Shown: one piece after another, positions 1 to 64,000 of the stretch | Layout of the letters: the number at the start of each line of letters is the position of its first letter | Position numbering within the stretch: the stretch's first letter is position 1 | Assembly (NCBI RefSeq): GCF_014207605.1 | Contig: NZ_JACHHI010000003.1 | Coordinates: 124,001 to 188,000 of the forward strand | Length of the DNA: 64,000 nucleotides | Direction: 5' to 3' | DNA from: Negativicoccus succinicivorans | GTDB lineage: Bacteria > Bacillota > Negativicutes > Veillonellales > Negativicoccaceae | Notes under the pieces: model-generated | What the model was told of the DNA's origin: nothing | The model's database searches: none | Seen by the model: only the letters and a program-made list of their open reading frames with translations | Position numbers and translations under genes: made by a program

Positions 1-55
1 CCGCGACGCAAAGAAGCGTCAACATCGATACTAATGTTTTTTTCGTTCGTTTCAT
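1..55 (-). CDS. Exported protein, N-terminal fragment (runs off window)
   Basis: An ATG at 55 (minus strand) opens a frame reading MKRTKKTLVSMLTLLCVA to the window edge. This is a basic N-terminus followed by a hydrophobic stretch, typical of a signal peptide. A strong Shine-Dalgarno (GAGGAGGG, about 61-68) stands at good spacing. Only 18 codons are visible, so the mature protein and its function cannot be named. Confidence 0.6.
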   Translation of the reverse strand, partial: MKRTKKTLVSMLTLLCVA

Positions 56-134
56 CAAAGTCCCTCCTCACCGGGAATACGGTCTCACAGGATCGTCACC
101 ATTGGGAAACGTACTTGTACTTGTCTTTGTCTAT

Positions 135-165
135 ATTTTAGCACTCTTTGGTAAAAACCTCGCAA
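135..165 (-). promoter_or_regulatory. Possible promoter of the exported protein at 1-55
   Basis: On the minus strand TAAAAT (135-140) is preceded by TGC, an extended -10. A weak -35 (TTGCGA, 160-165) lies 19 bases upstream, longer than ideal. It would leave a leader of about 75 bases before the ATG at 55. Confidence 0.4.
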
Positions 166-255
166 AGACGCGCCATTTTTGAGCCTTTTCTAATGTTTAA
201 AACGCACTTCATCCTTTTGTTTCCAGACTTCTTTGTCATGTCAGGCGCCGACAAC

Positions 256-284
256 TTGACGGACTTTTTTTATTTTGTGATAAT
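256..284 (+). promoter_or_regulatory. Promoter of xpt
   Basis: TTGACG (256-261) and GATAAT (279-284) are 17 bases apart, with a TG one base upstream of the -10 (extended -10). The predicted leader is only about 55 bases long. I see no purine aptamer in it. Confidence 0.7.
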
Positions 285-347
285 TTAAATTAATATCCTG
301 TCACGTGTAGTCAGCACGCGTCACCAACGTAGCGAAAAGAGGTCAGC

Positions 348-920
348 ATGAACCAGTTAGAAACAAAAATTCAAACCGAAGGGCGCATCATTGATAACCG
401 CATTTTGAAGGTCGACAGCTTCATCAATCAGCAACTCGATCCCGATATCTATCGGGAAATCGGCGTGCGCATGGCGGCGCAGTTCGCGCAAAGCAATATC
501 ACGCGCATTTTGACGATCGAAGCCAGCGGCATCGCGGTGGCGCTCGCGACCGCGTACGAATTGCATTGTCCCGTCGTCTTCGCCAGAAAGCAAAAGCAAA
601 GCGCGTTCAGCGATGAACTCTATGTGACGAAAATTCATTCGTACACGAAAAACACCGATTACCATGTGACCGTCTCCAAAGAATTTTTACCCGCCGGAGA
701 ATCGGTGCTGATTGTCGATGATTTTCTCGCGCGCGGGGAAGCGAGCTTCGGCCTGGCGCGCCTGGTCGAGTCCTCCGGCTCCAAGGTCGCCGGCATCGGC
801 ATCGTAATCGAAAAAAGCTTTCAGCCGGGCGGCCGACTGCTGCGCGAGGCCGGTTACGATTTACATTCGCTCGTAAAAATTAAAGCCTTTACGAATAACC
901 AAGTCGTTTTTGACGAGTAA
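348..920 (+). CDS. xpt: Xanthine phosphoribosyltransferase
   Basis: The 190-aa protein matches the type I phosphoribosyltransferase Xpt, which converts xanthine and PRPP to XMP in purine salvage. The PRPP-binding signature VLIVDDFLARGEA is at residues 120-132, and the family stretch GIGIVIEKSFQ follows. Length matches the family. The ATG is preceded by AGAGG and a good promoter at 256-284. In Bacillus this gene is under a guanine riboswitch; the leader here is too short for one. A membrane protein gene (993-1643) follows after 72 bases. Confidence 0.93.
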   Translation: MNQLETKIQTEGRIIDNRILKVDSFINQQLDPDIYREIGVRMAAQFAQSNITRILTIEASGIAVALATAYELHCPVVFARKQKQSAFSDELYVTKIHSYTKNTDYHVTVSKEFLPAGESVLIVDDFLARGEASFGLARLVESSGSKVAGIGIVIEKSFQPGGRLLREAGYDLHSLVKIKAFTNNQVVFDE

Positions 921-992
921 CGATGGTGCCGACAGCGCCTCGCTGGCGGCAGCATATACCTTCGGAAGGCACAGTTTTTGGCGGAGGTTTCC

Positions 993-1643
993 ATGACACG
1001 TGAACTTCGCGCGGAAATCGGTAATATTGTCACTCATGCGCTCGGCATCATCATAAGTATTATCGCGCTCGGACTCGGCGTTTGGTCGCTTTGGCAGTTC
1101 CACGCCGCACCGCTTGCGCACGCCGCACTTTGGGTGTACGGTCTGTGCGCGATCCTGTTGTACACCGCCAGCACCGTGTATCACAGTTTATTCGCCGCGC
1201 CGTTGGCTCGCAAAGTGGCACGACGCTTTGACCATGCCGCGATTTATCTGATGATCGCCGGCTCGTACACGCCGTTTTTGTGGATCGCGCTGCATAACCG
1301 CGGCGGTTTTACCTGGAGTATTGTCATTTGGGGGATCGCCATCGTCGGGATCGTTTTCAAAGTCTTTTACGCGGGGCGTTTCAAAACGATCTCCACGCTT
1401 TTATACCTGGCGATGGGCTGGCTCGCCGTCGTCATGTGGCCGGATCTGACCGCGACCCTGCCGCCCGCCGCGATTCATTTATTGCTCGCCGGCGGCGTCG
1501 TCTATACATTGGGAAGTATTTTTTATCTCTGGCAAAAGCTTCCTTACCAGCACGTTATCTGGCACGTCTGCGTGTTGGCGGGAAGCATCCTGCAGTGGCT
1601 TGCCATTCAGTTGTATGTACTGCCTTTGGGAGGACTGCTTTGA
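993..1643 (+). CDS. Hemolysin III family (PAQR-like) membrane protein
   Basis: A 216-aa polytopic membrane protein of the HlyIII/YqfA/PAQR family, with about seven hydrophobic segments. Family features are NIVTHALG near the N-terminus, TASTVYHSL (Ser and His), FDHAAIYLMIAGSYTP, and a C-terminal H...IWH pair, the His/Asp set thought to bind a metal. A TTG at 978 would extend the frame by five codons, but GGAGG at 983-987 sits 5 bases before the ATG at 993, so I use 993. The physiological role of the family in bacteria is uncertain. It overlaps tadA by 4 bases and is probably cotranscribed with it. Confidence 0.85.
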   Translation: MTRELRAEIGNIVTHALGIIISIIALGLGVWSLWQFHAAPLAHAALWVYGLCAILLYTASTVYHSLFAAPLARKVARRFDHAAIYLMIAGSYTPFLWIALHNRGGFTWSIVIWGIAIVGIVFKVFYAGRFKTISTLLYLAMGWLAVVMWPDLTATLPPAAIHLLLAGGVVYTLGSIFYLWQKLPYQHVIWHVCVLAGSILQWLAIQLYVLPLGGLL

Positions 1644-2110
1644 GCGACGAACAGTTTATGCGTCAAGCGCTGGCGCTCGCGGATCGCGCCGCCGCCGTCG
1701 GAGAAATCCCCATCGGCGCGATTGTCGTGTGTGACGGCAAGGTGGTCGGCAGCGGTTACAACTTGCGCGAATCCATTCCCGACGCCACCGCGCACGCGGA
1801 AATGATCGCGCTGCGGGAAGCTTGCAAAAACTTGCAACGCTGGCGGCTTTCCGACTGCACGCTCTACGTCACGATTGAACCGTGTCCGATGTGCGCCGGC
1901 GCGATCGTCAACAGCCGCATCAAGCGGCTTGTCTACGGCGCCGCCGACAGCAAAGCGGGCGGTGTTGAAAGCATCTTTCGCATTGCGGATCATGACGCGC
2001 TTAACCACCAAGTCGAAATTCGCGCCGGCGTGTTGGAAGATGAATGCCGGCAAAAAATGAAAGATTTCTTCCGCGCCCGCCGCGCCGCCAAAAGCGCTGA
2101 CGCCAAATGA
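1640..2110 (+). CDS. tadA: tRNA-specific adenosine deaminase TadA
   Basis: A 156-aa zinc deaminase that converts A34 to inosine in tRNA-Arg(ACG). The catalytic HAE is at residues 52-54 and PCPMC at 81-85, giving the His/Cys/Cys zinc site and the proton-shuttle Glu. The frame is open well upstream, but the conserved N-terminus begins at a TTG at 1640, with GGGAGG at 1628-1633 spaced 6 bases away. That TTG overlaps the upstream TGA (TTGA), which implies translational coupling. Confidence 0.93.
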   Translation: MSDEQFMRQALALADRAAAVGEIPIGAIVVCDGKVVGSGYNLRESIPDATAHAEMIALREACKNLQRWRLSDCTLYVTIEPCPMCAGAIVNSRIKRLVYGAADSKAGGVESIFRIADHDALNHQVEIRAGVLEDECRQKMKDFFRARRAAKSADAK

Positions 2111-2145
2111 AAGCGCGGCCGTATTACGCTGCCATGAAACAAAAA

Positions 2146-2175
2146 TTGACTTGATTCTTACCGTTATGGTAAAAT
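2146..2175 (+). promoter_or_regulatory. Promoter of tRNA-Ser(CGA)
   Basis: TTGACT (2146-2151) and TAAAAT (2170-2175) are separated by 18 bases, with TGG directly before the -10 (extended -10). The tRNA begins 36 bases further on. Confidence 0.7.
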
Positions 2176-2211
2176 ATTTTTATCGTTTGGTGCAGATGTG
2201 CCGAACGATAG

Positions 2212-2303
2212 GGAGAGGTGTCCGAGCTGGCCGAAGGAGCCTGACTCGAAATCAGGTAGGCGGCAACCCCGTCTCGTGGGTTCAAATCCCACCCTCTCCG
2301 CCA
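2212..2303 (+). tRNA. tRNA-Ser (anticodon CGA)
   Basis: Acceptor arms GGAGAGG (2212-2218) and CCTCTCC (2293-2299) pair, followed by G and an encoded CCA. The anticodon arm is CCTGA-CTCGAAA-TCAGG with anticodon CGA (codon UCG). A long variable arm and GGTTCAAATCC T-arm fit a 92-base serine tRNA. Confidence 0.96.
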
Positions 2304-2312
2304 TGAAGATAC

Positions 2313-2335
2313 GCGCGACGATGTCGCGCTTTTTT
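2313..2335 (+). terminator. Terminator after tRNA-Ser(CGA)
   Basis: A 7-bp stem, GCGCGAC/GTCGCGC with a GAT loop, is followed by six T residues, starting ten bases past the tRNA CCA end. Confidence 0.85.
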
Positions 2336-2356
2336 CATTTATAAAAATGAGCACAC

Positions 2357-2386
2357 AAAAACGCACGGCCGCGGCCGTGCGTTTTT
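2357..2386. terminator. Bidirectional terminator
   Basis: An A-run, a perfect GC-rich palindrome centred on GGCCGCGGCC, and a T-run. It works in both directions between tRNA-Ser (plus) and the gene at 2426-2707 (minus). Because the tRNA already has its own terminator, this one mainly serves the minus-strand gene. Confidence 0.85.
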
Positions 2387-2425
2387 CAGGGGGGGTACTG
2401 CTGAGCAAATTATAAGCCCTTTCCT

Positions 2426-2707
2426 TTAGGGCAAAAAGTCTTTTAACTTGTTCAAAGTCTCGTTGTTACCGAGTGCGGCGCCAAGTTGCTGTCCCGATGT
2501 GATAACCATTTGCGTCATTTCCTGCGTCTGTTCTTCCGTGAGCGGCGCGCCGGTTACTTTCGCGCCGACCGTTTCAACCAGGGAACGAACTTGCGCTTCG
2601 TAATCCGCCTGATTGATTTCGCCGGCTTTAAAACGGCGATACAGGTCCTGTACCTTTTCCATATCGATTTGCTCGGTCAGTTGACGCAACATTTCCATTT
2701 TCTCCAT
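2426..2707 (-). CDS. Small hypothetical protein, 93 aa
   Basis: The conserved-looking part starts MEKMEMLRQLTEQ at an ATG at 2707, with AGGAG at 2716-2720 spaced 8 bases. The open frame extends to 2785, but that stretch (Gly/Arg-rich) lacks a ribosome binding site. The product is predicted to be soluble and mostly helical, with charged heptad-like segments (MEKVQDLYRRFKAGEINQADYEAQVRSL reads as two helices) and no signal peptide. I do not recognise the family. It has its own promoter (2790-2795) and terminator (2357-2386), so it is a single-gene unit. Confidence 0.6.
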   Translation of the reverse strand: MEKMEMLRQLTEQIDMEKVQDLYRRFKAGEINQADYEAQVRSLVETVGAKVTGAPLTEEQTQEMTQMVITSGQQLGAALGNNETLNKLKDFLP

Positions 2708-2789
2708 ACGTTTCACTCCTTTGTGTGAACCGCCGCCACCGGCGCCGCGTCCGGGCGACAAATAATACAGATCACGCGGCTTCACTTGT

Positions 2790-2795
2790 ATTATA
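2790..2795 (-). promoter_or_regulatory. Extended -10 promoter of the 93-aa protein
   Basis: A perfect TATAAT (minus, 2790-2795) is preceded by TGG, forming an extended -10. No convincing -35 is present 17 bases upstream. It lies back-to-back with the promoter of the gene at 2891. Confidence 0.5.
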
Positions 2796-2822
2796 CCACC
2801 GGCAGACAGCTCGCACCGGAAC

Positions 2823-2851
2823 TTGCCGTTTCATACGGGTAAGGTTACAAT
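2823..2851 (+). promoter_or_regulatory. Promoter of secreted protein gene 2891
   Basis: TTGCCG (2823-2828) and TACAAT (2846-2851) are 17 bases apart. The start codon of the secreted protein is 40 bases downstream. Confidence 0.6.
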
Positions 2852-2890
2852 AAAGAAAAAGCAAATTTTCATAGCCAAAAAGGAGATATT

Positions 2891-3346
2891 ATGCGTCATT
2901 TTTCAAAATGGACGGGCGTAGTGCTGGCGGCGCTGCTTTGGGTCGGTGCAAGCGCGCAAGCGGCAAATGAGCCCTGGCAGGGAAATCCCGAATATCCTTT
3001 CGTTGTTGCCCATGATAACGTGGTCGTCTATCAGGACAACGCGTCACTGAAATTTTTGCAATTCACGCCGGAAGGCGTGATGTGGCGCATCGACCTGGTG
3101 ACGGTTTTACCGGTGACCGATCCGAACTCGATTGCGCGTGTCGATCGGATTTGGTATCGCAAAATGAATAATGAGCCGCTGGATCGCGTCTACGTCAAAC
3201 TCAAAGAAGATGCCCCTTGGGGCCGACTCGATCTCGCCAATACCGACGCGTACAATTTATTGCTGCGCGAAGGTTTTCTTGCCAGCTGGGATTTGGTGTA
3301 CGGCTATCCGTATCCGATTCCGCGCGCCGTGTTGGACAATAAATAA
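2891..3346 (+). CDS. Predicted secreted protein, 151 aa
   Basis: The N-terminus (RHFSK, then a hydrophobic core, then GASAQA-AN) is a classical type I signal peptide with an AxA-like site near residue 25. The mature part of about 126 aa is rich in Trp, Tyr and Asp and has no cysteine. A strong AAGGAG precedes the ATG. I do not recognise the family; a small extracytoplasmic beta-rich domain is plausible. It is a monocistronic unit with its own promoter and a shared terminator at 3396-3424. Confidence 0.65.
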   Translation: MRHFSKWTGVVLAALLWVGASAQAANEPWQGNPEYPFVVAHDNVVVYQDNASLKFLQFTPEGVMWRIDLVTVLPVTDPNSIARVDRIWYRKMNNEPLDRVYVKLKEDAPWGRLDLANTDAYNLLLREGFLASWDLVYGYPYPIPRAVLDNK

Positions 3347-3395
3347 AGGGGAACGCATTACCAAGTCAGAGTAAAAAATTATCTTTTCAGATAAT

Positions 3396-3424
3396 AAAAA
3401 AGCACCTCGCGCGAGGTGCTTTTT
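3396..3424. terminator. Bidirectional terminator between convergent genes
   Basis: A perfect 20-bp palindrome (3401-3420, arms AGCACCTCGC) is flanked by an A-run and a T-run. It lies between the convergent genes 2891-3346 and 3439-4335. A second weaker hairpin (TTATCT/AGATAA, about 3379-3394) precedes it. Confidence 0.9.
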
Positions 3425-3438
3425 GCATGCCTGTTTTT

Positions 3439-4335
3439 TTATTTGTCTGCCGACGTCAAGGCCCGCCAAATGGTTTCCAAAACCTGCGCCGGTGCATAGG
3501 TCGTACCGTCTTCCACCACAATGTGATCGACGGTCGAGGTTTCACCGTTCGCCATAACTTGCGCCTGTTCGGCCGCCGGATACAAGACGATTTCCACGAC
3601 CTTAGCATCACGCGTCACACTGATAGTGCGCGTTGCATCATTCCAACCGATGTCGGCGCCCGCTTGCGTCAACGCGTCGCGCAAGGCATACACTTGCGTG
3701 CCGTCAGCGAGTGTTTTCGCCGTGCCGAGATCGATTTTGTCTGCGTCCGCTTTGGCCGTGTCCGCGGAGTCGGCCGGCGTCTCCATCGTGACTCTGCCGA
3801 AGATCCAAACCTTTTCCGGATTCGTCTGCGGAGGAAGGCTCAACGTCGCTGTCGTGTAAAGCGCAAGCAGCGGATTTCCTAATACATACTTGGTCGAAAC
3901 CGCCTGCCCCGTAAGATCGGTCACTTTGTCCGGTACGCTGAGGAGTACCAAACGTTCATGAGCGCCGCTGCCGTTTTTCGCAAAATAATCCAAATCTACC
4001 GCGTACTTGCTGTCCGGATGCGCAACCAGCAAGGCCGGCTTCTCAGCCGCCTCTTTTTTGTCCGCAGCTCGCGTGAAAAATTGGATATCGTCCCCCTTTT
4101 TCCACGCGACTTTATCGGCCGCGACGAATTCGCCCGTCGCGGCATCCATGACGCGAATACCTTGCGTCGGAACTTGCGCTTTTTCCTTTTCACCTTGTAC
4201 CGTCAGCACGCCGCCGTCTTTCACTTCAACGATCTGCGCGCGCTGCATTATGTAGCCGAGAGCTTGCGCCTGCGCTACCGCCGGCATGGCGAACGCCACC
4301 AGCAAGGCCATGACTAACCAACCGATTCGTTTCAT
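3439..4335 (-). CDS. Exported protein with copper-amine-oxidase N-terminal-like domain
   Basis: A 298-aa exported protein. Signal peptide is MKRIGWLVMALLVAFAMPAV with cleavage around AQA. Near the C-terminus, YALRDALTQAGADIGWNDAT and ISVTRDAKVVEIVL match the repeat of the copper amine oxidase N-domain family (PF07833-like), which in Firmicutes is a general extracytoplasmic stalk or wall-associated module without oxidase activity. The start at 4335 follows AAAGGAGG; a GTG/ATG further upstream in frame has no site. The middle of the protein is unassigned. It stands alone. Confidence 0.65.
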   Translation of the reverse strand: MKRIGWLVMALLVAFAMPAVAQAQALGYIMQRAQIVEVKDGGVLTVQGEKEKAQVPTQGIRVMDAATGEFVAADKVAWKKGDDIQFFTRAADKKEAAEKPALLVAHPDSKYAVDLDYFAKNGSGAHERLVLLSVPDKVTDLTGQAVSTKYVLGNPLLALYTTATLSLPPQTNPEKVWIFGRVTMETPADSADTAKADADKIDLGTAKTLADGTQVYALRDALTQAGADIGWNDATRTISVTRDAKVVEIVLYPAAEQAQVMANGETSTVDHIVVEDGTTYAPAQVLETIWRALTSADK

Positions 4336-4422
4336 AGTATCCTCCTTTTGCGATCTCATCGCTTTATGTCATCGTACCACACGCGTTTCATAAAGCGTTT
4401 AAGAGGACGTTAAAAATGTTTT

Positions 4423-5022
4423 TCAGATACGTGTCGTCGCGGCGGCGCTTTTTTGCATTTTACTGCGATCGCGAATCAGCGCCTGTGTCAATTCCGGCAA
4501 AGCGCGGCGCACGGCGGGATACAAAACGGCCAACAGAATAAATGTCGCCGGCGCGCACAGGAGGCTGGCAATGAATACGTTACCGGCGGAACCGACCGCC
4601 ATCGGGAACGGATAGCCCAGCACAAAATATTTGAATGTCGAGCGAATCAACGGCTCAACCACCGCGAAAATCGTGAACGCCACCGCCGAAACCGTCAGCG
4701 CCATCCATTTCGTTTCCCCGTAGCGCGCTCGCCACCAATCCGCACCCGCGCCGGCCAGGTATCCGAGCACCGCAAACGACAGAAACGTCGGCAACGCGCT
4801 CGTTATATAACCCGCCAGCAGATCTGCCATCGTCAGTCCGACGGCGCCGGCGAGCGCGCCGTACCAACGACCGGTGAGTAACGCTCCGATCAAAATAAAG
4901 GTATAGCCGAAATAGACTTTACCGGTCAGGCCGAAGGCCATCGGCACCTCAATGCGCAGGTACACAAAACAAATCAATGCGGCGGCCGCCATCAGCGCCG
5001 CCACGGTCATACGTCGATGCAT
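4423..5022 (-). CDS. ECF transporter S component-like membrane protein
   Basis: A 199-aa protein with five or six hydrophobic segments. The central segment GALAGAVGLTMADLLAGY and the following GYLAGAGADWW resemble energy-coupling-factor substrate-binding (S) subunits of the folate/pantothenate-like group. S subunits capture a vitamin and dock to a shared EcfA/A'/T module, which is not encoded here. The substrate cannot be told from the sequence. A weak AAGGGG precedes the ATG. The gene is isolated from its neighbours. Confidence in the superfamily is moderate. Confidence 0.6.
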   Translation of the reverse strand: MHRRMTVAALMAAAALICFVYLRIEVPMAFGLTGKVYFGYTFILIGALLTGRWYGALAGAVGLTMADLLAGYITSALPTFLSFAVLGYLAGAGADWWRARYGETKWMALTVSAVAFTIFAVVEPLIRSTFKYFVLGYPFPMAVGSAGNVFIASLLCAPATFILLAVLYPAVRRALPELTQALIRDRSKMQKSAAATTRI

Positions 5023-5171
5023 AAATACTACCCCTTTTCGTAAAAATTTACCGTTTCTTTACTCAACTATACGGGGTAAACTGACCGCCGACAAGGACAG
5101 ACAGCACACGCTTTTCATGACAGATTTTATTCTCCTGTGCTTTTTACCGCAAATAAAATAAATGAACCAAT

Positions 5172-5200
5172 AAAAAAGACCGCCGCAGCGGTCTTTTTTT
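5172..5200 (-). terminator. Terminator after EF-G-2
   Basis: GACCGC/GCGGTC stem with CGCA loop (5178-5193), flanked by A- and T-runs, directly past the stop codon of the EF-G-like gene. The GACCG arm recurs in several terminators in this window. Confidence 0.88.
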
Positions 5201-5205
5201 GTTTC

Positions 5206-7269
5206 TTATTCTTCTTTTTCTGCCGTGTACGCGTCGATGATTTCCTGCGCTTCTTGGAACGGCACCTGTTCGTACTGGTAAAATTCCATGTTGAACGTGC
5301 CGCGCCCCTGCGTTTGCGAACGCAGTTCCGTCACGTAGGAGAACATTTTGCCCAACGCGACCTGCGCGCGCACCACGGATTCGCCGCCGCGCTCGCCCGG
5401 TTCCATGCCGAGGATCCGGCCGCCTTTCGCGGAAAGATCGCCGACGATCGCGCCCATGTATTCATCGGGCACGAATACGTTCACGTTGTACACCGGCTGC
5501 AACAATATCGGTTGCGCCTGCGGAATAATCTTGCGCAGCGCCAGCGAGGCCGCTACTTTGAACGCCATTTCCGACGAGTCGACCGAGTGATACGAGCCGT
5601 CGTAGAGCGTGACGCGCACGCCGATCATCGGATAGCCCGCGATCATGCCTTTCGCCAAGGTTTCCCGCGTGCCTTTTTCGACCGCCGGAATATATTGACG
5701 CGGTACGGCGCCGCCAAAAATGTCATCAACGAATTCAAAGTCTTCCGTCGTCGGTTCGACGCGCAGGAAGACGTGACCGTATTGACCATGACCGCCGCTT
5801 TGTTTCTTGTGTTTACCTTCGCCTTCCGCCTTGCCCAGGATCGTTTCCCGATACGGTACTTTCGGCTCGACAACGCGCGCTTTAGTGCCGTACTTGCGTT
5901 CAAGTTTGCCGAGATTATGCTGCAGATGAATTTCACCCATTGAATACACCAAAGTCTGCCGCGTTTCCGGATCTTTTTGCGTGACAAAGGTGGGGTCTTC
6001 TTCCGCCAACCGGAGCAAGCCGGCGGCGAGTTTTTCTTCATCGCCTTTGCTTTCCGGTTCGACCGCTACGATGTACAACGATTTCGGGAAACGCACCGGT
6101 TCATATACAACCGGGAAGCCCGCGTCGGAGAAAGTATCGCCCGTTTTCGCTTCGAGTTTGGGAATCGCGATGATGTCGCCCGCCGTCGCCTGCGCTAACG
6201 GAATCTGCTGTTTGCCGACGGTCGTGTACATTTTCGTAAATCGTTCCGTCAAATCCTGCGTCTGGTTGATCAGCTTGTCGCCTTCCCGCAACGTGCCCGA
6301 GATAATCCGAATATAGGATAATTTACCGGCAAACGGATCGATGACGGTCTTGAAGACAAACGCGCTGAACGGATTGTCCGCATGCACCGTGACGCTTGTT
6401 TCCGTCTTGGGATTCGTGCCTTCCATCGTGCGCGCGGAAGCGTCCGGCATGTAGCGGATAATGCGATCCAGCATTTTATCCAAGCCGATTTTCGCCAGCG
6501 CCGAGCCGATCATGACCGGCACAACGCGACCGCTCTTCATGCCTTCGCGCAAACCGAGGCGAATTTCTTCGACCGTCAGTTCGCCGCCATCCAAATATTT
6601 TTCCAGTAGAATGTCGTCGCCTTCCGCGGCCGCTTCAATCGCCATGTCGCGTACTTCCGACGCGCGCGCCTGCCATTCTTCCGGAATGTCGATTTCCGTT
6701 TCCTGACCGTTTTCCCAAACGGTCGCTTTCATTTTCACGATATCAATGATGCCGTGGAAATCTTTGCCTTCCCCCAGCGGCAAGTGCAACGGCATGACGC
6801 TTTTACCGAAACGTTCGCGCATTTCGGCAAGGGTCTTGTCGTAATTCGCCTGTTCGGCGTCCATTTTATTGATAAAAATCATCCGCGGCAGCGCCAGTTC
6901 GTCACCGTAATCCCACGCGCGCTGCGTGTCCACTTCGACGCCCGATTCGGCGGAAACGATGATGAGGATGCCGTCGCACGCGCGCAAGGCCGCCCGCACT
7001 TCACCGGAAAATTCACCGTAGCCCGGAGTATCGATGAAATTCAGCTTGTAACCTTTCCATTCGCAGGGCGCGATCCCCAATTGAATCGTGACATTTCGTT
7101 TGATTTCTTCGGGCTCAAAATCGAGAACATGTTTATTATCGGCACCTGTGCCGACACCTTCGATCGCTCCGGTCGTTGCGAGCAAATTTTCGACCACGGC
7201 TGTTTTACCTGCCCCGTCGTGCGACAGGACCGCCACATTACGAATCTGAGAACCTGCATAATCTTTCAC
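5206..7269 (-). CDS. Elongation factor G-like translational GTPase (EF-G-2 type)
   Basis: A 687-aa five-domain translational GTPase related to the EF-G-2 branch rather than canonical FusA. The P-loop is SHDGAGKT (16-23) instead of GHIDAGKT, switch I has KRNVTIQ where FusA has RGIT, G3 is DTPGYGEF (80-87) and G4 NKMD (134-137). Domain IV is complete, with the CGGHGQYG-like region (KQSGGHGQYGHVF) present. The start is GTG at 7269 with GGAGG spaced 7 bases. Paralogues of this branch are not fully redundant with FusA; a stress, recycling or idling-GTPase role is possible. It is a single gene with its own terminator. Confidence 0.85.
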   Translation of the reverse strand: MKDYAGSQIRNVAVLSHDGAGKTAVVENLLATTGAIEGVGTGADNKHVLDFEPEEIKRNVTIQLGIAPCEWKGYKLNFIDTPGYGEFSGEVRAALRACDGILIIVSAESGVEVDTQRAWDYGDELALPRMIFINKMDAEQANYDKTLAEMRERFGKSVMPLHLPLGEGKDFHGIIDIVKMKATVWENGQETEIDIPEEWQARASEVRDMAIEAAAEGDDILLEKYLDGGELTVEEIRLGLREGMKSGRVVPVMIGSALAKIGLDKMLDRIIRYMPDASARTMEGTNPKTETSVTVHADNPFSAFVFKTVIDPFAGKLSYIRIISGTLREGDKLINQTQDLTERFTKMYTTVGKQQIPLAQATAGDIIAIPKLEAKTGDTFSDAGFPVVYEPVRFPKSLYIVAVEPESKGDEEKLAAGLLRLAEEDPTFVTQKDPETRQTLVYSMGEIHLQHNLGKLERKYGTKARVVEPKVPYRETILGKAEGEGKHKKQSGGHGQYGHVFLRVEPTTEDFEFVDDIFGGAVPRQYIPAVEKGTRETLAKGMIAGYPMIGVRVTLYDGSYHSVDSSEMAFKVAASLALRKIIPQAQPILLQPVYNVNVFVPDEYMGAIVGDLSAKGGRILGMEPGERGGESVVRAQVALGKMFSYVTELRSQTQGRGTFNMEFYQYEQVPFQEAQEIIDAYTAEKEE

Positions 7270-7337
7270 GATACCGCCTCCTCAAAGCATTCTGTTAGTG
7301 ACTTATTTCGCCGTTCGCTGCGCTTTTCCTTTATTTC

Positions 7338-7865
7338 TTAGAAAAAGTCGCCGTAACGGTTTTTATAATGTTCGCTCATTTCGCGATCATTGCGATAGGT
7401 ACGGAATGTCTGTTCCTCCGCATCCTGATAGCGAATGCGGTACAGCGTCTCGGGTGCAAACCCGTCCACACGCAAGCGATACAGCTTATCTTCGCCCGGC
7501 ACCGGCAACGGCGCGGAAATAATTTTTACGTTATCGCTGATGTGGAAATTCCGCTGCGCGAGCGCGACGGCATCCGGCTGTGTCATGTCCGCGGGAAGCG
7601 GTTTCGCCATGCGGACTTCGACCGTCATGAAGTCGACCGCCATGACCCAACGGATCTGATTATCCGCCTGCACCGCAGCCGCTTCGGCAGACGGCGTCGC
7701 GACCGCTTCCGGCGCGACCACGACCACCGGCGCGTAGGCCTCTGCATGTTGTTGCGGCAACGGCGGTAACGGCGGCAAGAGTTTATGGTTGCTCGGCCCC
7801 GCCTGCGCGAACGCGGCGGCAACGGCAAAGGTCAATCCCAATGTCAAAACGGGTAATTTTCGCAT
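7338..7865 (-). CDS. Predicted exported protein, 175 aa
   Basis: The start is ATG at 7865 with GGAGG spaced 8 bases; upstream in-frame codons to 7910 lack a site. The N-terminus MRKLPVLTLGLTFAVAAAFA is a signal peptide ending in AQA. A Pro/Ala/Val-rich linker (about residues 30-70) leads to a compact charged domain ending KNRYGDFF. I do not recognise the family. It is followed after 68 bases by the EF-G-2 gene without a terminator between them, so partial cotranscription is possible. Confidence 0.6.
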   Translation of the reverse strand: MRKLPVLTLGLTFAVAAAFAQAGPSNHKLLPPLPPLPQQHAEAYAPVVVVAPEAVATPSAEAAAVQADNQIRWVMAVDFMTVEVRMAKPLPADMTQPDAVALAQRNFHISDNVKIISAPLPVPGEDKLYRLRVDGFAPETLYRIRYQDAEEQTFRTYRNDREMSEHYKNRYGDFF

Positions 7866-7886
7866 CAATAATGCCTCCTTTTCTGT

Positions 7887-7892
7887 ATTATA
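7887..7892 (-). promoter_or_regulatory. Extended -10 promoter of exported protein 7338-7865
   Basis: A perfect TATAAT on the minus strand is preceded by TGG. No clear -35 is seen, as expected of an extended -10 promoter. Confidence 0.5.
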
Positions 7893-7980
7893 CCAAAGAC
7901 CTGAAAACATCGCTTTTACGTGCTTTATGCGCGAATATGACTCCGTTATAAACAGCGCCCGGGAAAATTTCCGGACAACA

Positions 7981-8006
7981 AAAAACGCACCGCAGTGCGT
8001 TTTTTA
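7981..8006 (-). terminator. Terminator after uraA
   Basis: AACGCAC/GTGCGTT stem with a CGCA loop flanked by A- and T-runs, immediately downstream of the uraA stop codon on the minus strand. Confidence 0.88.
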
Positions 8007-8007
8007 T

Positions 8008-9264
8008 TTATTCTTGCGGACGAAAGCCGCGGAACAAGCGCAGAACGATCGCAATCACCATCGCGACGACCGTCGCCAACGCCATTCCCTTCAAGTGGAA
8101 CGGACCGAAGTTCAACACCGCGCCGGAAAGGCCGGTAATCAGCGTGACCGCGGTTAAAATCAGATTTTCCGGTTGCGTATAATCCACTTTCTGTTCGATC
8201 AGCATGCGCAAACCGGTGGTGGCGATGATACCGAAGAGAAGGATGCAGACGCCGCCCATGACCGGGGTCGGTATGCCGTGAATGACCGCGGAAATTTTGC
8301 CGATGAAAGAGCAGAGAATGGCGATGATGGCCGCGCCGCGAATGACCCACACGCTGTAGACGCGCGTGATCGCCATGACGCCGATGTTTTCACCGTACGT
8401 CGTATTCGGCGTCGCCCCTACGATACCGGAGAGAATATTCGCGAGACCGTCGCCCAAAAGCGAACGCGACAATCCCGGATCCGTCATCAAATCGCGGCCG
8501 ACGACATGACTCGTCACCACAAGGTGGCCGATATGTTCGGCGAAAACGACAAAAACCGCGGGCAAAATAATGATGATGGCCTGCCAGTTCCATTCCGGCA
8601 TATACAGCGTCGGCACGGCAAACCACGGCGCCGCCGTGATCGCGTCCACATTCACGATACCGAGAAAGAGTGAAAGGATGTACCCCGCGACCACCCCCAT
8701 CAGCACGGGAATGACGCCCAAAAAACCGCGACCGAATAAAGATACCAAAATGGTCACGACCAAAGTGAAAATCGAAACGATCACGGCCAGTTGCGGATCC
8801 ACCCCCGGAACGGGGTCGCCGACCAGTCCCGCCATATTCATCGCGCTCGGCGCTAATTCCAAACCGATGATCGCAACGATGGCGCCCATCGCCGCCGGCG
8901 GGAACAAAGTATCAATCCAGCCGACACCGACCTTTTTCACTAAAAAGGACAGCAAGACGAAACACAGACCGAAAACGATGAAGCCGCTCTGCGCGGCGCC
9001 GTAACCGAGTCCCATGGAAACGATCAGGGTGACCGGCGAGATAAACGCAAAACTCGAACCGAGGTACGCGGGTAAGCGCCCCTTACAGATCGCCATGTAC
9101 AAAAGCGTGCCGATCCCGTTCATCAAAAGCGCGATCGAAGGATCGACCTTCAATAAAAACGGTACGAGCACCGTCGCGCCGAACATGGCGAACAAATGCT
9201 GAATGCTCAGAGGCAACGTTTCCCAAATCGGTAATTTCTCGTCTACGTCCACATATTTTTTCAT
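8008..9264 (-). CDS. uraA: Uracil/proton symporter (NCS2 family)
   Basis: A 418-aa permease of the nucleobase:cation symporter-2 family with about 14 hydrophobic segments. It matches UraA: QHLFAMFGATVLVP in TM1, SSFAFISP in TM3, AEHIGHL with the substrate-binding Glu, and GATPNTTYGENIGVMAITRV with the second key Glu. It imports uracil for salvage. The gene has a strong promoter (9369-9397) and a leader terminator (9283-9309) that can stop transcription before the start codon, pointing to attenuation by pyrimidine supply. The gene is monocistronic. Confidence 0.93.
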   Translation of the reverse strand: MKKYVDVDEKLPIWETLPLSIQHLFAMFGATVLVPFLLKVDPSIALLMNGIGTLLYMAICKGRLPAYLGSSFAFISPVTLIVSMGLGYGAAQSGFIVFGLCFVLLSFLVKKVGVGWIDTLFPPAAMGAIVAIIGLELAPSAMNMAGLVGDPVPGVDPQLAVIVSIFTLVVTILVSLFGRGFLGVIPVLMGVVAGYILSLFLGIVNVDAITAAPWFAVPTLYMPEWNWQAIIIILPAVFVVFAEHIGHLVVTSHVVGRDLMTDPGLSRSLLGDGLANILSGIVGATPNTTYGENIGVMAITRVYSVWVIRGAAIIAILCSFIGKISAVIHGIPTPVMGGVCILLFGIIATTGLRMLIEQKVDYTQPENLILTAVTLITGLSGAVLNFGPFHLKGMALATVVAMVIAIVLRLFRGFRPQE

Positions 9265-9282
9265 TGGTCTCCCCGTTTCATG

Positions 9283-9309
9283 AAAAAAGCTCTCTGTGCA
9301 CAGAGAGCT
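9283..9309 (-). promoter_or_regulatory. Leader terminator (attenuator) of uraA
   Basis: A perfect 9-bp stem (9288-9296 with 9301-9309, loop TGCA) followed on the minus strand by six T residues lies between the uraA promoter and its start. Upstream leader RNA contains TCCTGTGAG, similar to the loop bound by PyrR in Bacillus pyr leaders, but the flanking stem pairs poorly here. The regulator is therefore unknown. A TCGGA/TCCGA pairing can form just before the terminator. Confidence 0.75.
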
Positions 9310-9368
9310 TCGGATGTTGCGCCGGACCTGCTCCGACTCACAGGACTGAATAAGAGATACTACGCATC

Positions 9369-9397
9369 AGTATAGCAAGTTTTAAAAAGCTTGCCAA
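9369..9397 (-). promoter_or_regulatory. Promoter of uraA
   Basis: TTGGCA (9392-9397) and TATACT (9369-9374) are 17 bases apart, with TGC before the -10. Transcription would start near 9362, giving a leader of about 98 bases. Confidence 0.8.
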
Positions 9398-9403
9398 ATA
9401 CTT

Positions 9404-10711
9404 TTAACGCGGCGGCTGCCAGCGCCGATTCGGCGCGATTCCTTCCGAAAGCGCGCGAACTTTGGCCCAATGCGCTTCCCGCTCCTCCAGCTCACGGGTT
9501 TTGCGTTCCACGCCCAAAATCATGCCGACGGAAATCAAATTCACGACCATCGCGGAACCGCCGTAACTGATAAAGGGCAGCGGCACACCCGTGACGGGTA
9601 AGACGCCGAGCGTCATCGCGGTATTGTACAACCCTTGCCCGACCAGCAACGTCACCAGTCCGTAGACCAAGTACGAACTGTAGTGGTCGCGCGCGCGGCC
9701 GGCGATTTTAAAGCCGGTAAATAAAAGCGCGAGAAAAGCGAGCGGAACAAAGACCGCCAGCCAAAATCCGGCTTCCTGCGCGAAGACCGCATACGCGAAG
9801 TCCGTGTGTTGCTCCGGCAGGTACGCGAATTTACTCAAGCCCTGCCCGAAACCTTGTCCCAAAAATCCGCCGGAACCGACGGCAATAATACTTTGCACGA
9901 CCTGGTATCCGAGATCACGCGCGTAGCTGAACGGATCATACCAGGCGATAAGACGTTGCATGCGATACGGCGCGGCGATAACGCCCGCGACGAACAAGAT
10001 CGCGGCCGCGATCAACGTACCGACAATTTCCAGCTGCGGCAAGCCCGCCAAAAAATACAGCAGAAGCGGCACGCCCAAGACCAAAATCACGGTGCCGAAG
10101 TCCGGCTGCAGAAAGATGAGCGCGCCGAACACCAACGGCCAAAACAGCGGTTGCCATTCCGCAAGAAAGATCTTCATTCGTTTCCACTGCCGTTTTCCGG
10201 CGGCCCCCAACGCGCCACCCAGTGATTGCCAAAGCCGCACCGGCTCGCCGCGCTCGACACGCAGCGCGAGACCGGAGGCGGTGCACATAATGCCGACGAG
10301 CTTCGCCACTTCCGACGGTTGGAACGTAAATCCGCCCAGCGCGATCCACCGGCGCGCTCCGTTGACGGTCAGTCCCGCCACCTGCACGAGGAGCAACATC
10401 AGCACTGTGATCCCGATCCACAGCGTCATGCTCTTGCGCAGGTTCTGATAATTAAATCGGTAGACCAAAGCGCCGCAAATTGCGCCGAGCGCTAAAAACA
10501 ACGCATGGCGAAACAGATCGGAGGCGATCCCCGCGGAACTGCGCAAATTCATATAAAAAGTGGAACTGAAAACATTCACCGTGCCTACGATCAGCAAAAA
10601 CAGCACCACGACGAAAAACCAATCGCCGTAGCCGAACTTGCGCAGATGAAGTCGGTGGCCGAGCGCGCCCCAAAAGCTCCGTCGGCTCTGCTTACGCGTT
10701 CTCTTCGTCAT
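9404..10711 (-). CDS. ftsW: SEDS glycosyltransferase FtsW
   Basis: A 435-aa polytopic SEDS-family peptidoglycan polymerase that acts at the septum with a class B PBP. Motifs are NGARRWIALGGFTFQPSE, YRMQRLIAWYDPF, QSIIAVGSGGFLGQGFGQG and the C-terminal PVTGVPLPFISYGGS. Compared with the second SEDS protein here (15395-16516), it has longer cytoplasmic tails and a loop of about 25 residues after the third motif, both common in FtsW. It starts inside the end of trmB (20-base overlap) with GGAGAGGAAAGG upstream, so it is the last gene of the long mre-to-ftsW run. Confidence 0.85.
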   Translation of the reverse strand: MTKRTRKQSRRSFWGALGHRLHLRKFGYGDWFFVVVLFLLIVGTVNVFSSTFYMNLRSSAGIASDLFRHALFLALGAICGALVYRFNYQNLRKSMTLWIGITVLMLLLVQVAGLTVNGARRWIALGGFTFQPSEVAKLVGIMCTASGLALRVERGEPVRLWQSLGGALGAAGKRQWKRMKIFLAEWQPLFWPLVFGALIFLQPDFGTVILVLGVPLLLYFLAGLPQLEIVGTLIAAAILFVAGVIAAPYRMQRLIAWYDPFSYARDLGYQVVQSIIAVGSGGFLGQGFGQGLSKFAYLPEQHTDFAYAVFAQEAGFWLAVFVPLAFLALLFTGFKIAGRARDHYSSYLVYGLVTLLVGQGLYNTAMTLGVLPVTGVPLPFISYGGSAMVVNLISVGMILGVERKTRELEEREAHWAKVRALSEGIAPNRRWQPPR

Positions 10712-11366
10712 GGCCTTTCCTCTCCGGAACTACCGCTACCAAACGATAAATCGGTTGCCCTTTAGCGGAAAATTTCTGTTCGTATTCCGTGCGGACATTT
10801 TCCGCCGGTTCATTTTGATGCAAATCGTCCGTCACATCGCGCAGCGTCCAACCGAGCGCTTGAAACTCTTCGATGGAAAAGTAAAATAAATCGTGATTGT
10901 CCGTCTTGAAATGGATTTCACCCTGCGGCGCCAAGAGCGTCGCATATTTTTCGAGAAAGCCGCGGTGGGTAAGCCGCCGTTTGGCATGCCGCGCTTTCGG
11001 CCACGGATCACAAAAATTAAGATAAAAACGATCCACTTCGCCCGGCGCGAACACGTCTAACAGTTCGCTGATATCACCTTCAACCAGGCGCACATTGGCA
11101 AGCTCCGCCGCCGCTACCTTCTGTCCGGCATAGTATAGTACGCCGCGCTGCAACTCGATACCGATGATGTTCACATCTTCGTGCCGCGCCGCCAAGCCGG
11201 CAATAAATTGTCCTTTGCCGGTGCCGAGCTCGACCCACAGCGGGCGTTCACCGCGCGCGAAAATGTCTTGCCAGCGTCCGCGGCAATTTTCCGGCCAGCC
11301 GATCGACAAAAAATCGGCGTACTCGAGAATCGCTTCATCGATCCAGGGTTTTCTTCGTAAACGCAT
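10692..11366 (-). CDS. trmB: tRNA (guanine-N7-)-methyltransferase
   Basis: A 224-aa class I SAM methyltransferase that makes m7G46 in tRNA. SAM-binding VELGTGKGQFI and GIELQRGVL are followed by the family signature YLNFCDPWPKARHAKRRLTH and FKTDNHDLF. Length is typical. AAAGGAG precedes the ATG, 14 bases after the rng stop. Confidence 0.93.
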   Translation of the reverse strand: MRLRRKPWIDEAILEYADFLSIGWPENCRGRWQDIFARGERPLWVELGTGKGQFIAGLAARHEDVNIIGIELQRGVLYYAGQKVAAAELANVRLVEGDISELLDVFAPGEVDRFYLNFCDPWPKARHAKRRLTHRGFLEKYATLLAPQGEIHFKTDNHDLFYFSIEEFQALGWTLRDVTDDLHQNEPAENVRTEYEQKFSAKGQPIYRLVAVVPERKGHDEENA

Positions 11367-11380
11367 GTTGACTCCTTTCG

Positions 11381-12808
11381 CTAGTCCTCCTGCGGCGCCG
11401 CCGCAAGTTGGTACTGCGTTCGCGACGGCCGTTGGTGCGTCGCGATGATAAATTCTTTATGAAAGCGGGCCTGCCATTGCGCCGCCAGATTTTCCTCCCG
11501 CAAATGCTCCGCGACCGTCGGATGCACCTGCACCAGTACGCGATCGGCCAATCCTTGCCGCGCCTTTTGCCGCAGCTCTTCGGTGATTTGTTCCACGATC
11601 GCGGCGGCCGTCATCACGTACCCCGTACCCGCGCATTCCGGACAACGCATATAGCGACTTTCCTGCAGCGTGGGTCCGGTCTTGTGACGCGTCATCTCGA
11701 CCAGTCCGAGCGCCGTCATTTCCACGACCGTCGTGCGCACGCGATCTTCTTTGACCGCCGCGCGCAATGCTGTGAGCACGAGTTCGCGATCTTCTTTGCG
11801 CTGCATATCAATAAAATCAACGATGATAATGCCGCCGATATTGCGCAAGCGAATCTGTCGCGCCACTTCCTGCGCCGCGGCGAGATTGACGCGCAACGCC
11901 AAATCGTCCCGCCCGTGTCCGCTTCGAAATGTTCCGGAATTGACATCGATCGCGGTCAGCGCTTCGGTCGGATCAATCACGATGTACGCGCCGCCCGCCA
12001 CCTCCACGCGGCGTTCGAGCAACGGAGCGATCGCGTCCTGAATGCCGTGCTGCGTCAGCAAATCATTCGCCGCGACATAGGACACTTCCACTTGCGGCTG
12101 TTCGGAAACCAAATCGACAAGCCGTTCATACGCGGCGCGATCGTTCGTGATAATCTGTTCGGTCGACGGCGTCACGTAATCGCGCGCGGCGCGCAACACA
12201 ATATCCGCCTCCCGATAAAGGCACGCCGGCGCGGATGCGATCTTCGCCCGCCGCCGGATACTTTCCCATGTGCGCCGCAGGAACGCGAGGTCATGCGTTA
12301 ATTCCGCCGCATCCACACCTTGTGCTGCTGTCCGCAGAATAAAACCGCACGCCTCGTCTCCCAAGCCTAATTGGGCGCCGACGAGTCCGCGCAAGCGTTC
12401 CCGTTCCGCCGCCTCCTGTATTTGTTTCGAAACGCCGACGTAACGGCCTTTGGTTAAAAGCACCGCATACCGTCCCGCCAGCGAGGGTTTAGTCGTAAGC
12501 ATCGGGCCTTTCGTGCCGCGCGCTTCTTTCGTCACCTGCACGAGCACGCGCGCGCCGACGCTGATTTTATGTCCTTCGAGATCGCGCGATTTGCCGCCGA
12601 GAAGCGGCAAGTAACCGTTTTCGCCGGTACCGATGTCGACAAAAGCTGCATCGAGCGCCGCGACCACATTTTTGACGACTCCTTTATAAATGCGATGCAA
12701 AAGTGGTTCCCCGTCGGTCGGTTGAATCACCAGATCCGTCAGATCATTTCCCTGCGTCACCGCGATAATCGTCTCCCGCGGAGTCGTATTCACCAGTAAG
12801 CGGCTCAT
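11381..12808 (-). CDS. rng: Ribonuclease G/E family endoribonuclease
   Basis: A 475-aa RNase E/G protein that cuts single-stranded RNA in rRNA maturation and mRNA decay. An S1-type domain (VDIGTGENGYLP) comes first, then the catalytic DNase I-like region with AIDVNSGTF and IIIVDFIDM carrying the metal-binding aspartates, and the zinc-link CPECAGTG. It lacks the long C-terminal scaffold of RNase E. The frame is open far upstream, but the N-terminus MSRLLVNTTPRE starts at 12808, where ATGA overlaps the stop of the DUF2344 gene. Confidence 0.9.
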   Translation of the reverse strand: MSRLLVNTTPRETIIAVTQGNDLTDLVIQPTDGEPLLHRIYKGVVKNVVAALDAAFVDIGTGENGYLPLLGGKSRDLEGHKISVGARVLVQVTKEARGTKGPMLTTKPSLAGRYAVLLTKGRYVGVSKQIQEAAERERLRGLVGAQLGLGDEACGFILRTAAQGVDAAELTHDLAFLRRTWESIRRRAKIASAPACLYREADIVLRAARDYVTPSTEQIITNDRAAYERLVDLVSEQPQVEVSYVAANDLLTQHGIQDAIAPLLERRVEVAGGAYIVIDPTEALTAIDVNSGTFRSGHGRDDLALRVNLAAAQEVARQIRLRNIGGIIIVDFIDMQRKEDRELVLTALRAAVKEDRVRTTVVEMTALGLVEMTRHKTGPTLQESRYMRCPECAGTGYVMTAAAIVEQITEELRQKARQGLADRVLVQVHPTVAEHLREENLAAQWQARFHKEFIIATHQRPSRTQYQLAAAPQED

Positions 12809-13524
12809 AATTTTTCCTGCGCCGCCGCATCGAGCGGCAAAATATACGTGCCGTCTTCTGTACGGCGCGCCACCTTCACGCGCGACACTAGGCACTGTCC
12901 CGCGGCAACGGGCAAGGCGAAATCGTTCGCCAAAATCTCCCAGAGTTCCGTCGGTTTGATACTGCCGGCAAGCGTGCGCCAAAGGCCGACCGTAATGGTT
13001 ACAAAATCGTCTTCGATCCGGCCGCTCAACGGTTCGGGCACAATGTTGCGCACATCGAGTTGCCGCGTTTTCTTCGGCGTGACTTTCGTATAGGGAATCG
13101 TCGTCGCCGTGTTAAAGCGCGTCAAAACGTCCTGCAACTGCGCATCGGTAAACGCCGCTGTGAGCGGACCGGTCACTCTGTATTGCTCATAATTAATCAA
13201 CGCCATCAGTTTCGGCGCGCGCTGTTCGATATACGCGCCCGCCGTCAACCGCACGCCCGGCGCCAATGCGGCCGCCAACGCGCGCGCCGCGTCTTCATCC
13301 GGCACGTCTTCGCTCAATTCAACATCCATGTACAGCGGATCGGCCGTCACTCCGACCGCGAGCGCGGAATCGTAGCTGACTTTCATATGCGCATGGAAGC
13401 CTTCCGAGTACGCGATCGGCAAATCGGAGCGGCGCAACGCGCGTTCCATCGAGCGCATGAAATCAAGATGCCCTAAAAAACGCAACGGCTCATCTTTCGC
13501 GATAGATAAACGTAGTCTTGGCAC
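12805..13524 (-). CDS. TIGR03936/DUF2344 radical SAM-linked protein
   Basis: A 239-aa protein with the family N-terminus LRFLGHLDFMRSMERALRRS and PIAYSEGFHAHMKVSY. Members are nearly always encoded next to, or fused to, the TIGR03960 radical SAM protein, as here, and upstream of RNase G. No enzymatic role is established; a link to tRNA or rRNA modification is inferred only from neighbours. The start is GTG at 13524, with GGAGGG upstream, inside the last 35 bases of the radical SAM gene. It overlaps rng by 4 bases. Confidence 0.88.
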   Translation of the reverse strand: MPRLRLSIAKDEPLRFLGHLDFMRSMERALRRSDLPIAYSEGFHAHMKVSYDSALAVGVTADPLYMDVELSEDVPDEDAARALAAALAPGVRLTAGAYIEQRAPKLMALINYEQYRVTGPLTAAFTDAQLQDVLTRFNTATTIPYTKVTPKKTRQLDVRNIVPEPLSGRIEDDFVTITVGLWRTLAGSIKPTELWEILANDFALPVAAGQCLVSRVKVARRTEDGTYILPLDAAAQEKL

Positions 13525-15382
13525 GATTTCCCTCCATTCCGTCGAGTACGCTGACGCCGAGCTGCGGGCAGACGCCGCAACCCGCGCAGGAGAGGCGACG
13601 GCAATCGTGTGTCAGCGCGGCGTTCACGCCCTGTCGCCATTCGCGGTGCAGAAAATCTTTCGTCACGCCGCAATCGATATGCTCCCAGGGCAACGGCTCA
13701 TTGAAATCACGTTGCCGCTCCGCATAGTAACGCGGATCGATACCGGTCTCCTGAAATGCTTTGTCCCAGTATTCCGGCTTGAACCAATCCGTCCAACCGT
13801 CAAATTTCGCGCCTTGCTTCCACGCCGCGTAAATGACTTGCGCGACGCGCCGATCACCGCGCGCCAAGACCGCTTCCAGCAAACTGGTCGGCGCATCGTG
13901 GTAGCGGTAGTGAATATTGCGGCTTTTGATTTGACTTTTCAAATACAGTTGCCGCCGTTCGATTTCCGTTTTCGGAATTTGCCCGAACCATTGGAACGGC
14001 GTGAACGGCTTCGGCACGAAACTCGACACGCTGATCGTCACATGCGCGTTCATGCGCCCCGTGATCGATCGGTAAAGATCGCTCACGCGATAACCGAGTT
14101 CCGCGATGCCCGCTAAATCTTCATCGGTTTCCGTCGGCAAGCCCAGCATGAAGTAAAGTTTCACGCGATTCCAGCCGGACGTAAACGCGTTGGTGCAGGC
14201 TTGCATTAAATCTTCTTCCGTCACGCCTTTATTGATCACATCGCGCAAGCGCTGCGTGCCCGCCTCCGGAGCGAGCGTCAGACCGCTTTTGCGCACCTGC
14301 TGCACTTTTTTCGCGATATCGACGGAAAAACTGTCGATGCGCAGTGACGGCAAGCTGATGCTCACGCCGCGATCGGCGAATTCCGCGAACAACGCGTCGA
14401 CCAGCGAGGCGAGCTGCGAATAGTCGGCCGAGGAAAGCGACATCAGCGAAATTTCATCATAGCCGCTGTTTTTAATCAGTTCGCGCGCGATCGCAAGCAA
14501 CTGCTCCTGCGTTTTTTCTCGCACCGGACGATAAATCATGCCCGCCTGACAAAACCGACAGCCGCGCGTGCAGCCGCGAAACAATTCGAGCACGGCACGA
14601 TCGTGCACGGACTCGATATGCGGCAAAATCGGGTGCAAGGGCACGGGCAGCGCGTCCACATTTTCCACCACGCGTTTTCGCACCTTGGCCGGCGCCGCCT
14701 CCGTATTCGGCACGAGCCGCACGAAATTCCCCGCGCGATCGTAATGCGCATCATAAAACGCGGGCACATAATTACCCGAAATTTGCGCCATGCGTTCCAA
14801 AAGGCCGCGCCGTCCGTCGGGACGACCCGCCGCTTTCCATGCTTTGACGGCATCGACCAGCTCGACAACCGACTCTTCCGATTCACCGACAAAAAAGACA
14901 TCGATAAACGGCGCGAGCGGTTCCGGATTGTAGACGCAGGGTCCACCCGCGATCACGAGCGGCATATCGTCCGTACGTTCTTCGCTCCAAATCGGCAATC
15001 CCGCCAAATCGAGCATATTCAACACATTCGTGCAGGACATTTCATACTGCAAGGTAAAACCGAAAACGTCGTATTCTTTCACCGGCGTTTTGGTTTCCAA
15101 CGTATAGAGCGGCAACCCGTTTTGACGCATGGCCGCTTCCATATCCGGCCACGGCGCATAGACGCGCTCGGCGACCGCATCTTCTTCTCGATTAATCACT
15201 TCATATAAAATTTTCAAACCGACATGGCTCATCGCCACCTCATACACATCGGGAAACGCGAGCGCCACCGACACCGCCATCTGACGGTGATCTTTGACGA
15301 TGCTGTTGTATTCGCCGCCGATGTAACGCGCGGGTTTTTGCACGGTATTGAGCAAAAACGGCGAGACGCTGACTGTAGACAT
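13490..15382 (-). CDS. TIGR03960 family B12-binding/radical SAM protein
   Basis: A 630-aa protein. Residues about 30-200 form a cobalamin-binding-like Rossmann domain (FPDVYEVAMSHVGLKILY, VIAGGPCVYNPEPL, VGESEE). The radical SAM cluster is C271-x3-C275-x2-C278 (RGCTRGCRFCQAG). A C-terminal cysteine group (CAGCGVC) may bind a second cluster or metal. The substrate is unknown. The strict neighbour relation with DUF2344 suggests that the pair works together. It lies 12 bases after rodA. Confidence 0.9.
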   Translation of the reverse strand: MSTVSVSPFLLNTVQKPARYIGGEYNSIVKDHRQMAVSVALAFPDVYEVAMSHVGLKILYEVINREEDAVAERVYAPWPDMEAAMRQNGLPLYTLETKTPVKEYDVFGFTLQYEMSCTNVLNMLDLAGLPIWSEERTDDMPLVIAGGPCVYNPEPLAPFIDVFFVGESEESVVELVDAVKAWKAAGRPDGRRGLLERMAQISGNYVPAFYDAHYDRAGNFVRLVPNTEAAPAKVRKRVVENVDALPVPLHPILPHIESVHDRAVLELFRGCTRGCRFCQAGMIYRPVREKTQEQLLAIARELIKNSGYDEISLMSLSSADYSQLASLVDALFAEFADRGVSISLPSLRIDSFSVDIAKKVQQVRKSGLTLAPEAGTQRLRDVINKGVTEEDLMQACTNAFTSGWNRVKLYFMLGLPTETDEDLAGIAELGYRVSDLYRSITGRMNAHVTISVSSFVPKPFTPFQWFGQIPKTEIERRQLYLKSQIKSRNIHYRYHDAPTSLLEAVLARGDRRVAQVIYAAWKQGAKFDGWTDWFKPEYWDKAFQETGIDPRYYAERQRDFNEPLPWEHIDCGVTKDFLHREWRQGVNAALTHDCRRLSCAGCGVCPQLGVSVLDGMEGNRAKTTFIYRER

Positions 15383-15394
15383 CCTGACCCCTAT

Positions 15395-16516
15395 CTAAGC
15401 GGACGCATCAAACAAAACGGTTTTGCGCCGCAGGTAAATATTTAATAACAACGCGACGCTGCACAAATTAAGCGTCAACGAACTGACTCCGTAACTTAAA
15501 AACGGAAGCGGGATACCGGTGACCGGCATGATGCCGATCGTCATCCCGACATTAATGAAAATCTGAAATAACCACATCGCCACGATCCCGGTCGCGATAT
15601 AGCGCCCGAACCGATCGGCGGCCGTGCTGGCAATCCAAATGCCGCGATACAGCAGCACGAAGTACAGCAGCAACAGCAATAACGCGCCGACCAGCCCCGT
15701 TTCCTCACCGACCACCGCGAAAATAAAGTCCGTGTGGTTTTCCGGCAAAAAATTCAACTGGCTCTGCGTGCCGGCAAACAAGCCTTTACCGATCAGACCG
15801 CCCGAGCCGATCGCGATTTTCGACTGGATCACGTGGTACCCGGTATTGAACGGATCGCGTTCCGGATCAAACAGCACGAGAATACGATTCTTCTGGTACT
15901 CTTTGAGCAGGAAAAACCACGCCAGCGGCAAGACCGCAAGCCCCGCCAGGCAAACTTTGCGAATGTAGTCCATGCGCACGCCCGCAATATACAAACCGCC
16001 GAGCGTAATCGCGCCGAACACCAAACTCGTGCCCAAGTCCGGCTGCAGCAAAACCAGCGCAAACGGCGGCAGCAGAAAAAGCGCCGTGTAAAAAAGTCCG
16101 CTCCATTTTTTTAAATCCAGCGACGGCCGACACAAAAACCGCGCCAAACAGACGATATAAATGATTTTGGCAAATTCTGACGGCTGAATACTGATCGGTC
16201 CGATCGTGATCCAACGTTGCGCGCCGAGCGCGCTCGTACCCACCACCATAACCGCTATCAAAACGATTAAATTGGCCCCATATAAAGCCGGTGCGTAGCG
16301 GTAGAGTTTCCTGTAGTCAAAGCGTAACAAGTACACGAAAATGGCGATATCGGCCACCAAAAACGCCGCCTGCTTCGCCAAGTAATCCGAAACATGAAGC
16401 CCCGCCTGATTAATATGAGACGCCGATCCGATGAAGAGCAGTCCGAGCAGCGTCAACGCCAGCGTGACCAACACCAGCGCCCGATCCGTCGAGCGCCACC
16501 AACGTTCGATACCCAT
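15395..16516 (-). CDS. rodA: SEDS peptidoglycan polymerase RodA
   Basis: A 373-aa polytopic SEDS protein. It carries GAQRWITIGPISIQPSEFAK, a LVLFDPERDPFNTGYHVIQS stretch, IAIGSGGLIGKGLF, and PVTGIPLPFLSYG near the C-terminus. The typical RodA length and its place one base after minD and downstream of mrdA argue for the elongation enzyme partnered with PBP2, rather than FtsW. GAGG within the minD end serves as a weak ribosome binding site. Confidence 0.9.
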   Translation of the reverse strand: MGIERWWRSTDRALVLVTLALTLLGLLFIGSASHINQAGLHVSDYLAKQAAFLVADIAIFVYLLRFDYRKLYRYAPALYGANLIVLIAVMVVGTSALGAQRWITIGPISIQPSEFAKIIYIVCLARFLCRPSLDLKKWSGLFYTALFLLPPFALVLLQPDLGTSLVFGAITLGGLYIAGVRMDYIRKVCLAGLAVLPLAWFFLLKEYQKNRILVLFDPERDPFNTGYHVIQSKIAIGSGGLIGKGLFAGTQSQLNFLPENHTDFIFAVVGEETGLVGALLLLLLYFVLLYRGIWIASTAADRFGRYIATGIVAMWLFQIFINVGMTIGIMPVTGIPLPFLSYGVSSLTLNLCSVALLLNIYLRRKTVLFDASA

Positions 16517-16517
16517 A

Positions 16518-17354
16518 CTAGCCTCGGCGCCGGCGCCATGCCGCGCTTTGCGATTGACGACGGGCGATGCGCGAGCGGTTGCCTTCCCCCGCGCGGTAGT
16601 GTCGATCGATAAACCGTGACCACTCTTTGACGCTGCGTTCCCGTCCCGCTAAAAAGTCATCCACCATTTGCGTCATCGCTTTGCCGAACGCGCCCAACTG
16701 CGCCACGTTCATGACGTTCCCCGCCTGGGACTGCGCCACGACTTCCGGCGCATGCGGCAAGATGCCGCCGAGATGTTCCGGCTGCATCTGATCGGCCATT
16801 TCTTCCGCCGTCAAATACCCCGGCGTCTGCGCATTATGAAAATTATTGAAAATCACCGCGTAATGAAACATCCGATCTTCATGCATATAGTGCATGACGC
16901 GGTCGGTATCTCGCAACGACACCCAGGTCGGTTCCACGACGAGAAAAATCCGATCCGCCATCGCAAGCGTGTACATGAGCCCTTTACCGATGCCCGCCGG
17001 ACTGTCGACCAAGAGGTAATCATAGCGGTCGCGCAAATCTTCCAACACGGTCAGTACCGCATCGCCTTCGAGCTCTTCCCAGCGATAGCGTTGGCTGGCC
17101 GGCATGAAATCGAGATTCGGCGCGATATGTAAAATCGCATCTTCTTCAAAGCAACGTCCCGTTGCGACATCAAAGATATCAAACAGCACGCGGTCTTCGA
17201 CGCCCAACACCAGATCGAGATCGCGCAGCCCCATGTCGCCGTCCAACAGCAACACGCGTTGGCCGCGTTCCGCCAGTGCCGCGCCGAATGTCGCGGTGAC
17301 TACGGTCTTACCGACACCGCCCTTGCCGGATGCCAGTGTGATGATTTGCCCCAT
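16518..17354 (-). CDS. minD: MinD-like septum-site ATPase
   Basis: A 278-aa deviant-Walker ATPase of the MinD/ParA group: SGKGGVGKT (K11, K16), DGDMGLRDLDLVLG, DSPAG and later GILPHAPEV. MinD positions the division septum with MinC. No minC or minE lies next to it here, although related Firmicutes often have mreBCD-minC-minD. The C-terminus is odd: instead of a clear amphipathic membrane-targeting helix it ends in an Arg-rich tail (RSRIARRQ, WRRRRG). The gene sits between mrdA (14-base gap) and rodA (one base). Confidence 0.8.
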   Translation of the reverse strand: MGQIITLASGKGGVGKTVVTATFGAALAERGQRVLLLDGDMGLRDLDLVLGVEDRVLFDIFDVATGRCFEEDAILHIAPNLDFMPASQRYRWEELEGDAVLTVLEDLRDRYDYLLVDSPAGIGKGLMYTLAMADRIFLVVEPTWVSLRDTDRVMHYMHEDRMFHYAVIFNNFHNAQTPGYLTAEEMADQMQPEHLGGILPHAPEVVAQSQAGNVMNVAQLGAFGKAMTQMVDDFLAGRERSVKEWSRFIDRHYRAGEGNRSRIARRQSQSAAWRRRRG

Positions 17355-17369
17355 TTATCCGTTTCCTTT

Positions 17370-19169
17370 CTATGGTTTCGCTGTCGGAATGTGAAAATAC
17401 GCATCCAACATTTGTTTGACAATCGGCGCCGCCGACTCAATCCCGTAGCCGGCGTGTTCCACCAATACCACAATTACAATTTGCGGATGGTCGTACGGCG
17501 CAAATGCCGCAAACCACGCGTGATCCGGACCGTCGCCCGTTTCCGCCGTCGCGGTTTTGCCGCCGACTTCAATCGGATAACCGTGAAACAAAGCGCCCGC
17601 GGTGCCGCCTTCCTGCGTGACCGCCCACATGGAACGTTTCACGGTATCGAGTACCGATTTCGGAACGACAAGCCGTCCCGCCACTTGCGGCTGATGGATT
17701 TGGTACGGCGAGCCGTCCAAATGATTGATGCGACTCACGAGGTACGGTTTGTACCGCGTGCCGCCGTTGGCAATCTGACTGACGACGGAGGCCATTTGCA
17801 GCGGCGTCGCCAAGTTAAAACTTTGACCGATCGCGGCGTCAAATGTTTCGCCTAAATACCAGTCGTCATGAAACACTTCTTTTTTATACTGTTCGGTCGC
17901 TACCAGTCCGGACGCTTCTCCGTATAAATCAATGCCGGTCGCTTCGCCCAAACCGAACGCGCGCGCCATCTCGGAAATCCGGTCGATGCCCAGACGGTTG
18001 CCCAATTCGTAGAAGTAAACGTTATCCGATTTGGCCATGGCCTCCTGGAAATTAATCCAGCCGAACGCTTCGCCTGCCGCATTGCGTTTATCAATCAGCC
18101 AGTGCCGACCGTTATCGTAAATCCGTTCTTCCGGCGTGACGACTTTCGCGTTGAGCGCCGCGGTGCCGGTGATTACCTTAAAGATGGAGCCCGGCGGATA
18201 GGTACCCGAGACCACGCGATCATCAAACGGACGCAAACTGTTTTCATTGAGATCTTGCCATTCTTTCGCCGAGATGCCGACCGCAAACGAATTCGGATTA
18301 AACGACGGCCAGTTGGCCATCGCCAATACCGCGCCCGTATTCGGATCGAGCGCGACGGCCGCTACCCCTGTCGGCCAAATATGCGACTTCGCAAGCTCGG
18401 ACAGATGCTCTGAAATCGCCGCTTCCGTCGCCCTCTGCAACGGTAAATCTAAGGTCAGACGTAAATTATGACCGGGCGTAATCGGCGCTTCCTCAATATT
18501 TTTGACCGGCCGCCCCGTGGCGTCGACTTCCACCTGCCGACCGCCGGTTTCCCCCTGCAGCAGATCGTTGTAATATAATTCCAAGCCGGCGCGACCGACA
18601 ATCGTTCCGGGCGCAAATTCGCTGCCGTCGGGTTTGCGATCTTCCTGACCGGCTTCACCGACGTAACCGATGACGTTCGCCGCCAACGATCCGTACGGAT
18701 AGTAACGCAACGGTTGTACCTCGATCGTCACGCCGGGATACTCGGCGCGGTACTCTTCAATTTTCGCCACGATATCGGGACCGATATCCACTTTAATCGG
18801 AACCGGTCCGAACGACGTGCCGTGGTCTTTGATTTTCTTTTGAATGTCCGCCGGCGTCATTTGCAACACATTTGCCAAGCGCGCTTCCAGCGCCGCATCC
18901 ATCGGTTTTTGCTGCGGCGTATACGAAACGATATAGACCGGCCGCGAGCCGACGATAATTTCGCCGTTGCGATCGAGCAAGACGCCGCGCGTCGCCTGAA
19001 TGGTCATTTGCCGAATGCGGTTGCCATCCGCGAGCTCTCGGTAATGCTCCCCGTCGATCAGCTGCAACACGAACAGGCGCAGCACGAGCAACATAAAAAG
19101 ACCCGCGATGACGTAAATAAACGAATTGTACCGACGATCGGTAACTTTCTTATATAAACTTTCCAGCAT
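17370..19169 (-). CDS. mrdA: Penicillin-binding protein 2 (class B transpeptidase)
   Basis: A 599-aa class B PBP with one N-terminal membrane helix (about residues 17-38), a dimerisation region (RGVLLDRNGEI at 61-71) and a transpeptidase domain. Active-site motifs are S328-IF-K331, S381-D-N383 and K538-T-A540. The third motif is usually KTG; here Gly is replaced by Ala. It cross-links peptidoglycan with RodA during elongation. AAGGAG precedes the ATG, and mreD ends one base upstream. Confidence 0.9.
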   Translation of the reverse strand: MLESLYKKVTDRRYNSFIYVIAGLFMLLVLRLFVLQLIDGEHYRELADGNRIRQMTIQATRGVLLDRNGEIIVGSRPVYIVSYTPQQKPMDAALEARLANVLQMTPADIQKKIKDHGTSFGPVPIKVDIGPDIVAKIEEYRAEYPGVTIEVQPLRYYPYGSLAANVIGYVGEAGQEDRKPDGSEFAPGTIVGRAGLELYYNDLLQGETGGRQVEVDATGRPVKNIEEAPITPGHNLRLTLDLPLQRATEAAISEHLSELAKSHIWPTGVAAVALDPNTGAVLAMANWPSFNPNSFAVGISAKEWQDLNENSLRPFDDRVVSGTYPPGSIFKVITGTAALNAKVVTPEERIYDNGRHWLIDKRNAAGEAFGWINFQEAMAKSDNVYFYELGNRLGIDRISEMARAFGLGEATGIDLYGEASGLVATEQYKKEVFHDDWYLGETFDAAIGQSFNLATPLQMASVVSQIANGGTRYKPYLVSRINHLDGSPYQIHQPQVAGRLVVPKSVLDTVKRSMWAVTQEGGTAGALFHGYPIEVGGKTATAETGDGPDHAWFAAFAPYDHPQIVIVVLVEHAGYGIESAAPIVKQMLDAYFHIPTAKP

Positions 19170-19170
19170 G

Positions 19171-19647
19171 TCAATCTCCTTGGCGGCGCGGCCGCAAAAG
19201 CGGATGCAGCGCCAGGGCCAACAGCGCGTTCAAAAGCGCCTGCGGCAACGCTACGCCGAGGAAGCTTCGCGTAATATTAATCGGTATGCCCCCCAGCCAC
19301 CAAATGCAATAGTATACAAGCGCCGCGAAAAGACTTGCCACAAGCACCGCGAGAAACGACATTTCCCAACGGATCTGAAAGCGCGACCAGGCGAGCCACA
19401 GCGGTAAAACGAGCAGCAAGTATCCCGCCAGATGCGGACCGAAAAAATTGGCGGCCAGCACATCGGCGATCACTCCCGCCAAGGCAGCGACCCAAATACC
19501 GTGCCGCGGTCCGTAAAAAAGCGTAATCAGGGCAACCGCTACCAGCCAAAGATCGGGGCGTACTTCCGCCTGCCACCAAAACGGCAGCACGACCGTCTGC
19601 AGGAAAAAAATAAGCAGCGCGCTTACCCACCAGCGGGTCGTCGTCAT
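19171..19647 (-). CDS. mreD: Rod shape-determining protein MreD
   Basis: A 158-aa membrane protein with five to six hydrophobic segments and the MreD feature RPDLWLVAVALITLFYGPRHG followed by GVIADVL. It belongs to the elongasome with MreC and PBP2. It overlaps mreC by 4 bases (ATGA). Confidence 0.87.
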   Translation of the reverse strand: MTTTRWWVSALLIFFLQTVVLPFWWQAEVRPDLWLVAVALITLFYGPRHGIWVAALAGVIADVLAANFFGPHLAGYLLLVLPLWLAWSRFQIRWEMSFLAVLVASLFAALVYYCIWWLGGIPINITRSFLGVALPQALLNALLALALHPLLRPRRQGD

Positions 19648-20537
19648 CCCTTGACTCCTTCCTGCGGCGCGTCAGGAACCAAATTCGGCATCTGCTCAAG
19701 CGGCACGGCCGCGGTAGAGGCATTCAAAATTACCAGAACTTCTTCCAATTTGGTGAAATCAACGGCCGGGGTCAAGACAGCGCGTTTTACGACACCCGAA
19801 GGATCCGGCACGATTTCTTTCACCGTACCGATCAAAAGTCCCTTGGGATACAATCCGCCGTAACCCGATGTCACAACCGCATCGCCCACCACGATATCGC
19901 CCTCTTTGACGATATCAATCATTTCCGGATGCGCCACGTCGTTACCGTTGCCGGAGACGAGCGCCGCTACGCGCGACTGCGGGCGCTGCACGATGCCGCC
20001 CACCGCGGTGCGGGGATCTAAAATAAATTGGATCCGCGCCGAATGCGGATACACATCGCTGACAAATCCGACCACGCCTTGCGGTAACATCACCGCCATA
20101 TATTTCGTCAAACCTTCCGCTTGGCCGCGGTCGATTACCGCGCTTTGCGTCCAGCCGCCGTCATCACGAGTAATCACGCGCGCGGCCAGCACCTGGTATT
20201 GCGGATAGGTCGCTTCAAATTGCAACAGACCGCGCAGGCGCTCATTTTCCGCGATCATTTCACGGTGCGCCGTCAATGCGCCGCGCAACGCGTCATTTTC
20301 CGCCCGCAGCTGATGCAACTCCGCATAACCTGTTACCGCTCCGCGCAAGATGGTCGCGCCGGCAAGCACCTCCTGCGCCACACGCGCCGTTCCGTATTCA
20401 AACGGCGTCGCAGCCGCGACCAGCGGTTGCGTGACAAAAGGCACCGCCTCACGGTGCCGCCATGCCCAACCGACCAAACCGATCAAAAGCAAGATGGCAA
20501 CCGCCCAAATCAGCGTGCGTCGTTCCATTCCCCGCAC
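19644..20537 (-). CDS. mreC: Rod shape-determining protein MreC
   Basis: A 297-aa protein with one N-terminal membrane helix, a coiled coil at about residues 70-105 (LHQLRAENDALRGALTAHRE), and the two-barrel periplasmic domain (GVVGFVSDVYPHSARIQFILD, GDAVVTSGYGGLYPKGLLIG). MreC links MreB to PBP2. The start is a GTG at 20537 with GGAGG 8 bases upstream; a later ATG at 20528 lacks proper spacing. The GTG overlaps the TAG of the upstream gene (TAGTG). Confidence 0.88.
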   Translation of the reverse strand: MRGMERRTLIWAVAILLLIGLVGWAWRHREAVPFVTQPLVAAATPFEYGTARVAQEVLAGATILRGAVTGYAELHQLRAENDALRGALTAHREMIAENERLRGLLQFEATYPQYQVLAARVITRDDGGWTQSAVIDRGQAEGLTKYMAVMLPQGVVGFVSDVYPHSARIQFILDPRTAVGGIVQRPQSRVAALVSGNGNDVAHPEMIDIVKEGDIVVGDAVVTSGYGGLYPKGLLIGTVKEIVPDPSGVVKRAVLTPAVDFTKLEEVLVILNASTAAVPLEQMPNLVPDAPQEGVKG

Positions 20538-21565
20538 TATTCATTCCTCCCCACGTTGCCACCGACTAATAAATACGGCCATTCCGCACGCCGATTCAGC
20601 GCCAACATACTGCCTCGCGCCACGGTGCCGAACGGCTCTTTCGCGACCTGCACGGGAATGCCGATCGTTTCCGAAAGCGCCAAATCAAATCCTTTAAGCA
20701 AGGCCGAGCCGCCGGTCAGGCGTACGCCGTTTTCTAAAAGATCCGCCTGCGCCTGCGCGGAAAGTCCGCGCACCAAACGGCGGAAACGTTGCAACCAGAC
20801 ATTTGTCACCTCACGCACGAGCGGCAATAACTCCGTCGAGGTCACGGTAAACTCTGTCAATGTGCCGTCAGCCAACAATCGTCCCGTGCATTCCTGCTGC
20901 GTTTCACCGACGCTCGGCACGCAGACCGCCACTTCACGCACGAGGGTTTGAATCGTAGCGGGCTCCACCATCACTCCGTAGGTTTCGCGCAAGTACGCCC
21001 GCAGCGCCGCGCTCAAAGCACGACCGCCGGCCGGCAAATAGTCGTTAGCGAGATAGCCGCCGCCGGAAAGCGCGGTCAGCGTAAATCCTGCGCCGCAATC
21101 CGCCGCAACGACCGCTTCCGCCCGTAACGGATCCCAACCGGTACCTATCGCCGTCGCCGCACCGCGATCCACCAGCAGCGTTTCCAATACGCCCGCTTTG
21201 CGCGTCGTGTGCAGCCATGCCCGGGCCGCCACCTGCGATGCCAGCGAGGGTACCGCAAGACACACGGTCGGCCGCGTCACGGCGCCGCGTTGCACTTTAT
21301 CCAAAATCGATTGTAACAGTAATTGCGCGGCGGCCTGTTGCGCCACGACGCCGCCCGCGAACGGTCGCACCGCGACAAGACCGCGCGGCTCCGCGCGCAA
21401 GCGAATCGCCGCTTCCGTTCCGACAGCGACGACCTCGCCCTGCGTGGTTACCGCCGCCAGCGACGGCTCGGATATTTCCTGCTGAGCATCCGCCACCACC
21501 ACACGTGTATATAACGAGCCCGGGTCGATCCCGACCAGCAGACTGCGCATTGAAATTCGTTTCAT
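20537..21565 (-). CDS. Divergent MreB-like actin
   Basis: A 342-aa protein in the mreB position of the operon. Its N-terminal half aligns with MreB (EPSLAAV, VAVGTEAA, LVAVRPFAGGVVA), so homology is clear. The nucleotide-site motifs are eroded. Phosphate 1 is DPGSLYT (14-20) instead of DLGTANT, phosphate 2 is DCGAGFT (156-162), and the ERRA and EEPMAAAIG motifs are AARA (113-116) and DRGAATAIG (133-141). The adenosine motif TGGSALL (284-290) is kept. ATP hydrolysis may be weak or lost. The start is ATG at 21565 with GGAG 7 bases upstream; the ATG at 21550 has no site. Confidence 0.75.
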   Translation of the reverse strand: MKRISMRSLLVGIDPGSLYTRVVVADAQQEISEPSLAAVTTQGEVVAVGTEAAIRLRAEPRGLVAVRPFAGGVVAQQAAAQLLLQSILDKVQRGAVTRPTVCLAVPSLASQVAARAWLHTTRKAGVLETLLVDRGAATAIGTGWDPLRAEAVVAADCGAGFTLTALSGGGYLANDYLPAGGRALSAALRAYLRETYGVMVEPATIQTLVREVAVCVPSVGETQQECTGRLLADGTLTEFTVTSTELLPLVREVTNVWLQRFRRLVRGLSAQAQADLLENGVRLTGGSALLKGFDLALSETIGIPVQVAKEPFGTVARGSMLALNRRAEWPYLLVGGNVGRNE

Positions 21566-21612
21566 CTCTTCACTCCGTCACGATTATTATTTTCTTAATC
21601 GCCTATCTTGTT

Positions 21613-21618
21613 ATTTTA
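21613..21618 (-). promoter_or_regulatory. Possible promoter of the mre operon
   Basis: TAAAAT on the minus strand is preceded by TGT (extended -10) in the AT-rich gap between mreB-like and sppA. The -35 region is not convincing. Confidence 0.4.
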
Positions 21619-21715
21619 ACATATTTCCTATAGTAGCGCGCACCGGAAAACGCACGCCGGCAATGCTTTTACCAATGCTTAATCTCTTTTTGCGTGCGCT
21701 TAATACAGTTTATGC

Positions 21716-21721
21716 TAAAAT
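21716..21721 (+). promoter_or_regulatory. Possible promoter of sppA
   Basis: TAAAAT with TGC directly upstream (extended -10), 45 bases before the sppA start. The -35 is weak. Confidence 0.45.
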
Positions 21722-21765
21722 GAAACTGATCTGTTTTATTTCTGTTTTGTTTTTAAGGAGGTTTC

Positions 21766-22719
21766 ATGGATAAAAAGAAAAAGCGCTGGGTGATCGGCGC
21801 CATCATCCTTTTATGTATTGTATTTGCTGTTTTTTTACAACCTTCACGTCCTGCCAAAAAGGCGGTCAGCACCGGTGACGGTTACGTGGCTGTGATCCGC
21901 GTCGAAGGTCCGATCGTCGGCGCGGCCGATATACCGTCCAACCTTTTCAGCGGCGGCACAACGGCCTCCTCGGGCCGACTCATGAAAGAAATTCGCCAAG
22001 CGGCCGCGGACCCCGCCGCCAAAGCGGTCTTGCTGCGTATTAACAGCCCCGGCGGTTCGGCCACCGCGTCGCAGGAAATCGGCGACGAAATCGATCGGCT
22101 GAAAGCAAGCGGTAAACCGGTGGTCGTTTCGATGGGCGACATGTGCGCGTCGGGCGGGTACTGGCTCGCCGCGAAAGGCGATCGGGTGTTTGCCAACCCG
22201 TCCTCGATGACAGGCAGTATCGGCGTGTACATCGGCTATACAAATTATGAAGAATTGATGGGTAAACTCGGTATCAACAATGATAAAATCAAATCCGGCG
22301 CGCACAAAGATATTCTCTCGCCGGACCGTCCGATGACGCCGGAAGAACGCGCCCTCGTGCAAGGCATGGTCGATGACATTTATGAACAATTCGTAGACGT
22401 CGTCGCCACCGGCCGGCAGATGGATCCGCAACAGGTTCGCGAACTGGCCGACGGACGTATTTTCACGGGCCGTCAGGCGCAGGCCGCCGGTCTCGTGGAC
22501 GCGATGGGCAATTACTATGACGCGCTCGATTATACGGCCAACCTCGTCGGCTTGCCCGCGACGGACGTGCCCACGCACGAATACGACGACGCTTCGGTTT
22601 CCTGGCAACGTCTCTTCGGCGCGGAGCTCCGCAGCGCGTTTCGTGAAAGCATCGGAAGCTTAGCTCGTCGCGAAGGCGGAAGTGCTCGCACCGAATGGGA
22701 GGCGCCCCATGCTCAGTAA
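21766..22719 (+). CDS. sppA: Signal peptide peptidase SppA (short, 36K type)
   Basis: A 317-aa membrane-anchored serine protease with one N-terminal helix (about residues 8-25). The catalytic Ser129 lies in MCASGGYW and the general-base Lys181 in SGAHKD; the 52-residue spacing matches the Ser147/Lys199 pair of Bacillus SppA. INSPGGSATASQEI and SMTGSIGVY are typical. It degrades leftover signal peptides in the membrane. AAGGAGG precedes the ATG. The stop overlaps the next gene by 11 bases. Confidence 0.93.
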   Translation: MDKKKKRWVIGAIILLCIVFAVFLQPSRPAKKAVSTGDGYVAVIRVEGPIVGAADIPSNLFSGGTTASSGRLMKEIRQAAADPAAKAVLLRINSPGGSATASQEIGDEIDRLKASGKPVVVSMGDMCASGGYWLAAKGDRVFANPSSMTGSIGVYIGYTNYEELMGKLGINNDKIKSGAHKDILSPDRPMTPEERALVQGMVDDIYEQFVDVVATGRQMDPQQVRELADGRIFTGRQAQAAGLVDAMGNYYDALDYTANLVGLPATDVPTHEYDDASVSWQRLFGAELRSAFRESIGSLARREGGSARTEWEAPHAQ

Positions 22720-23305
22720 CGCGTTGGAACTTCTCTATGATGTGATCACTCGGCCGCAATGGGCGTTTTATCGTATCACCCATACCGATGCCCGAGGCGA
22801 AGCCGTCATCGTGTTTATTCTGAGCACGCTGATCACTTCGCTCGCTTCGGTCGGGCTGATGCCGAACGCCTTGGGCGCCGCGTTTGCCGTCTCGCTCATC
22901 GGCGGGATATTGTACTTTGCGCTCGGCGGCGCTCTCATGCATTTCTGCGCGTCTCTTTTGGGAGGCGTTGGGACTGTGCAAGGGCTCTTGCAGGCCTTGC
23001 CGTTTGCGTTGTTTCCCAATGCCCTGACGGCCTTGGGCGTGATCCTTAATTTCTTGCCGGCGGCCGTCAATGCACCGCTGTTTGACGCGCTCACGTTGGT
23101 GGTGACGTGCTGGACGATCTTCCTATTGGTCACGGCGCTGCAAAAAAATTACGGAATCAGTCTCGGGCGTGCCGTCTGCACCTTACTGTTTCCGTTTATC
23201 GGCTTTTTACTTTTGGTCACCTTCCTGATCGTTGCTTTCTTCTGGTTATTTCTCGCGAATATGCCGATGTGGTCGGGGGCGCTGGAAGAGCTCGGCCGCT
23301 TTTAG
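22709..23305 (+). CDS. Yip1-domain-like membrane protein
   Basis: A 198-aa protein with about five hydrophobic segments, beginning LYDVITRPQWAFYRITH and followed by GGILYFALGGALMHFCASLLGG and the F-N-A-L-TALG stretch, a pattern of the Yip1 family. The function in bacteria is unknown. The start at 22709 is supported by GGGAGG at about 22697-22702 and lies inside the end of sppA, so the two are translationally coupled. Confidence 0.7.
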   Translation: MLSNALELLYDVITRPQWAFYRITHTDARGEAVIVFILSTLITSLASVGLMPNALGAAFAVSLIGGILYFALGGALMHFCASLLGGVGTVQGLLQALPFALFPNALTALGVILNFLPAAVNAPLFDALTLVVTCWTIFLLVTALQKNYGISLGRAVCTLLFPFIGFLLLVTFLIVAFFWLFLANMPMWSGALEELGRF

Positions 23306-23343
23306 CGAGACCTGCTATTTTCGCACATCCATATTTACGCAAT

Positions 23344-23369
23344 AAAAAACTGCCATATGGCAGTTTTTT
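23344..23369. terminator. Bidirectional terminator
   Basis: AAAAAACTGCC-ATAT-GGCAGTTTTTT is a perfect hairpin between the convergent Yip1-like gene (plus) and acyl-CoA ligase (minus). Confidence 0.9.
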
Positions 23370-23374
23370 ATTTT

Positions 23375-24862
23375 TTACTCATTTTGCGCATTATTTTTAT
23401 CATCTGACTCCGCGCCGGAAAACGTATCGCTTTCCTGCAGTACTCGTTTTAAAATTTTTCCCGTACTGTTTTTCGGGAGCGCATCCAAAACGACGTATTT
23501 GCGCGGCAATTTGAACGCGGCAAGACGTTGCGCCAAATATTTGCGCAAGGCCTGCGTATCGAGTTCCGCGTCTTCGTGCAACACGATGTACGCGCACACG
23601 AATTGTCCGCGCAAGCCGTCGGGATGACCGACCACCGCGACTTCCGCCACGCCCGGGTACCGATAGATTTCGTCTTCCACTTCGCGCGGGTACACATTTT
23701 CCCCGTTGACGATAATCATATCTTTGGAGCGGTCGACGATGTAGATATACTCGTCTTCATCCATATAGGCGAGATCACCCGTATGCAACCAGCCGTCCTG
23801 CAAGGCTTCCGCCGTCGCTTCGGGTAAATGCCAATATCCCTGCATGACGTTGGCGCCCTGCACTAAAAGTTCACCGATCGTGCCCGGCTCATACGTCGTC
23901 GCGTCATACCCGTTAATTTTAACGCGCACGCCCGGAAGCGCCGGACCGATCGAATAGTATTTATGTTTTTCTTCCGGATTGACCGCAACGACCGGCGATG
24001 CTTCCGAAAGCCCATAGCCTTCGATAATCGGCCGACCGTAAATTTCTTCGAATTTTTTCGCGACCGGTTCGGGCAAGCTGGCTCCACCCGAGACGAAAAG
24101 ACGGACCGATTTCAACCGTTCGGGCGTGGCCAGGCGCACCAGCAGATGGTACAACGGCGGCACTAAGAACGATACCGTTACCGCGTACGTTTCGATCGCC
24201 TGCAAGATTTCGCCCGGACGGAACGTGTTGACGGGAACGACGCTGCCCCCTCGGATAAGCGGATTCATGACGCAAGTCGTCCAACCGAAACAATGGTACA
24301 TCGGCAACACGCAAAGAACGTGATCCTCCGGCTCGTGCGGTAAAACCGCATTGAACTGCTTGACGTTTTCCGCCAGATTACGATGCGTGAGCATCGCGCC
24401 CTTGGGTCGACCGGTCGTGCCCGACGTGTAAATGAACGTAGTCACATCCGTGTCTTCCCGTTGCGTTTCCGCGGGAACGCATTCCGCTGCGGCGATGCCC
24501 TGCGCTTCTTCGACAAACGTCGCCACCAAAAGCAACGGCGCCGCCGTGTGCAATTCTTTGTGCGCGACCAACAACACCAAGCCCGCGTCTTTGGCGATAT
24601 AGTCCACTTCCGCTTCGGTCAACATGCAGTTGATCGGGACGACGATCGCGCCCAGACTGACGATCGCGAAGTAAATGTAAATAAACGCGGGGCTGTTCTG
24701 TTCATACAAACCGACACGATCGCCTCGCTTCACGCCCTTTTTGTGCAGGACGGTGCGATACCGCGCGATGTGTTCTTTCAATTGGCCATACGTGACATTT
24801 TCGGGACCGCGAATGGCGATACTCTCCGGATTATGACCGGTGATCAGTTCATCCAGTAACAT
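23375..24862 (-). CDS. Long-chain-fatty-acid-CoA ligase-like AMP-forming enzyme
   Basis: A 495-aa ANL-superfamily adenylating enzyme. Core motifs are FIYTSGTTGRPKGAMLTHRN (ATP/P-loop), EGYGLSEASP, LHTGDLAYMDEDEYIYIVDR, and the C-terminal catalytic lysine in KNSTGKILKR. Overall pattern and length fit acyl-CoA ligases of the FadD/LcfB type, but the acyl chain cannot be deduced. A short acidic tail follows the lysine. AAGGAGG precedes the ATG; its promoter is at 24904-24933. Confidence 0.82.
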   Translation of the reverse strand: MLLDELITGHNPESIAIRGPENVTYGQLKEHIARYRTVLHKKGVKRGDRVGLYEQNSPAFIYIYFAIVSLGAIVVPINCMLTEAEVDYIAKDAGLVLLVAHKELHTAAPLLLVATFVEEAQGIAAAECVPAETQREDTDVTTFIYTSGTTGRPKGAMLTHRNLAENVKQFNAVLPHEPEDHVLCVLPMYHCFGWTTCVMNPLIRGGSVVPVNTFRPGEILQAIETYAVTVSFLVPPLYHLLVRLATPERLKSVRLFVSGGASLPEPVAKKFEEIYGRPIIEGYGLSEASPVVAVNPEEKHKYYSIGPALPGVRVKINGYDATTYEPGTIGELLVQGANVMQGYWHLPEATAEALQDGWLHTGDLAYMDEDEYIYIVDRSKDMIIVNGENVYPREVEDEIYRYPGVAEVAVVGHPDGLRGQFVCAYIVLHEDAELDTQALRKYLAQRLAAFKLPRKYVVLDALPKNSTGKILKRVLQESDTFSGAESDDKNNAQNE

Positions 24863-24903
24863 GGTTTCCTCCTTGGCCGAAATCTCGGCAGCTCATTTCT
24901 TAT

Positions 24904-24933
24904 ATTCTACATGAAATTTTTAATTATGGGCAA
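24904..24933 (-). promoter_or_regulatory. Promoter of acyl-CoA ligase
   Basis: TTGCCC (24928-24933) and TAGAAT (24904-24909) are 18 bases apart with TG just before the -10. The -35 abuts the T-run of the tRNA-Ser terminator. Confidence 0.6.
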
Positions 24934-24954
24934 AAAAAAAGACACCGTCGTGTC
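24932..24954 (-). terminator. Terminator after tRNA-Ser(GCT)
   Basis: GACAC/GTGTC stem (24941-24954) followed on the minus strand by nine T residues, 13 bases past the tRNA end. Confidence 0.8.
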
Positions 24955-24966
24955 GAATAAATAAAC

Positions 24967-25057
24967 TGGCGGAGCGGGTGGGATTCGAACCCACGCACGG
25001 GGTAAACCGTCTAACGATTTAGCAAACCGTCCTCTTCAGCCTCTTGAGTACCGCTCC
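24967..25057 (-). tRNA. tRNA-Ser (anticodon GCT)
   Basis: On the minus strand GGAGCGG pairs with CCGCTCC, followed by G and encoded CCA. The anticodon arm ACGGT-TTGCTAA-ATCGT gives GCT (codons AGC/AGU). A long variable arm and GGTTCGAATCC T-arm fit a 91-base serine tRNA. Confidence 0.96.
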
Positions 25058-25074
25058 GAGTAAAAGCTTCCACT

Positions 25075-25103
25075 ATTTTACGTAAAATTCGTCTTTTTGT
25101 CAA
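25075..25103 (-). promoter_or_regulatory. Promoter of tRNA-Ser(GCT)
   Basis: A consensus TTGACA (25098-25103) and TAAAAT (25075-25080) are exactly 17 bases apart, about 18 bases before the tRNA. Confidence 0.85.
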
Positions 25104-25172
25104 GGAAAATTGACGTCATGACATCTTTATCGTCTGTAGGAAAGCCGCGCGACAAACGGAATTTTACGCAAT

Positions 25173-25193
25173 AAAAAAGAGACGCACGGTCTC
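25173..25193 (-). terminator. Terminator of the tRNA-Asn-Glu-Val unit
   Basis: GAGAC/GTCTC stem (25179-25193) followed on the minus strand by a T-run, ten bases past the tRNA-Val CCA end. Confidence 0.8.
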
Positions 25194-25202
25194 TTTTTCA
25201 AA

Positions 25203-25278
<76 letters not shown>

Positions 25279-25282
25279 AGAT

Positions 25283-25357
25283 TGGTGACCCGTGGGGGAT
25301 TCGAACCCCCGATACCGCCGTGAAAGGGCGGTGTCTTAACCACTTGACCAACGGGCC
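25283..25357 (-). tRNA. tRNA-Glu (anticodon TTC)
   Basis: 75 bases. Acceptor GGCCCGT/ACGGGTC with one G-T pair, then A and encoded CCA. Anticodon arm CCGCC-CTTTCAC-GGCGG gives TTC. It is separated by 4 bases from tRNA-Val. Confidence 0.97.
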
Positions 25358-25360
25358 TTC

Positions 25361-25436
25361 TGGCTCCCTGAGTAGGACTCGAACCTACGACCGATCGGTT
25401 AACAGCCGATTGCTCTACCAACTGAGCTATCAGGGA
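25361..25436 (-). tRNA. tRNA-Asn (anticodon GTT)
   Basis: 76 bases. Acceptor TCCCTGA/TCAGGGA with G and encoded CCA. Anticodon arm ATCGG-CTGTTAA-CCGAT gives GTT. First gene of the Asn-Glu-Val transcript. Confidence 0.97.
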
Positions 25437-25450
25437 ATATAACAAGAGTT

Positions 25451-25479
25451 ATTATAGCCGATGAAATAAAAAAAAGCAA
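25451..25479 (-). promoter_or_regulatory. Promoter of the tRNA-Asn-Glu-Val unit
   Basis: TTGCTT (25474-25479) and a perfect TATAAT (25451-25456) are 17 bases apart. The -35 is part of the terminator arm of the upstream gene, so terminator and promoter share bases. Confidence 0.8.
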
Positions 25480-25498
25480 GCGCGGTTTTGCGCTTGCT
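25467..25498 (-). terminator. Terminator after gene 25530-26072
   Basis: A 9-bp stem AGCAAGCGC/GCGCTTGCT with a 6-base loop, followed on the minus strand by eight T residues. Its distal arm supplies the -35 of the following tRNA promoter. Confidence 0.88.
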
Positions 25499-25529
25499 TT
25501 TTTTGCGTCTCGGTATCCGCTGTGACGCG

Positions 25530-26072
25530 TTACGCGGACACGCGCGGTCGATGCGTCGGTATGCGCTGATAAGGAAATTTCGCCAGCACGCGGTCCGTCA
25601 TTTCTTTAACCACCGCTCGCGGTGTATTCAAAACGGATTCTTCCGCCGTGTCGCTGTACCTGCTTTGCCACAACTGAAACTCATCGTTCGGTCGGTAATA
25701 CGCATACACGCGCAACTCACCGAACGTGGTAGTCCACCAGTCGCCGTTCCAATCCGTGCGTGTAAATTGCGCCAAACGCACCAACTCCGAACCGATGACG
25801 ATATCCGCATCGTAAGTCTCGGCGACGGCGGCAAAGTCGTGGCGCGTAAACGGCATTGTCGTTTGCGGCCCATTCGTTATTTCATAGTACGGATAGCGAA
25901 ACGGTTCCGCCAAACGTCGTTCCACATAGGTGCCGAGTTCCGCATGTCGTTCCGCCGTTGCCGTCGGCAGAATAACGACTTTCTCCGCCGCAATCGGTTC
26001 GGCGGCAAACACCGACAGCACGCCGATGAAAACGCAAATTACAAGCAAGTACCACTGCCGTTTGTTTCCCAT
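25530..26072 (-). CDS. Predicted exported protein, 180 aa
   Basis: A signal peptide (NKRQWYLLVICVFIGVLSVFA, cleavage near AAEPIAAE) precedes a soluble domain. The order is VVILPTATAERHAELG, then YDADIVIGSELVRL, then VYAYYRPNDEFQLWQ and a C-terminal basic tail. This reads like alternating beta strands and helices, as in small periplasmic domains that build surface structures, but I do not recognise the family. GGGAGG precedes the ATG. It is the last of three small envelope genes following purL. Confidence 0.6.
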   Translation of the reverse strand: MGNKRQWYLLVICVFIGVLSVFAAEPIAAEKVVILPTATAERHAELGTYVERRLAEPFRYPYYEITNGPQTTMPFTRHDFAAVAETYDADIVIGSELVRLAQFTRTDWNGDWWTTTFGELRVYAYYRPNDEFQLWQSRYSDTAEESVLNTPRAVVKEMTDRVLAKFPYQRIPTHRPRVSA

Positions 26073-26083
26073 ATTGCGCCTCC

Positions 26084-26578
26084 CTATTCCCCCGCGGGCA
26101 GCGCCCGTGCGCTATCCAGTGACCGCGTGACCAGCGCCGCCTCCGGTAAAACCTCCGCGCTGATTTTATGAAAGCGGAAATGCCGAATACTGATGATTTC
26201 GTCCGCGCCTTTGCTGCCGAGCCGCGTCAAATCGCCGCGACCGTCTTTTGTCTGCGGCGGTAAGTACAAGGTATCGCCGCGAATCACGGCCGGCAACGGT
26301 TCCACTTCGGCGATGCGCACCGCCGGGTCACGGTACACTACGCCGAATTCGCAGCGCACCGCAAATTCGCGTGCATTCAGTCGTTGATACGGCGCGAGCG
26401 CCATCGTGCAAACGTAACGTTCCCCGCTTTGCGGTTCGACCCCCGTCGCCTGCCAGGTGCCGTACCATGTTTGCGCGGTTCGTTCCGCATACCACAGGAA
26501 CCCGTGCCAGCCCGCCCAAACCAAAAGCGACACCAACGTCACCGCCAGCAGCGTCCGCCGTTTTTGCGCTCCGTTCAA
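26084..26578 (-). CDS. Predicted membrane-anchored protein, 164 aa
   Basis: One N-terminal membrane helix (about residues 9-31) and an extracytoplasmic domain with two cysteines (YVCTMAL, VRCEFG) that could form a disulfide. The frame begins at a TTG at 26578 that overlaps the previous stop (TTGA); no good Shine-Dalgarno precedes it, so translation probably depends on coupling, or the start is slightly further in. No family recognised. It lies between the 71-aa gene and the exported 180-aa protein. Confidence 0.5.
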   Translation of the reverse strand: MNGAQKRRTLLAVTLVSLLVWAGWHGFLWYAERTAQTWYGTWQATGVEPQSGERYVCTMALAPYQRLNAREFAVRCEFGVVYRDPAVRIAEVEPLPAVIRGDTLYLPPQTKDGRGDLTRLGSKGADEIISIRHFRFHKISAEVLPEAALVTRSLDSARALPAGE

Positions 26579-26790
26579 CCGAATAATTTTCGCTTCAGCT
26601 CCCGCCAGTACAAAATGATTCCCGTCACAACCGGCGTCAGCACCGGCAAAATATTCATCACATAATTGCCGAAATTGGCGATATGCGCTTCATACATGCC
26701 CAGCAGGCAAAACGGACATGCTTCCGCCGTGCGGCAACTCAGCAGTAATATGAGCGCCGCAAGCATTGTAATTTTTTGTGCGCGTCGCAT
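26575..26790 (-). CDS. Small membrane protein with CPFC motif, 71 aa
   Basis: A signal-like helix (residues 8-23) ends in EACPFCLLGMYEAH; a second hydrophobic segment (about 43-62) is followed by a basic end (WRELKRKLFG). The C-P-F-C pair just after the first helix resembles a redox or metal motif, but no known family is evident. The ribosome binding site (GGGAG) is rather far from the ATG. It lies 11 bases after purL and overlaps the next gene by 4 bases, so it is likely real but unproven. Confidence 0.45.
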   Translation of the reverse strand: MRRAQKITMLAALILLLSCRTAEACPFCLLGMYEAHIANFGNYVMNILPVLTPVVTGIILYWRELKRKLFG

Positions 26791-26801
26791 GGTATCTTTC
26801 G

Positions 26802-29800
26802 TTATCTCCCTGTGAAATAATCTACACCGGCCTGGAAAATTTTCTGTTTTTTCTGTCCGATAATATTTTTCGCTACATACGGACCACAGCGTTCGCTGTG
26901 ACCCATCTTGCCCAAAATTCGTCCGTTCGGACTGAGCAGGCCTTCAATCGCCGCGACCGATCCGTTCGGGTTCGCCGGCATCGTTTCGTGGACGCTGCCC
27001 CATTCATCGCAATATTGCGTCGCGATCTGACCGTTCGCCGCCAAGGCCTGTACAACGTCCGGCGCCGCGTATAAACGTCCTTCACCGTGACTGAACGGAA
27101 TGCGATGGAGTTCGCCCGGTTCAAAATACATGAGCCACGGGGATTTCGTCGAGACGATCTTCGTCATCGCGTAGTGCGAAATGTGACGCCCGATGGTATT
27201 GTAGGTGAGCGTCGGCGCGCTCGGCGCCAATTCGCGGATTTCTCCATACGGCAGCAGGCCGAGTTTGATCAACGCCTGGAAACCGTTGCAGATGCCCAAA
27301 ATCAAACCGTCACGATGCGTCAGAAGATCGTTCACCGCTTCAGCCAATGCCGGATGACGGAACAGCGCGGCGATAAATTTACCCGAACCGTCCGGTTCAT
27401 CGCCGGCGGAAAATCCGCCCGGAAATGCCAAAATTTGTGTCGTTTCCACCGCTTTGACAAGCGCTTCCACCGATTCATTCAGCGCCTGCGGCGTCAGGTT
27501 GCGCACGACGACGGTCGACACATTGGCGCCCGCATGTTCAAACGCGCGGGCCGTATCCACTTCGCAGTTCGTACCCGGCATCACCGGAATGACGACCTGC
27601 GGCGTGCCGATAGTAATCTGCGCGCGGCGTGTCGGATTGCCCGCCACCGGCGAAACGGGATACAGCGGTGCCGGTTGAAGCGTTTTCGTCGGGAATACTT
27701 TTTCCAGCGGCTCTTCCCAGCGCGCCTGCAATTCATCGAGCGATAAAGTAACGCCGGCAAGAGAAATGCTGTCACCGGCGGTTGCGCCGATGATCGTAAT
27801 ATGCTCGTCAAGCGCCCATTGTTCCGCGACCTCTCTGTCCAATTCGACCAGCCATGAACCCGGCCGCGCCGCGAACCATTCTGTCGGAGTGAGAGCATCA
27901 CTCAACCTTGCGCCGATATGGTTACCGAACGCCGCTTTCGCGCACGCGGCCGCAAGACCGCCCGCATCAACCGCCTGCGCGCTTTTCAGCAAACCTTTCT
28001 CCGCCGCCGCGAACAATCGATCCGCGTGATCGATAAAGACCTCAAAGTCCGGCATGGCGTATTCATCCACCGGCGTTTCGAGCAAGACCAACGCGTGCTC
28101 GCGTCCCTTCCATTCGGGACTGACAATATGCGTCGCATCGCCCGGCGCCACCGCGAACGAAATCAGCGTCGGCGGCACATGCAAATCAAGGAAGCTGCCG
28201 CTCATCGAATCTTTGCCGCCGATCGCGCCGACTTCCAGTTCCGACTGCGCGACAAACGCGCCCAACAGCGCCGCGACCGGTTTACCCCAGGAGGTCGTGT
28301 CGCCTAATTTTTCAAAATATTCCTGCAAGGATAAATAGGCACGTTTCCAGTTGCCGCCCAGTGCCGCGATTTTCGCCAGCGACTGCAGCACGGCGAACAG
28401 ACCGCCGTGGAACGGACTCCACGACGCCAAGTACGGATCAAACGCGTGGGTCATGATGCTCACGGTTGACGTTTCCCCGTGACGCAGCGGAATTTTTGCG
28501 ACCATGCCGTCGACCGGCGTGCACATGCGCGCGCCTCCGTACGGCATCAACACCGTGCCCGCGCCGATCGTCCCGTCAAATCGTTCGCCCAAACCGCGCT
28601 GCGAAGCGACATTCAAATCACCGAGCGTTTGCGCCCAAGCGGCGCGCACATCCGTCACCGGTTGCGGCGTAAAATAATTTTCTTCGGCCGGCGCCGTGAT
28701 GACGGCGGCGCTGGCTCGACTGGCGCCGTTGGTGTCGAGGAACGAGCGCTCCAAATTGACGATGGTTTCACCGCGCCACTGCATCATCAGGCGACGCTCT
28801 TTCGTGACGACCGCAATCGGCGTCGCTTCCAGATTTTCTTCATCCGCATAGCGACAGAACTCATCCGCATCGTCCGCGGCGACGACCACTGCCATACGTT
28901 CCTGCGATTCGGACAGCGCTAATTCCGTGCCGTCCAATCCTTCATATTTTTTCGGTACGGCATCCAAATTAATCGTCAAGCCGTCCGCCAATTCGCCGAC
29001 GGCGACCGCCACGCCGCCCGCGCCGAAATCGTTGCAGCGGCGAATCAGGCGCGAGGCCTCCGGACGCCGGAATAGGCATTGTAATTTACGTTCCGTCGGC
29101 GCGTTACCTTTTTGCACTTCCGCGCCCGCTGTGGTTAATGAACTTTCCGTATGTTCTTTGGAAGAACCGGTCGCACCGCCGATGCCGTCACGACCGGTAC
29201 GGCCGCCAACCAGCAACACGATATCGCCCGGTTCCGGCACGCGACGAACGACCTGATCCGCCGGCACCGCGCCGACGACCGCGCCGACTTCCATGCGTTT
29301 GGCGACGTAACCGGGGTGGTAGTATTCACGTACCTGACCGGTCGCGAGACCGATCTGGTTGCCGTAGGAACTGTAACCGGCCGCCGCTTGCGTCGTAATC
29401 GTGCGCTGCGGCAATTTCCCGGTAAGCGTTTCCGAAAACGGCGTGCGCGGATCTCCGCTGCCCGTCACGCGCATCGCCTGGTAAACGTACGCGCGCCCGC
29501 TCAAGGGATCGCGAATGCAGCCGCCCAAACAGGTGGCCGCCCCGCCGAACGGTTCAATTTCCGTCGGGTGGTTGTGCGTTTCGTTCTTAAAGAGCAGCAG
29601 CCATTCTTCCGTGCCCTTTTGGGTTTTGACCGGAATCTTGATCGTGCAGGCGTTGATTTCTTCCGACTCGTCCAACTCCTGCAAAAGTCCCTGCGCGCGC
29701 AATGACTTCACGGCAATCGTCGCCAGATCCATCAGCGATTGCGGCCGCGGGTTTTCGCTGTACAAGCCGCTGTGCACTTCACTGTACCAGTCGTACGCTT

Positions 29801-30545
29801 CGACGATCGGCTCGGTAAAGTGACCCGCCTCGATATCGACATGCGTCAGTTCCGTTCCGAAGGTCGTATGGCGACAATGATCGGACCAGTACGTATCCAA
29901 GACGCGCAATTCGGTCAGCGTCGGATCGCGATCTACCTGATCGCGAAAATATTCCTGCACGACCGCCAGATCCGCTTCATCCATGGCCAAACCGTACCGT
30001 GTAAGCATTGCTAAAAGTTCCGGCCGCGTCGCGGAAATAAATCCCTCCAATACCGGTACCGGTTGCGGTTGATGCGCCGGCGCGATGAGTTCCCGCGGCA
30101 TTTCCCAAGCCGCTTCGCGCGCTTCGATCGGGTTGATCACGTATTCTTTCAATTTAACGATGTCGACCGGTCGATCAATACCAGTGACGACATATACCGT
30201 CGCATACGCTACGCGCGCATCGACGCTCGGATCCAGCAAGCGCAGACATTGCTCCGCCGAATCGGCGCGCTGGTCATATTGACCGGGCAATAACTCGACG
30301 GCAAAGGCCGTTTCCTGCGGACCGATTTGCAAATGTTCCGTCCATGTATCCACGGGAGGTTCCGCAAAAATCGTCGTCATCGCGCGAGCAAACAGTTCCT
30401 CACTGACACCTTCCACGGTGTATCGGTGCCAAACCTGCACACCGGTTAACGACGTCAGCCCCAGTTGCTCGCGCCATTCCCGTAAAAGACGTTGCGCCGT
30501 GTCGGCCAGCGCCGCTTTTTTGGCGACAAAAACTCGTTGTAACAT
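26802..30545 (-). CDS. purL: Phosphoribosylformylglycinamidine synthase (fused PurL-PurQ)
   Basis: A 1247-aa enzyme that converts FGAR, ATP and glutamine to FGAM in purine synthesis. The synthetase part carries LDTYWSDHCRHTTFG, NHPTEIEPFGGAATCLGGCI and the second AIRS-like half. The C-terminal glutaminase has PVMPGTNCEVDTARAFEHAG, the catalytic Cys in LGICNGFQALIKLGLLP and His in SHGEGRL, and ends GKMGHSERC. The start is ATG at 30545 with GGGAGG; the frame opens five codons earlier without a site. It is isolated from other pur genes. Confidence 0.95.
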   Translation of the reverse strand: MLQRVFVAKKAALADTAQRLLREWREQLGLTSLTGVQVWHRYTVEGVSEELFARAMTTIFAEPPVDTWTEHLQIGPQETAFAVELLPGQYDQRADSAEQCLRLLDPSVDARVAYATVYVVTGIDRPVDIVKLKEYVINPIEAREAAWEMPRELIAPAHQPQPVPVLEGFISATRPELLAMLTRYGLAMDEADLAVVQEYFRDQVDRDPTLTELRVLDTYWSDHCRHTTFGTELTHVDIEAGHFTEPIVEAYDWYSEVHSGLYSENPRPQSLMDLATIAVKSLRAQGLLQELDESEEINACTIKIPVKTQKGTEEWLLLFKNETHNHPTEIEPFGGAATCLGGCIRDPLSGRAYVYQAMRVTGSGDPRTPFSETLTGKLPQRTITTQAAAGYSSYGNQIGLATGQVREYYHPGYVAKRMEVGAVVGAVPADQVVRRVPEPGDIVLLVGGRTGRDGIGGATGSSKEHTESSLTTAGAEVQKGNAPTERKLQCLFRRPEASRLIRRCNDFGAGGVAVAVGELADGLTINLDAVPKKYEGLDGTELALSESQERMAVVVAADDADEFCRYADEENLEATPIAVVTKERRLMMQWRGETIVNLERSFLDTNGASRASAAVITAPAEENYFTPQPVTDVRAAWAQTLGDLNVASQRGLGERFDGTIGAGTVLMPYGGARMCTPVDGMVAKIPLRHGETSTVSIMTHAFDPYLASWSPFHGGLFAVLQSLAKIAALGGNWKRAYLSLQEYFEKLGDTTSWGKPVAALLGAFVAQSELEVGAIGGKDSMSGSFLDLHVPPTLISFAVAPGDATHIVSPEWKGREHALVLLETPVDEYAMPDFEVFIDHADRLFAAAEKGLLKSAQAVDAGGLAAACAKAAFGNHIGARLSDALTPTEWFAARPGSWLVELDREVAEQWALDEHITIIGATAGDSISLAGVTLSLDELQARWEEPLEKVFPTKTLQPAPLYPVSPVAGNPTRRAQITIGTPQVVIPVMPGTNCEVDTARAFEHAGANVSTVVVRNLTPQALNESVEALVKAVETTQILAFPGGFSAGDEPDGSGKFIAALFRHPALAEAVNDLLTHRDGLILGICNGFQALIKLGLLPYGEIRELAPSAPTLTYNTIGRHISHYAMTKIVSTKSPWLMYFEPGELHRIPFSHGEGRLYAAPDVVQALAANGQIATQYCDEWGSVHETMPANPNGSVAAIEGLLSPNGRILGKMGHSERCGPYVAKNIIGQKKQKIFQAGVDYFTGR

Positions 30546-30558
30546 AGGTTCCTCCCTC

Positions 30559-30589
30559 ATAATACCGCGCGCCGAGCGGCGCGGATTAT
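30559..30589. repeat. Imperfect inverted repeat in the purL leader
   Basis: ATAAT and ATTAT ends enclose a GC-rich stem (CGCGCC/GGCGCG with a short loop and a small bulge) directly upstream of the purL Shine-Dalgarno. It has no T-run, so it is not a terminator. It could be an operator or an RNA hairpin that affects ribosome access. Confidence 0.45.
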
Positions 30590-30607
30590 CCGCAATTGAC
30601 TGAGTTT

Positions 30608-30613
30608 ATTCTA
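30608..30613 (-). promoter_or_regulatory. Extended -10 promoter of purL
   Basis: TAGAAT on the minus strand preceded by TGG; only a poor -35 (TGGAAA) is found 17 bases upstream. Confidence 0.5.
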
Positions 30614-30750
30614 CCATTACAGGCCGGATTTTTCCATATTTATAGCGTACGAAAACATCTTTATTTAGAAAAGAATTCGCCGCGTATCGTATTTATATTT
30701 GAACATAAATTCAATCGTTCGGATTTTATCCGGCATTTTTTTGCTAAATA

Positions 30751-30781
30751 AAAAAAAGATGCGCATTCACGCATCTTTTTT
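30751..30781 (-). terminator. Terminator overlapping the end of gene 30767-31414
   Basis: GATGCG/CGCATC stem with a 6-base loop, flanked by A- and T-runs. The stop codon of the upstream gene (TGA, 30767-30769) lies in the loop, so its last codons form one arm. Confidence 0.85.
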
Positions 30782-31414
30782 CGTCTCGTTTGCTTTTGCC
30801 GCTGCCGTCGCCTTGTTTTCATTTCGCAGCGCGTGCACGCGGACGCGACGAACGCCGCGATACGCGGGCATTTCTCCGGGCAGCCGTTCCCAATAGCCGC
30901 GCGGGCGTCGACGCCACAAGCGATGCCGCTGCTTGCGCAAGGGCCGATGCCATGCGCTGTACGCCGCCGCAAGCAATCGACGCAAACGCAACGGCAAATA
31001 AACGGCGCCGAAACGTTCGTATTCCCACGAAAACTGCTCTTCAATCGGATCGACCTGGTAATGATGCCGATGACCGTACATCGCGCTCTCCAAACCGCGC
31101 GGCGAAAATTCCAGCATCGCGCTTGTCCAAGGCGAACGTCCCGGGTTCTCCGCGATCCACGCCTTCCAAAGTTCGCGCACCGCCGTGTCGGCCGCCGCCA
31201 TTTGCAACCACAGATCTTCTTCCGAGCCGCCCGTCCGCCAAACGGAATCCGTCCAGTAGACATACTCCGCGCGCGTTTTCGGGCGGTAATAAAAATAATG
31301 AAGCGGCTCAGTCGCCATGAGCGTTCGCCAAACGACGCGTCCCCACGGCTCTTTAATCAGCGCCGTTATCGCCTGCATTACGTCGGCGTACGCCGCCTGC
31401 ATTTGTTCGTTCAC
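30767..31414 (-). CDS. Unknown 215-aa protein of the orphan ABC cluster
   Basis: The start is GTG at 31414 with AGGAAG upstream, 13 bases after the ABC permease stop, so it is very likely cotranscribed with the ABC genes. There is no signal peptide or membrane segment. The N-terminal half is Trp/Tyr-rich (WGRVVWRTLM, HYFYYRPKTRAEYVYWTD, DLWLQMAAADTAVRELWKAW); the C-terminal third is strongly basic (LRLRRLLAAA, RKQRHRLWRRRPRGYWERL). I do not recognise it. Its position after the permease, where a substrate-binding protein might be expected, is unusual. Confidence 0.6.
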   Translation of the reverse strand: MNEQMQAAYADVMQAITALIKEPWGRVVWRTLMATEPLHYFYYRPKTRAEYVYWTDSVWRTGGSEEDLWLQMAAADTAVRELWKAWIAENPGRSPWTSAMLEFSPRGLESAMYGHRHHYQVDPIEEQFSWEYERFGAVYLPLRLRRLLAAAYSAWHRPLRKQRHRLWRRRPRGYWERLPGEMPAYRGVRRVRVHALRNENKATAAAKANETKKDA

Positions 31415-31427
31415 GCTGCTTCCTTTC

Positions 31428-32225
31428 TCAGCGGTGATCCCGCCATGGTGTCATATATCGTTGCCACTGCGCCAACAACGCCTGGACAATTAATCCCGCT
31501 ACACACAACACAAAGATGCACGCCAGCAGCGGCGCGGTCAGCATCAGATCCCCGAAATGCAAAATCAGCGCGCCGATGCCCGTCTGCGCCGCGATCATTT
31601 CCGCCGCGACCACGAGCACGAGCGCCGTGCCGCAACCGAGTTGCAAGCCTGCGAACAATTCCGGCAGCACCGCCGGCAACGCGACGGTACGCAAATATCG
31701 CCCGCGGCTCACGGGATACATCGCGGCGACTTCGCGGTAAAGGCGCGGCAAACGCACCAATCCCGCCATCGTGTTGATAAATACCGGGAAAAAGACACCG
31801 AGCGCAATCAGCACATATTTCGGCAATTCACCGATGCCGAGCCAGAGCACGAAAAGCGGCAAAATGGCAATTTTCGGCAAGGGATAAAAGAAATAAATAT
31901 ACGGTTCGATCAAGCGTCGAAACGTCAGCGAAAGTTCGCCCGCGAGCGCCAACAACAACGCCGCAAGACCGCCCGCGATCACGCCGACCAGCCAGCGTAG
32001 CGCGCTCGCTGCCAGCGCCGGTCCCAACGTGCCGTTTTGCACCAACGCCGCCAATGCGCTCGCGATTTGCGACGGCGCGGGGAGATATACCGGTGAAATC
32101 CACCCCTGACGCACGCTCCACTCCCACAGACCGAGCAGCAGCAACACGCCCGCCAGCGCCCACCAGCGTGCGAAACCGCTGTCTCTTGGCGCCAAACGGT
32201 ACCGTACTTCGCGTTCAGTCGTCAT
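31428..32225 (-). CDS. ABC transporter permease (SsuC/TauC/ThiX type)
   Basis: A 265-aa inner-membrane permease with about six hydrophobic segments and a BPD-type EAA loop (REVAAMYPVSRGRYLRTVALP ... LFAGLQLG). It resembles permeases for sulfonates, nitrate, or thiamine precursors. The substrate cannot be assigned because no binding protein is nearby. GGGAGG precedes the ATG, which lies inside the end of the ATPase gene (11-base overlap). Confidence 0.85.
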   Translation of the reverse strand: MTTEREVRYRLAPRDSGFARWWALAGVLLLLGLWEWSVRQGWISPVYLPAPSQIASALAALVQNGTLGPALAASALRWLVGVIAGGLAALLLALAGELSLTFRRLIEPYIYFFYPLPKIAILPLFVLWLGIGELPKYVLIALGVFFPVFINTMAGLVRLPRLYREVAAMYPVSRGRYLRTVALPAVLPELFAGLQLGCGTALVLVVAAEMIAAQTGIGALILHFGDLMLTAPLLACIFVLCVAGLIVQALLAQWQRYMTPWRDHR

Positions 32226-33000
32226 GGCGACCTCCCTGCGTCAACGCCGCCGTGGCGCCCGCTTTAATTTCCTGCCAAATGGTTTCTTCCAACGCCGCCA
32301 ACTGCGTCCGCGCGCTGAGCTGATGCCGTTCCTTGCGCGGTATATCCACCGTCAAACATTCCACAATGCGGCCGGGGCGCGGCGAAAACACCCAAATCAC
32401 ATCGGCGAGCCGCACCGCCTCGGCGATGTTGTGCGTGACATACAAGGTTGCCGGACGCAATTCTTCCCAGTATTGCACCAAATCATCTTCCAACAGCCGA
32501 CGCGTCTGCGCGTCGAGCGCGGAAAACGGTTCATCCATTAATAATAAATCCGGCTCGGTCACCAGTGCGCGCGCGATCCCGACGCGTTGCCGCATGCCGC
32601 CCGAAAGCGAACCCGGATACGCATCCGCGAATTCGCTCAACTGCATGCGCGCCAACTTTTGCGCTACCCGTTCGGTAATCTCCTGCTGAGAAAACTCGCG
32701 ATCCTGCAAACTGAACGCCACATTGTCCGCGACGGTCAGCCAGGGAAACAAACCGCCCTGCTGAAACACCATCGCCGTCTGCGGTTGCTTTTCCGCGCCG
32801 CGCCAGTACAAACGTCCCGATGTCGGCAACAACAATCCCGCCGCCAAGTATAAAAGCGTCGATTTGCCGCAACCGGAAGGGCCGATCAGCGCCACGAATT
32901 CTCCCGGCGCGACCGTTTTGGTAAGCGGCGCCAGCGCTTGGATCTGCACGCCGTTTTTCTCCGTATAGGTCTTCGTGACCGCGTCCAAACAAAATTCCAT
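32215..33000 (-). CDS. ABC transporter ATP-binding protein (SsuB/TauB type)
   Basis: A 261-aa ATPase: Walker A GPSGCGKST, Q-loop FQQGGLFPWLTV, signature LSGGMRQRVGIARAL, Walker B LLLMDEPFSALD, switch His in YVTHNIAEA. The frame is open up to 33174 but conserved sequence starts at MEFCLDAVTKTY (33000), one base after the stop of the HTH gene (TAATATG). No strong ribosome binding site is present, which points to coupling with the HTH gene. It pairs with the permease at 31428. Confidence 0.88.
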   Translation of the reverse strand: MEFCLDAVTKTYTEKNGVQIQALAPLTKTVAPGEFVALIGPSGCGKSTLLYLAAGLLLPTSGRLYWRGAEKQPQTAMVFQQGGLFPWLTVADNVAFSLQDREFSQQEITERVAQKLARMQLSEFADAYPGSLSGGMRQRVGIARALVTEPDLLLMDEPFSALDAQTRRLLEDDLVQYWEELRPATLYVTHNIAEAVRLADVIWVFSPRPGRIVECLTVDIPRKERHQLSARTQLAALEETIWQEIKAGATAALTQGGRHDD

Positions 33001-33001
33001 A

Positions 33002-33256
33002 TTATTCAAACAGGGCGGTCTGCTCGTAGTGCTGCTGCGCGTTTTTCTCCGCGCCGAACACCCGCTCCATGGCACTTTGCGTGATGAGTACCGTGCCTTC
33101 CGATTTACGGGTTTCCGTCGCCGTAAAAATCGGCTCCACCAACGTTCCGTCCGGCCTGCGATAGCCGCCCGCATAGTGGCGCAACGTGGATGCGGGCACT
33201 TCCCAACGCACCGCCGCCTCCATCAAAGTCATAACTTCCGTCAACGCATCCTGCAT
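33002..33256 (-). CDS. Small helix-turn-helix protein, 84 aa
   Basis: Residues about 6-66 resemble small HTH proteins of Firmicutes: LMEAAVRWEVPASTLRHYAG (helix-turn-helix) followed by TRKSEGTVLITQSAMERVFG, the ending common in that group. It may regulate its own operon. The ATG at 33256 follows GGAGG at 33263-33267. It is the first gene of a unit with the ABC ATPase, permease and 215-aa protein, transcribed from an extended -10 at 33283-33288. Confidence 0.65.
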   Translation of the reverse strand: MQDALTEVMTLMEAAVRWEVPASTLRHYAGGYRRPDGTLVEPIFTATETRKSEGTVLITQSAMERVFGAEKNAQQHYEQTALFE

Positions 33257-33282
33257 ATCCGCCCTCCTTTCTGTTCGGTCTC

Positions 33283-33288
33283 ATTATA
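33283..33288 (-). promoter_or_regulatory. Extended -10 promoter of the HTH/ABC cluster
   Basis: A perfect TATAAT preceded by TGC on the minus strand. It overlaps the stop codon of addA (TAA within the -10 hexamer). No good -35 is apparent inside the addA coding sequence. Confidence 0.55.
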
Positions 33289-36200
33289 GCACGGCGCCGC
33301 CGTCGTCTTGCCACGCGATCGCCTCATGCAAAGCCAGTGAATAAATGATTTTTTTCACGACCGGCCGCTGCCAAATGCGCGTGGCCGCATGGGCGTATAA
33401 ATCGAGTTGGCGATGGTAGCGCTCATAGAGTACATTGGCCGTATCCACGCGATCGGTTTTATAATCCAAAATCGCAAGATCGCCGCTGGCCGTCGCGTAC
33501 AGGCAGTCGATCACGCCCTGTAAAAACACTTCATCATCGCCCGCCGGCACGCCGAGCGCCACCGATGCCGGCAACAACATCCCGAACGGACATTCTCGCA
33601 ACACAAACGATGATTGGCGAATCTCAGCCGCCGTGTCGCAGGTTAACCACAAGTCGAGATCACGACGATGGGCCAACTTCGCTTCGGCCGGCGTTATTTT
33701 TTGCGCCTGCTGAAGTTGGTCGAGATACGCCTGCGCCGTCGTGGTACCGTCGCCCGCGCCGATTTCGGCCAAAATGCGATGCATGAGCGTTCCGTAACGC
33801 GCCCCGCCGTCCGGCCGCATGTCCGGCGTGACAAATTGCGGCGGACGCACCCAAGCGTCATTTATTATTTCGCTTTCCGCCGCGGCATCTTCCTCGGTCG
33901 CTACTAAACGCACCGCTTTTGTCGCGGCCATCTCATCTGCCATCTGCGCCGGTTGCACCGTCAATATCGGCAACGGATAATCCGTCGCCGGTCGTTCCGT
34001 TTTTGGCAACGGCGGCAAGGCCGCCGTGATTTCACCCAAATGATGCGTTACTTCCGTCACGGTGACTTTCGCGGGGATCTGCGTGGCAAGCAGTTTGTCA
34101 TATTGCCAAGAGAGACGTTCCGAGATTTCCGTCGGCAGCGGCGTGCCTGTCAATGTGCCTTGCCGCACGTTTTCCAAACGCGGATCCACCACCGTTGTGA
34201 CCGCTTCGTTCCATGTCGGTGTCACCGTCTGCACATCCCAGCGTGGTAACGTCTCGTTTTCCAGATGCGGCCACAACCAGTCCAGGTAGGAACGCGCCGC
34301 TTCCGGAGCCACATGCGCGCCGGTCGGTGACGGTCCCGCGTAAAGATACAGTTTATCCCGCGCGCGCGTCATGGCCACGTACAAAAGCCGCTGCTCTTCC
34401 GCCAGCGTTTCCCGCCGCAAAATTTCACGCAACAAATGCCAGCGCACCGTCGGGTACGTCAGACGACGCTTCGCATCGTAGCGGGACAACCCGATCCCGT
34501 AACGACGATGCAATAAAAGACGCGCCTGCGTATCTTTCCGGTTAAACTCTTTGTCGATATTCGCCAAAAACACAACCGGAAATTCCAGCCCCTTGCTTTT
34601 GTGGATCGTCATAATGCGTACCGCGTCTTCGTTTTCGCCCATGGTCGACGGTACCGACAAATCCTGCTTCTGCCGCTGCAATTCTTCCAAATATTCCAAA
34701 AAGCGCGAGATCCCGCCGCCGGCCCCGTCATCAAACTCAACCGCGCGCGCGTACAAGGCTTCCAAGTTCGCGCGCCGTAACGATCCCGACGGCAAACCGC
34801 CGACGTACGCATGATACCCGCTTTCTTCGTAGATGCGCCGCACCAGCTGACCGATGCCGGCTTGACGCGCCAACAACTGCCAACCGATAAGCAAGGCGTA
34901 AAACGCTCCGACACGGCCGCGCTTTTCCTCATCGGTGAGGCGCGCAAGCCATGTGGGCAAAACATCCCACAGCGCCGGCGCTTCCTCATTGCGCAGCAGC
35001 GCCATTTCCGCCAGATCGCGTTCATCGCAACCGACGAGCGGCGAGCGCAACACGGCCGCCGCCTCCAAATCGCGTCGGGAATTATCGAGCCAACGCAAAA
35101 GCGAAAGCATGGTCTGCACTTCGGTCGCCGCAAAATAACCGCCGGCCTGCTCCGCGTACACGGGAATCCCCGCCGAACGCAACACTTCGACAAAAACATC
35201 AATCCTAGACGCGACCGAACGCATCAAAATCACCGCATCGCGCCAGCGGAACGGACGAAACGCGCCGTCGTTTTCCTGCACGACGGCCGTCTCGTGCAAA
35301 TGCAACAACTCATCCGCGATCGCCTGCGCCTGCGCTTCCATCGCCGATAACGGCTCTTCCTCCGCGTCATCGTCGGCGGGCGGAATATCCGCCGCGTCCA
35401 TGGTCGTTGCGTCATCGGAAGGCGTGACAAAGCGCACGCTGACGGAACCGCCGACCCAGTTTTCCGGCGCGTCGGTGATCGTCCGCCCGGGAATGAACGC
35501 CGCGTTTTCATCGTAAGAAAATTCGGCGGCGGGCGGTTGCATAATTCGGGCAAATACTTCATTCACCGCGTCCAACACGGTGCGATCGCTGCGAAAGTTT
35601 TCCCGTAAATCAATGCGGCGCGAAGGCGCCTGCGCGTCTCGTGAAAAACGTTCGTACTGACCGAGGAAAATAGTCGGATCCGCCAGCCGAAAACGATAAA
35701 TACTTTGTTTGACGTCGCCCACCATGAACCGATTATCCGCGCGCGCGATCAGGCTTGCGATCAGTTCCTGCACGCCGTTCGTGTCCTGGTACTCGTCGAC
35801 CATGATTTCATCGTACTCGCGGGCGAGTTCCCGCGCGATGTCCGACGGCAACAGCGCGTCCGGCGTAGATTCCGGCGCGAGCAACAGCGTGAGCGCGTAA
35901 TGTTCCAAATCGCTGAAATCGATCAAACGCTCCGATTTTTTCCACGTCGCGTACGCGGCCGCGAACGTTTCCGTCACCTTGACGAGCGCCGCGACAAGCG
36001 GCGCGGTCGCTTGCAAATCTTCCCGCCAGGTCGCGGGCGCGGCGGCTAAAATACCTTCCGTCCAGCTTTTCAACCATGCTTTCCCGGCGTCGCGAATCTC
36101 TTTGGCCGCCGTCTTGGCCGCTTTCGCCGCCTCATCCTTCAGCTTGCCGCCCGGCCAACGCATCGGCGCGTAGGCCTGCGCCGCGTCATAAATCGCGTCC

Positions 36201-36973
36201 CAGTCTGCCCCGTCGCAAAGCGCCGTCGCGGTCGCGTAATCCGCCGCCAAAACCTCCCGCGCATTTTGCAGTTGCGGGTACAACGCCAATTCATCCAACG
36301 CGTCCTGTAATTGCGTTCGCCATTGCGTGACGCCCGCGCGCCACTCCTCCCAAAGCGGCGTCAGATCCGCCAAGTCCGCTTCGGCATACGGCGCGGCGAG
36401 CGCCTCTAACCACGCTTCGGGAAACGGCATGCTGCGGCTGTAGTCGTACAGTCGCAACACCGCGGCGCGCAGCTGCGCGTCATTCGTTTTTGTGCGGAAA
36501 AAATCCGCCAATTGCAAAAATTCCGGCGACGCCTCTTCATAGGCTTCAAACAACGTCTGCTCCAAGGCTTCCAGCCGCCCGAGCGCCAACTCCTGCTCGC
36601 CGCCCTGACGAAAGCCCGCGTCCAAATCCAAACGGTAAAAATATTGGCGAATGATTTGCTGGCAAAACGCGTGGATCGTTGAAATTTGCGCCGACCCCAG
36701 CAGCGCCAATTGCCGATCGATGTGCGCCGAAGGCGTCGTCGCGGCGGCCGCGGCGAGCGCCGTGCCGATGCGCGTACGCATCTCCTGCGCCGCCGCCCGC
36801 GTAAACGTCATGACGAGAATACGGGTGATGTCCGCGGGATCGTGCGGATCCAAAAGCCGTCGGATGATGCGTTCGACGAGCACCGCCGTTTTACCCGAAC
36901 CTGCCGCGGCGGCGACCAAAAGATTTTGGCGACGACTCGTAATCGCCGCTTCCTGTTCAGTTGTCCATTGCAT
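33284..36973 (-). CDS. addA: ATP-dependent helicase/nuclease subunit A
   Basis: A 1229-aa UvrD-type helicase fused to a RecB-like nuclease, the AddA subunit of the AddAB double-strand-break resection enzyme. Walker A AAAAGSGKTAVL is near residues 21-32, Walker B has IMVDEYQDTN, later motifs FMVGDVKQSIYRFR and VAMTRARDKLYLY, and the nuclease motif LAILDYKTDRV is near the C-terminus. The length is typical. It overlaps addB by 17 bases. Confidence 0.95.
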   Translation of the reverse strand: MQWTTEQEAAITSRRQNLLVAAAAGSGKTAVLVERIIRRLLDPHDPADITRILVMTFTRAAAQEMRTRIGTALAAAAATTPSAHIDRQLALLGSAQISTIHAFCQQIIRQYFYRLDLDAGFRQGGEQELALGRLEALEQTLFEAYEEASPEFLQLADFFRTKTNDAQLRAAVLRLYDYSRSMPFPEAWLEALAAPYAEADLADLTPLWEEWRAGVTQWRTQLQDALDELALYPQLQNAREVLAADYATATALCDGADWDAIYDAAQAYAPMRWPGGKLKDEAAKAAKTAAKEIRDAGKAWLKSWTEGILAAAPATWREDLQATAPLVAALVKVTETFAAAYATWKKSERLIDFSDLEHYALTLLLAPESTPDALLPSDIARELAREYDEIMVDEYQDTNGVQELIASLIARADNRFMVGDVKQSIYRFRLADPTIFLGQYERFSRDAQAPSRRIDLRENFRSDRTVLDAVNEVFARIMQPPAAEFSYDENAAFIPGRTITDAPENWVGGSVSVRFVTPSDDATTMDAADIPPADDDAEEEPLSAMEAQAQAIADELLHLHETAVVQENDGAFRPFRWRDAVILMRSVASRIDVFVEVLRSAGIPVYAEQAGGYFAATEVQTMLSLLRWLDNSRRDLEAAAVLRSPLVGCDERDLAEMALLRNEEAPALWDVLPTWLARLTDEEKRGRVGAFYALLIGWQLLARQAGIGQLVRRIYEESGYHAYVGGLPSGSLRRANLEALYARAVEFDDGAGGGISRFLEYLEELQRQKQDLSVPSTMGENEDAVRIMTIHKSKGLEFPVVFLANIDKEFNRKDTQARLLLHRRYGIGLSRYDAKRRLTYPTVRWHLLREILRRETLAEEQRLLYVAMTRARDKLYLYAGPSPTGAHVAPEAARSYLDWLWPHLENETLPRWDVQTVTPTWNEAVTTVVDPRLENVRQGTLTGTPLPTEISERLSWQYDKLLATQIPAKVTVTEVTHHLGEITAALPPLPKTERPATDYPLPILTVQPAQMADEMAATKAVRLVATEEDAAAESEIINDAWVRPPQFVTPDMRPDGGARYGTLMHRILAEIGAGDGTTTAQAYLDQLQQAQKITPAEAKLAHRRDLDLWLTCDTAAEIRQSSFVLRECPFGMLLPASVALGVPAGDDEVFLQGVIDCLYATASGDLAILDYKTDRVDTANVLYERYHRQLDLYAHAATRIWQRPVVKKIIYSLALHEAIAWQDDGGAVL

Positions 36974-39900
36974 CGCCGGTCTCCTTTGCGACTGTCGCGG
37001 TCATTTTTTCCAGAGCTTCTTCATCATTCAAACTCGGCAAGTAGCGGTAGCGGTTGCCGGCAAGCGCCGGGTCAAACCCGCAAACCGCGCGGTACGGGCA
37101 GTACTTGCAGGCCACGGTGTTGCCTTGGCGATAGGGCATCACATCGATCCGTCCCGCTAAAATTTGCGCGCTGATTTGCGGCAAAAGCGTCGCTATATAC
37201 GCGACAATCAACCGCATCGCGGCCGCGTTTTCCGCCTTGGCGTCTTTGCGCAGGCTGCCGTCTTTATTAATACGAATCGGCAAAAAGGAAATTTCCCCGC
37301 CGACTTCGCTGTCGATTTTTTCTAAAATTTCGCGTTCCGAAAGGAAATAACCCTGCGTCTGCAATTGCTGCTTGAGCGCTTTGCGGATCGTCGCGTCATC
37401 GCGCGGCGGCGCCTTCAAATCGGCGCGCTCATCCTGCACATACACATACATAATGCCCGCCGGCAGCGCTTCGCCGTCATCCCGCCGCAACGCCGCGTAC
37501 AAGTACGTCGCCAGCTGCAAACGCAGACCGTAGTACAAATCGCCGAGCGAAATCTTCGTATCGCCCGTTTTATAATCGATGATCAGGTAGTACGTCTTTC
37601 CCGTTTCGGGATCGCGATAATAATCCAGTCGGTCGATCGTGCCGATCAACGTGAATTCCGTGTCGCCGATACTGCCGACCGGCAACATGAACATTTCTTC
37701 CAAGCCGGCGGTTTGGAACGCGCCGCGCTGCGACCATTCCGCCAGACGCGTCAACGTTTCCCGCAAAGTTCGATCCAGCTGTGTGCGGATGTACGAGTAA
37801 AACGGATTCGTCGCGAAGCGGTCATTTTGTACGCGCGGCGCGATAAGTTCCGCAATGGCCCGACTGCGATCGGTGATTTCCGCCGAATCGGCATCGCGAA
37901 ATTCACGCGTCTCCGTCAGCAGTTCCGCGCCGAATTGGTGCAACGCCGCGTGCATGTACGAACCGTAATCCGCCGGGGTCAATTCGCCGCGCGCGGGTTC
38001 GTCCAAATGCAAACCGTAGCGCGCGAAAAAGCGGAACGGACAGGCGCGATACATTTCAAACGCGGTGACCGAGGCGTGAAACGTGCCTTGCGGCGCGTAG
38101 AGCTTACGGCTGAGCGCGGGACCTAACACCGCCGCCCGATTCGTGTAGAACAGACTGCGCGTCCACGCGTACGCCGCGCCTTCATGCGCCGGCTGTTGCA
38201 TTGCCCAGTCGTACAGGCCGAACCATTCTTCCGCGGGCGATTCTTCGCGCAACGCCTGCGGCAATCCCGCCAAACTTTGGCGCGGTCGTACCCAGCCATC
38301 CCCCGGACAGGAGCTGACGGCCGGCTGAATGGAACCCGTCCAACCGAGCGCGACCAGGCGTCGCAGTAAAAAGGCCGGTTCCAACGCGGTGCCGTCTTCA
38401 TCGGCGCGCGCGTAACTCAGATACAATTTTTCCTCGGCGCGTGTCCACGCCAAATATTGCCATTGCCGCTCCTGCAAAGCAAGCGTGACCGAGTCCGTAC
38501 CGAAGGCCAGGTCCAGTTGCGCCAGTTCCGTACGATCACGATCCGACCACAGACTCAACGGTTGCGGACGCGCGGGAAAGACGCCTTCATTTTGGCCGAG
38601 CACAAACACCGCGCGCGCGTTGAGCGGATAGCCGCGGTCAATCGTCGTAAAAGTGACGTGATCGAGCGTCGGCGGAATCAACGCGTAACTCAACTCCGCG
38701 AGCAAATCCGTCCAAATGCGCGCCACATCTCGAGCCGGCCATACTTCTTCGCCGCCGACTTCGACCCATTCATCCAAAAGCGCGTAAATGCGTTGCAAGA
38801 CCTGCTGGCGACTGCGATAAATTTCTTCCGTCAGATTTTCGCCCTGCGTTAATAATTCCGCTTCGAGCGGCAAGCGAGCCAGCAGATCATACATGACCAG
38901 CGCCACTTCACGTACGGTCGCCTTCGTTTTAAATACTTGCGCCAACGGCGCCAGCCATTCTTTAAGCGTCGCGCGTACGCCGTTGACCCGATCCCAGCGC
39001 GCCTGCTCGCGTTCCGTCACCGGCTCCGGCGCTTCCAGACGGCGAATGCGGCGATGCTGCCAAGGTTCCTCTTTGGTCCAGTCGCCGCGGCCGATCGCAA
39101 ACTCGCGGCAATACATTTCAAGTTCTTCCACGTCGCGTGTCGCCACCGGCAGCAGTCCGGTTTTCAGCAAACGCAGCACCTGCGGCGTGGTGTAACCTTG
39201 CGCCGCCAAGGTCAGCGCCGCGCTTACAAAGACCGCCAGCGCGTCGTGGCGCATCGCCTGTCGACGATCCGTAAAATACGGAATCTCGTAGCGCTCAAAC
39301 GTGCGGCGCAAGCGCTCCGTATACGCGTCATGATGCCGCAGCAAAACAATGATATCGCGGTAGCGGTACCCCTCTTCCCGCACAAGCCGCTGGATCTCGG
39401 TCGCCACGGCCGCCGTCTCTTCGTCACGACTCGCCGCTTCGGTGACGCGCAAGCCGGCGACGGGCGCATCGCTTGCTTCGCCGCGGGTCACTTTTTCGGC
39501 CGCCAAACCCAGCTGCGAATGCGGCCAACGCGGTGTGTCCGTCAAACCGATTTCGGTAATCTTCGCAAAGGCGTGATGCGCCGCTTCGTAAATTTTCCAG
39601 GAGCTGTGCCAAAGCGATGTCGGCGCCGTCGCCTGCAACGGATCTTCCGGCGGCAAAAGCAAGGTCATGACGGCGCGTTTCGCCCGCTTCATGACCGCCT
39701 CGACAATGGTCCAGTCGCGCGGCAGAAATTCGAGGAAGCCGTCCACCCAAATGGATGCTTCGGCAAGGTATTGCGACATTTCAATATCGCGCAACAGATT
39801 TTCCGTTTGCGCTTCATAATCGGGAAAATGCTCCGCGAGATATTCCTGATAGGCTTGCGCCAACAACGCCGTGTCCCGCAGTTTATTACCGAGCGCTGGC

Positions 39901-40346
39901 GTTGCTTCGGTCGCCGCCCGGCGCAAATCGTCCGGCTCTAATTGGTAATGACCCAATTCCTGCAGCTGGTGATCAAACACTTCGGTGAAATGCGGTTGCC
40001 GCGCCGCGCGGGCAAGCGTCGTAAACTTATCGCCGTGCGCAAGCAGTAAACGTCGCAAAATAATTTGGCGCCCGAGCACGGACAAGCCTTTGCCGCCCTG
40101 CGTGCCCTGCTCATCAAAAATGCGATACGCGAGCCGCGCGAAACCGAGCACTTCGATATTGCCGAAACCCTGCCCCGGTAAATACGCGGCGAGTTCCCGC
40201 TCCACCGTGTACGTCGCCGCGTCGGGCACCAGCAAAATGCAGCGTTCGAGCGGGTGCACCGCCGCATGTTCCGCAAGCGCTTTGAAACACCGCGTCGTCT
40301 TACCGCTGCCGGCCCGTCCGAGCCATAATTCGATTGCGTCTGCCAT
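36957..40346 (-). CDS. addB: ATP-dependent nuclease subunit B
   Basis: The 1129-aa partner of AddA. It has an N-terminal Walker A-like WLGRAGSGKTTRC, an inactivated helicase core, and a C-terminal nuclease with LIIDYKTGDT. Four cysteines (one in MYRACPFRF, then C1080, C1083, C1089 in CKYCPYRAVC) fit the 4Fe-4S staple of AddB. GAGGAGG precedes the ATG; promoter at 40366-40371. Confidence 0.95.
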   Translation of the reverse strand: MADAIELWLGRAGSGKTTRCFKALAEHAAVHPLERCILLVPDAATYTVERELAAYLPGQGFGNIEVLGFARLAYRIFDEQGTQGGKGLSVLGRQIILRRLLLAHGDKFTTLARAARQPHFTEVFDHQLQELGHYQLEPDDLRRAATEATPALGNKLRDTALLAQAYQEYLAEHFPDYEAQTENLLRDIEMSQYLAEASIWVDGFLEFLPRDWTIVEAVMKRAKRAVMTLLLPPEDPLQATAPTSLWHSSWKIYEAAHHAFAKITEIGLTDTPRWPHSQLGLAAEKVTRGEASDAPVAGLRVTEAASRDEETAAVATEIQRLVREEGYRYRDIIVLLRHHDAYTERLRRTFERYEIPYFTDRRQAMRHDALAVFVSAALTLAAQGYTTPQVLRLLKTGLLPVATRDVEELEMYCREFAIGRGDWTKEEPWQHRRIRRLEAPEPVTEREQARWDRVNGVRATLKEWLAPLAQVFKTKATVREVALVMYDLLARLPLEAELLTQGENLTEEIYRSRQQVLQRIYALLDEWVEVGGEEVWPARDVARIWTDLLAELSYALIPPTLDHVTFTTIDRGYPLNARAVFVLGQNEGVFPARPQPLSLWSDRDRTELAQLDLAFGTDSVTLALQERQWQYLAWTRAEEKLYLSYARADEDGTALEPAFLLRRLVALGWTGSIQPAVSSCPGDGWVRPRQSLAGLPQALREESPAEEWFGLYDWAMQQPAHEGAAYAWTRSLFYTNRAAVLGPALSRKLYAPQGTFHASVTAFEMYRACPFRFFARYGLHLDEPARGELTPADYGSYMHAALHQFGAELLTETREFRDADSAEITDRSRAIAELIAPRVQNDRFATNPFYSYIRTQLDRTLRETLTRLAEWSQRGAFQTAGLEEMFMLPVGSIGDTEFTLIGTIDRLDYYRDPETGKTYYLIIDYKTGDTKISLGDLYYGLRLQLATYLYAALRRDDGEALPAGIMYVYVQDERADLKAPPRDDATIRKALKQQLQTQGYFLSEREILEKIDSEVGGEISFLPIRINKDGSLRKDAKAENAAAMRLIVAYIATLLPQISAQILAGRIDVMPYRQGNTVACKYCPYRAVCGFDPALAGNRYRYLPSLNDEEALEKMTATVAKETGDAMDN

Positions 40347-40365
40347 AGCTCCTCCTCTTTGTTTT

Positions 40366-40371
40366 ATTATA
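40366..40371 (-). promoter_or_regulatory. Extended -10 promoter of addBA
   Basis: A perfect TATAAT preceded by TGC on the minus strand, about 20 bases before the addB start. The -35 is weak. Confidence 0.5.
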
Positions 40372-40404
40372 GCAAAGGACGCGAGCCGCTTTATTTTTTT
40401 GCAT

Positions 40405-40428
40405 GAAAAAACCGGAGATCTCTCCGGT
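40405..40428 (-). terminator. Terminator after MFS gene
   Basis: ACCGGAG/CTCCGGT stem with ATCT loop, followed on the minus strand by six T residues, abutting the MFS stop codon. Confidence 0.87.
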
Positions 40429-41628
40429 TTAAAAATATTTCTGGATATATTTTTCGGACAATTGCGTATACACCATGGCCGTAATCAGGAAAAAGGCGAG
40501 TGCGGTCGACCAAAAGACCGAGCTCAAGCCCAACGTCATCGCCAGGTAGCCGGACACCATCGGTCCGAATACGTTGCCCATCAAGGAAAAACTGGACGTG
40601 ACGCCGAACGCGATACCGCGTTTTTCATCCGGCACGGAGCGCGCGATGATCGCATTCGCGCTGGGCATCAAACAACCGATCGCCGCGCCGTTGAAGAAAC
40701 GGAACAACCCGAGCCACCAGACATTCGGCGCGAAATACTGCGCGATGAAAAAGAGTCCCGCCAGAAACGAGCCGATCAGCAACACTTCGCGATGACTCAA
40801 CCATTGGATGATGCGTCCCATGTTGAGCGATGTCGTCGCGCTGGCGACGCCGCCGATGGCCAAAATGATTCCGGAAATGCTCGCGAGCACCGCGGTATCG
40901 CCCACCATGCCTTTCACATACAGCGGCAAAATCGGCCCCAAGCCGGTCAATGCGAAATTGACGAAAAATTGAATCAGCATCATCAAGCGTACAATCGGCA
41001 GAGAGAAAAAGTAACCCACATTTTTAATGATGGATTCTTTTGCCTTTTGCGGTTTCGGCTGAAAATCTTCGTGAATAAATCGGCGCGTCACGAGGTAGCC
41101 CAACGCGAGCAGCGCCGCGAAACAAAGAAACGTTTCACGGTAGCCGATGACATCCGCGAGAATCCCGCCGAACACCGGCCCGATCGTCGCCCCGAGGACG
41201 ATTCCCGTCTGGTACGTGCCGAGCGCGTACGTCGAATATTTTTCCGGCGTGATGATCGCCACCATCGCCAAACCCGCTGCGATAAAGCCGCCCACGCAGC
41301 CTTGAATCGCGCGCAGAAGCAACAGCTGAAACGGTGTCTGAACCAATGACATCAGCGTCAGCACCACCGTAAGCGCCGCTAAAATTTGCAGTAAAATTCG
41401 TTTGTGACCTTTACGATCACCGTACGCGCCCCAATACGGATTGGCCAGCGCCGCCGTAAAACTCGTCACACCCGTAATCAGACCGGCCCACATGCCGGCC
41501 GCGCCGGGATCCGTCACCCCGAGTTCGTGTACAAATAACGGCACAAAGGAAATCAAGCCGATAATCGATGTCCCCGCTAAAATCTGCACCGCGACCAAAT
41601 AATATAAGTTTTTGCGCCATAATTCCAT
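40429..41628 (-). CDS. MFS transporter, drug-efflux-like
   Basis: A 399-aa major facilitator protein with 12 predicted helices. Motif A is GAYGDRKGHKRIL in the loop after helix 2, and a motif-C-like GIVLGATIGPVFGGILAD lies in helix 5, typical of proton-coupled exporters such as MdtG. The substrate is unknown. The frame is open to 41661, but AAGGAA upstream of 41628 and the conserved start MELWRKNLY support 41628. Confidence 0.82.
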   Translation of the reverse strand: MELWRKNLYYLVAVQILAGTSIIGLISFVPLFVHELGVTDPGAAGMWAGLITGVTSFTAALANPYWGAYGDRKGHKRILLQILAALTVVLTLMSLVQTPFQLLLLRAIQGCVGGFIAAGLAMVAIITPEKYSTYALGTYQTGIVLGATIGPVFGGILADVIGYRETFLCFAALLALGYLVTRRFIHEDFQPKPQKAKESIIKNVGYFFSLPIVRLMMLIQFFVNFALTGLGPILPLYVKGMVGDTAVLASISGIILAIGGVASATTSLNMGRIIQWLSHREVLLIGSFLAGLFFIAQYFAPNVWWLGLFRFFNGAAIGCLMPSANAIIARSVPDEKRGIAFGVTSSFSLMGNVFGPMVSGYLAMTLGLSSVFWSTALAFFLITAMVYTQLSEKYIQKYF

Positions 41629-41732
41629 CGTATTCCTTCTTTCTTCTGTGACTCTATTCATTCGTAACGACTCATTCGTTTCGTTGTATTTAGACGCATT
41701 TTATTGTAACAACACAGATTTTTATTATATCA

Positions 41733-41771
41733 CAAAAAACTGCTTCGAAAAACTTTTATTTTCGAAGCAGT
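41733..41771 (-). terminator. Terminator after GltD-like gene
   Basis: A 13-bp perfect stem (41739-41751 with 41759-41771, arm ACTGCTTCGAAAA) followed on the minus strand by a T-run. Confidence 0.88.
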
Positions 41772-41794
41772 TTTCTTTGTGCAGATTCATACTT

Positions 41795-43201
41795 TTATTT
41801 CGCGGGTGTGTCCGGATTCTTCGCCGCCTCTTTTTGACCTTCGGCAGCTTCTTTGGCGGCGGCGGCGAGCTTATCCATATAAGCCGCCATACCTTGCGCG
41901 GTCTTTTTCGCTTCGCGCATCGCCAGCACCACGGTCGCCGGACGATGTACGATATCGCCTGCCGCAAATACGCCCGGCAGATTCGTCGCGCCGTAATACG
42001 GCTCTTTTCGCACACGGATATAGCCTGCTTGATCATTTTCAAGATCCGGCAGACTCGCTCGCAACAATGTGCTCGGCACGTGCCCGACCGCGATAATCAC
42101 TTTATCCGCGATAATTTCCTCGCGCTTGCCCGTACCGTGCAACTCGCCCAAATCATTGATCGCTTGCTCTTCGTAGATAAAGGCGCCGACTTTTTCATGA
42201 CCCGACACGCCGACGGGCGCCGCCAAAAAACGGAACTCGACGCCTTCCGCCGCCGCCGCTTCATATTCCGACGGCAGACAGGCCATAAATTCCTGCGTGC
42301 GCCGATACGCGACCGTGACTTTCCGCGCGCCCGCACGCAACGCTGTACGCGCCGCATCCATCGCGACATTGCCCGCGCCGATCACCACTACACGATCCTC
42401 GCGCTGAATGACAAATTCTTCTTTCGTCAGTTGATGATCCGCCAGCGCCTGTGCCGCATGCAGCACGTCCATCGCCTGCAACACGCCCGGAAGATCATCA
42501 TTTTGCAAGGGCAAATCTCGCGGTTGCGTCGTGCCGACGCCGAGAAAAACGGCCTGATAGCCATCTGCCTCTAAATCCGCCAGCGTAAAATCCTTGCCGA
42601 ATGTTTGGCCGCAAAGAAATTTCACGCCCATGGCGGCGAGCCGTTCCGTTTCAAAGCGCACGACCGCTTTATTGATCCGAAACGAAGGAATCCCGTGCAA
42701 CAACACGCCGCCCGGTTCGGCCGCGCTGTCGTACACGTCGATATTGTAACCGAGTTGGCGCAAATCGTTCGCCACCGTTAGCCCGGCCGGTCCGGAGCCG
42801 ATGACCGCCACCTTTTCTTTTTTGCGCGGCAGTCGGCGTGGCGTATTGAGCATCATGGCGTTCGCCACATCGCCGATAACGCTTTCAATCAGACCGATTT
42901 TGACCGGCTGATGACGTCGATTTAAAATGCAATGCCCCTGGCATTGATTTTCGTGCGGGCACACGCGTCCGCAAACGGACGGCAAATTACTGCGTTCGTT
43001 GATGATCCGAATCGCCGCGCCGATATTACCGACGGCCAGTTCAGCGATAAATTGAGGGATTTCATTACCGATCGGGCAACCGGTTCGGCAGGTCGGCCGC
43101 GGGCAATGCAAACAGCGTTGCGCCTCCACAATCGCCTGCGCCAAATCTTCCATGGTCACACGAACCCGATCCGTCGCCAACGGAAATACCGTAGGTTTCA
43201 T
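41795..43201 (-). CDS. GltD-like NADPH/FAD oxidoreductase
   Basis: A 468-aa protein of the glutamate synthase small-subunit family. The N-terminal part has the cysteine motifs CLHCPRPTCRTGCP and CGRVCPHENQCQGHC for two 4Fe-4S clusters. FAD binding is VAVIGSGPAGLTVANDLRQL and NADPH binding is VVVIGAGNVAMDAARTAL. Homologues act with a large glutamate synthase subunit, alone, or as NfnB/PreT; no partner subunit is nearby, so the reaction is open. The start at 43201 follows GGGAGG, directly after tRNA-Arg. The C-terminal tail is Ala/Lys-rich. Confidence 0.83.
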   Translation of the reverse strand: MKPTVFPLATDRVRVTMEDLAQAIVEAQRCLHCPRPTCRTGCPIGNEIPQFIAELAVGNIGAAIRIINERSNLPSVCGRVCPHENQCQGHCILNRRHQPVKIGLIESVIGDVANAMMLNTPRRLPRKKEKVAVIGSGPAGLTVANDLRQLGYNIDVYDSAAEPGGVLLHGIPSFRINKAVVRFETERLAAMGVKFLCGQTFGKDFTLADLEADGYQAVFLGVGTTQPRDLPLQNDDLPGVLQAMDVLHAAQALADHQLTKEEFVIQREDRVVVIGAGNVAMDAARTALRAGARKVTVAYRRTQEFMACLPSEYEAAAAEGVEFRFLAAPVGVSGHEKVGAFIYEEQAINDLGELHGTGKREEIIADKVIIAVGHVPSTLLRASLPDLENDQAGYIRVRKEPYYGATNLPGVFAAGDIVHRPATVVLAMREAKKTAQGMAAYMDKLAAAAKEAAEGQKEAAKNPDTPAK

Positions 43202-43219
43202 AATGCCTCCCAAAATGAT

Positions 43220-43295
43220 TGGTGCGCCCAAGATGATTCGAACATCCGACACGCGGTTTAGGAAACCGCTGCTCTATCCCCTGAGCTATGGGCGC
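43220..43295 (-). tRNA. tRNA-Arg (anticodon CCT)
   Basis: 76 bases. Acceptor GCGCCCA/TGGGCGC with A and encoded CCA. Anticodon arm GCGGT-TTCCTAA-ACCGC gives CCT (codon AGG). It lies between ychF and the GltD-like gene on the same strand, 18 bases before the latter. I see no promoter or terminator of its own, so it may be cut out of a longer transcript. Confidence 0.96.
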
Positions 43296-43360
43296 ATGCT
43301 AAATATCACTGCAGCCGCCGCCCCGCGAACCATGTCGCGGACGGCGCAGCCAATTTTTAC

Positions 43361-44467
43361 TTATACGTTAAACCGGAAATACGTGACGTCGCCGTCGCGC
43401 ATGATGTAATCCTTGCCCTCGAGTCGCAGCACGCCTTCTTCACGCGCTTTGGTCATCGAACCGGCCGCGATCAAATCATCGTAAGAAACGATTTCCGCGC
43501 GAATGAAACCGCGTTCGATATCCGTGTGAATTTTGCCCGCGGCCTGCGGCGCTTTCGTGCCTTCGACAATAGTCCAGGCGCGGCATTCGTCGCTGCCGGC
43601 GGTGAAAAAGTTGATTAAGCCGAGCAGCGAGTACGCGGCTTTGATCAAACGATCCAGACCCGCTTCCTCTTCGCCCAAATCCTCCAGGAAAACTTTCGCT
43701 TCCTCCGGACTGAGCTCGGCAATTTCCGCTTCGATCGCGGCGGAAATCGTGACCCATTGCGCGCCTTCCGACTCCGCCAATTCTTTAACGCGCACGACGT
43801 GCGGATTCGCCAGCGGATCGGAAATTTCATCTTCGCCGATGTTGGCGACATACAGTACCGGTTTGCGCGTGAGCAAATTCAATTCGCGAATCAGCGCTTC
43901 CTCTTCCGGCGTCAGTTCCACCAGACGCGCGGGCTTGCCTTCGCTCAAACACGCTTCGACTTTAAGCAACACATCGAGTTCCGCTTTCGCTTCTTTGTTG
44001 CCGGATTTCGCGACTTTTTCAATTCGCTGGCGGCGTTTCGCCACCGCGTCCAAGTCGGCAAGGCCCAGCTCCGTCATAATAATTTCAATATCGCGCAGCG
44101 GATCGATCGAACCTTCCACATGCGTGACATTTTCATTTTCAAAGCAGCGCACGACTTGCGCGATCGCGTCCGTTTCACGAATATGCGCGAGAAATTGGTT
44201 GCCGAGCCCTTCGCCTTTCGACGCGCCCGCCACCAGACCCGCGATATCGACGAAACGCATGACGGCGGGAATACGCCGTTCCGGCTGAAACATTTCCGTC
44301 AGCACATCGAGTCGCGCGTCGGGAAGTTCCACGATGCCCACGTTCGGTTCGATCGTGCAGAACGGATAGTTCGCCGCTTCCGCGCCCGCTTTGGTAATCG
44401 CGTTAAATAACGTCGATTTACCGACATTCGGTAAACCGACAATGCCTACCTGTAAATTTGTACTCAT
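43361..44467 (-). CDS. ychF: Redox-regulated ATPase YchF (Obg family)
   Basis: A 368-aa P-loop protein with GIVGLPNVGKSTLFNAIT and NYPFCTIEPNVGIVELPD, FVDIAGLVAGASKGEGLGN, a central coiled coil (about residues 130-200) and a C-terminal TGS domain ending DYIMRDGDVTYFRFNV. YchF prefers ATP to GTP and binds ribosomes. GAGGTAGG lies before the ATG. The DapL-like gene is 19 bases upstream and probably in the same transcript. Confidence 0.95.
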   Translation of the reverse strand: MSTNLQVGIVGLPNVGKSTLFNAITKAGAEAANYPFCTIEPNVGIVELPDARLDVLTEMFQPERRIPAVMRFVDIAGLVAGASKGEGLGNQFLAHIRETDAIAQVVRCFENENVTHVEGSIDPLRDIEIIMTELGLADLDAVAKRRQRIEKVAKSGNKEAKAELDVLLKVEACLSEGKPARLVELTPEEEALIRELNLLTRKPVLYVANIGEDEISDPLANPHVVRVKELAESEGAQWVTISAAIEAEIAELSPEEAKVFLEDLGEEEAGLDRLIKAAYSLLGLINFFTAGSDECRAWTIVEGTKAPQAAGKIHTDIERGFIRAEIVSYDDLIAAGSMTKAREEGVLRLEGKDYIMRDGDVTYFRFNV

Positions 44468-44486
44468 ACCTACCTCACTCTATTCT

Positions 44487-45512
44487 TTATGCCTGCGTTA
44501 AGCGCAGTTGCGCAAAGGTTTCTCCCGCGCCGCCGTACACTTCGCCCGCCACGAGTTCCGTCGCGGCAAAGGCTTCGTGCTTCGGCAGATCCTGCGCCGC
44601 CAGCCACAAATACGGTAACGTCGGTTCGCCCCAATAGGGAATCCCGCTTGCCGTAAGCTCGTCGCGAACGGTTTTCTGGCGCGCGGCATACGCTTCCAAA
44701 ATCGCGCTCCACTCCGTTTGCCCCGCGTCACTCAACCACGCGTGCAATCCCGCGAGCAACAACGGCGACACATCGGGCGCGCCGAGATATTTGCGCACAA
44801 CATCCGCCGCCGGATACGCATGTTGATCCGAGCGGTCGGCCACGAATTCATCCGGCACGACGACCGCCGTTAAACCAGGCAAGCCGAGCGCGGCGAAATC
44901 ATACACGGTCAACACGCATGCCGCGGCTCCGTCGATCGCGTAAAATGACTGCGCCTCACGTAAATACGGCGCAAAACTGGCGTCGGCAATCAGCGTCAGA
45001 CCCGACTGCTCGGCGTAACGCACCCAACGCAACTGATCGCGCGCGGTCAGCGCGACCCCCGTCGCGAGTGACGGCTGCGCGATATACAACAATCCGGGTT
45101 CATGCGCCGGTAAACCGATGCGCCAATCGATTTCGTCAAAACCGCTGATATATTCCACGCCGCGATAGTAACCCGAATCCCAGTCGCCGGTATGACCTTC
45201 CGCCACCTGGCGATCAAAAACGGTCAGCTCGTCCGGCTCGGTGACGGCGAAAATATGACCCGCCTCCCAAAGCGTCGCCAATTCCTCTTTACGAATGCCG
45301 AAGCGAATCGCGGCGGGCGTAACGGCTGCGCCGTGCCGTTGTAAATACGCGGCAAAGGCTTCCTGCAGCGCGGTAAGCGAGGGCGCCGGCGCGCCTTGGA
45401 TCGTTTGCGAGAGCGCGCCCGTTACCGTTTTTGTTGTCGGCAGTCGCCAAACGGGCGGCCTGTCATAACCGCCTTGCGCGCGTAATCGCCATATCGTTTT
45501 CTTTAACTGCAC
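44487..45512 (-). CDS. DapL-like aminotransferase without catalytic lysine (probable pseudoenzyme)
   Basis: A 341-aa fold-type I aminotransferase-like protein whose central and C-terminal parts align with LL-diaminopimelate aminotransferase: IFAVTEPDELTVFDRQVAEG, LLYIAQPSLATGVALTARDQ, LIADASFAPYL, SFYAIDGA, and PYLWLAAQ. Active-site residues differ. The NNPTG loop is SLATG, the conserved Tyr of the DAAY motif is Phe180, and the SFSK lysine is replaced (VYDFAALG, 203-210). Asp177 and the C-terminal Arg (QLRLTQ) remain. It is also about 70 residues shorter than DapL. The start is GTG at 45512 after GGGGTGAG. Confidence 0.75.
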   Translation of the reverse strand: MQLKKTIWRLRAQGGYDRPPVWRLPTTKTVTGALSQTIQGAPAPSLTALQEAFAAYLQRHGAAVTPAAIRFGIRKEELATLWEAGHIFAVTEPDELTVFDRQVAEGHTGDWDSGYYRGVEYISGFDEIDWRIGLPAHEPGLLYIAQPSLATGVALTARDQLRWVRYAEQSGLTLIADASFAPYLREAQSFYAIDGAAACVLTVYDFAALGLPGLTAVVVPDEFVADRSDQHAYPAADVVRKYLGAPDVSPLLLAGLHAWLSDAGQTEWSAILEAYAARQKTVRDELTASGIPYWGEPTLPYLWLAAQDLPKHEAFAATELVAGEVYGGAGETFAQLRLTQA

Positions 45513-45589
45513 CCGCTCACCCCGTCATCCCATCCCGCGCCGCAAAGGCACCCGTCAAAATAGTTTCGCACTGTAATGATACTTTATCT

Positions 45590-45595
45590 ATTTTA
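45590..45595 (-). promoter_or_regulatory. Possible promoter of DapL-like/ychF unit
   Basis: TAAAAT preceded by TGG on the minus strand in the divergent gap with the AEC transporter gene. The -35 is poor. Confidence 0.4.
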
Positions 45596-45676
45596 CCATA
45601 TGCGCTGACCTGTCGTGCGAACGTCGCCCACATTTTCTTATTTTGTGATATTCTAACAATAATAAGGGAGTCAACG

Positions 45677-46648
45677 ATGGAAATTATTCATATCTTAGTG
45701 TACAACATGTTGCCGCTGATTGGGATCGCCGCGCTTGGCTATTGGCTGGACAGCATGTTTCCGATTGATGTCAAATCATTAACCAAATTAACGTTTTATA
45801 TTATCCTGCCTTCGTTTATTTTCCGCAGTATTTTCCTGATGCCGTTCGATACCGGCATGATGGTTCTGTTTGCGGCTGGCGCGTTGCTTTTTCTGCTCCA
45901 CAGTCTGTTCGCCACCGGCATTGCTAAGCTGCGCGGCTATGACAGCGGCATGCGGGAGGCGTTTCGCGTCGGCACGATGTTCAGCAACTGCGGTAACGTA
46001 GGCGTCTCGATGATCACGTTGATCTATTCCAATCCGCCGTTTATCAAGGGTCCGGAAGCCCCGTATCATGATGCCGCGATGGCGGCCATCACCGTGCTTT
46101 TAATTTTGATGAACGTTTCCGTCAACACCATCGGCCTGTACTTGGCCGGCAAGGGTCGCATGACGGCGCGCGACGCGATGTTGATGGTACTGCATATGCC
46201 TACATTGTACGTCATTTTCGGCGTCGTGTTTTGCAAATGGCTGGCGCTTCCGGTAGACACTTGGTTCGTTTGGCCGATGCTTTCCATGGCGGCGAAATCA
46301 TTGCCGTTCATCGCGATGGTGACGCTGGGCATTCAGCTGCACCGCACGACATTGACCTGGTTCAACCCCGATGTGTGGCTCGCGATTTTTACCCGCCTGA
46401 TCCTCGGTCCGCTCTTTGCGCTCGCGATTATTTACGCGTACGGTCGTTTCGATCCGCTGACCTCGCAGGTGTTTTTGATTTTCTCCGCCGTGCCGAGCGC
46501 CGTCAACAGCGTCATGTTCGCCGTCGACTTCGACAACTATCCCGGCTATGCCACGCAAGTCGTCATGCTCGGGTTCGTCATGAGTTGTTTCACGCTGACG
46601 ACAGTGATTTATCTGGCGCGCTTTCTCTTTCCCATACCGATGTGGTAA
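45677..46648 (+). CDS. AEC family transporter
   Basis: A 323-aa membrane protein with about ten helices in two halves, of the auxin efflux carrier family (PF03547-like): LPLIGIAALGYWLDS, KLTFYIILPSFIFRSI, and in the second half FIAMVTLGIQL and RLILGPLFALAI. Bacterial members export or import organic acids such as malate; the substrate here is unknown. The frame is open far upstream, but GGGAG at 45666-45670 fixes the ATG at 45677. It is one of few plus-strand genes. Confidence 0.83.
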   Translation: MEIIHILVYNMLPLIGIAALGYWLDSMFPIDVKSLTKLTFYIILPSFIFRSIFLMPFDTGMMVLFAAGALLFLLHSLFATGIAKLRGYDSGMREAFRVGTMFSNCGNVGVSMITLIYSNPPFIKGPEAPYHDAAMAAITVLLILMNVSVNTIGLYLAGKGRMTARDAMLMVLHMPTLYVIFGVVFCKWLALPVDTWFVWPMLSMAAKSLPFIAMVTLGIQLHRTTLTWFNPDVWLAIFTRLILGPLFALAIIYAYGRFDPLTSQVFLIFSAVPSAVNSVMFAVDFDNYPGYATQVVMLGFVMSCFTLTTVIYLARFLFPIPMW

Positions 46649-46656
46649 GACGCATC

Positions 46657-46691
46657 AAAAAAAGACCGTTTCACGTGAAACGGTCTTTTTT
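46657..46691. terminator. Bidirectional terminator containing a parS-like palindrome
   Basis: A perfect 22-bp palindrome (46664-46685) flanked by A- and T-runs separates the convergent AEC (plus) and livF (minus) genes. Its core GTTTCACGTGAAAC (46668-46681) matches the inner 14 bases of the ParB-binding parS consensus. Confidence 0.88.
46667..46682. other. parS-like site 1 (inside terminator)
   Basis: CGTTTCACGTGAAACG matches the parS consensus TGTTTCACGTGAAACA at 14 of 16 positions, differing only at the two end bases. It lies about 8 kb from parB and is at once a terminator stem. Confidence 0.6.
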
Positions 46692-46694
46692 AGT

Positions 46695-47399
46695 TCAGCC
46701 TCCGAGGTACGCCGCGCGTACGGCTTCGCTCTGCATCAGTTCCTGACCCGGTCCTTCCAACGTAATCTTACCGGTTTCCAGAACGTATGCGTAATCGGCG
46801 ATCGACATCGCCATATGCGCATTTTGCTCGACGAGCAAAATCGTGGTGCCCTGCTCATTGATATGCTGAATGATATCGAAAATTTCTTTGACGAATAACG
46901 GCGAAAGCCCCATGGACGGTTCGTCCAAAAGCAGCAGTCGCGGCCGGCTCATCAACGCACGCCCCATCGCGAGCATTTGTTGTTCACCGCCGGAAAGTGT
47001 ACCCGCCAACTGTTTTTTACGTTCCGCCAGACGCGGAAAGCGTTTGAAAACCAATTCCATGTCGTGAGCGACGCCGTCTTTATCTTTGCGTGTGAACGCG
47101 CCGAGTTCGAGATTTTCCAGAACGGTAAGCGGCGCGAAAATGCGGCGCCCTTCCGGCACTTGGCTGATCCCGCTGCGGACAATCGACTGCACGTTTTTCT
47201 TCGTGATGCTTTCGCCTTCGAATGTGATGTCACCGACCTTAGGCCGCAGCAGGCCCGAAATCGTTCGAAGCGTCGTGGATTTGCCGGCGCCGTTGGCCCC
47301 GATGAGAGCGACGATCTGTCCTTCCTTCACGGATAGGCTCACGCCTTTCAAGGCATGGATGGCACCGTAGTACACGTGAATGTCATTGACTTCGAGCAT
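46695..47399 (-). CDS. livF: Branched-chain amino acid ABC transporter ATPase LivF
   Basis: A 234-aa ATPase: Walker A GANGAGKSTTLRTI, signature TLSGGEQQMLAMGRALM, Walker B LLLLDEPSMGLSP, switch LVEQNAHMAM. The LivF-type start MLEVNDIHVYYGAIHALKGV is at 47399, preceded by GGAGG; the open frame to 47468 runs into livG. One base separates the livG stop from this ATG. It is the last gene of the liv operon. Confidence 0.95.
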   Translation of the reverse strand: MLEVNDIHVYYGAIHALKGVSLSVKEGQIVALIGANGAGKSTTLRTISGLLRPKVGDITFEGESITKKNVQSIVRSGISQVPEGRRIFAPLTVLENLELGAFTRKDKDGVAHDMELVFKRFPRLAERKKQLAGTLSGGEQQMLAMGRALMSRPRLLLLDEPSMGLSPLFVKEIFDIIQHINEQGTTILLVEQNAHMAMSIADYAYVLETGKITLEGPGQELMQSEAVRAAYLGG

Positions 47400-47400
47400 C

Positions 47401-48165
47401 TTATGCCTCCGCTCCCAAATACGCCTTGATAACGTCCGGATTGTGGCGAATTTCATCCGGCACGCCATGCGCTAAAATTTTACCGTAGTCCAGTACATAA
47501 ATCCGTTCGCAAAGCTGCATGACCAAACCCATATCGTGTTCGATCAAAAGAATGGCCAGGGAAAATTCATCACGCAGGCGCCGAATTAATTGCGTCAGCT
47601 CCGCCGTTTCCTGCGGATTCATCCCCGCCGCGGGCTCATCCAAAAGCAGCAAACGCGGTTTGGTCGCCAACGCGCGCGCGATTTCGAGACGGCGCTGTTC
47701 ACCGTACGGCAAGTTGCGCGCCAGTTCGTCGCGTTTGGCGTCAAGATTGAAAAGTTGCAATAATTGTAACGCCCGCGCTTCGATCGCTTCTTCTTCACGA
47801 CCGTAGCGGCCGACGCGCAATACGCTTTCCAAAAGTGTATAACGCGCGTGCAAGTTGCAGGCGATTTTGACATTTTCCAGTACGGAAAGATCGCCGAAAA
47901 GACGAATGTTTTGAAACGTTCGCGCGATCCCCGCCGCGGTAATCTGGTACGGTTTTTTACCGACCAGCGACTGTCCGTCAAAGCGAATCTCGCCCATGCT
48001 CGGACGATACACGCCGGTCAAGAGATTAAACGCCGTCGTTTTACCGGCGCCGTTCGGACCGATCAGGCCGATCAATTCGCCCGCATCAATATGTATCGTA
48101 AAATCCTGCACGGCTTTGATGCCGCCGAAAATTTTAGCGACACTAGTCGTTTCTAAGAGCGCCAT
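47401..48165 (-). CDS. livG: Branched-chain amino acid ABC transporter ATPase LivG
   Basis: A 254-aa ATPase with GPNGAGKTTAFNLLTGVYRP, ARTFQNIRLFGDLSVLEN, NLPYGEQRRLEIARALAT and LLLLDEPAAGMNPQE, all LivG-type. The ATG at 48165 has GGGAGG 8 bases upstream; the GTG at 48174 is part of that site and is not used. It overlaps livM by 23 bases. Confidence 0.95.
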   Translation of the reverse strand: MALLETTSVAKIFGGIKAVQDFTIHIDAGELIGLIGPNGAGKTTAFNLLTGVYRPSMGEIRFDGQSLVGKKPYQITAAGIARTFQNIRLFGDLSVLENVKIACNLHARYTLLESVLRVGRYGREEEAIEARALQLLQLFNLDAKRDELARNLPYGEQRRLEIARALATKPRLLLLDEPAAGMNPQETAELTQLIRRLRDEFSLAILLIEHDMGLVMQLCERIYVLDYGKILAHGVPDEIRHNPDVIKAYLGAEA

Positions 48166-49111
48166 GACGGTCACCTCCCTTGCCCCACTTCGGCAGGAAC
48201 GAGGTCAGCTCCTGGTTGCCGAACAGGCCCCGCGGCCGGAACATCATCAAGAGAATGAGCATCAGCGCGTAAATGATCATGCGGAATTCCGGATAATCCG
48301 AAAGCGCCGCCGTGAGAAATGTCAGCATCACCGCGCCGACCACCGAGCCCGTCATACTGCCGAGACCGCCCAGCACGACCATGGTGAGATAGTCGTACGA
48401 TTTCAGGAACGTAAAACTCGACGGGTGCGCGATGGAAAAGTAATGCGAGAAAAGTCCGCCCGCAAGTCCGGCAAACAGCGCGCCGATCGTAAACGCGAGC
48501 ACCTTGTAGCGCGTCGTGTGGATTCCCATCGCTTCCGCGGCGATCGCATTTTCACGCACGGAGATGCAGCCGCGACCGTAGGTCGAGTTAATCATATTTT
48601 TCAGCACGTACAACGTGACCAACATCATCAGGAACACCCATGAAAAAGTGGTTTCTTTCGGAATTCCCGTCATGCCGGACGCGCCGCCGATCGCTTCGAT
48701 ATTTAAAATGCAAACGCGGATAATTTCTCCCATGCCGAGCGTCGCAATCGCCAGGTAGTCCCCGTCCAACCGCAACGTCGGAATACCGATCAGAAAACCG
48801 ATCGCCGCTGCGGCGAGACCGCCCGCCAACAGACTCAAGGCAAACGGCCAGTCATAAAAGACGGTGCCGACGGCGGAGACATACGCGCCCACCGCCATAA
48901 AGCCCGCATGACCGAGCGAAAACTGGCCGGTGATGCCGTTAATCAGGTTCAGGCTCGCCGCCATAATAATGTTGATCGCAATCACGACCACCTGCAGCCG
49001 CCAGAAATTCGGCAAAACTTTTTCTTCGACGAGGAAGTAGAAAACGGCGTAAAGAGCGAGCGCCAACACCCACCAAAGGGCGTCGTATTTGCGTTTTTTG
49101 GCTATCATCAT
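48143..49111 (-). CDS. livM: Branched-chain amino acid ABC transporter permease LivM
   Basis: A 322-aa permease with eight to nine helices and LivM motifs: SLNLINGITGQFSLGHAGFM, GIPTLRLDGDYLAIATLGMGE and GSMTGSVVGA. Its start overlaps the livH stop (TAATG). Confidence 0.95.
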   Translation of the reverse strand: MMIAKKRKYDALWWVLALALYAVFYFLVEEKVLPNFWRLQVVVIAINIIMAASLNLINGITGQFSLGHAGFMAVGAYVSAVGTVFYDWPFALSLLAGGLAAAAIGFLIGIPTLRLDGDYLAIATLGMGEIIRVCILNIEAIGGASGMTGIPKETTFSWVFLMMLVTLYVLKNMINSTYGRGCISVRENAIAAEAMGIHTTRYKVLAFTIGALFAGLAGGLFSHYFSIAHPSSFTFLKSYDYLTMVVLGGLGSMTGSVVGAVMLTFLTAALSDYPEFRMIIYALMLILLMMFRPRGLFGNQELTSFLPKWGKGGDRHGALRND

Positions 49112-50004
49112 TACACCTTTTCCCCTTCCACTTTGCCCAGTAAGCCGGTCGGCTTAATCAGCAAAATTAAGATGAGGATACCGAACGCCGCCGCATCACG
49201 GAATGTCGAAGAAATAAAACCGCTCACAAGCGCTTCCACGACACCGAGGATCAAGCCGCCGAACATCGCGCCCGGCACGATGCCGATACCGCCCAAAACG
49301 GCGGCGACGAAAGCTTTCAGACCGGGCATGATGCCCATCAGCGGATCAATCGAGTTGTAGTAGACGCCGACGAGCACGCCCGCCGCGCCGGCGAGACCCG
49401 AACCCAACGCGAACGTAAACGAAATGACGCGATCGACATGGATGCCCATCAGCTGTGCCGCTTCCGTATCAAACGAAACGGCGCGCATGGCTTTGCCCAT
49501 CGTCGTGTATTGCACAATGTAGGTCAATAACGCCATCAGCACCAGCGCGGACACCAAGATGACGATTTGCTGCAGACTGACCACGATCGGTCCGAGATTG
49601 TATGTCGTATTCTCAAACACCGGCGGAAACGTCCGCGGTTGCGGTGTCAGGAAAAACATCGTCGTATATTCGATCAGCAAACTGACGCCGATCGCCGTAA
49701 TCAACAGCGCGATTTTCGGGCTGTTCCGCATCGGCCGATAAGCGATTTTCTCCACGACTACGCCAACAATAGCCATGACCACCATCGCGGTGATCAACGC
49801 GGGAAAAAATGACATTTGCCCCGCTGTCGTCGCAAAAAAGCCGACGTAGGCCCCCAGCATGTAGATATCGCCGTGGGCAAAGTTGATGAGGCGCATGACA
49901 CCGTACACCATCGTATAGCCTAACGCTATCAGCGCATAAATACTGCCCAGCGAAACGCCGTTAATCATCTGCTGAATCGCCTGTACCCACCAAGCGGACT
50001 CCAT
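49111..50004 (-). CDS. livH: Branched-chain amino acid ABC transporter permease LivH
   Basis: A 297-aa permease with NGVSLGSIYALIALGYTMVY, LINFAHGDIYMLGAYVG and VAAVLGGIGIVPGA, characteristic of LivH. AAGGAGG/GGAAGG precedes the ATG. It forms the membrane channel with LivM. Confidence 0.95.
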   Translation of the reverse strand: MESAWWVQAIQQMINGVSLGSIYALIALGYTMVYGVMRLINFAHGDIYMLGAYVGFFATTAGQMSFFPALITAMVVMAIVGVVVEKIAYRPMRNSPKIALLITAIGVSLLIEYTTMFFLTPQPRTFPPVFENTTYNLGPIVVSLQQIVILVSALVLMALLTYIVQYTTMGKAMRAVSFDTEAAQLMGIHVDRVISFTFALGSGLAGAAGVLVGVYYNSIDPLMGIMPGLKAFVAAVLGGIGIVPGAMFGGLILGVVEALVSGFISSTFRDAAAFGILILILLIKPTGLLGKVEGEKV

Positions 50005-50036
50005 TCCTTCCCCTCCTTACTGCTACTACGAGGCAG

Positions 50037-50059
50037 CGCGCAGCGATGAACGCTGCGCG
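50037..50059 (-). other. Intercistronic hairpin between livK and livH
   Basis: A perfect 9-bp GC stem (CGCGCAGCG/CGCTGCGCG) with a 5-base loop and no T-run. Such hairpins behind the binding-protein gene commonly protect its message and raise its level relative to the permeases. Confidence 0.6.
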
Positions 50060-50073
50060 TTACGTTTTCTTGC

Positions 50074-51246
50074 TTACGGTTCTACCTTCGACAGGAACTT
50101 CAGAGCGCCGTCTTTGTAGGTCATAATATACGCGCCTTTGATCGTGTCATGGCGTTCGTCAATGTGCATCTTACCGGAAACCCCTTCAAAGTTTTCCGTT
50201 TTGGCCATCGCATCTTTAATTTTTTCCGGTTCTACCGAATTTGCGCGAGTAATCGCATCCGCGATCATGTACATCGCATCGTAAGCGAGCGCCGCGTACG
50301 CATCCGGTTTCACACCGTAGGCTTTTTCATAGGCCGCCACAAAATCCATCGCTTTTTTATTGTTTTCATCAACGGCATAGTGGTTACTGAAATACGTATT
50401 GTTCAAGTTTTGCGCGCCGGCGATTTCCGCCAACTTCGCGCTGTCCCAACCGTCCGAGCCCAAAATCGGTTTCGTGTAACCCATTTCGCGCGCCTGTTTG
50501 ATGATCAGGCCGACTTCCTGGTAGTACGCCGGTACAAAAATCGCATCCGGATCGCTGGCAATAATTTTCGTCAGCGTCGCTTTAAAATCGGTATCTTTCT
50601 GCAGGAAACCTTCGGTACCGGTAACCGTGCCGCCGGCGGCCGTGAATGCTTCCTCGAAGAATTTAGCCAACCCCTTGGAGTAATCGCTTGAGTTATCGAC
50701 AAGAATCGCTACCTTTTGCGCATTCAACTGTTTCAACGCAAAGCTCGTCATGACTTTGCCCTGGAACGAGTCGACAAAGGTGGAACGGAACATGAAATCG
50801 CGTACTTTATTCGCTTTATCATCCCAGGTCACGCGCGGATTCGAACCCGTCGGGCTGATCCCGAGAACTTTGGCGGAGGAATTGATCGCGGACGCCGCAA
50901 TCGCGTTCGAGCTGGTATCCGGAGCAATCGTGGCAATCGCACCGTCATCAATCAATTTTTGCATTTGCGTCGTGGCTTCGGCCGCTTCCGAGCGGTTGTC
51001 ACCGACTTGCAGGCTGACCTGCTTACCCATGAGGCCACCCTTTTTGTTGATTTCATCCACCGCCAGTTTAATCGCGTTCGCGGAGCTTTGACCGAAGGAA
51101 GCCTGGTTACCGGTCATTTCCAAGTTCGCGCCGATTTTGATCGTATCGGCCGCTGCTTTTTTGTCACCGCCGCCGCACCCGGCAATCAATCCGATTGTGG
51201 CCATTGCCATGACCGCCGTCGCTACTTTCTTTTGCCATTGTTTCAT
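50074..51246 (-). CDS. livK: Branched-chain amino acid binding lipoprotein LivK
   Basis: A 390-aa periplasmic-type binding protein with a lipobox (LIAGC, Cys near residue 24) and type I fold: IKIGANLEMTGNQASFG, GDNRSEAAEATTQMQKLI, TIAPDTSSNAIAA, PTGSNPRVTW, PAYYQEVGLIIKQAREM and GSDGWDSAKLAEIAG. It delivers Leu/Ile/Val or related amino acids to LivHM. It lies 30 bases after the damaged second copy. Confidence 0.93.
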   Translation of the reverse strand: MKQWQKKVATAVMAMATIGLIAGCGGGDKKAAADTIKIGANLEMTGNQASFGQSSANAIKLAVDEINKKGGLMGKQVSLQVGDNRSEAAEATTQMQKLIDDGAIATIAPDTSSNAIAASAINSSAKVLGISPTGSNPRVTWDDKANKVRDFMFRSTFVDSFQGKVMTSFALKQLNAQKVAILVDNSSDYSKGLAKFFEEAFTAAGGTVTGTEGFLQKDTDFKATLTKIIASDPDAIFVPAYYQEVGLIIKQAREMGYTKPILGSDGWDSAKLAEIAGAQNLNNTYFSNHYAVDENNKKAMDFVAAYEKAYGVKPDAYAALAYDAMYMIADAITRANSVEPEKIKDAMAKTENFEGVSGKMHIDERHDTIKGAYIMTYKDGALKFLSKVEP

Positions 51247-51276
51247 GTTCTTACCCCCTTGTTTGCTTACTTTTAT

Positions 51277-52451
51277 CTATTGACTCAACTGAATTCGCTT
51301 CAGGAAACGTCGTTCGCCGTCCACCAACTGAATGACCACACCGCTCGAAACGGTATTGTGATCGGCATCGATGGAAATTTTACCGCTGATCGCTTTGAAA
51401 TCCTGCATCTGCGTCAGTTCCTGTTGAATCTTATGCGGATCGGTCGACTGCGCCTGCCGGATGGCTTCAAGCAAGAGTCGTGTCGCATCGTACCCGAGCA
51501 CCGCGTAGGAATCCGGTGTTGCAACAGTTCATAACGTGTGATGAACTGTTGCAACACCGGATCCGTATCATTTGGCGAGTAATGGTTGGTGTAGTAGGTA
51601 TTGTTCAGATTTTTAGCGCCCGCAATTTCCACGAGTTTATCCGAATCCCAACCGTCACCGCCGACGATCGGCACATTCCAGCCGATCTCACGCGCCTGCC
51701 GAACAATCATGCCCACTTCCTGGTAGTAGCCCGGCACAAACAAAACGTCCGGGTGTTGCGCTTTCAACTTTGTCAACGTGACTTTGAAATCCACGTCTTT
51801 TTGCAGGTACGCTTCTTTGGCGATGACCGTACCGCCCGCAGCCGTAAAGCTCTTGGTAAAGAAATCCGCCAAGCCGATCGCATATTCACTCGCGTTATCG
51901 ACCAGAATTGCCGCTTTGCGTGCTCCCAAGTCGCCGTAAGCGAACTCGGCGGCGATGTGCCCCTGGTAAGAATCAATGAAAGTCGCGCGGAACACATACT
52001 CTCGCACCTTGCCCGTCGCCGGATCGATCGTAACCGCCGGATGCGTCGCCTTCGGACTGATCAACGGAATTTTATTCTCCGCCACCATCGGCGCCACCGC
52101 AATCACGTTCGAGCTTGTATCCGGACCGATGATGCCGACCACGCCCGCATCCAACAGCTTAAACATCGCATCACTCGAGCCGGCGACATCACTGCGGTTA
52201 TCAAGCGCGATCAGCTGAATTTGCTTGCCGAGAATTCCGTCCGCACTGTTCACTTCATCGATCGCCATTTGCATGGCATTGACCGTCGATGTGCCGAAGC
52301 TGGCGTTCGAACCGGTCATTTCCAAATTACTGCCGATCGTCACTAAATGATCATTCTTCGGACTTCGATTCGGCTGACAGCCGGTCATACCGACCAACGC
52401 AATCGTACCGACGAGCGCGCTGATAATCAGCGCCCGCCACTTTGTTTGCAT
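51277..52451 (-). pseudogene. Second livK-type binding lipoprotein gene, frameshifted
   Basis: Residues from the ATG at 52451 (GGAGG 6 bases upstream; lipobox VGMTGC) follow LivK closely up to DPVLQQFITRYE. There the frame runs into unrelated sequence and stops at 51414. The true C-terminal part (PDSYAVLGYDATRLLLEAI ... FLKRIQLSQ) continues in another frame to 51277. The break coincides with a perfect 22-bp inverted repeat (51511-51562). Against LivK, 14 bases stand where 21 are expected. Either a real inactivating mutation or an assembly artefact. It is first in the liv operon. Confidence 0.8.
51511..51562. repeat. Perfect inverted repeat, 22-bp arms, at the livK2 break
   Basis: Arm 51511-51532 (begins ATCCGGTGTTGC) is the exact reverse complement of 51541-51562; the 8-base spacer is AACGTGTG. 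The upstream arm in the gene encodes DPVLQQFI as expected; the downstream arm replaces native sequence. Confidence 0.95.
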
Positions 52452-53139
52452 GGGCATCCTCCTACCTTTCCCAATCATGATTAAAAGGTATACTTCTTAT
52501 GCGATTTATTATATTATCCGTAAATACCTCGGTCAACACCTAATTTACAAGCATTTTGCAGGGTTTTGGTATTTTGTATACAGAAAAACAACGGCGTATT
52601 TTAGAATTTTTTGCAAAACTCCCGCCGTTAGGGAGATCATTGCTGTTTCCTGAAAAATGATGCAAAAATAAAATACAAAAACAGCTTGCTTTCATCGCAA
52701 TATCGTGTACACGATTTTAAAATTAGCATAGCCTATTCAATTTTTCGTATACTCTTTTTTCTGGCATCTCGAAAAAACGCTCTCCTTTTTGCCGTCACTT
52801 TTTTCAGCAGCATACGGTTTCACATCGCTGCCGTAAAATGCGCAAAATTTGCATTTATTTTCCCTTTTTGTCTGTTTTGTATCTTCTGCTATTCAAATTT
52901 TATTTTCTTTCCTTATTTTGCCTTTCATTTTTGCAGCCATGTGTCGGTTTCACGAAAATTTTCGTCGGCTGTTTGGCGCGCGTCATAAAAACTTTTTAAT
53001 TCATTTCCTTGAAGTATACAAATTTTTAAAATAAAAATTTTATGTCGGCACCTTTTAAAAAAATTTCGTCGACCGGAAATAAAAACAGAAAATTTTTCCG
53101 CAATATTTTTGACCAATAAAAAAGACCGCAAAGCGGTCT
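52452..53139. other. AT-rich intergenic region, 688 bp
   Basis: The longest gene-free stretch in the window, clearly more AT-rich than its surroundings. It contains the liv promoter at its left end and the terminator of the M23 gene at its right end. Two 14-bp palindromes are present: ATCGTGTACACGAT (52702-52715) and ACGAAAATTTTCGT (52952-52965). The short open frames here are Phe-rich and lack ribosome binding sites. I found no good DnaA-box cluster and no known RNA gene. Confidence 0.6.
52508..52536 (-). promoter_or_regulatory. Promoter of the liv operon
   Basis: TTGACC (52531-52536) and a perfect TATAAT (52508-52513) are 17 bases apart, followed by a 57-base leader to the livK2 start. No other strong promoter is seen before livF, so all six liv genes may depend on it. 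Confidence 0.85.
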
Positions 53140-53140
53140 T
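53117..53140 (-). terminator. Terminator after M23 peptidase gene
   Basis: AAGACCGC/GCGGTCTT stem with AAA loop, followed on the minus strand by a T-run; it touches the stop codon of the M23 gene. Confidence 0.87.
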
Positions 53141-54030
53141 TACTTTTTTGTCGGTAAAAACAACATCGGATCAACCGGCACGCCATCAACACGTACCTCG
53201 TAATGAACGTGACTGCCGGTGCTGCGCCCGGTGCTGCCCATGAATGAAATTACGGTACCCGTCTGCACCTTGTCGCCGACTTCGGCGATAATCAGCGAGT
53301 TATGTCCGTAACGCGTGACGATGCCGCCCGGGTGCGTGATTTCCACCATATAACCGTAGCCGCCGGCCCAACCCGCCGCGGTGACAGTCCCGTTCGCGGT
53401 GGCCTGTATCGGAGAGCCGTAATCGCCGGCGATATCTACCCCTTCATGAAAACCTATGCCGTCGCCGAACGGATCGTTTCGCCAACCGAAACTGCTGGAA
53501 ACATATCCCTGCGCCGGCCAAATCGAGGGCGTATCACTGGTCGCGCCGTCATTCGGTATAGGGTGATATACGGGCGTAAGGTCAATTCCTTCCGCCAACG
53601 ATTGCCGTAACATCACAAGCGAGTTGAAGCGCTGCTCGGCATGCGTGGAAAGCGCGGTAATGCGTTCCAACAGCGCCCCCGGCGTTACCGCCTGCGTCGC
53701 TGCCGGCTCACGTGCCACAGTACCGCCGTCACCTTGCGGCGCGGTTCCCGCCTGCGAGCCTTGGATCATTTGACGTACTTCCGCATCCAACGCATCTAAA
53801 CGCTGCATTTTAGTTTGCAGCTCGGTCAGTTTTTGGTTGGCGATTTCTACCTGCCGCTGATGCAGCTCATTTTCCTCGCGCAACCGATCCACTTCCCAAT
53901 GCTGGTAGTATCCCCAACCGATCATCGTTAACGCGGCAAGCAACACGATGATTTCCGCCACCACCAAAGTATAAAACCATTTTTTGCGCATGGTCCACGT
54001 GACGGTGTCGGACGTTTGGAATGATTTCAT
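53140..54030 (-). CDS. M23 family metallopeptidase, membrane-anchored
   Basis: A 296-aa protein with a cytoplasmic N-terminus, a membrane helix (about 19-41), a coiled coil (45-90), a Gly/Ala/Pro-rich linker, and a C-terminal LytM domain. Zinc ligands are H195 and D199 (HEGVD), and H276 in HVHYE (274-278); H243 is the other catalytic His. It is thus predicted to be an active peptidoglycan endopeptidase, unlike degenerate LytM regulators. It overlaps the DUF4446 gene by 4 bases (ATGA) and likely acts in wall remodelling. Confidence 0.88.
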   Translation of the reverse strand: MKSFQTSDTVTWTMRKKWFYTLVVAEIIVLLAALTMIGWGYYQHWEVDRLREENELHQRQVEIANQKLTELQTKMQRLDALDAEVRQMIQGSQAGTAPQGDGGTVAREPAATQAVTPGALLERITALSTHAEQRFNSLVMLRQSLAEGIDLTPVYHPIPNDGATSDTPSIWPAQGYVSSSFGWRNDPFGDGIGFHEGVDIAGDYGSPIQATANGTVTAAGWAGGYGYMVEITHPGGIVTRYGHNSLIIAEVGDKVQTGTVISFMGSTGRSTGSHVHYEVRVDGVPVDPMLFLPTKK

Positions 54031-54542
54031 ACCGTTCCTTTCTCCGGTCCGCCGCCCCGTTCAAGCGCACGTGCCAAGCTGTCTTCTTCTTCTCTGCTGG
54101 GACGGGATAAATAGCGGCCGGCGCGAACTTCCTTCGCGTAGACGCGCGTTTCTTCCGAGCCGCTGATCGCGGACACCGTGACCCCGTTACCCCGTCCGTC
54201 AAGCATGGTCAGGGAAAAGCTGTCCTGCTGACCGTTGGCGGCAAAGGCATTGTACTGAACAAAACCGATTTGCTGTAATGCGGCATGTTGTACACGCGAA
54301 AGATTTTCCTGCGCCGCGCCCATCGCGCTGATGGATGCGCCCAGTTCGCGCAATTCACGAACTTCCGTCGCAAGTTTACGTTCCAGAGTGTTACCGTCTT
54401 CGCCGCGCATGAAAAGATTATATTTTTGTCGTAATTGACGCATTTGCGTATATAAAACGAGTACATAAACTAATATTATAACGAGCAGGGCAATTAATAC
54501 GCCGAGCATAATCGTACCCGTCGTCTCCGTCAACCAAGCCAT
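54027..54542 (-). CDS. DUF4446 family membrane protein
   Basis: A 171-aa protein with one N-terminal helix (about residues 10-31), a coiled coil (MRQLRQKYNLFMRG ... LERKLATEVREL), and the DUF4446 core IGFVQYNAFAANGQQDSFSLT and LDGRGNGVTVSAI, ending RAGRYLSRPSREEEDSL. The family is usually encoded next to parB in Firmicutes, but its role is unknown. AGGAGG precedes the ATG; a perfect parS lies immediately upstream. Confidence 0.88.
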   Translation of the reverse strand: MAWLTETTGTIMLGVLIALLVIILVYVLVLYTQMRQLRQKYNLFMRGEDGNTLERKLATEVRELRELGASISAMGAAQENLSRVQHAALQQIGFVQYNAFAANGQQDSFSLTMLDGRGNGVTVSAISGSEETRVYAKEVRAGRYLSRPSREEEDSLARALERGGGPEKGTV

Positions 54543-54551
54543 ACTTCCTCC

Positions 54552-54567
54552 TGTTTCACGTGAAACA
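54552..54567. other. parS site 2 (perfect consensus)
   Basis: TGTTTCACGTGAAACA matches the Bacillus/Firmicute parS consensus at all 16 positions. It lies in the gap between parB and the DUF4446 gene, touching the parB stop codon (54568). Confidence 0.92.
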
Positions 54568-55443
54568 TTATTTCAATAAGGTTAAAAGCCGCTCCAGCTC
54601 ATCCCAGTTCGCATACGGAATGCGAATTTCACCATGCGTCTTGCTGCCGCTGCCCTGCGCGGTAATATCTACTTTCGTCCCGAGCAATAAGGTCAGCTCT
54701 TCACTTTCCGCATCGAGATAAGCCTCGACGTTCGCATCTGCTTTTTTGGTTTTTTTCTGTTTCTGGGATTTCGCGGCCGGCGTTTTGGCTTTCGCAAGTA
54801 ACGCTTCTACCTGGCGCGCGCTTAAACCTTCCGCGGCAATTTTTTGCGCCCAGCGCACCTGCGCATCCGGATCCTCTACCACCAATAAAGGCCGCACTTG
54901 TCCGACAGTGAGTTCGCGACGCGCCAACAGCTCGCGTACAAAATCCGGCAATTGGAGAAGCCGCATCATATTGGTAATATACGGACGGCTGCGGCCGACT
55001 TTAGTCGCAATCTGCGCCTGCGTCAGAGAAAATTCATCGCGCAGACGATAGTATGCCGCCGCTTCTTCAATCGGATTTAAATCTTCACGTTGCAAATTTT
55101 CGATTAACGCGACCGCGGCCAGCGCTGTATCGTCGTAATCACGAATGATTGCCGGCACGGTGCGAAGTTTGGCAATTTTAGCGGCGCGCAAACGCCGTTC
55201 TCCCGCGACCAGTTGGTAGCCGTCCTCGGCCTTCATCACAATGAGCGGCTGAATAATGCCGTACTCTTTAATCGACGCGGCCAAGTCGTTCAGTTCATTT
55301 TCGGCAAATTTCTGACGGGGTTGCTGCGGATTCGGCACAATCTCCGTGAGCGAAATTTCCTGCACCGCGTTTTGCGCCACCGACTCGCTACCAGGAAGCA
55401 ACGAATCCAGGCCACGGCCCAGCTTCATGCCTTTTTTAGCCAC
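54568..55443 (-). CDS. parB: Chromosome partitioning protein ParB (Spo0J-like)
   Basis: A 291-aa CTP-dependent DNA clamp. N-terminal LGRGLDSLLPG, box I VAGERRLRAAKIAKL (CTP site), box II ENLQREDLNPIEEAAAY, and the helix-turn-helix TQAQIATKVGRSRPYITNMM that reads parS. A C-terminal dimer domain ends WDELERLLTLLK. The start is GTG at 55443 with GGAGG 9 bases upstream, overlapping parA by 8 bases. Three parS sites lie within 10 kb. Confidence 0.95.
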   Translation of the reverse strand: MAKKGMKLGRGLDSLLPGSESVAQNAVQEISLTEIVPNPQQPRQKFAENELNDLAASIKEYGIIQPLIVMKAEDGYQLVAGERRLRAAKIAKLRTVPAIIRDYDDTALAAVALIENLQREDLNPIEEAAAYYRLRDEFSLTQAQIATKVGRSRPYITNMMRLLQLPDFVRELLARRELTVGQVRPLLVVEDPDAQVRWAQKIAAEGLSARQVEALLAKAKTPAAKSQKQKKTKKADANVEAYLDAESEELTLLLGTKVDITAQGSGSKTHGEIRIPYANWDELERLLTLLK

Positions 55444-56197
55444 GCCGCAACACCTCCTGCGCCAATTCGCGATACACTTCCGCACCTTTGGATTTGCCGT
55501 CATAAAGAATGATCGGCTCGCCGTAGCTCGGCGCTTCACTCAATCGCACATTGCGCGGAATCAGCGTGCGGTAGACTTTTTCGCCGAAATGTTTTTTGAC
55601 TTCATCGGCCACCTGTAAAGACAAATTGGTGCGACCGTCAAACATCGTCAATACAACGCCTTCCAAATGCAAGCTCGGATTCCAGTTGCCCGAAACCGAA
55701 CGGATCGTCTGCAAAAGCTGCGCTACCCCTTCCAATGCGTAGTATTCGCACTGAATGGGCACCAGTACCGATCCCGCCGCGACTAACGCATTCACCGTCA
55801 AAAGTCCCAGCGAAGGCGGGCAGTCGATCAAGATATAATCGAATTTCTTTTTTAATTTACCTAAGGCGTCACGCAATTTTGTTTCACGTGAAACCATGTT
55901 GACCAATTCGACTTCCGCGCCGGCCAATGCGATCGTCGCGGGCAAAACGGACAATCCCTCCACGGCGGTCTTCACGCATGCTTTTTTGGCGGCCGCGCCT
56001 TCGATCAGCACTTCATACCCGGAACTTTCGATTCGGTCTTTGTCGATCCCCAGGCCGCTGGTCGCATTTCCCTGCGCGTCCATATCCACTAACAGTACGG
56101 CTTGACCGGCTTCCGCCAGGCAGGCCGCCAGGTTTACGGCGGTCGTCGTTTTGCCCACGCCGCCTTTCTGATTCATGATGGCAATAATTTTGCCCAC
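55436..56197 (-). CDS. parA: Chromosome partitioning ATPase ParA (Soj-like)
   Basis: A 253-aa deviant-Walker ATPase: NQKGGVGKTTTAVNLAA (K11, K16), LLVDMDAQGNATSGLG, DYILIDCPPSLGLLTVNALV. The start is GTG at 56197 with GGAGG spaced 7 bases. It works with ParB to segregate the origin region. A parS site lies within the gene at 55880-55895. Confidence 0.95.
   Translation of the reverse strand: MGKIIAIMNQKGGVGKTTTAVNLAACLAEAGQAVLLVDMDAQGNATSGLGIDKDRIESSGYEVLIEGAAAKKACVKTAVEGLSVLPATIALAGAEVELVNMVSRETKLRDALGKLKKKFDYILIDCPPSLGLLTVNALVAAGSVLVPIQCEYYALEGVAQLLQTIRSVSGNWNPSLHLEGVVLTMFDGRTNLSLQVADEVKKHFGEKVYRTLIPRNVRLSEAPSYGEPIILYDGKSKGAEVYRELAQEVLRRG
55880..55895. other. parS site 3 (inside parA)
   Basis: TGTTTCACGTGAAACC matches the parS consensus at 15 of 16 positions. 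Placement inside parA/soj is typical; Bacillus has parS within spo0J. Confidence 0.88.
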
Positions 56198-56204
56198 CGT
56201 GGCA

Positions 56205-56260
56205 CCTCCATTTCTATTCGTACTTTATAGTATATCACACTGATCGACAGTGCTTTGTCA
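56205..56260 (-). promoter_or_regulatory. Possible parAB promoter
   Basis: In minus orientation a TTGACA (in CTTTTGACAAAGC, about 56250-56260) precedes GTGTGATATACTATAAAG. No arrangement gives a 17-base spacer with a good -10; the best is about 19 bases to GATATA. The boundaries are approximate. Confidence 0.4.
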
Positions 56261-56291
56261 AAAGTCGATTTGTTTTTTCTTCCGCCCGCAT

Positions 56292-56321
56292 AAAAAAAGA
56301 CCGTCCGCGGACGGTCTTTTT
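56292..56321 (-). terminator. Terminator after ppk2
   Basis: A perfect 18-bp palindrome (56299-56316, GACCGTCC arms) flanked by A- and T-runs at the ppk2 stop codon. It separates ppk2 from parAB. Confidence 0.9.
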
Positions 56322-57217
56322 TATCCGAATAAATCTTCCAGGGTCATGTTTTTGTCTTTCGCCAAGACTTTTTGCCAGTGCTCCAAATGTTCCTTTTCCG
56401 CGCCGGATAGTGCCGGGAATTGCGGATCTAATTGTTTCAACAGCTGTAAAGTCGCCTGCGCCGCCAAGTAACGTGTGTACCATTTCTTATCCGCCGGCAA
56501 GATATACCAGGGCGCATACTTCGTTGACGTAGCCTGAATCATATCCGCATACACATGCTGATAATTGTTCCAATACTTGCGTTCATTGATATCGGCCATG
56601 GAAAATTTCCAATTTTTTTCCGGCCGTTTGATTCGATCAATCAGCCGCTCCGCCTGCTCTTCTTTCGAAACGTGTAAGAAAAATTTCAGCATAAAGTAGC
56701 CGTTTTCATGCAAGTAACGCTCCCAATCATTGATTTGGCGAAAGCGTTCCTGCCAAAACTCCTTGTCGATTTCGACATCGCTGCCCGGAAAGTTTTGATC
56801 TTTCAATAAATTATGAACGCGCGTAACGATGACGTCTTCATAATGGGAGCGATTGAAAATGCCGATTTCGCCGCGCCGCGGTAAAGCCCGATTGACGCGC
56901 CAGAGATAGTCGCGATCCAACTCTTCGCTCGACGGCTGTTTAAAGGTGGCGACCCGTACGCCTTGCGGATTAAGAACGGTGTAGACATGCTTGATGAGAC
57001 CGTCTTTACCCGCCGCATCCATCGCTTGCAAAACGACGATAATGCCATGTTTATTTTCTGCATAAAGCCGTTCCTGGTAAACCTTCAGTTTTTCCAACAC
57101 TTCCGGAAACAGTTCTTCTTTTACCGTCTGTTTATCCGCTTCTTTCGGGGGAGCCGTCGGAATATTTTTCAAATCCAACTTGTCTTTATGATGCACGAGA
57201 TACCGTTTGACGTCCAT
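56321..57217 (-). CDS. Polyphosphate kinase 2 family protein
   Basis: A 298-aa PPK2 enzyme that moves phosphate between polyphosphate and nucleotides. Walker A is VVLQAMDAAGKDGLIKHV, the lid region FKQPSSEELDRDYLWRV, Walker B GEIGIFNRSHYEDV, then ERLIDRIKRPEKNWKFS and WYILPADKKWYTRYLAAQ. Whether it uses AMP, ADP or NDPs cannot be told. AGGAGG precedes the ATG. It sits between rsmG and parA, with its own terminator, so it interrupts the usual rsmG-parA neighbourhood. Confidence 0.9.
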   Translation of the reverse strand: MDVKRYLVHHKDKLDLKNIPTAPPKEADKQTVKEELFPEVLEKLKVYQERLYAENKHGIIVVLQAMDAAGKDGLIKHVYTVLNPQGVRVATFKQPSSEELDRDYLWRVNRALPRRGEIGIFNRSHYEDVIVTRVHNLLKDQNFPGSDVEIDKEFWQERFRQINDWERYLHENGYFMLKFFLHVSKEEQAERLIDRIKRPEKNWKFSMADINERKYWNNYQHVYADMIQATSTKYAPWYILPADKKWYTRYLAAQATLQLLKQLDPQFPALSGAEKEHLEHWQKVLAKDKNMTLEDLFG

Positions 57218-57258
57218 GGGCCTTCCTCCTCACTCTAATCTCAATTATTGTCACTTAT

Positions 57259-57264
57259 ATTATA
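57259..57264 (-). promoter_or_regulatory. Possible promoter of ppk2
   Basis: A perfect TATAAT on the minus strand overlaps the rsmG stop codon, 41 bases before the ppk2 start. No good -35 is seen. Confidence 0.45.
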
Positions 57265-57994
57265 AAGGTTGCTTCGCTGCTTTGCCCGGCGCGCGCGGAA
57301 AACGTTTCGGCGTTGCCTGTACTTTTTGAATAATGCAGAGCACGCGCTCATCAAACCATTCGCCACGCTGCAGTTTGCGCACTTCGCACAACGTACCGCC
57401 AAGCTCCCGAATGGCACGTTGCGCAGCGCTCGCTTCCTCCGCGCCCTTCGGCCCTTTCCAGGCCAAAAAATAGCCGCCTCGGGCGACAAAAGGCAACGCC
57501 CATTCGCAGAGCACGCGCAAATCGGCGACGGCCCGCGACGTCACCACCGCAAACTGTTCGCGATATTCTTTCGCCTGCCCGGCAAATTCGGCGCGCTCAT
57601 GGAGAATCTGCACATTCACAAGGTCGATTGTTTGCGCGGCGTCAGCGACAAAGCGCAGCTTCTTGCCGACGGAATCAAGCAGCGTCCACTCGACATCCGG
57701 CGTAAGAATCGCCAGCGGGATGCCCGGAAAGCCGCCGCCCGTACCGAGGTCAAGCGCGCGTGAGCGCGCCGGAAAATACGCGGGATCATAGCCCAGCCAC
57801 GAATCAATATAATGCTTCGCCAAAAATTCCTGCGGTTCGGTGATAGAAGTCAAGTTCATCACACGATTTTGCTCGATTACCGCCGTATAATACGCCGCAT
57901 ATGCCTGACTTTGTTCCGGCGTCAAGGCGATTCCCAGCGACTTTGCCGCCGCTGCTATTTGTTCCGAGCTGAGCGTTGCCGTTTCAAGCATCAT
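57260..57994 (-). CDS. rsmG: 16S rRNA (guanine527-N7)-methyltransferase
   Basis: A 244-aa SAM methyltransferase with RsmG features: NRVMNLTSITEPQEFLAKHY, ALDLGTGGGFPGIPLAI (SAM site), LLDSVGKKLRF and VTSRAVADLRVLCEWA. Two adjacent ATGs occur; the first, at 57994, has GGGAG 6 bases upstream. It overlaps mnmG by 11 bases. Confidence 0.95.
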   Translation of the reverse strand: MMLETATLSSEQIAAAAKSLGIALTPEQSQAYAAYYTAVIEQNRVMNLTSITEPQEFLAKHYIDSWLGYDPAYFPARSRALDLGTGGGFPGIPLAILTPDVEWTLLDSVGKKLRFVADAAQTIDLVNVQILHERAEFAGQAKEYREQFAVVTSRAVADLRVLCEWALPFVARGGYFLAWKGPKGAEEASAAQRAIRELGGTLCEVRKLQRGEWFDERVLCIIQKVQATPKRFPRAPGKAAKQPL

Positions 57995-59870
57995 AGTTGA
58001 CTCCCTGGCGCCGTTGTTGCTCCAAATAAATCATCAACACGGTAATATCCGCCGGCGAAACGCCGGAAACACGCGAAGCCTGACCTAATGTGGCCGGCTT
58101 GATCTGCTGCAACTTTTGCCGCGCTTCGATCGAAATGCCGCGCAACGTATCGTACGGCAAATCGTCCGCGAGTTGCGTTGTTTCCATTTTCTGTTGGCGG
58201 CGAATGCGTTCCTGCTGTTTTGTAATATAACCTTCGTACTTGGTCGAAACAGACAGCTCTTCCCGTACATCAATGCCCGGATCGTCCCACCCGAGTAAAT
58301 GCGCGATATCCCTGTACGAAATCTCCGGTCGCCGCAATAATTGCGCGGCGGTCGTGCCGGTTTTCAGCGCGGCGCTTCCCAAACTCGTGAGATAGGCATT
58401 CGTTTCCGCTGTCGGTGTAAGCATCGTTTCGCTCAACTTTCGATGCCCTTCTTCCACTGCGGCGCGTTTCGCTTCATACCGCGCCCAACGCTCGTCACTT
58501 ACTAAACCGAGTGTACGCCCGAGCGGCGTTAAACGCAAATCCGCATTGTCTTGTCGCAATAACAGACGATATTCACTGCGGCTCGTCATCATGCGATACG
58601 GTTCATTCGTACCCTTCGTCACCAAGTCGTCAATCAGCGTGCCGATGTAGGCTTGCGCGCGCGTCAGCGTAAACGGTTCTTTACCGAGTACATAATGCGC
58701 CGCGTTAATGCCGGCGATGAAACCCTGCGCCGCGGCTTCTTCATAACCCGATGTTCCGTTGGCCTGGCCGGCGGAAAAAAGTCCGTCGCATTTTTTATAA
58801 CGCAAGCCCGCCGTCAGCTGCAACGGGTCCAGGCATTCATATTCAATCGCGTACGCCGGACGCATGATTTCGACATGCTCCAAGCCGGGAATCGTACGCA
58901 AAAAAGCATACTGCACGTCCATCGGCAGCGATGTCGACATGCCCTGGACATACATTTCGTTCGTTTCCAAACCTTCCGGCTCGATGAAAAGTTGATGCCG
59001 TTCTTTATCCGCAAAGCGCACCACTTTATCTTCAATCGAAGGACAATAGCGCGCGCCGACGCCGTGCACCAGCCCCGCATATAAAGGAGCTCGCTCTAAG
59101 TTGGCGCGAATAATCGCATGCGTTTCCGCATTGGTATAAGTCAACCAGCAACAAGTCGCGTTGCGGTCTTTGCGTTCGGATAAAAAGGAAAATGTGTGAA
59201 AATCCCTGTCGCCGTCCTGACGTTCCATGCGTTCAAGTGACAGCGTACGCAGATCGACTCGGCTCGGCGTGCCCGTTTTGAAACGACGCAGTTCGACGCC
59301 ATGCTCTCGCAATGAATCGGCAAGTTGCAAACTCGCGCGGTAGCCGTTCGGACCGCCGCTGTACTTATGCGTTCCGATCAGGATTTCACCTTGTAAATAC
59401 GTCCCTGTCGCCAAGACAACCGCTTTTGCGCGATACGCTTCATCCAGCTCCGTTTTAATGCCGGTTACGCGACCGTCCTCCACCAGAAGATCTGTTACCA
59501 TTAATTGCTTGACGTCCAGACGCGGTTCGTTTTCAACGATTTGTTTCATGCGGCGATGGTACGCGTTTTTATCATTTTGCGCGCGCAATGCATGGACGGC
59601 CGGACCTTTGCCCCGGTTGAGCATGCGCATCTGAATCGCCGTTTCATCGGCGACTATCCCCATCTGTCCGCCCAACGCGTCCAGCTCCCGTACGAGCTGG
59701 CTCTTACCCGGACCGCCGATCGCCGGATTGCACGGCATCATCGCGATATTTTCCAAACTGATCGTGCACAATAATGTGCGCGCGCCCAAACGCGCCGCGG
59801 CAAGGCCCGCTTCACAGCCCGCATGGCCGGCGCCGATTACGATCACGTCGTAACTTGCTACTTCGTACAT
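57984..59870 (-). CDS. mnmG: tRNA uridine-5-carboxymethylaminomethyl modification enzyme MnmG
   Basis: A 628-aa FAD enzyme that, with MnmE, makes cmnm5U34 in tRNAs. FAD motif VIVIGAGHAGCEAGLAAARLG, MMPCNPAIGGPGKSQLVREL, GPAVHALRAQNDK, MRPAYAIEYECLDP and GTSGYEEAAAQG are typical. The start is ATG at 59870 after AAGGGGAAG; the upstream in-frame extension to 59915 belongs to the end of mnmE. Confidence 0.96.
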   Translation of the reverse strand: MYEVASYDVIVIGAGHAGCEAGLAAARLGARTLLCTISLENIAMMPCNPAIGGPGKSQLVRELDALGGQMGIVADETAIQMRMLNRGKGPAVHALRAQNDKNAYHRRMKQIVENEPRLDVKQLMVTDLLVEDGRVTGIKTELDEAYRAKAVVLATGTYLQGEILIGTHKYSGGPNGYRASLQLADSLREHGVELRRFKTGTPSRVDLRTLSLERMERQDGDRDFHTFSFLSERKDRNATCCWLTYTNAETHAIIRANLERAPLYAGLVHGVGARYCPSIEDKVVRFADKERHQLFIEPEGLETNEMYVQGMSTSLPMDVQYAFLRTIPGLEHVEIMRPAYAIEYECLDPLQLTAGLRYKKCDGLFSAGQANGTSGYEEAAAQGFIAGINAAHYVLGKEPFTLTRAQAYIGTLIDDLVTKGTNEPYRMMTSRSEYRLLLRQDNADLRLTPLGRTLGLVSDERWARYEAKRAAVEEGHRKLSETMLTPTAETNAYLTSLGSAALKTGTTAAQLLRRPEISYRDIAHLLGWDDPGIDVREELSVSTKYEGYITKQQERIRRQQKMETTQLADDLPYDTLRGISIEARQKLQQIKPATLGQASRVSGVSPADITVLMIYLEQQRRQGVNYDA

Positions 59871-59880
59871 GTTCTTCCCC

Positions 59881-61263
59881 TTACTTGCCGACGCAAAAAC
59901 GTCGGAAAATTTCATCGGTAATACTTGCCTCCGGGTTCCGCCCGACGATCGCGCCCAACGCGTCCCAGGCCGCCCGTAAATCTTCCGTAATCAAATCTTC
60001 CATCAAACCTTCATGCAGACCCTGCTGCGCGGAACGCAAGGAAGCGAGCGCCCGACGCGCTAAATCCTCCTGGCGCACGTTCGTCAAAAGGACACTGTCC
60101 GCGCCGGCTTGCAGCCGGTGTTGCTCGACATAGGTCGCCAACGCGTTGCCGAGCTCGTCCATACCGGTGCCCGTACGCGCCGCGATCGCTACCTGCGGGA
60201 TAGCGCCGGTGAGCGCCTTCACCTCGGCAAGATCCGCCCGCAAAGGCAAATCCGTTTTATTTAAAAGTAAAATCGCCGCTTTGTTTTGCAAGGTCGCAAG
60301 CCATGCGCGCGTTTCCGCCGTCAGCGGCTGCGATGCATCCAGCACGGCGAGAATCAAATCCGCCTGCGCGAGTTCGCGGTGCGTACGCGCAATTCCCATT
60401 TGTTCAATTTGGTCGCTCGCTTCACGAATGCCCGCCGTGTCCACAAGCACCAGCGGAATGCCGTGAATCAGTGCCGATTCCGTAATCGTGTCGCGTGTCG
60501 TGCCGGGAATATCCGTCACAATCGCGCGCTCTTCCGCCAGCAATTGATTCAAAAGGCTTGATTTGCCCGCATTGGGTAAACCCGCGATAACGGTTTTTAA
60601 GCCCTCTTTCCAAACTTTTCCCGCCGCCGCGCGGGCGATCATCGCTTCCAATTCGATGATGATCGCGGTCAGCTTCGTATCAATTTCTGCCGGCGTCAGT
60701 TCCGCCAAATCCTCTTCAGGATAATCAATGACCGCTTCCAACGAAGCCACGAGTTCGGTCACCGCCGCGCCGGTCGCTTCCACCCAGCGGGAAAGCTTCC
60801 CCGTCAGTTGGCCGACCGCCACGCCTAAGCCGACTTCGCTCTTCGCGGTAATAATATCATCCACCGCTTCCGCCTGCGTCAAATCAATACGCCCGTTCAA
60901 AAAGGCGCGTTCGGTAAATTCACCGCGTTCCGCCAAGCGCGCGCCCGCTTGGAGACAAAGCTGCAAGCTGCGCTGCAACACCAACATCCCGCCGTGCAGT
61001 TGCAACTCCACGACATCTTCACCCGTATACGAACGCGGCGCGCGCATGACGAGCAAAATGCCTTCGTCCATCGTTTGTCCGTCCGCTACGATATGACCGT
61101 AATGCGCCCGAAAACCGCGCGCCTGACTCCAGTCGAGCGGCGTGTACGGCCGAAAAACGCGCGCGGCGAGCGCCAGCGCCTCCGGCCCGCTGATCCGGAT
61201 AATACCGATTCCGCCCGTGCCGAACGGCGTTGCGATCGCGGCAATGGTATCTTCGTTATACAT
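59881..61263 (-). CDS. mnmE: tRNA modification GTPase MnmE
   Basis: A 460-aa dimeric GTPase: N-terminal DTIAAIATPFGTGGIGIIRI (formyl-THF domain), GLPNAGKSSLLNQLL (G1), TDIPGTTRDTI (G2), DTAGI (G3), NKTD (G4) and the C-terminal C-V-G-K with the catalytic Cys. AAGGAG precedes the ATG. It lies 10 bases upstream of mnmG. Confidence 0.96.
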   Translation of the reverse strand: MYNEDTIAAIATPFGTGGIGIIRISGPEALALAARVFRPYTPLDWSQARGFRAHYGHIVADGQTMDEGILLVMRAPRSYTGEDVVELQLHGGMLVLQRSLQLCLQAGARLAERGEFTERAFLNGRIDLTQAEAVDDIITAKSEVGLGVAVGQLTGKLSRWVEATGAAVTELVASLEAVIDYPEEDLAELTPAEIDTKLTAIIIELEAMIARAAAGKVWKEGLKTVIAGLPNAGKSSLLNQLLAEERAIVTDIPGTTRDTITESALIHGIPLVLVDTAGIREASDQIEQMGIARTHRELAQADLILAVLDASQPLTAETRAWLATLQNKAAILLLNKTDLPLRADLAEVKALTGAIPQVAIAARTGTGMDELGNALATYVEQHRLQAGADSVLLTNVRQEDLARRALASLRSAQQGLHEGLMEDLITEDLRAAWDALGAIVGRNPEASITDEIFRRFCVGK

Positions 61264-61279
61264 AATTCTCCTTAGAAAA

Positions 61280-61303
61280 AGAAAGACCGGGATCGCCCCG
61301 GTC
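61280..61303 (-). terminator. Weak intra-operon terminator between jag and mnmE
   Basis: GACCGGG/CCCGGTC stem with a 5-base loop followed on the minus strand by TTTCTTTTT. The interrupted T-run suggests partial read-through from jag into mnmE. Confidence 0.6.
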
Positions 61304-61313
61304 TGTAATGCGT

Positions 61314-62234
61314 TTACTGCTTGTAGTGAATCACCAAGTGGCGATTATCCAGTTCGCCCTCACTCTTCGTGTAGACGTCCGGATCGTCCTGCAATGTCAG
61401 ATGAATGATTTTGCGTTCATACGCATTCATCGGCTCCAACACCAAGGGGCGTTGGCTGCGTTTGACGCGGTTCGCCATGCGAATGGCCAGCGATTCCAGA
61501 GTCGCCTGCCGACGTTCGCGGTAATCTTCCACGTCGAGCATGACGAAATACCGACCGCGACCGCTCTGATTGGCCGCTAAATTGGTCAGATACTGCAACG
61601 AGTCCAACGTTTTGCCGTGTTTACCGATCAAAACGCCTAACCCGCGGCCGTGTAATTGTAATAAAATCCGTTCCGTCGTAAGACGTTTTTCGATCATCAC
61701 ATCGAGGCCCATCGCATCGGTGACGGATTGTAAAAAGGCTTTAGCGCGCTGCGCCGTTTCCGCCTGTTCATCCGCCGAAAATGCGCTTTGAGGGCGATGA
61801 TTTGTCACCGCCTCGGCGGCCGCATCGTCGTTCTCCGCTGCATCCGCTCCGGCTTTCTCTTCCGCTGCTTGCGGCTCCTCTGCGACGGTCGCCGACGTTT
61901 CGATGACCGGCTCTTCGTTTTGCACTTCGATACCCGTGGCGGCTTCGAGACCTGCGGACATTTGAGCCTGACGCTCCGACGCTTCCGTCAATTCTTCGCG
62001 CGGTACGATATAATCCGCTTTCGCGATCTCTTCATCGACTTCCGATTCCGTCAGCTCACCATACAATTTGGTAACCAGGATGCGCGCCTCTTTAGCGCCG
62101 ATACCGAAGATACCCTTTGACCCCTCCGACAGTACATCTACATTCACTTCACCGCGCGCGACTTGCAGCTCTGCTAACGCTTTCGCGGTAGCTTCTTCCA
62201 CGGTTTTGCCCGTAAACTCGATTGGATGGCTCAT
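61314..62234 (-). CDS. jag: RNA-binding protein Jag/KhpB
   Basis: A 306-aa protein with a Jag-N domain (1-55, EEATAKALAELQVARGEV ... GIFGIGAKEA), an acidic Ala/Glu-rich linker (about 75-150), a KH domain with GKHG, and an R3H domain (NAYERKIIHLTL). Jag/KhpB binds RNA with KhpA and affects cell size and division in Firmicutes. It starts 4 bases inside the yidC end (ATGA). Confidence 0.93.
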   Translation of the reverse strand: MSHPIEFTGKTVEEATAKALAELQVARGEVNVDVLSEGSKGIFGIGAKEARILVTKLYGELTESEVDEEIAKADYIVPREELTEASERQAQMSAGLEAATGIEVQNEEPVIETSATVAEEPQAAEEKAGADAAENDDAAAEAVTNHRPQSAFSADEQAETAQRAKAFLQSVTDAMGLDVMIEKRLTTERILLQLHGRGLGVLIGKHGKTLDSLQYLTNLAANQSGRGRYFVMLDVEDYRERRQATLESLAIRMANRVKRSQRPLVLEPMNAYERKIIHLTLQDDPDVYTKSEGELDNRHLVIHYKQ

Positions 62235-62917
62235 TTGGCACCTGCTCCCTTCGGCTTTTCACGAAACATGATAAACTGTTGCGCCATCTGGAATAAGTTG
62301 GAAACGACCCAATAAATAACCAGACCGCTCGGAAAACTCAAACTGATGTAGCCGATGAAAAGCGGCATAAAGACCAGCATGATTTTTTGTTGCTGCGCCG
62401 CCATAGAACCCGCCGGATTGTTGCTGCTCATCGTTTGCTTTTGCATGATGAACGTCGACAGCGCGGACAAAACCGGTAAAATATAGAACGGATCGGTCGC
62501 GCCCAGGCTCGGCAGCCATAAAAAGCTGATATGTTCGGGATCGTATTGGTAACTGCGCAACGCGTAGAAAATCGAAATCAAAAACGGCATCTGAATCAGC
62601 ATCGGCAGGCACCCCGACAACGGATTGACGCCCAGCTCCTGATACATCTTCGTCATTTCCATTTGAATCCGTTGCGGATCCCCTTTATATTTCTTTTGAA
62701 TCTCCTGAATGCGCGGCTGCATTTCCTGCATGCTCTTCATCGAGCGGATCTGCTTAATCGCCAGCGGCAAAAGCAGCACGCGAATCAGAATCGTCATTAC
62801 AATAATTGCGATCCCGTAACTCGGGAATCCCGCCATCTGCGTCAATTCGTAGCAAAACGATAAAAAATGTTGCATAATCGACGCTAAGAAATCAATGGCG
62901 TCACTGAATATACTCAC
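62231..62917 (-). CDS. yidC: Membrane protein insertase YidC/Oxa1 (short form)
   Basis: A 228-aa insertase with five helices and no large periplasmic domain. The positively charged groove residue is the Arg in [11 protein letters not shown]; then a helical hairpin ([19 protein letters not shown]), [14 protein letters not shown] and [15 protein letters not shown]. The start is GTG at 62917 with AAAGGAGG. The short form is usual in Firmicutes, although a diderm relative might be expected to have a longer one. Confidence 0.94.
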
Positions 62918-63158
62918 TCGGTTCCTCCTTTAAGGATGCGCGGGCAGGCGGCACGGGATCATAGCCTCCCGGATGCAAGGGATGACACTTCAGCAGGCGT
63001 CGCAACGCCAGCCAACTTCCCCGCCGGGGTCCGAAGCGCAGTATCGCTTCGCGGGCATAACTGCTGCACGTCGGATAAAACCGACATGTCGGCGGTTTCA
63101 ACGGTGAAAGAAAGCGACGGTAAAAGTCGATCATACCGATTAAGATACGCGTCAACAT
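62901..63158 (-). CDS. yidD: Membrane protein insertion efficiency factor YidD
   Basis: An 85-aa protein with the family pattern [40 protein letters not shown] and [14 protein letters not shown]. It overlaps rnpA by 7 bases and yidC by 17 bases. Confidence 0.94.
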
Positions 63159-63499
63159 TGCAAAAGTTTCGCCCTTCTGAGCACATATAATAAATCCCGC
63201 TCCGCTTCCGCGTATGACGCTTGCGCCAACCGCTTGCGTCCCACCAAAACCAAGTGATAACCCGGCTTCAGCTGCGGCCGATGCAGGCGATACGCTTCAC
63301 GAAGCAAACGGCGCGCACGGTTTCGGGCGACCGCATTGCCTACCTTTTTGCCGGTGACAAAGCCGACCCGTGTGGGTTCGCCCTGTCGCGGCAGCACATA
63401 CAGTACCAGACGATTGGCAATCACGGCACGACCGTGCTGATAGACACGCCGGTACTCATAGCCCTGCGTAATTCGATCTGCTTTTTTCAATTCGTGCAT
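63152..63499 (-). CDS. rnpA: Ribonuclease P protein component
   Basis: A 115-aa basic protein with the RNR motif [19 protein letters not shown] and VGFVTGKK. It helps the RNase P RNA to process tRNA 5' ends. It is 64 bases downstream of rpmH, separated by a long hairpin (63519-63552). Confidence 0.95.
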
Positions 63500-63518
63500 G
63501 ACAACCGTCCCTTATGTA

Positions 63519-63552
63519 TACAAAGAACTTGGCCGAGGCCAAGTTCTTTGTA
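63519..63552 (-). other. Long perfect hairpin between rpmH and rnpA
   Basis: A 16-bp perfect stem with arms TACAAAGAACTTGGCC and its complement separated by GA lies in the 64-base gap. No T-run follows on the minus strand, so it is more likely a processing or stabilising element that separates rpmH and rnpA messages than a simple terminator. Confidence 0.7.
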
Positions 63553-63563
63553 TCGCCTCTCGC

Positions 63564-63698
63564 TTAGGCGGATAATTTTTTTCTGCCTTTCAATCTTCTT
63601 CTTTTCAAGACCATGCGGCCGCCTTTAGTTTTCATACGTTCCCGAAAACCGTGGGTACGTTTGCGCCAAAGCACATTCGGTTGATACGTCCGTTTCAT
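63564..63698 (-). CDS. rpmH: 50S ribosomal protein L34
   Basis: A 44-aa highly basic protein, [19 protein letters not shown] ... KGRKKLSA, unmistakably L34. The start at 63698 has GGAGG 7 bases upstream. It has a consensus promoter at 63751-63779. Confidence 0.98.
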
Positions 63699-63750
63699 GT
63701 CTGCACCTCCTTCTAGCATTAGGTGAATCAGTTCATACCATAACAAAGTA

Positions 63751-63779
63751 ATTATATTGAAAAAGTTTGTCGCTGTCAA
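63751..63779 (-). promoter_or_regulatory. Promoter of rpmH
   Basis: Consensus TTGACA (63774-63779) and TATAAT (63751-63756) separated by exactly 17 bases, as expected for a ribosomal protein gene. Confidence 0.93.
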
Positions 63780-63871
63780 TCAAAAGGCTTGTCATTGTCA
63801 AAAAATGCTTTGTTTTTCAATGTATATAAAAAGGTTTTTCAGTAAAATTTTTATTTTTCTTTATTTTCTGC

Positions 63872-63899
63872 TTGAAGTGTTGTCAGCCTGTGTTATAAT
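63872..63899 (+). promoter_or_regulatory. Promoter of the BrnQ-like gene
   Basis: TTGAAG (63872-63877) and TATAAT (63894-63899) are 16 bases apart with TGT before the -10. Divergent from rpmH. Confidence 0.7.
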
Positions 63900-63930
63900 T
63901 AGTGAAATATCTTTTAAGGGGTGATGAAAA

Positions 63931-64000
63931 ATGCGAGGACGGACTATTTCTCGTTCTGCCTATGTATCCATAGGCCTCATGTTATTTGCATTATTTTTCG
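63931..64000 (+). CDS. BrnQ-like branched-chain amino acid:cation symporter, N-terminal fragment
   Basis: The ATG at 63931 follows AAGGGG and opens MRGRTISRSAYVSIGLMLFALFF to the window end. The segment YVSIGLMLFALFF matches the first helix of LIVCS/BrnQ transporters (compare FIGSMLFGLFFGAGN). Only 23 residues are visible, so the call is tentative. The gene occupies the place where dnaA often stands opposite rpmH. Confidence 0.55.
   Translation, partial: MRGRTISRSAYVSIGLMLFALFF

Follow-up and report, generated by a model that had tools for sequence, protein, structure and literature searches.

In all likelihood, the livK2 gene of Negativicoccus succinicivorans, which encodes a substrate-binding protein of the branched-chain-amino-acid ABC transporter type, is a very young pseudogene produced by one quasipalindrome-associated template-switch mutation. 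It lies at 51277-52451 on the minus strand of the window, the 64-kb stretch analysed here from a 1.4-Mb draft genome in 10 contigs. Relative to the sister species Negativicoccus massiliensis, which served as reference (94.2% identity over 63.9 kb), the break is a single replacement of 16 native bases by 9, a net change of -7. The opposite arm of an inverted repeat, reverse-complemented, gives all nine of the new bases exactly, with no other disturbance.

The broken gene and its operon

The gene comes first in an apparent liv-type operon, also on the minus strand, with the order livK2, livK1 (50074-51246), two permease genes and one ATPase gene; the genes after livK1 were named livH, livM and livG by resemblance. 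A promoter-like site is predicted upstream of livK2 at 52536-52508 from a match to the consensus only. Directly downstream, livK1 is an intact paralogue of 390 aa that is 51% identical to livK2. The livK2 product contains a Peripla_BP_6 domain (PF13458, E = 1.3e-43), and its top NCBIfam match, PRK15404.1, reaches 117 bits over a 294-aa part, far short of the cut-off of 477. The place of livK2 in the gene order, together with livK1 and the permease and ATPase genes of an ABC transporter, would suit a branched-chain amino acid binding protein.

The original prediction held that the gene follows LivK as far as FITRYE and then shifts frame, and that the C-terminus is intact in another frame. Both parts agree with the reading frames. 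The shifted frame has a short tail and its predicted product ends at 345 aa, compared with 392 aa for LivK2 of N. massiliensis. The C-terminal remainder (51277-51501, minus strand) is open in the native frame, has a dN/dS as low as that of the rest of the gene and resembles the Peripla_BP_6 C-terminus in a match (E = 2.6e-7) that falls just short of the family cut-off.

When non-overlapping open reading frames of at least 150 aa were compared between the window and the sister, livK2 was the sole clearly broken gene among about 50. The other mismatching frames either lie antisense to intact genes or differ at the N-terminal end, and as far as checked they are not frameshifted genes. One example (+20121-20951) is antisense to intact genes and has no Pfam match. 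Another (+45395-46645), a Mem_trans (PF03547) transporter frame, differs at its N-terminal end, where it is open for about 94 codons more than in N. massiliensis; this may be a start-site difference only.

Ancestral and derived states

At the syntenic place N. massiliensis has an intact LivK2 of 392 aa, and an intact LivK2 is also found in a third genome of the family. This third genome and a more distant one both keep the frame of the sister at the break, and the outgroup peptide there (ERR-G-KPDSYAVLGYDA) is similar to that of the sister, so that the state in the window is derived. An alignment to orthologues had been proposed as a check with the original prediction; in it, the frame of the relatives is intact, and the repeat that is perfect in the window is imperfect in N. 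massiliensis. The coding-strand sequence is ATCCGGT-GCTGCAACA-GTTCAT-CACACGTT-ATGAAC-GCCGCTTCGGATACAA-ACCGGAT in the sister and ATCCGGT-GTTGCAACA-GTTCAT-CACACGTT-ATGAAC-TGTTGCAAC-ACCGGAT in the window.

The result in the window is a perfect inverted repeat at 51511-51562, with 22-nt arms (51511-51532 and 51541-51562), an 8-nt spacer and pairing at 22 of 22 positions. It coincides with the break, exactly as predicted. The source arm (51541-51562, minus strand) is native and encodes the expected DPVLQQFI; it equals the sister sequence except for one synonymous change in a Leu codon at 51554, from CTG in the relatives to TTG in the window. Because the copied arm bears the complement of this derived base, it was copied from the DNA of this lineage itself, and the change at 51554 preceded or accompanied the switch. 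Within the copied arm, the nine newly templated bases that stand in place of 16 native ones occupy 51518-51526 (minus strand). They are bounded by two minus-strand stretches already present and complementary in the sister: an inner one of 6 nt (51527-51532), the switch-out point, at which ATGAAC pairs with GTTCAT, and an outer one of 7 nt (51511-51517), the switch-back point, at which ACCGGAT pairs with ATCCGGT. In the 64-kb sister region, just 16 start positions on the same strand show a comparable arrangement of seeds. The reverse-complement copy and the net loss of 7 had thus been described correctly; the sizes had not, as 9 bases replace 16 rather than 14 replacing about 21.

An exceptional palindrome

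No other perfect inverted repeat with a short spacer in the window has arms as long as those in livK2, and in ten 64-kb sequences generated by a first-order Markov model the longest arms measured 11-15. Folded as single-stranded DNA, the region has an energy of -27.1 kcal/mol, compared with -9.9 (sd 2.35) for shuffled versions (z = -7.3), none of which was as stable. The other perfect short-spaced repeats listed in the window are mostly terminator-like hairpins flanked by A/T. A second long perfect hairpin lies at 63518-63553 (17-nt arms, 2-nt spacer); its counterpart in N. massiliensis is two pairs shorter, with 15-nt arms. At 3397-3424, a terminator-like hairpin has 14-nt arms in the window and 22-nt arms at the corresponding site of N. 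massiliensis, possibly another case of arm lengthening.

A stable hairpin upstream of livK1, in an apparent single operon, is what might be expected of a functional element such as a regulatory hairpin, a terminator, a programmed frameshift or an invertible switch. We give this explanation next to no weight, given that the palindrome is absent from N. massiliensis and from the outgroups aligned at the locus, that its arms are found nowhere else in the genome and that inversion of the 8-nt spacer cannot restore the frame. A role as terminator is not supported, as no terminator-like site was called there. It is also highly improbable that the perfect palindrome acts as a reversible switch, with further template switching or hairpin deletion toggling livK2 in the population (phase variation by quasipalindrome).

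A probable single template switch

The original prediction interpreted the break as a template switch (a templated inversion), and comparison of the sequences supports this interpretation. Before the change, the allele was an imperfect inverted repeat in which each switch point already had a complementary seed, and copying of the opposite arm accounts for every changed base. We suggest that, as the coding (minus) strand was being synthesized, its 3' end, ...ATGAAC, would have folded onto the complementary GTTCAT 8 nt back. The folded end would then have copied 9 bases of the newly made strand, reaching sequence complementary to ATCCGGT, and the strand would have gone back to the true template by annealing at the native ACCGGAT, with 16 native bases skipped. 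The resulting change of -7 nt puts the gene out of frame and truncates the binding protein in its C-terminal part.

The sequences before and after, the polarity of the copy, the seeds, the templated bases and the frameshift can all be read directly in the alignment. The geometry leads us to infer fold-back of the nascent strand during replication: the copy follows its source arm, which is 5' of it on the minus strand, and this fits a nascent coding strand that folds back on itself. Because the GC skew of the plus strand is negative across the entire window, the leading strand is probably the minus strand.

Two points weigh against a template switch. The hairpin seeds are short, and the new core taken alone might be a direct copy, given that the 10-mer TGTTGCAACA and its reverse complement are identical. 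Self-complementarity means that this 10-mer is present as a direct repeat too, and forward slippage or recombination could have copied the core in direct orientation from upstream. We consider such direct copying very improbable. The direct register leaves the bases that flank the 10-mer unmatched on both sides, whereas in the inverted register 6 + 7 nt agree with native sequence and every one of the 22 positions pairs.

Among the differences between the window and its syntenic counterpart in the sister, the two regions that the count covered, the template switch also stands alone. Their pairwise 64-kb alignment holds 186 clusters with at least four differences and 805 with at least two, and a cluster was taken as explained if copying from a reverse complement at most 100 bases away accounted for it. 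The livK2 break was the only explained cluster among the 186. Lowering the threshold to the 805 clusters of this alignment added no reverse-complement case, and the control modes of copying (direct, reversed and complemented) gave no cases in the window.

Age of the mutation and its probable effect

Compared with the sister, livK2 has a dN/dS of 0.038 (0.036 before the break and 0.046 after it), as low as the values of its neighbours (livK1 0.028, livM 0.035, livG 0.046; neighbour range 0.016-0.133), and no trace of relaxed selection on the gene was seen in this comparison. Thus, the mutation is recent, or else it is an artefact. The upper end of the range, and the highest value among the genes compared, belongs to a ParB/Noc-like gene at 54571-55539.

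The second case, in which a fold-back chimera in sequencing or a local misassembly conceals a livK2 that is truly intact, had been offered as an alternative in the original prediction. The genome is a 10-contig draft, and an isolated error would likewise give one clearly broken gene among the roughly 50 frames. Fold-back artefacts and chimeras normally run on in inverted orientation, without a precise return to the native strand. Here, by contrast, the sequence rejoins the native strand at a match of 7 nt after a 9-base replacement, and the deletion is the one that a template switch would leave. A library error would in addition have to be present in most of the reads across this point, and ordinary reads are long enough to cover a palindrome of 52 nt. 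The exact return to the native strand makes an artefact unlikely, and less likely than a template switch.

If the template switch is accepted, its effect on the protein can be judged from the family: loss of the C-terminal part of Peripla_BP_6 very probably abolishes the function of livK2. The intact LivK1 presumably keeps the transporter supplied, and the presence of this paralogue is likely the reason that the loss of livK2 is tolerated.

Comparison with known systems

The mechanism is well known and ordinary, having been established in E. coli (PMC7202029, PMC6357072), and livK2 is a new instance of it that adds no new principle. A literature search for frameshift pseudogenes formed by template switching in bacteria returned no direct precedent, which is not evidence of absence. 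The value of livK2 is as an unusually clean natural example of a bacterial gene broken in one step by a template switch, in which the ancestral state, the seeds and the product are all readable. Such breaks are easily filed as unexplained frameshifts.

The quasipalindromes of E. coli, namely the thyA hotspot and the lacZ QP reporters (PMC7202029, PMC6357072), are alike in that one arm is copied onto the other, which makes an imperfect repeat more perfect (PMC7202029), with a net deletion or insertion. Induced events there are commoner on the leading strand, which is the more mutable (PMC6357072). In contrast to these systems, the livK2 case is a natural event in a gene of the Negativicutes that was not observed as it happened, and its replacement (16 nt by 9) exceeds the change in the lacZ reporters, which is 4 bp.

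Template switches also rewrite genes in yeast. The multinucleotide template-switch mutations of Saccharomyces cerevisiae (PMC8604942) resemble the livK2 break in that arm homogenisation is seen between close relatives and starts from short seeds (4-5 bp), with arms that grow to 11-16 bp. The yeast events mostly result in amino-acid replacements, whereas livK2 was frameshifted and broken.
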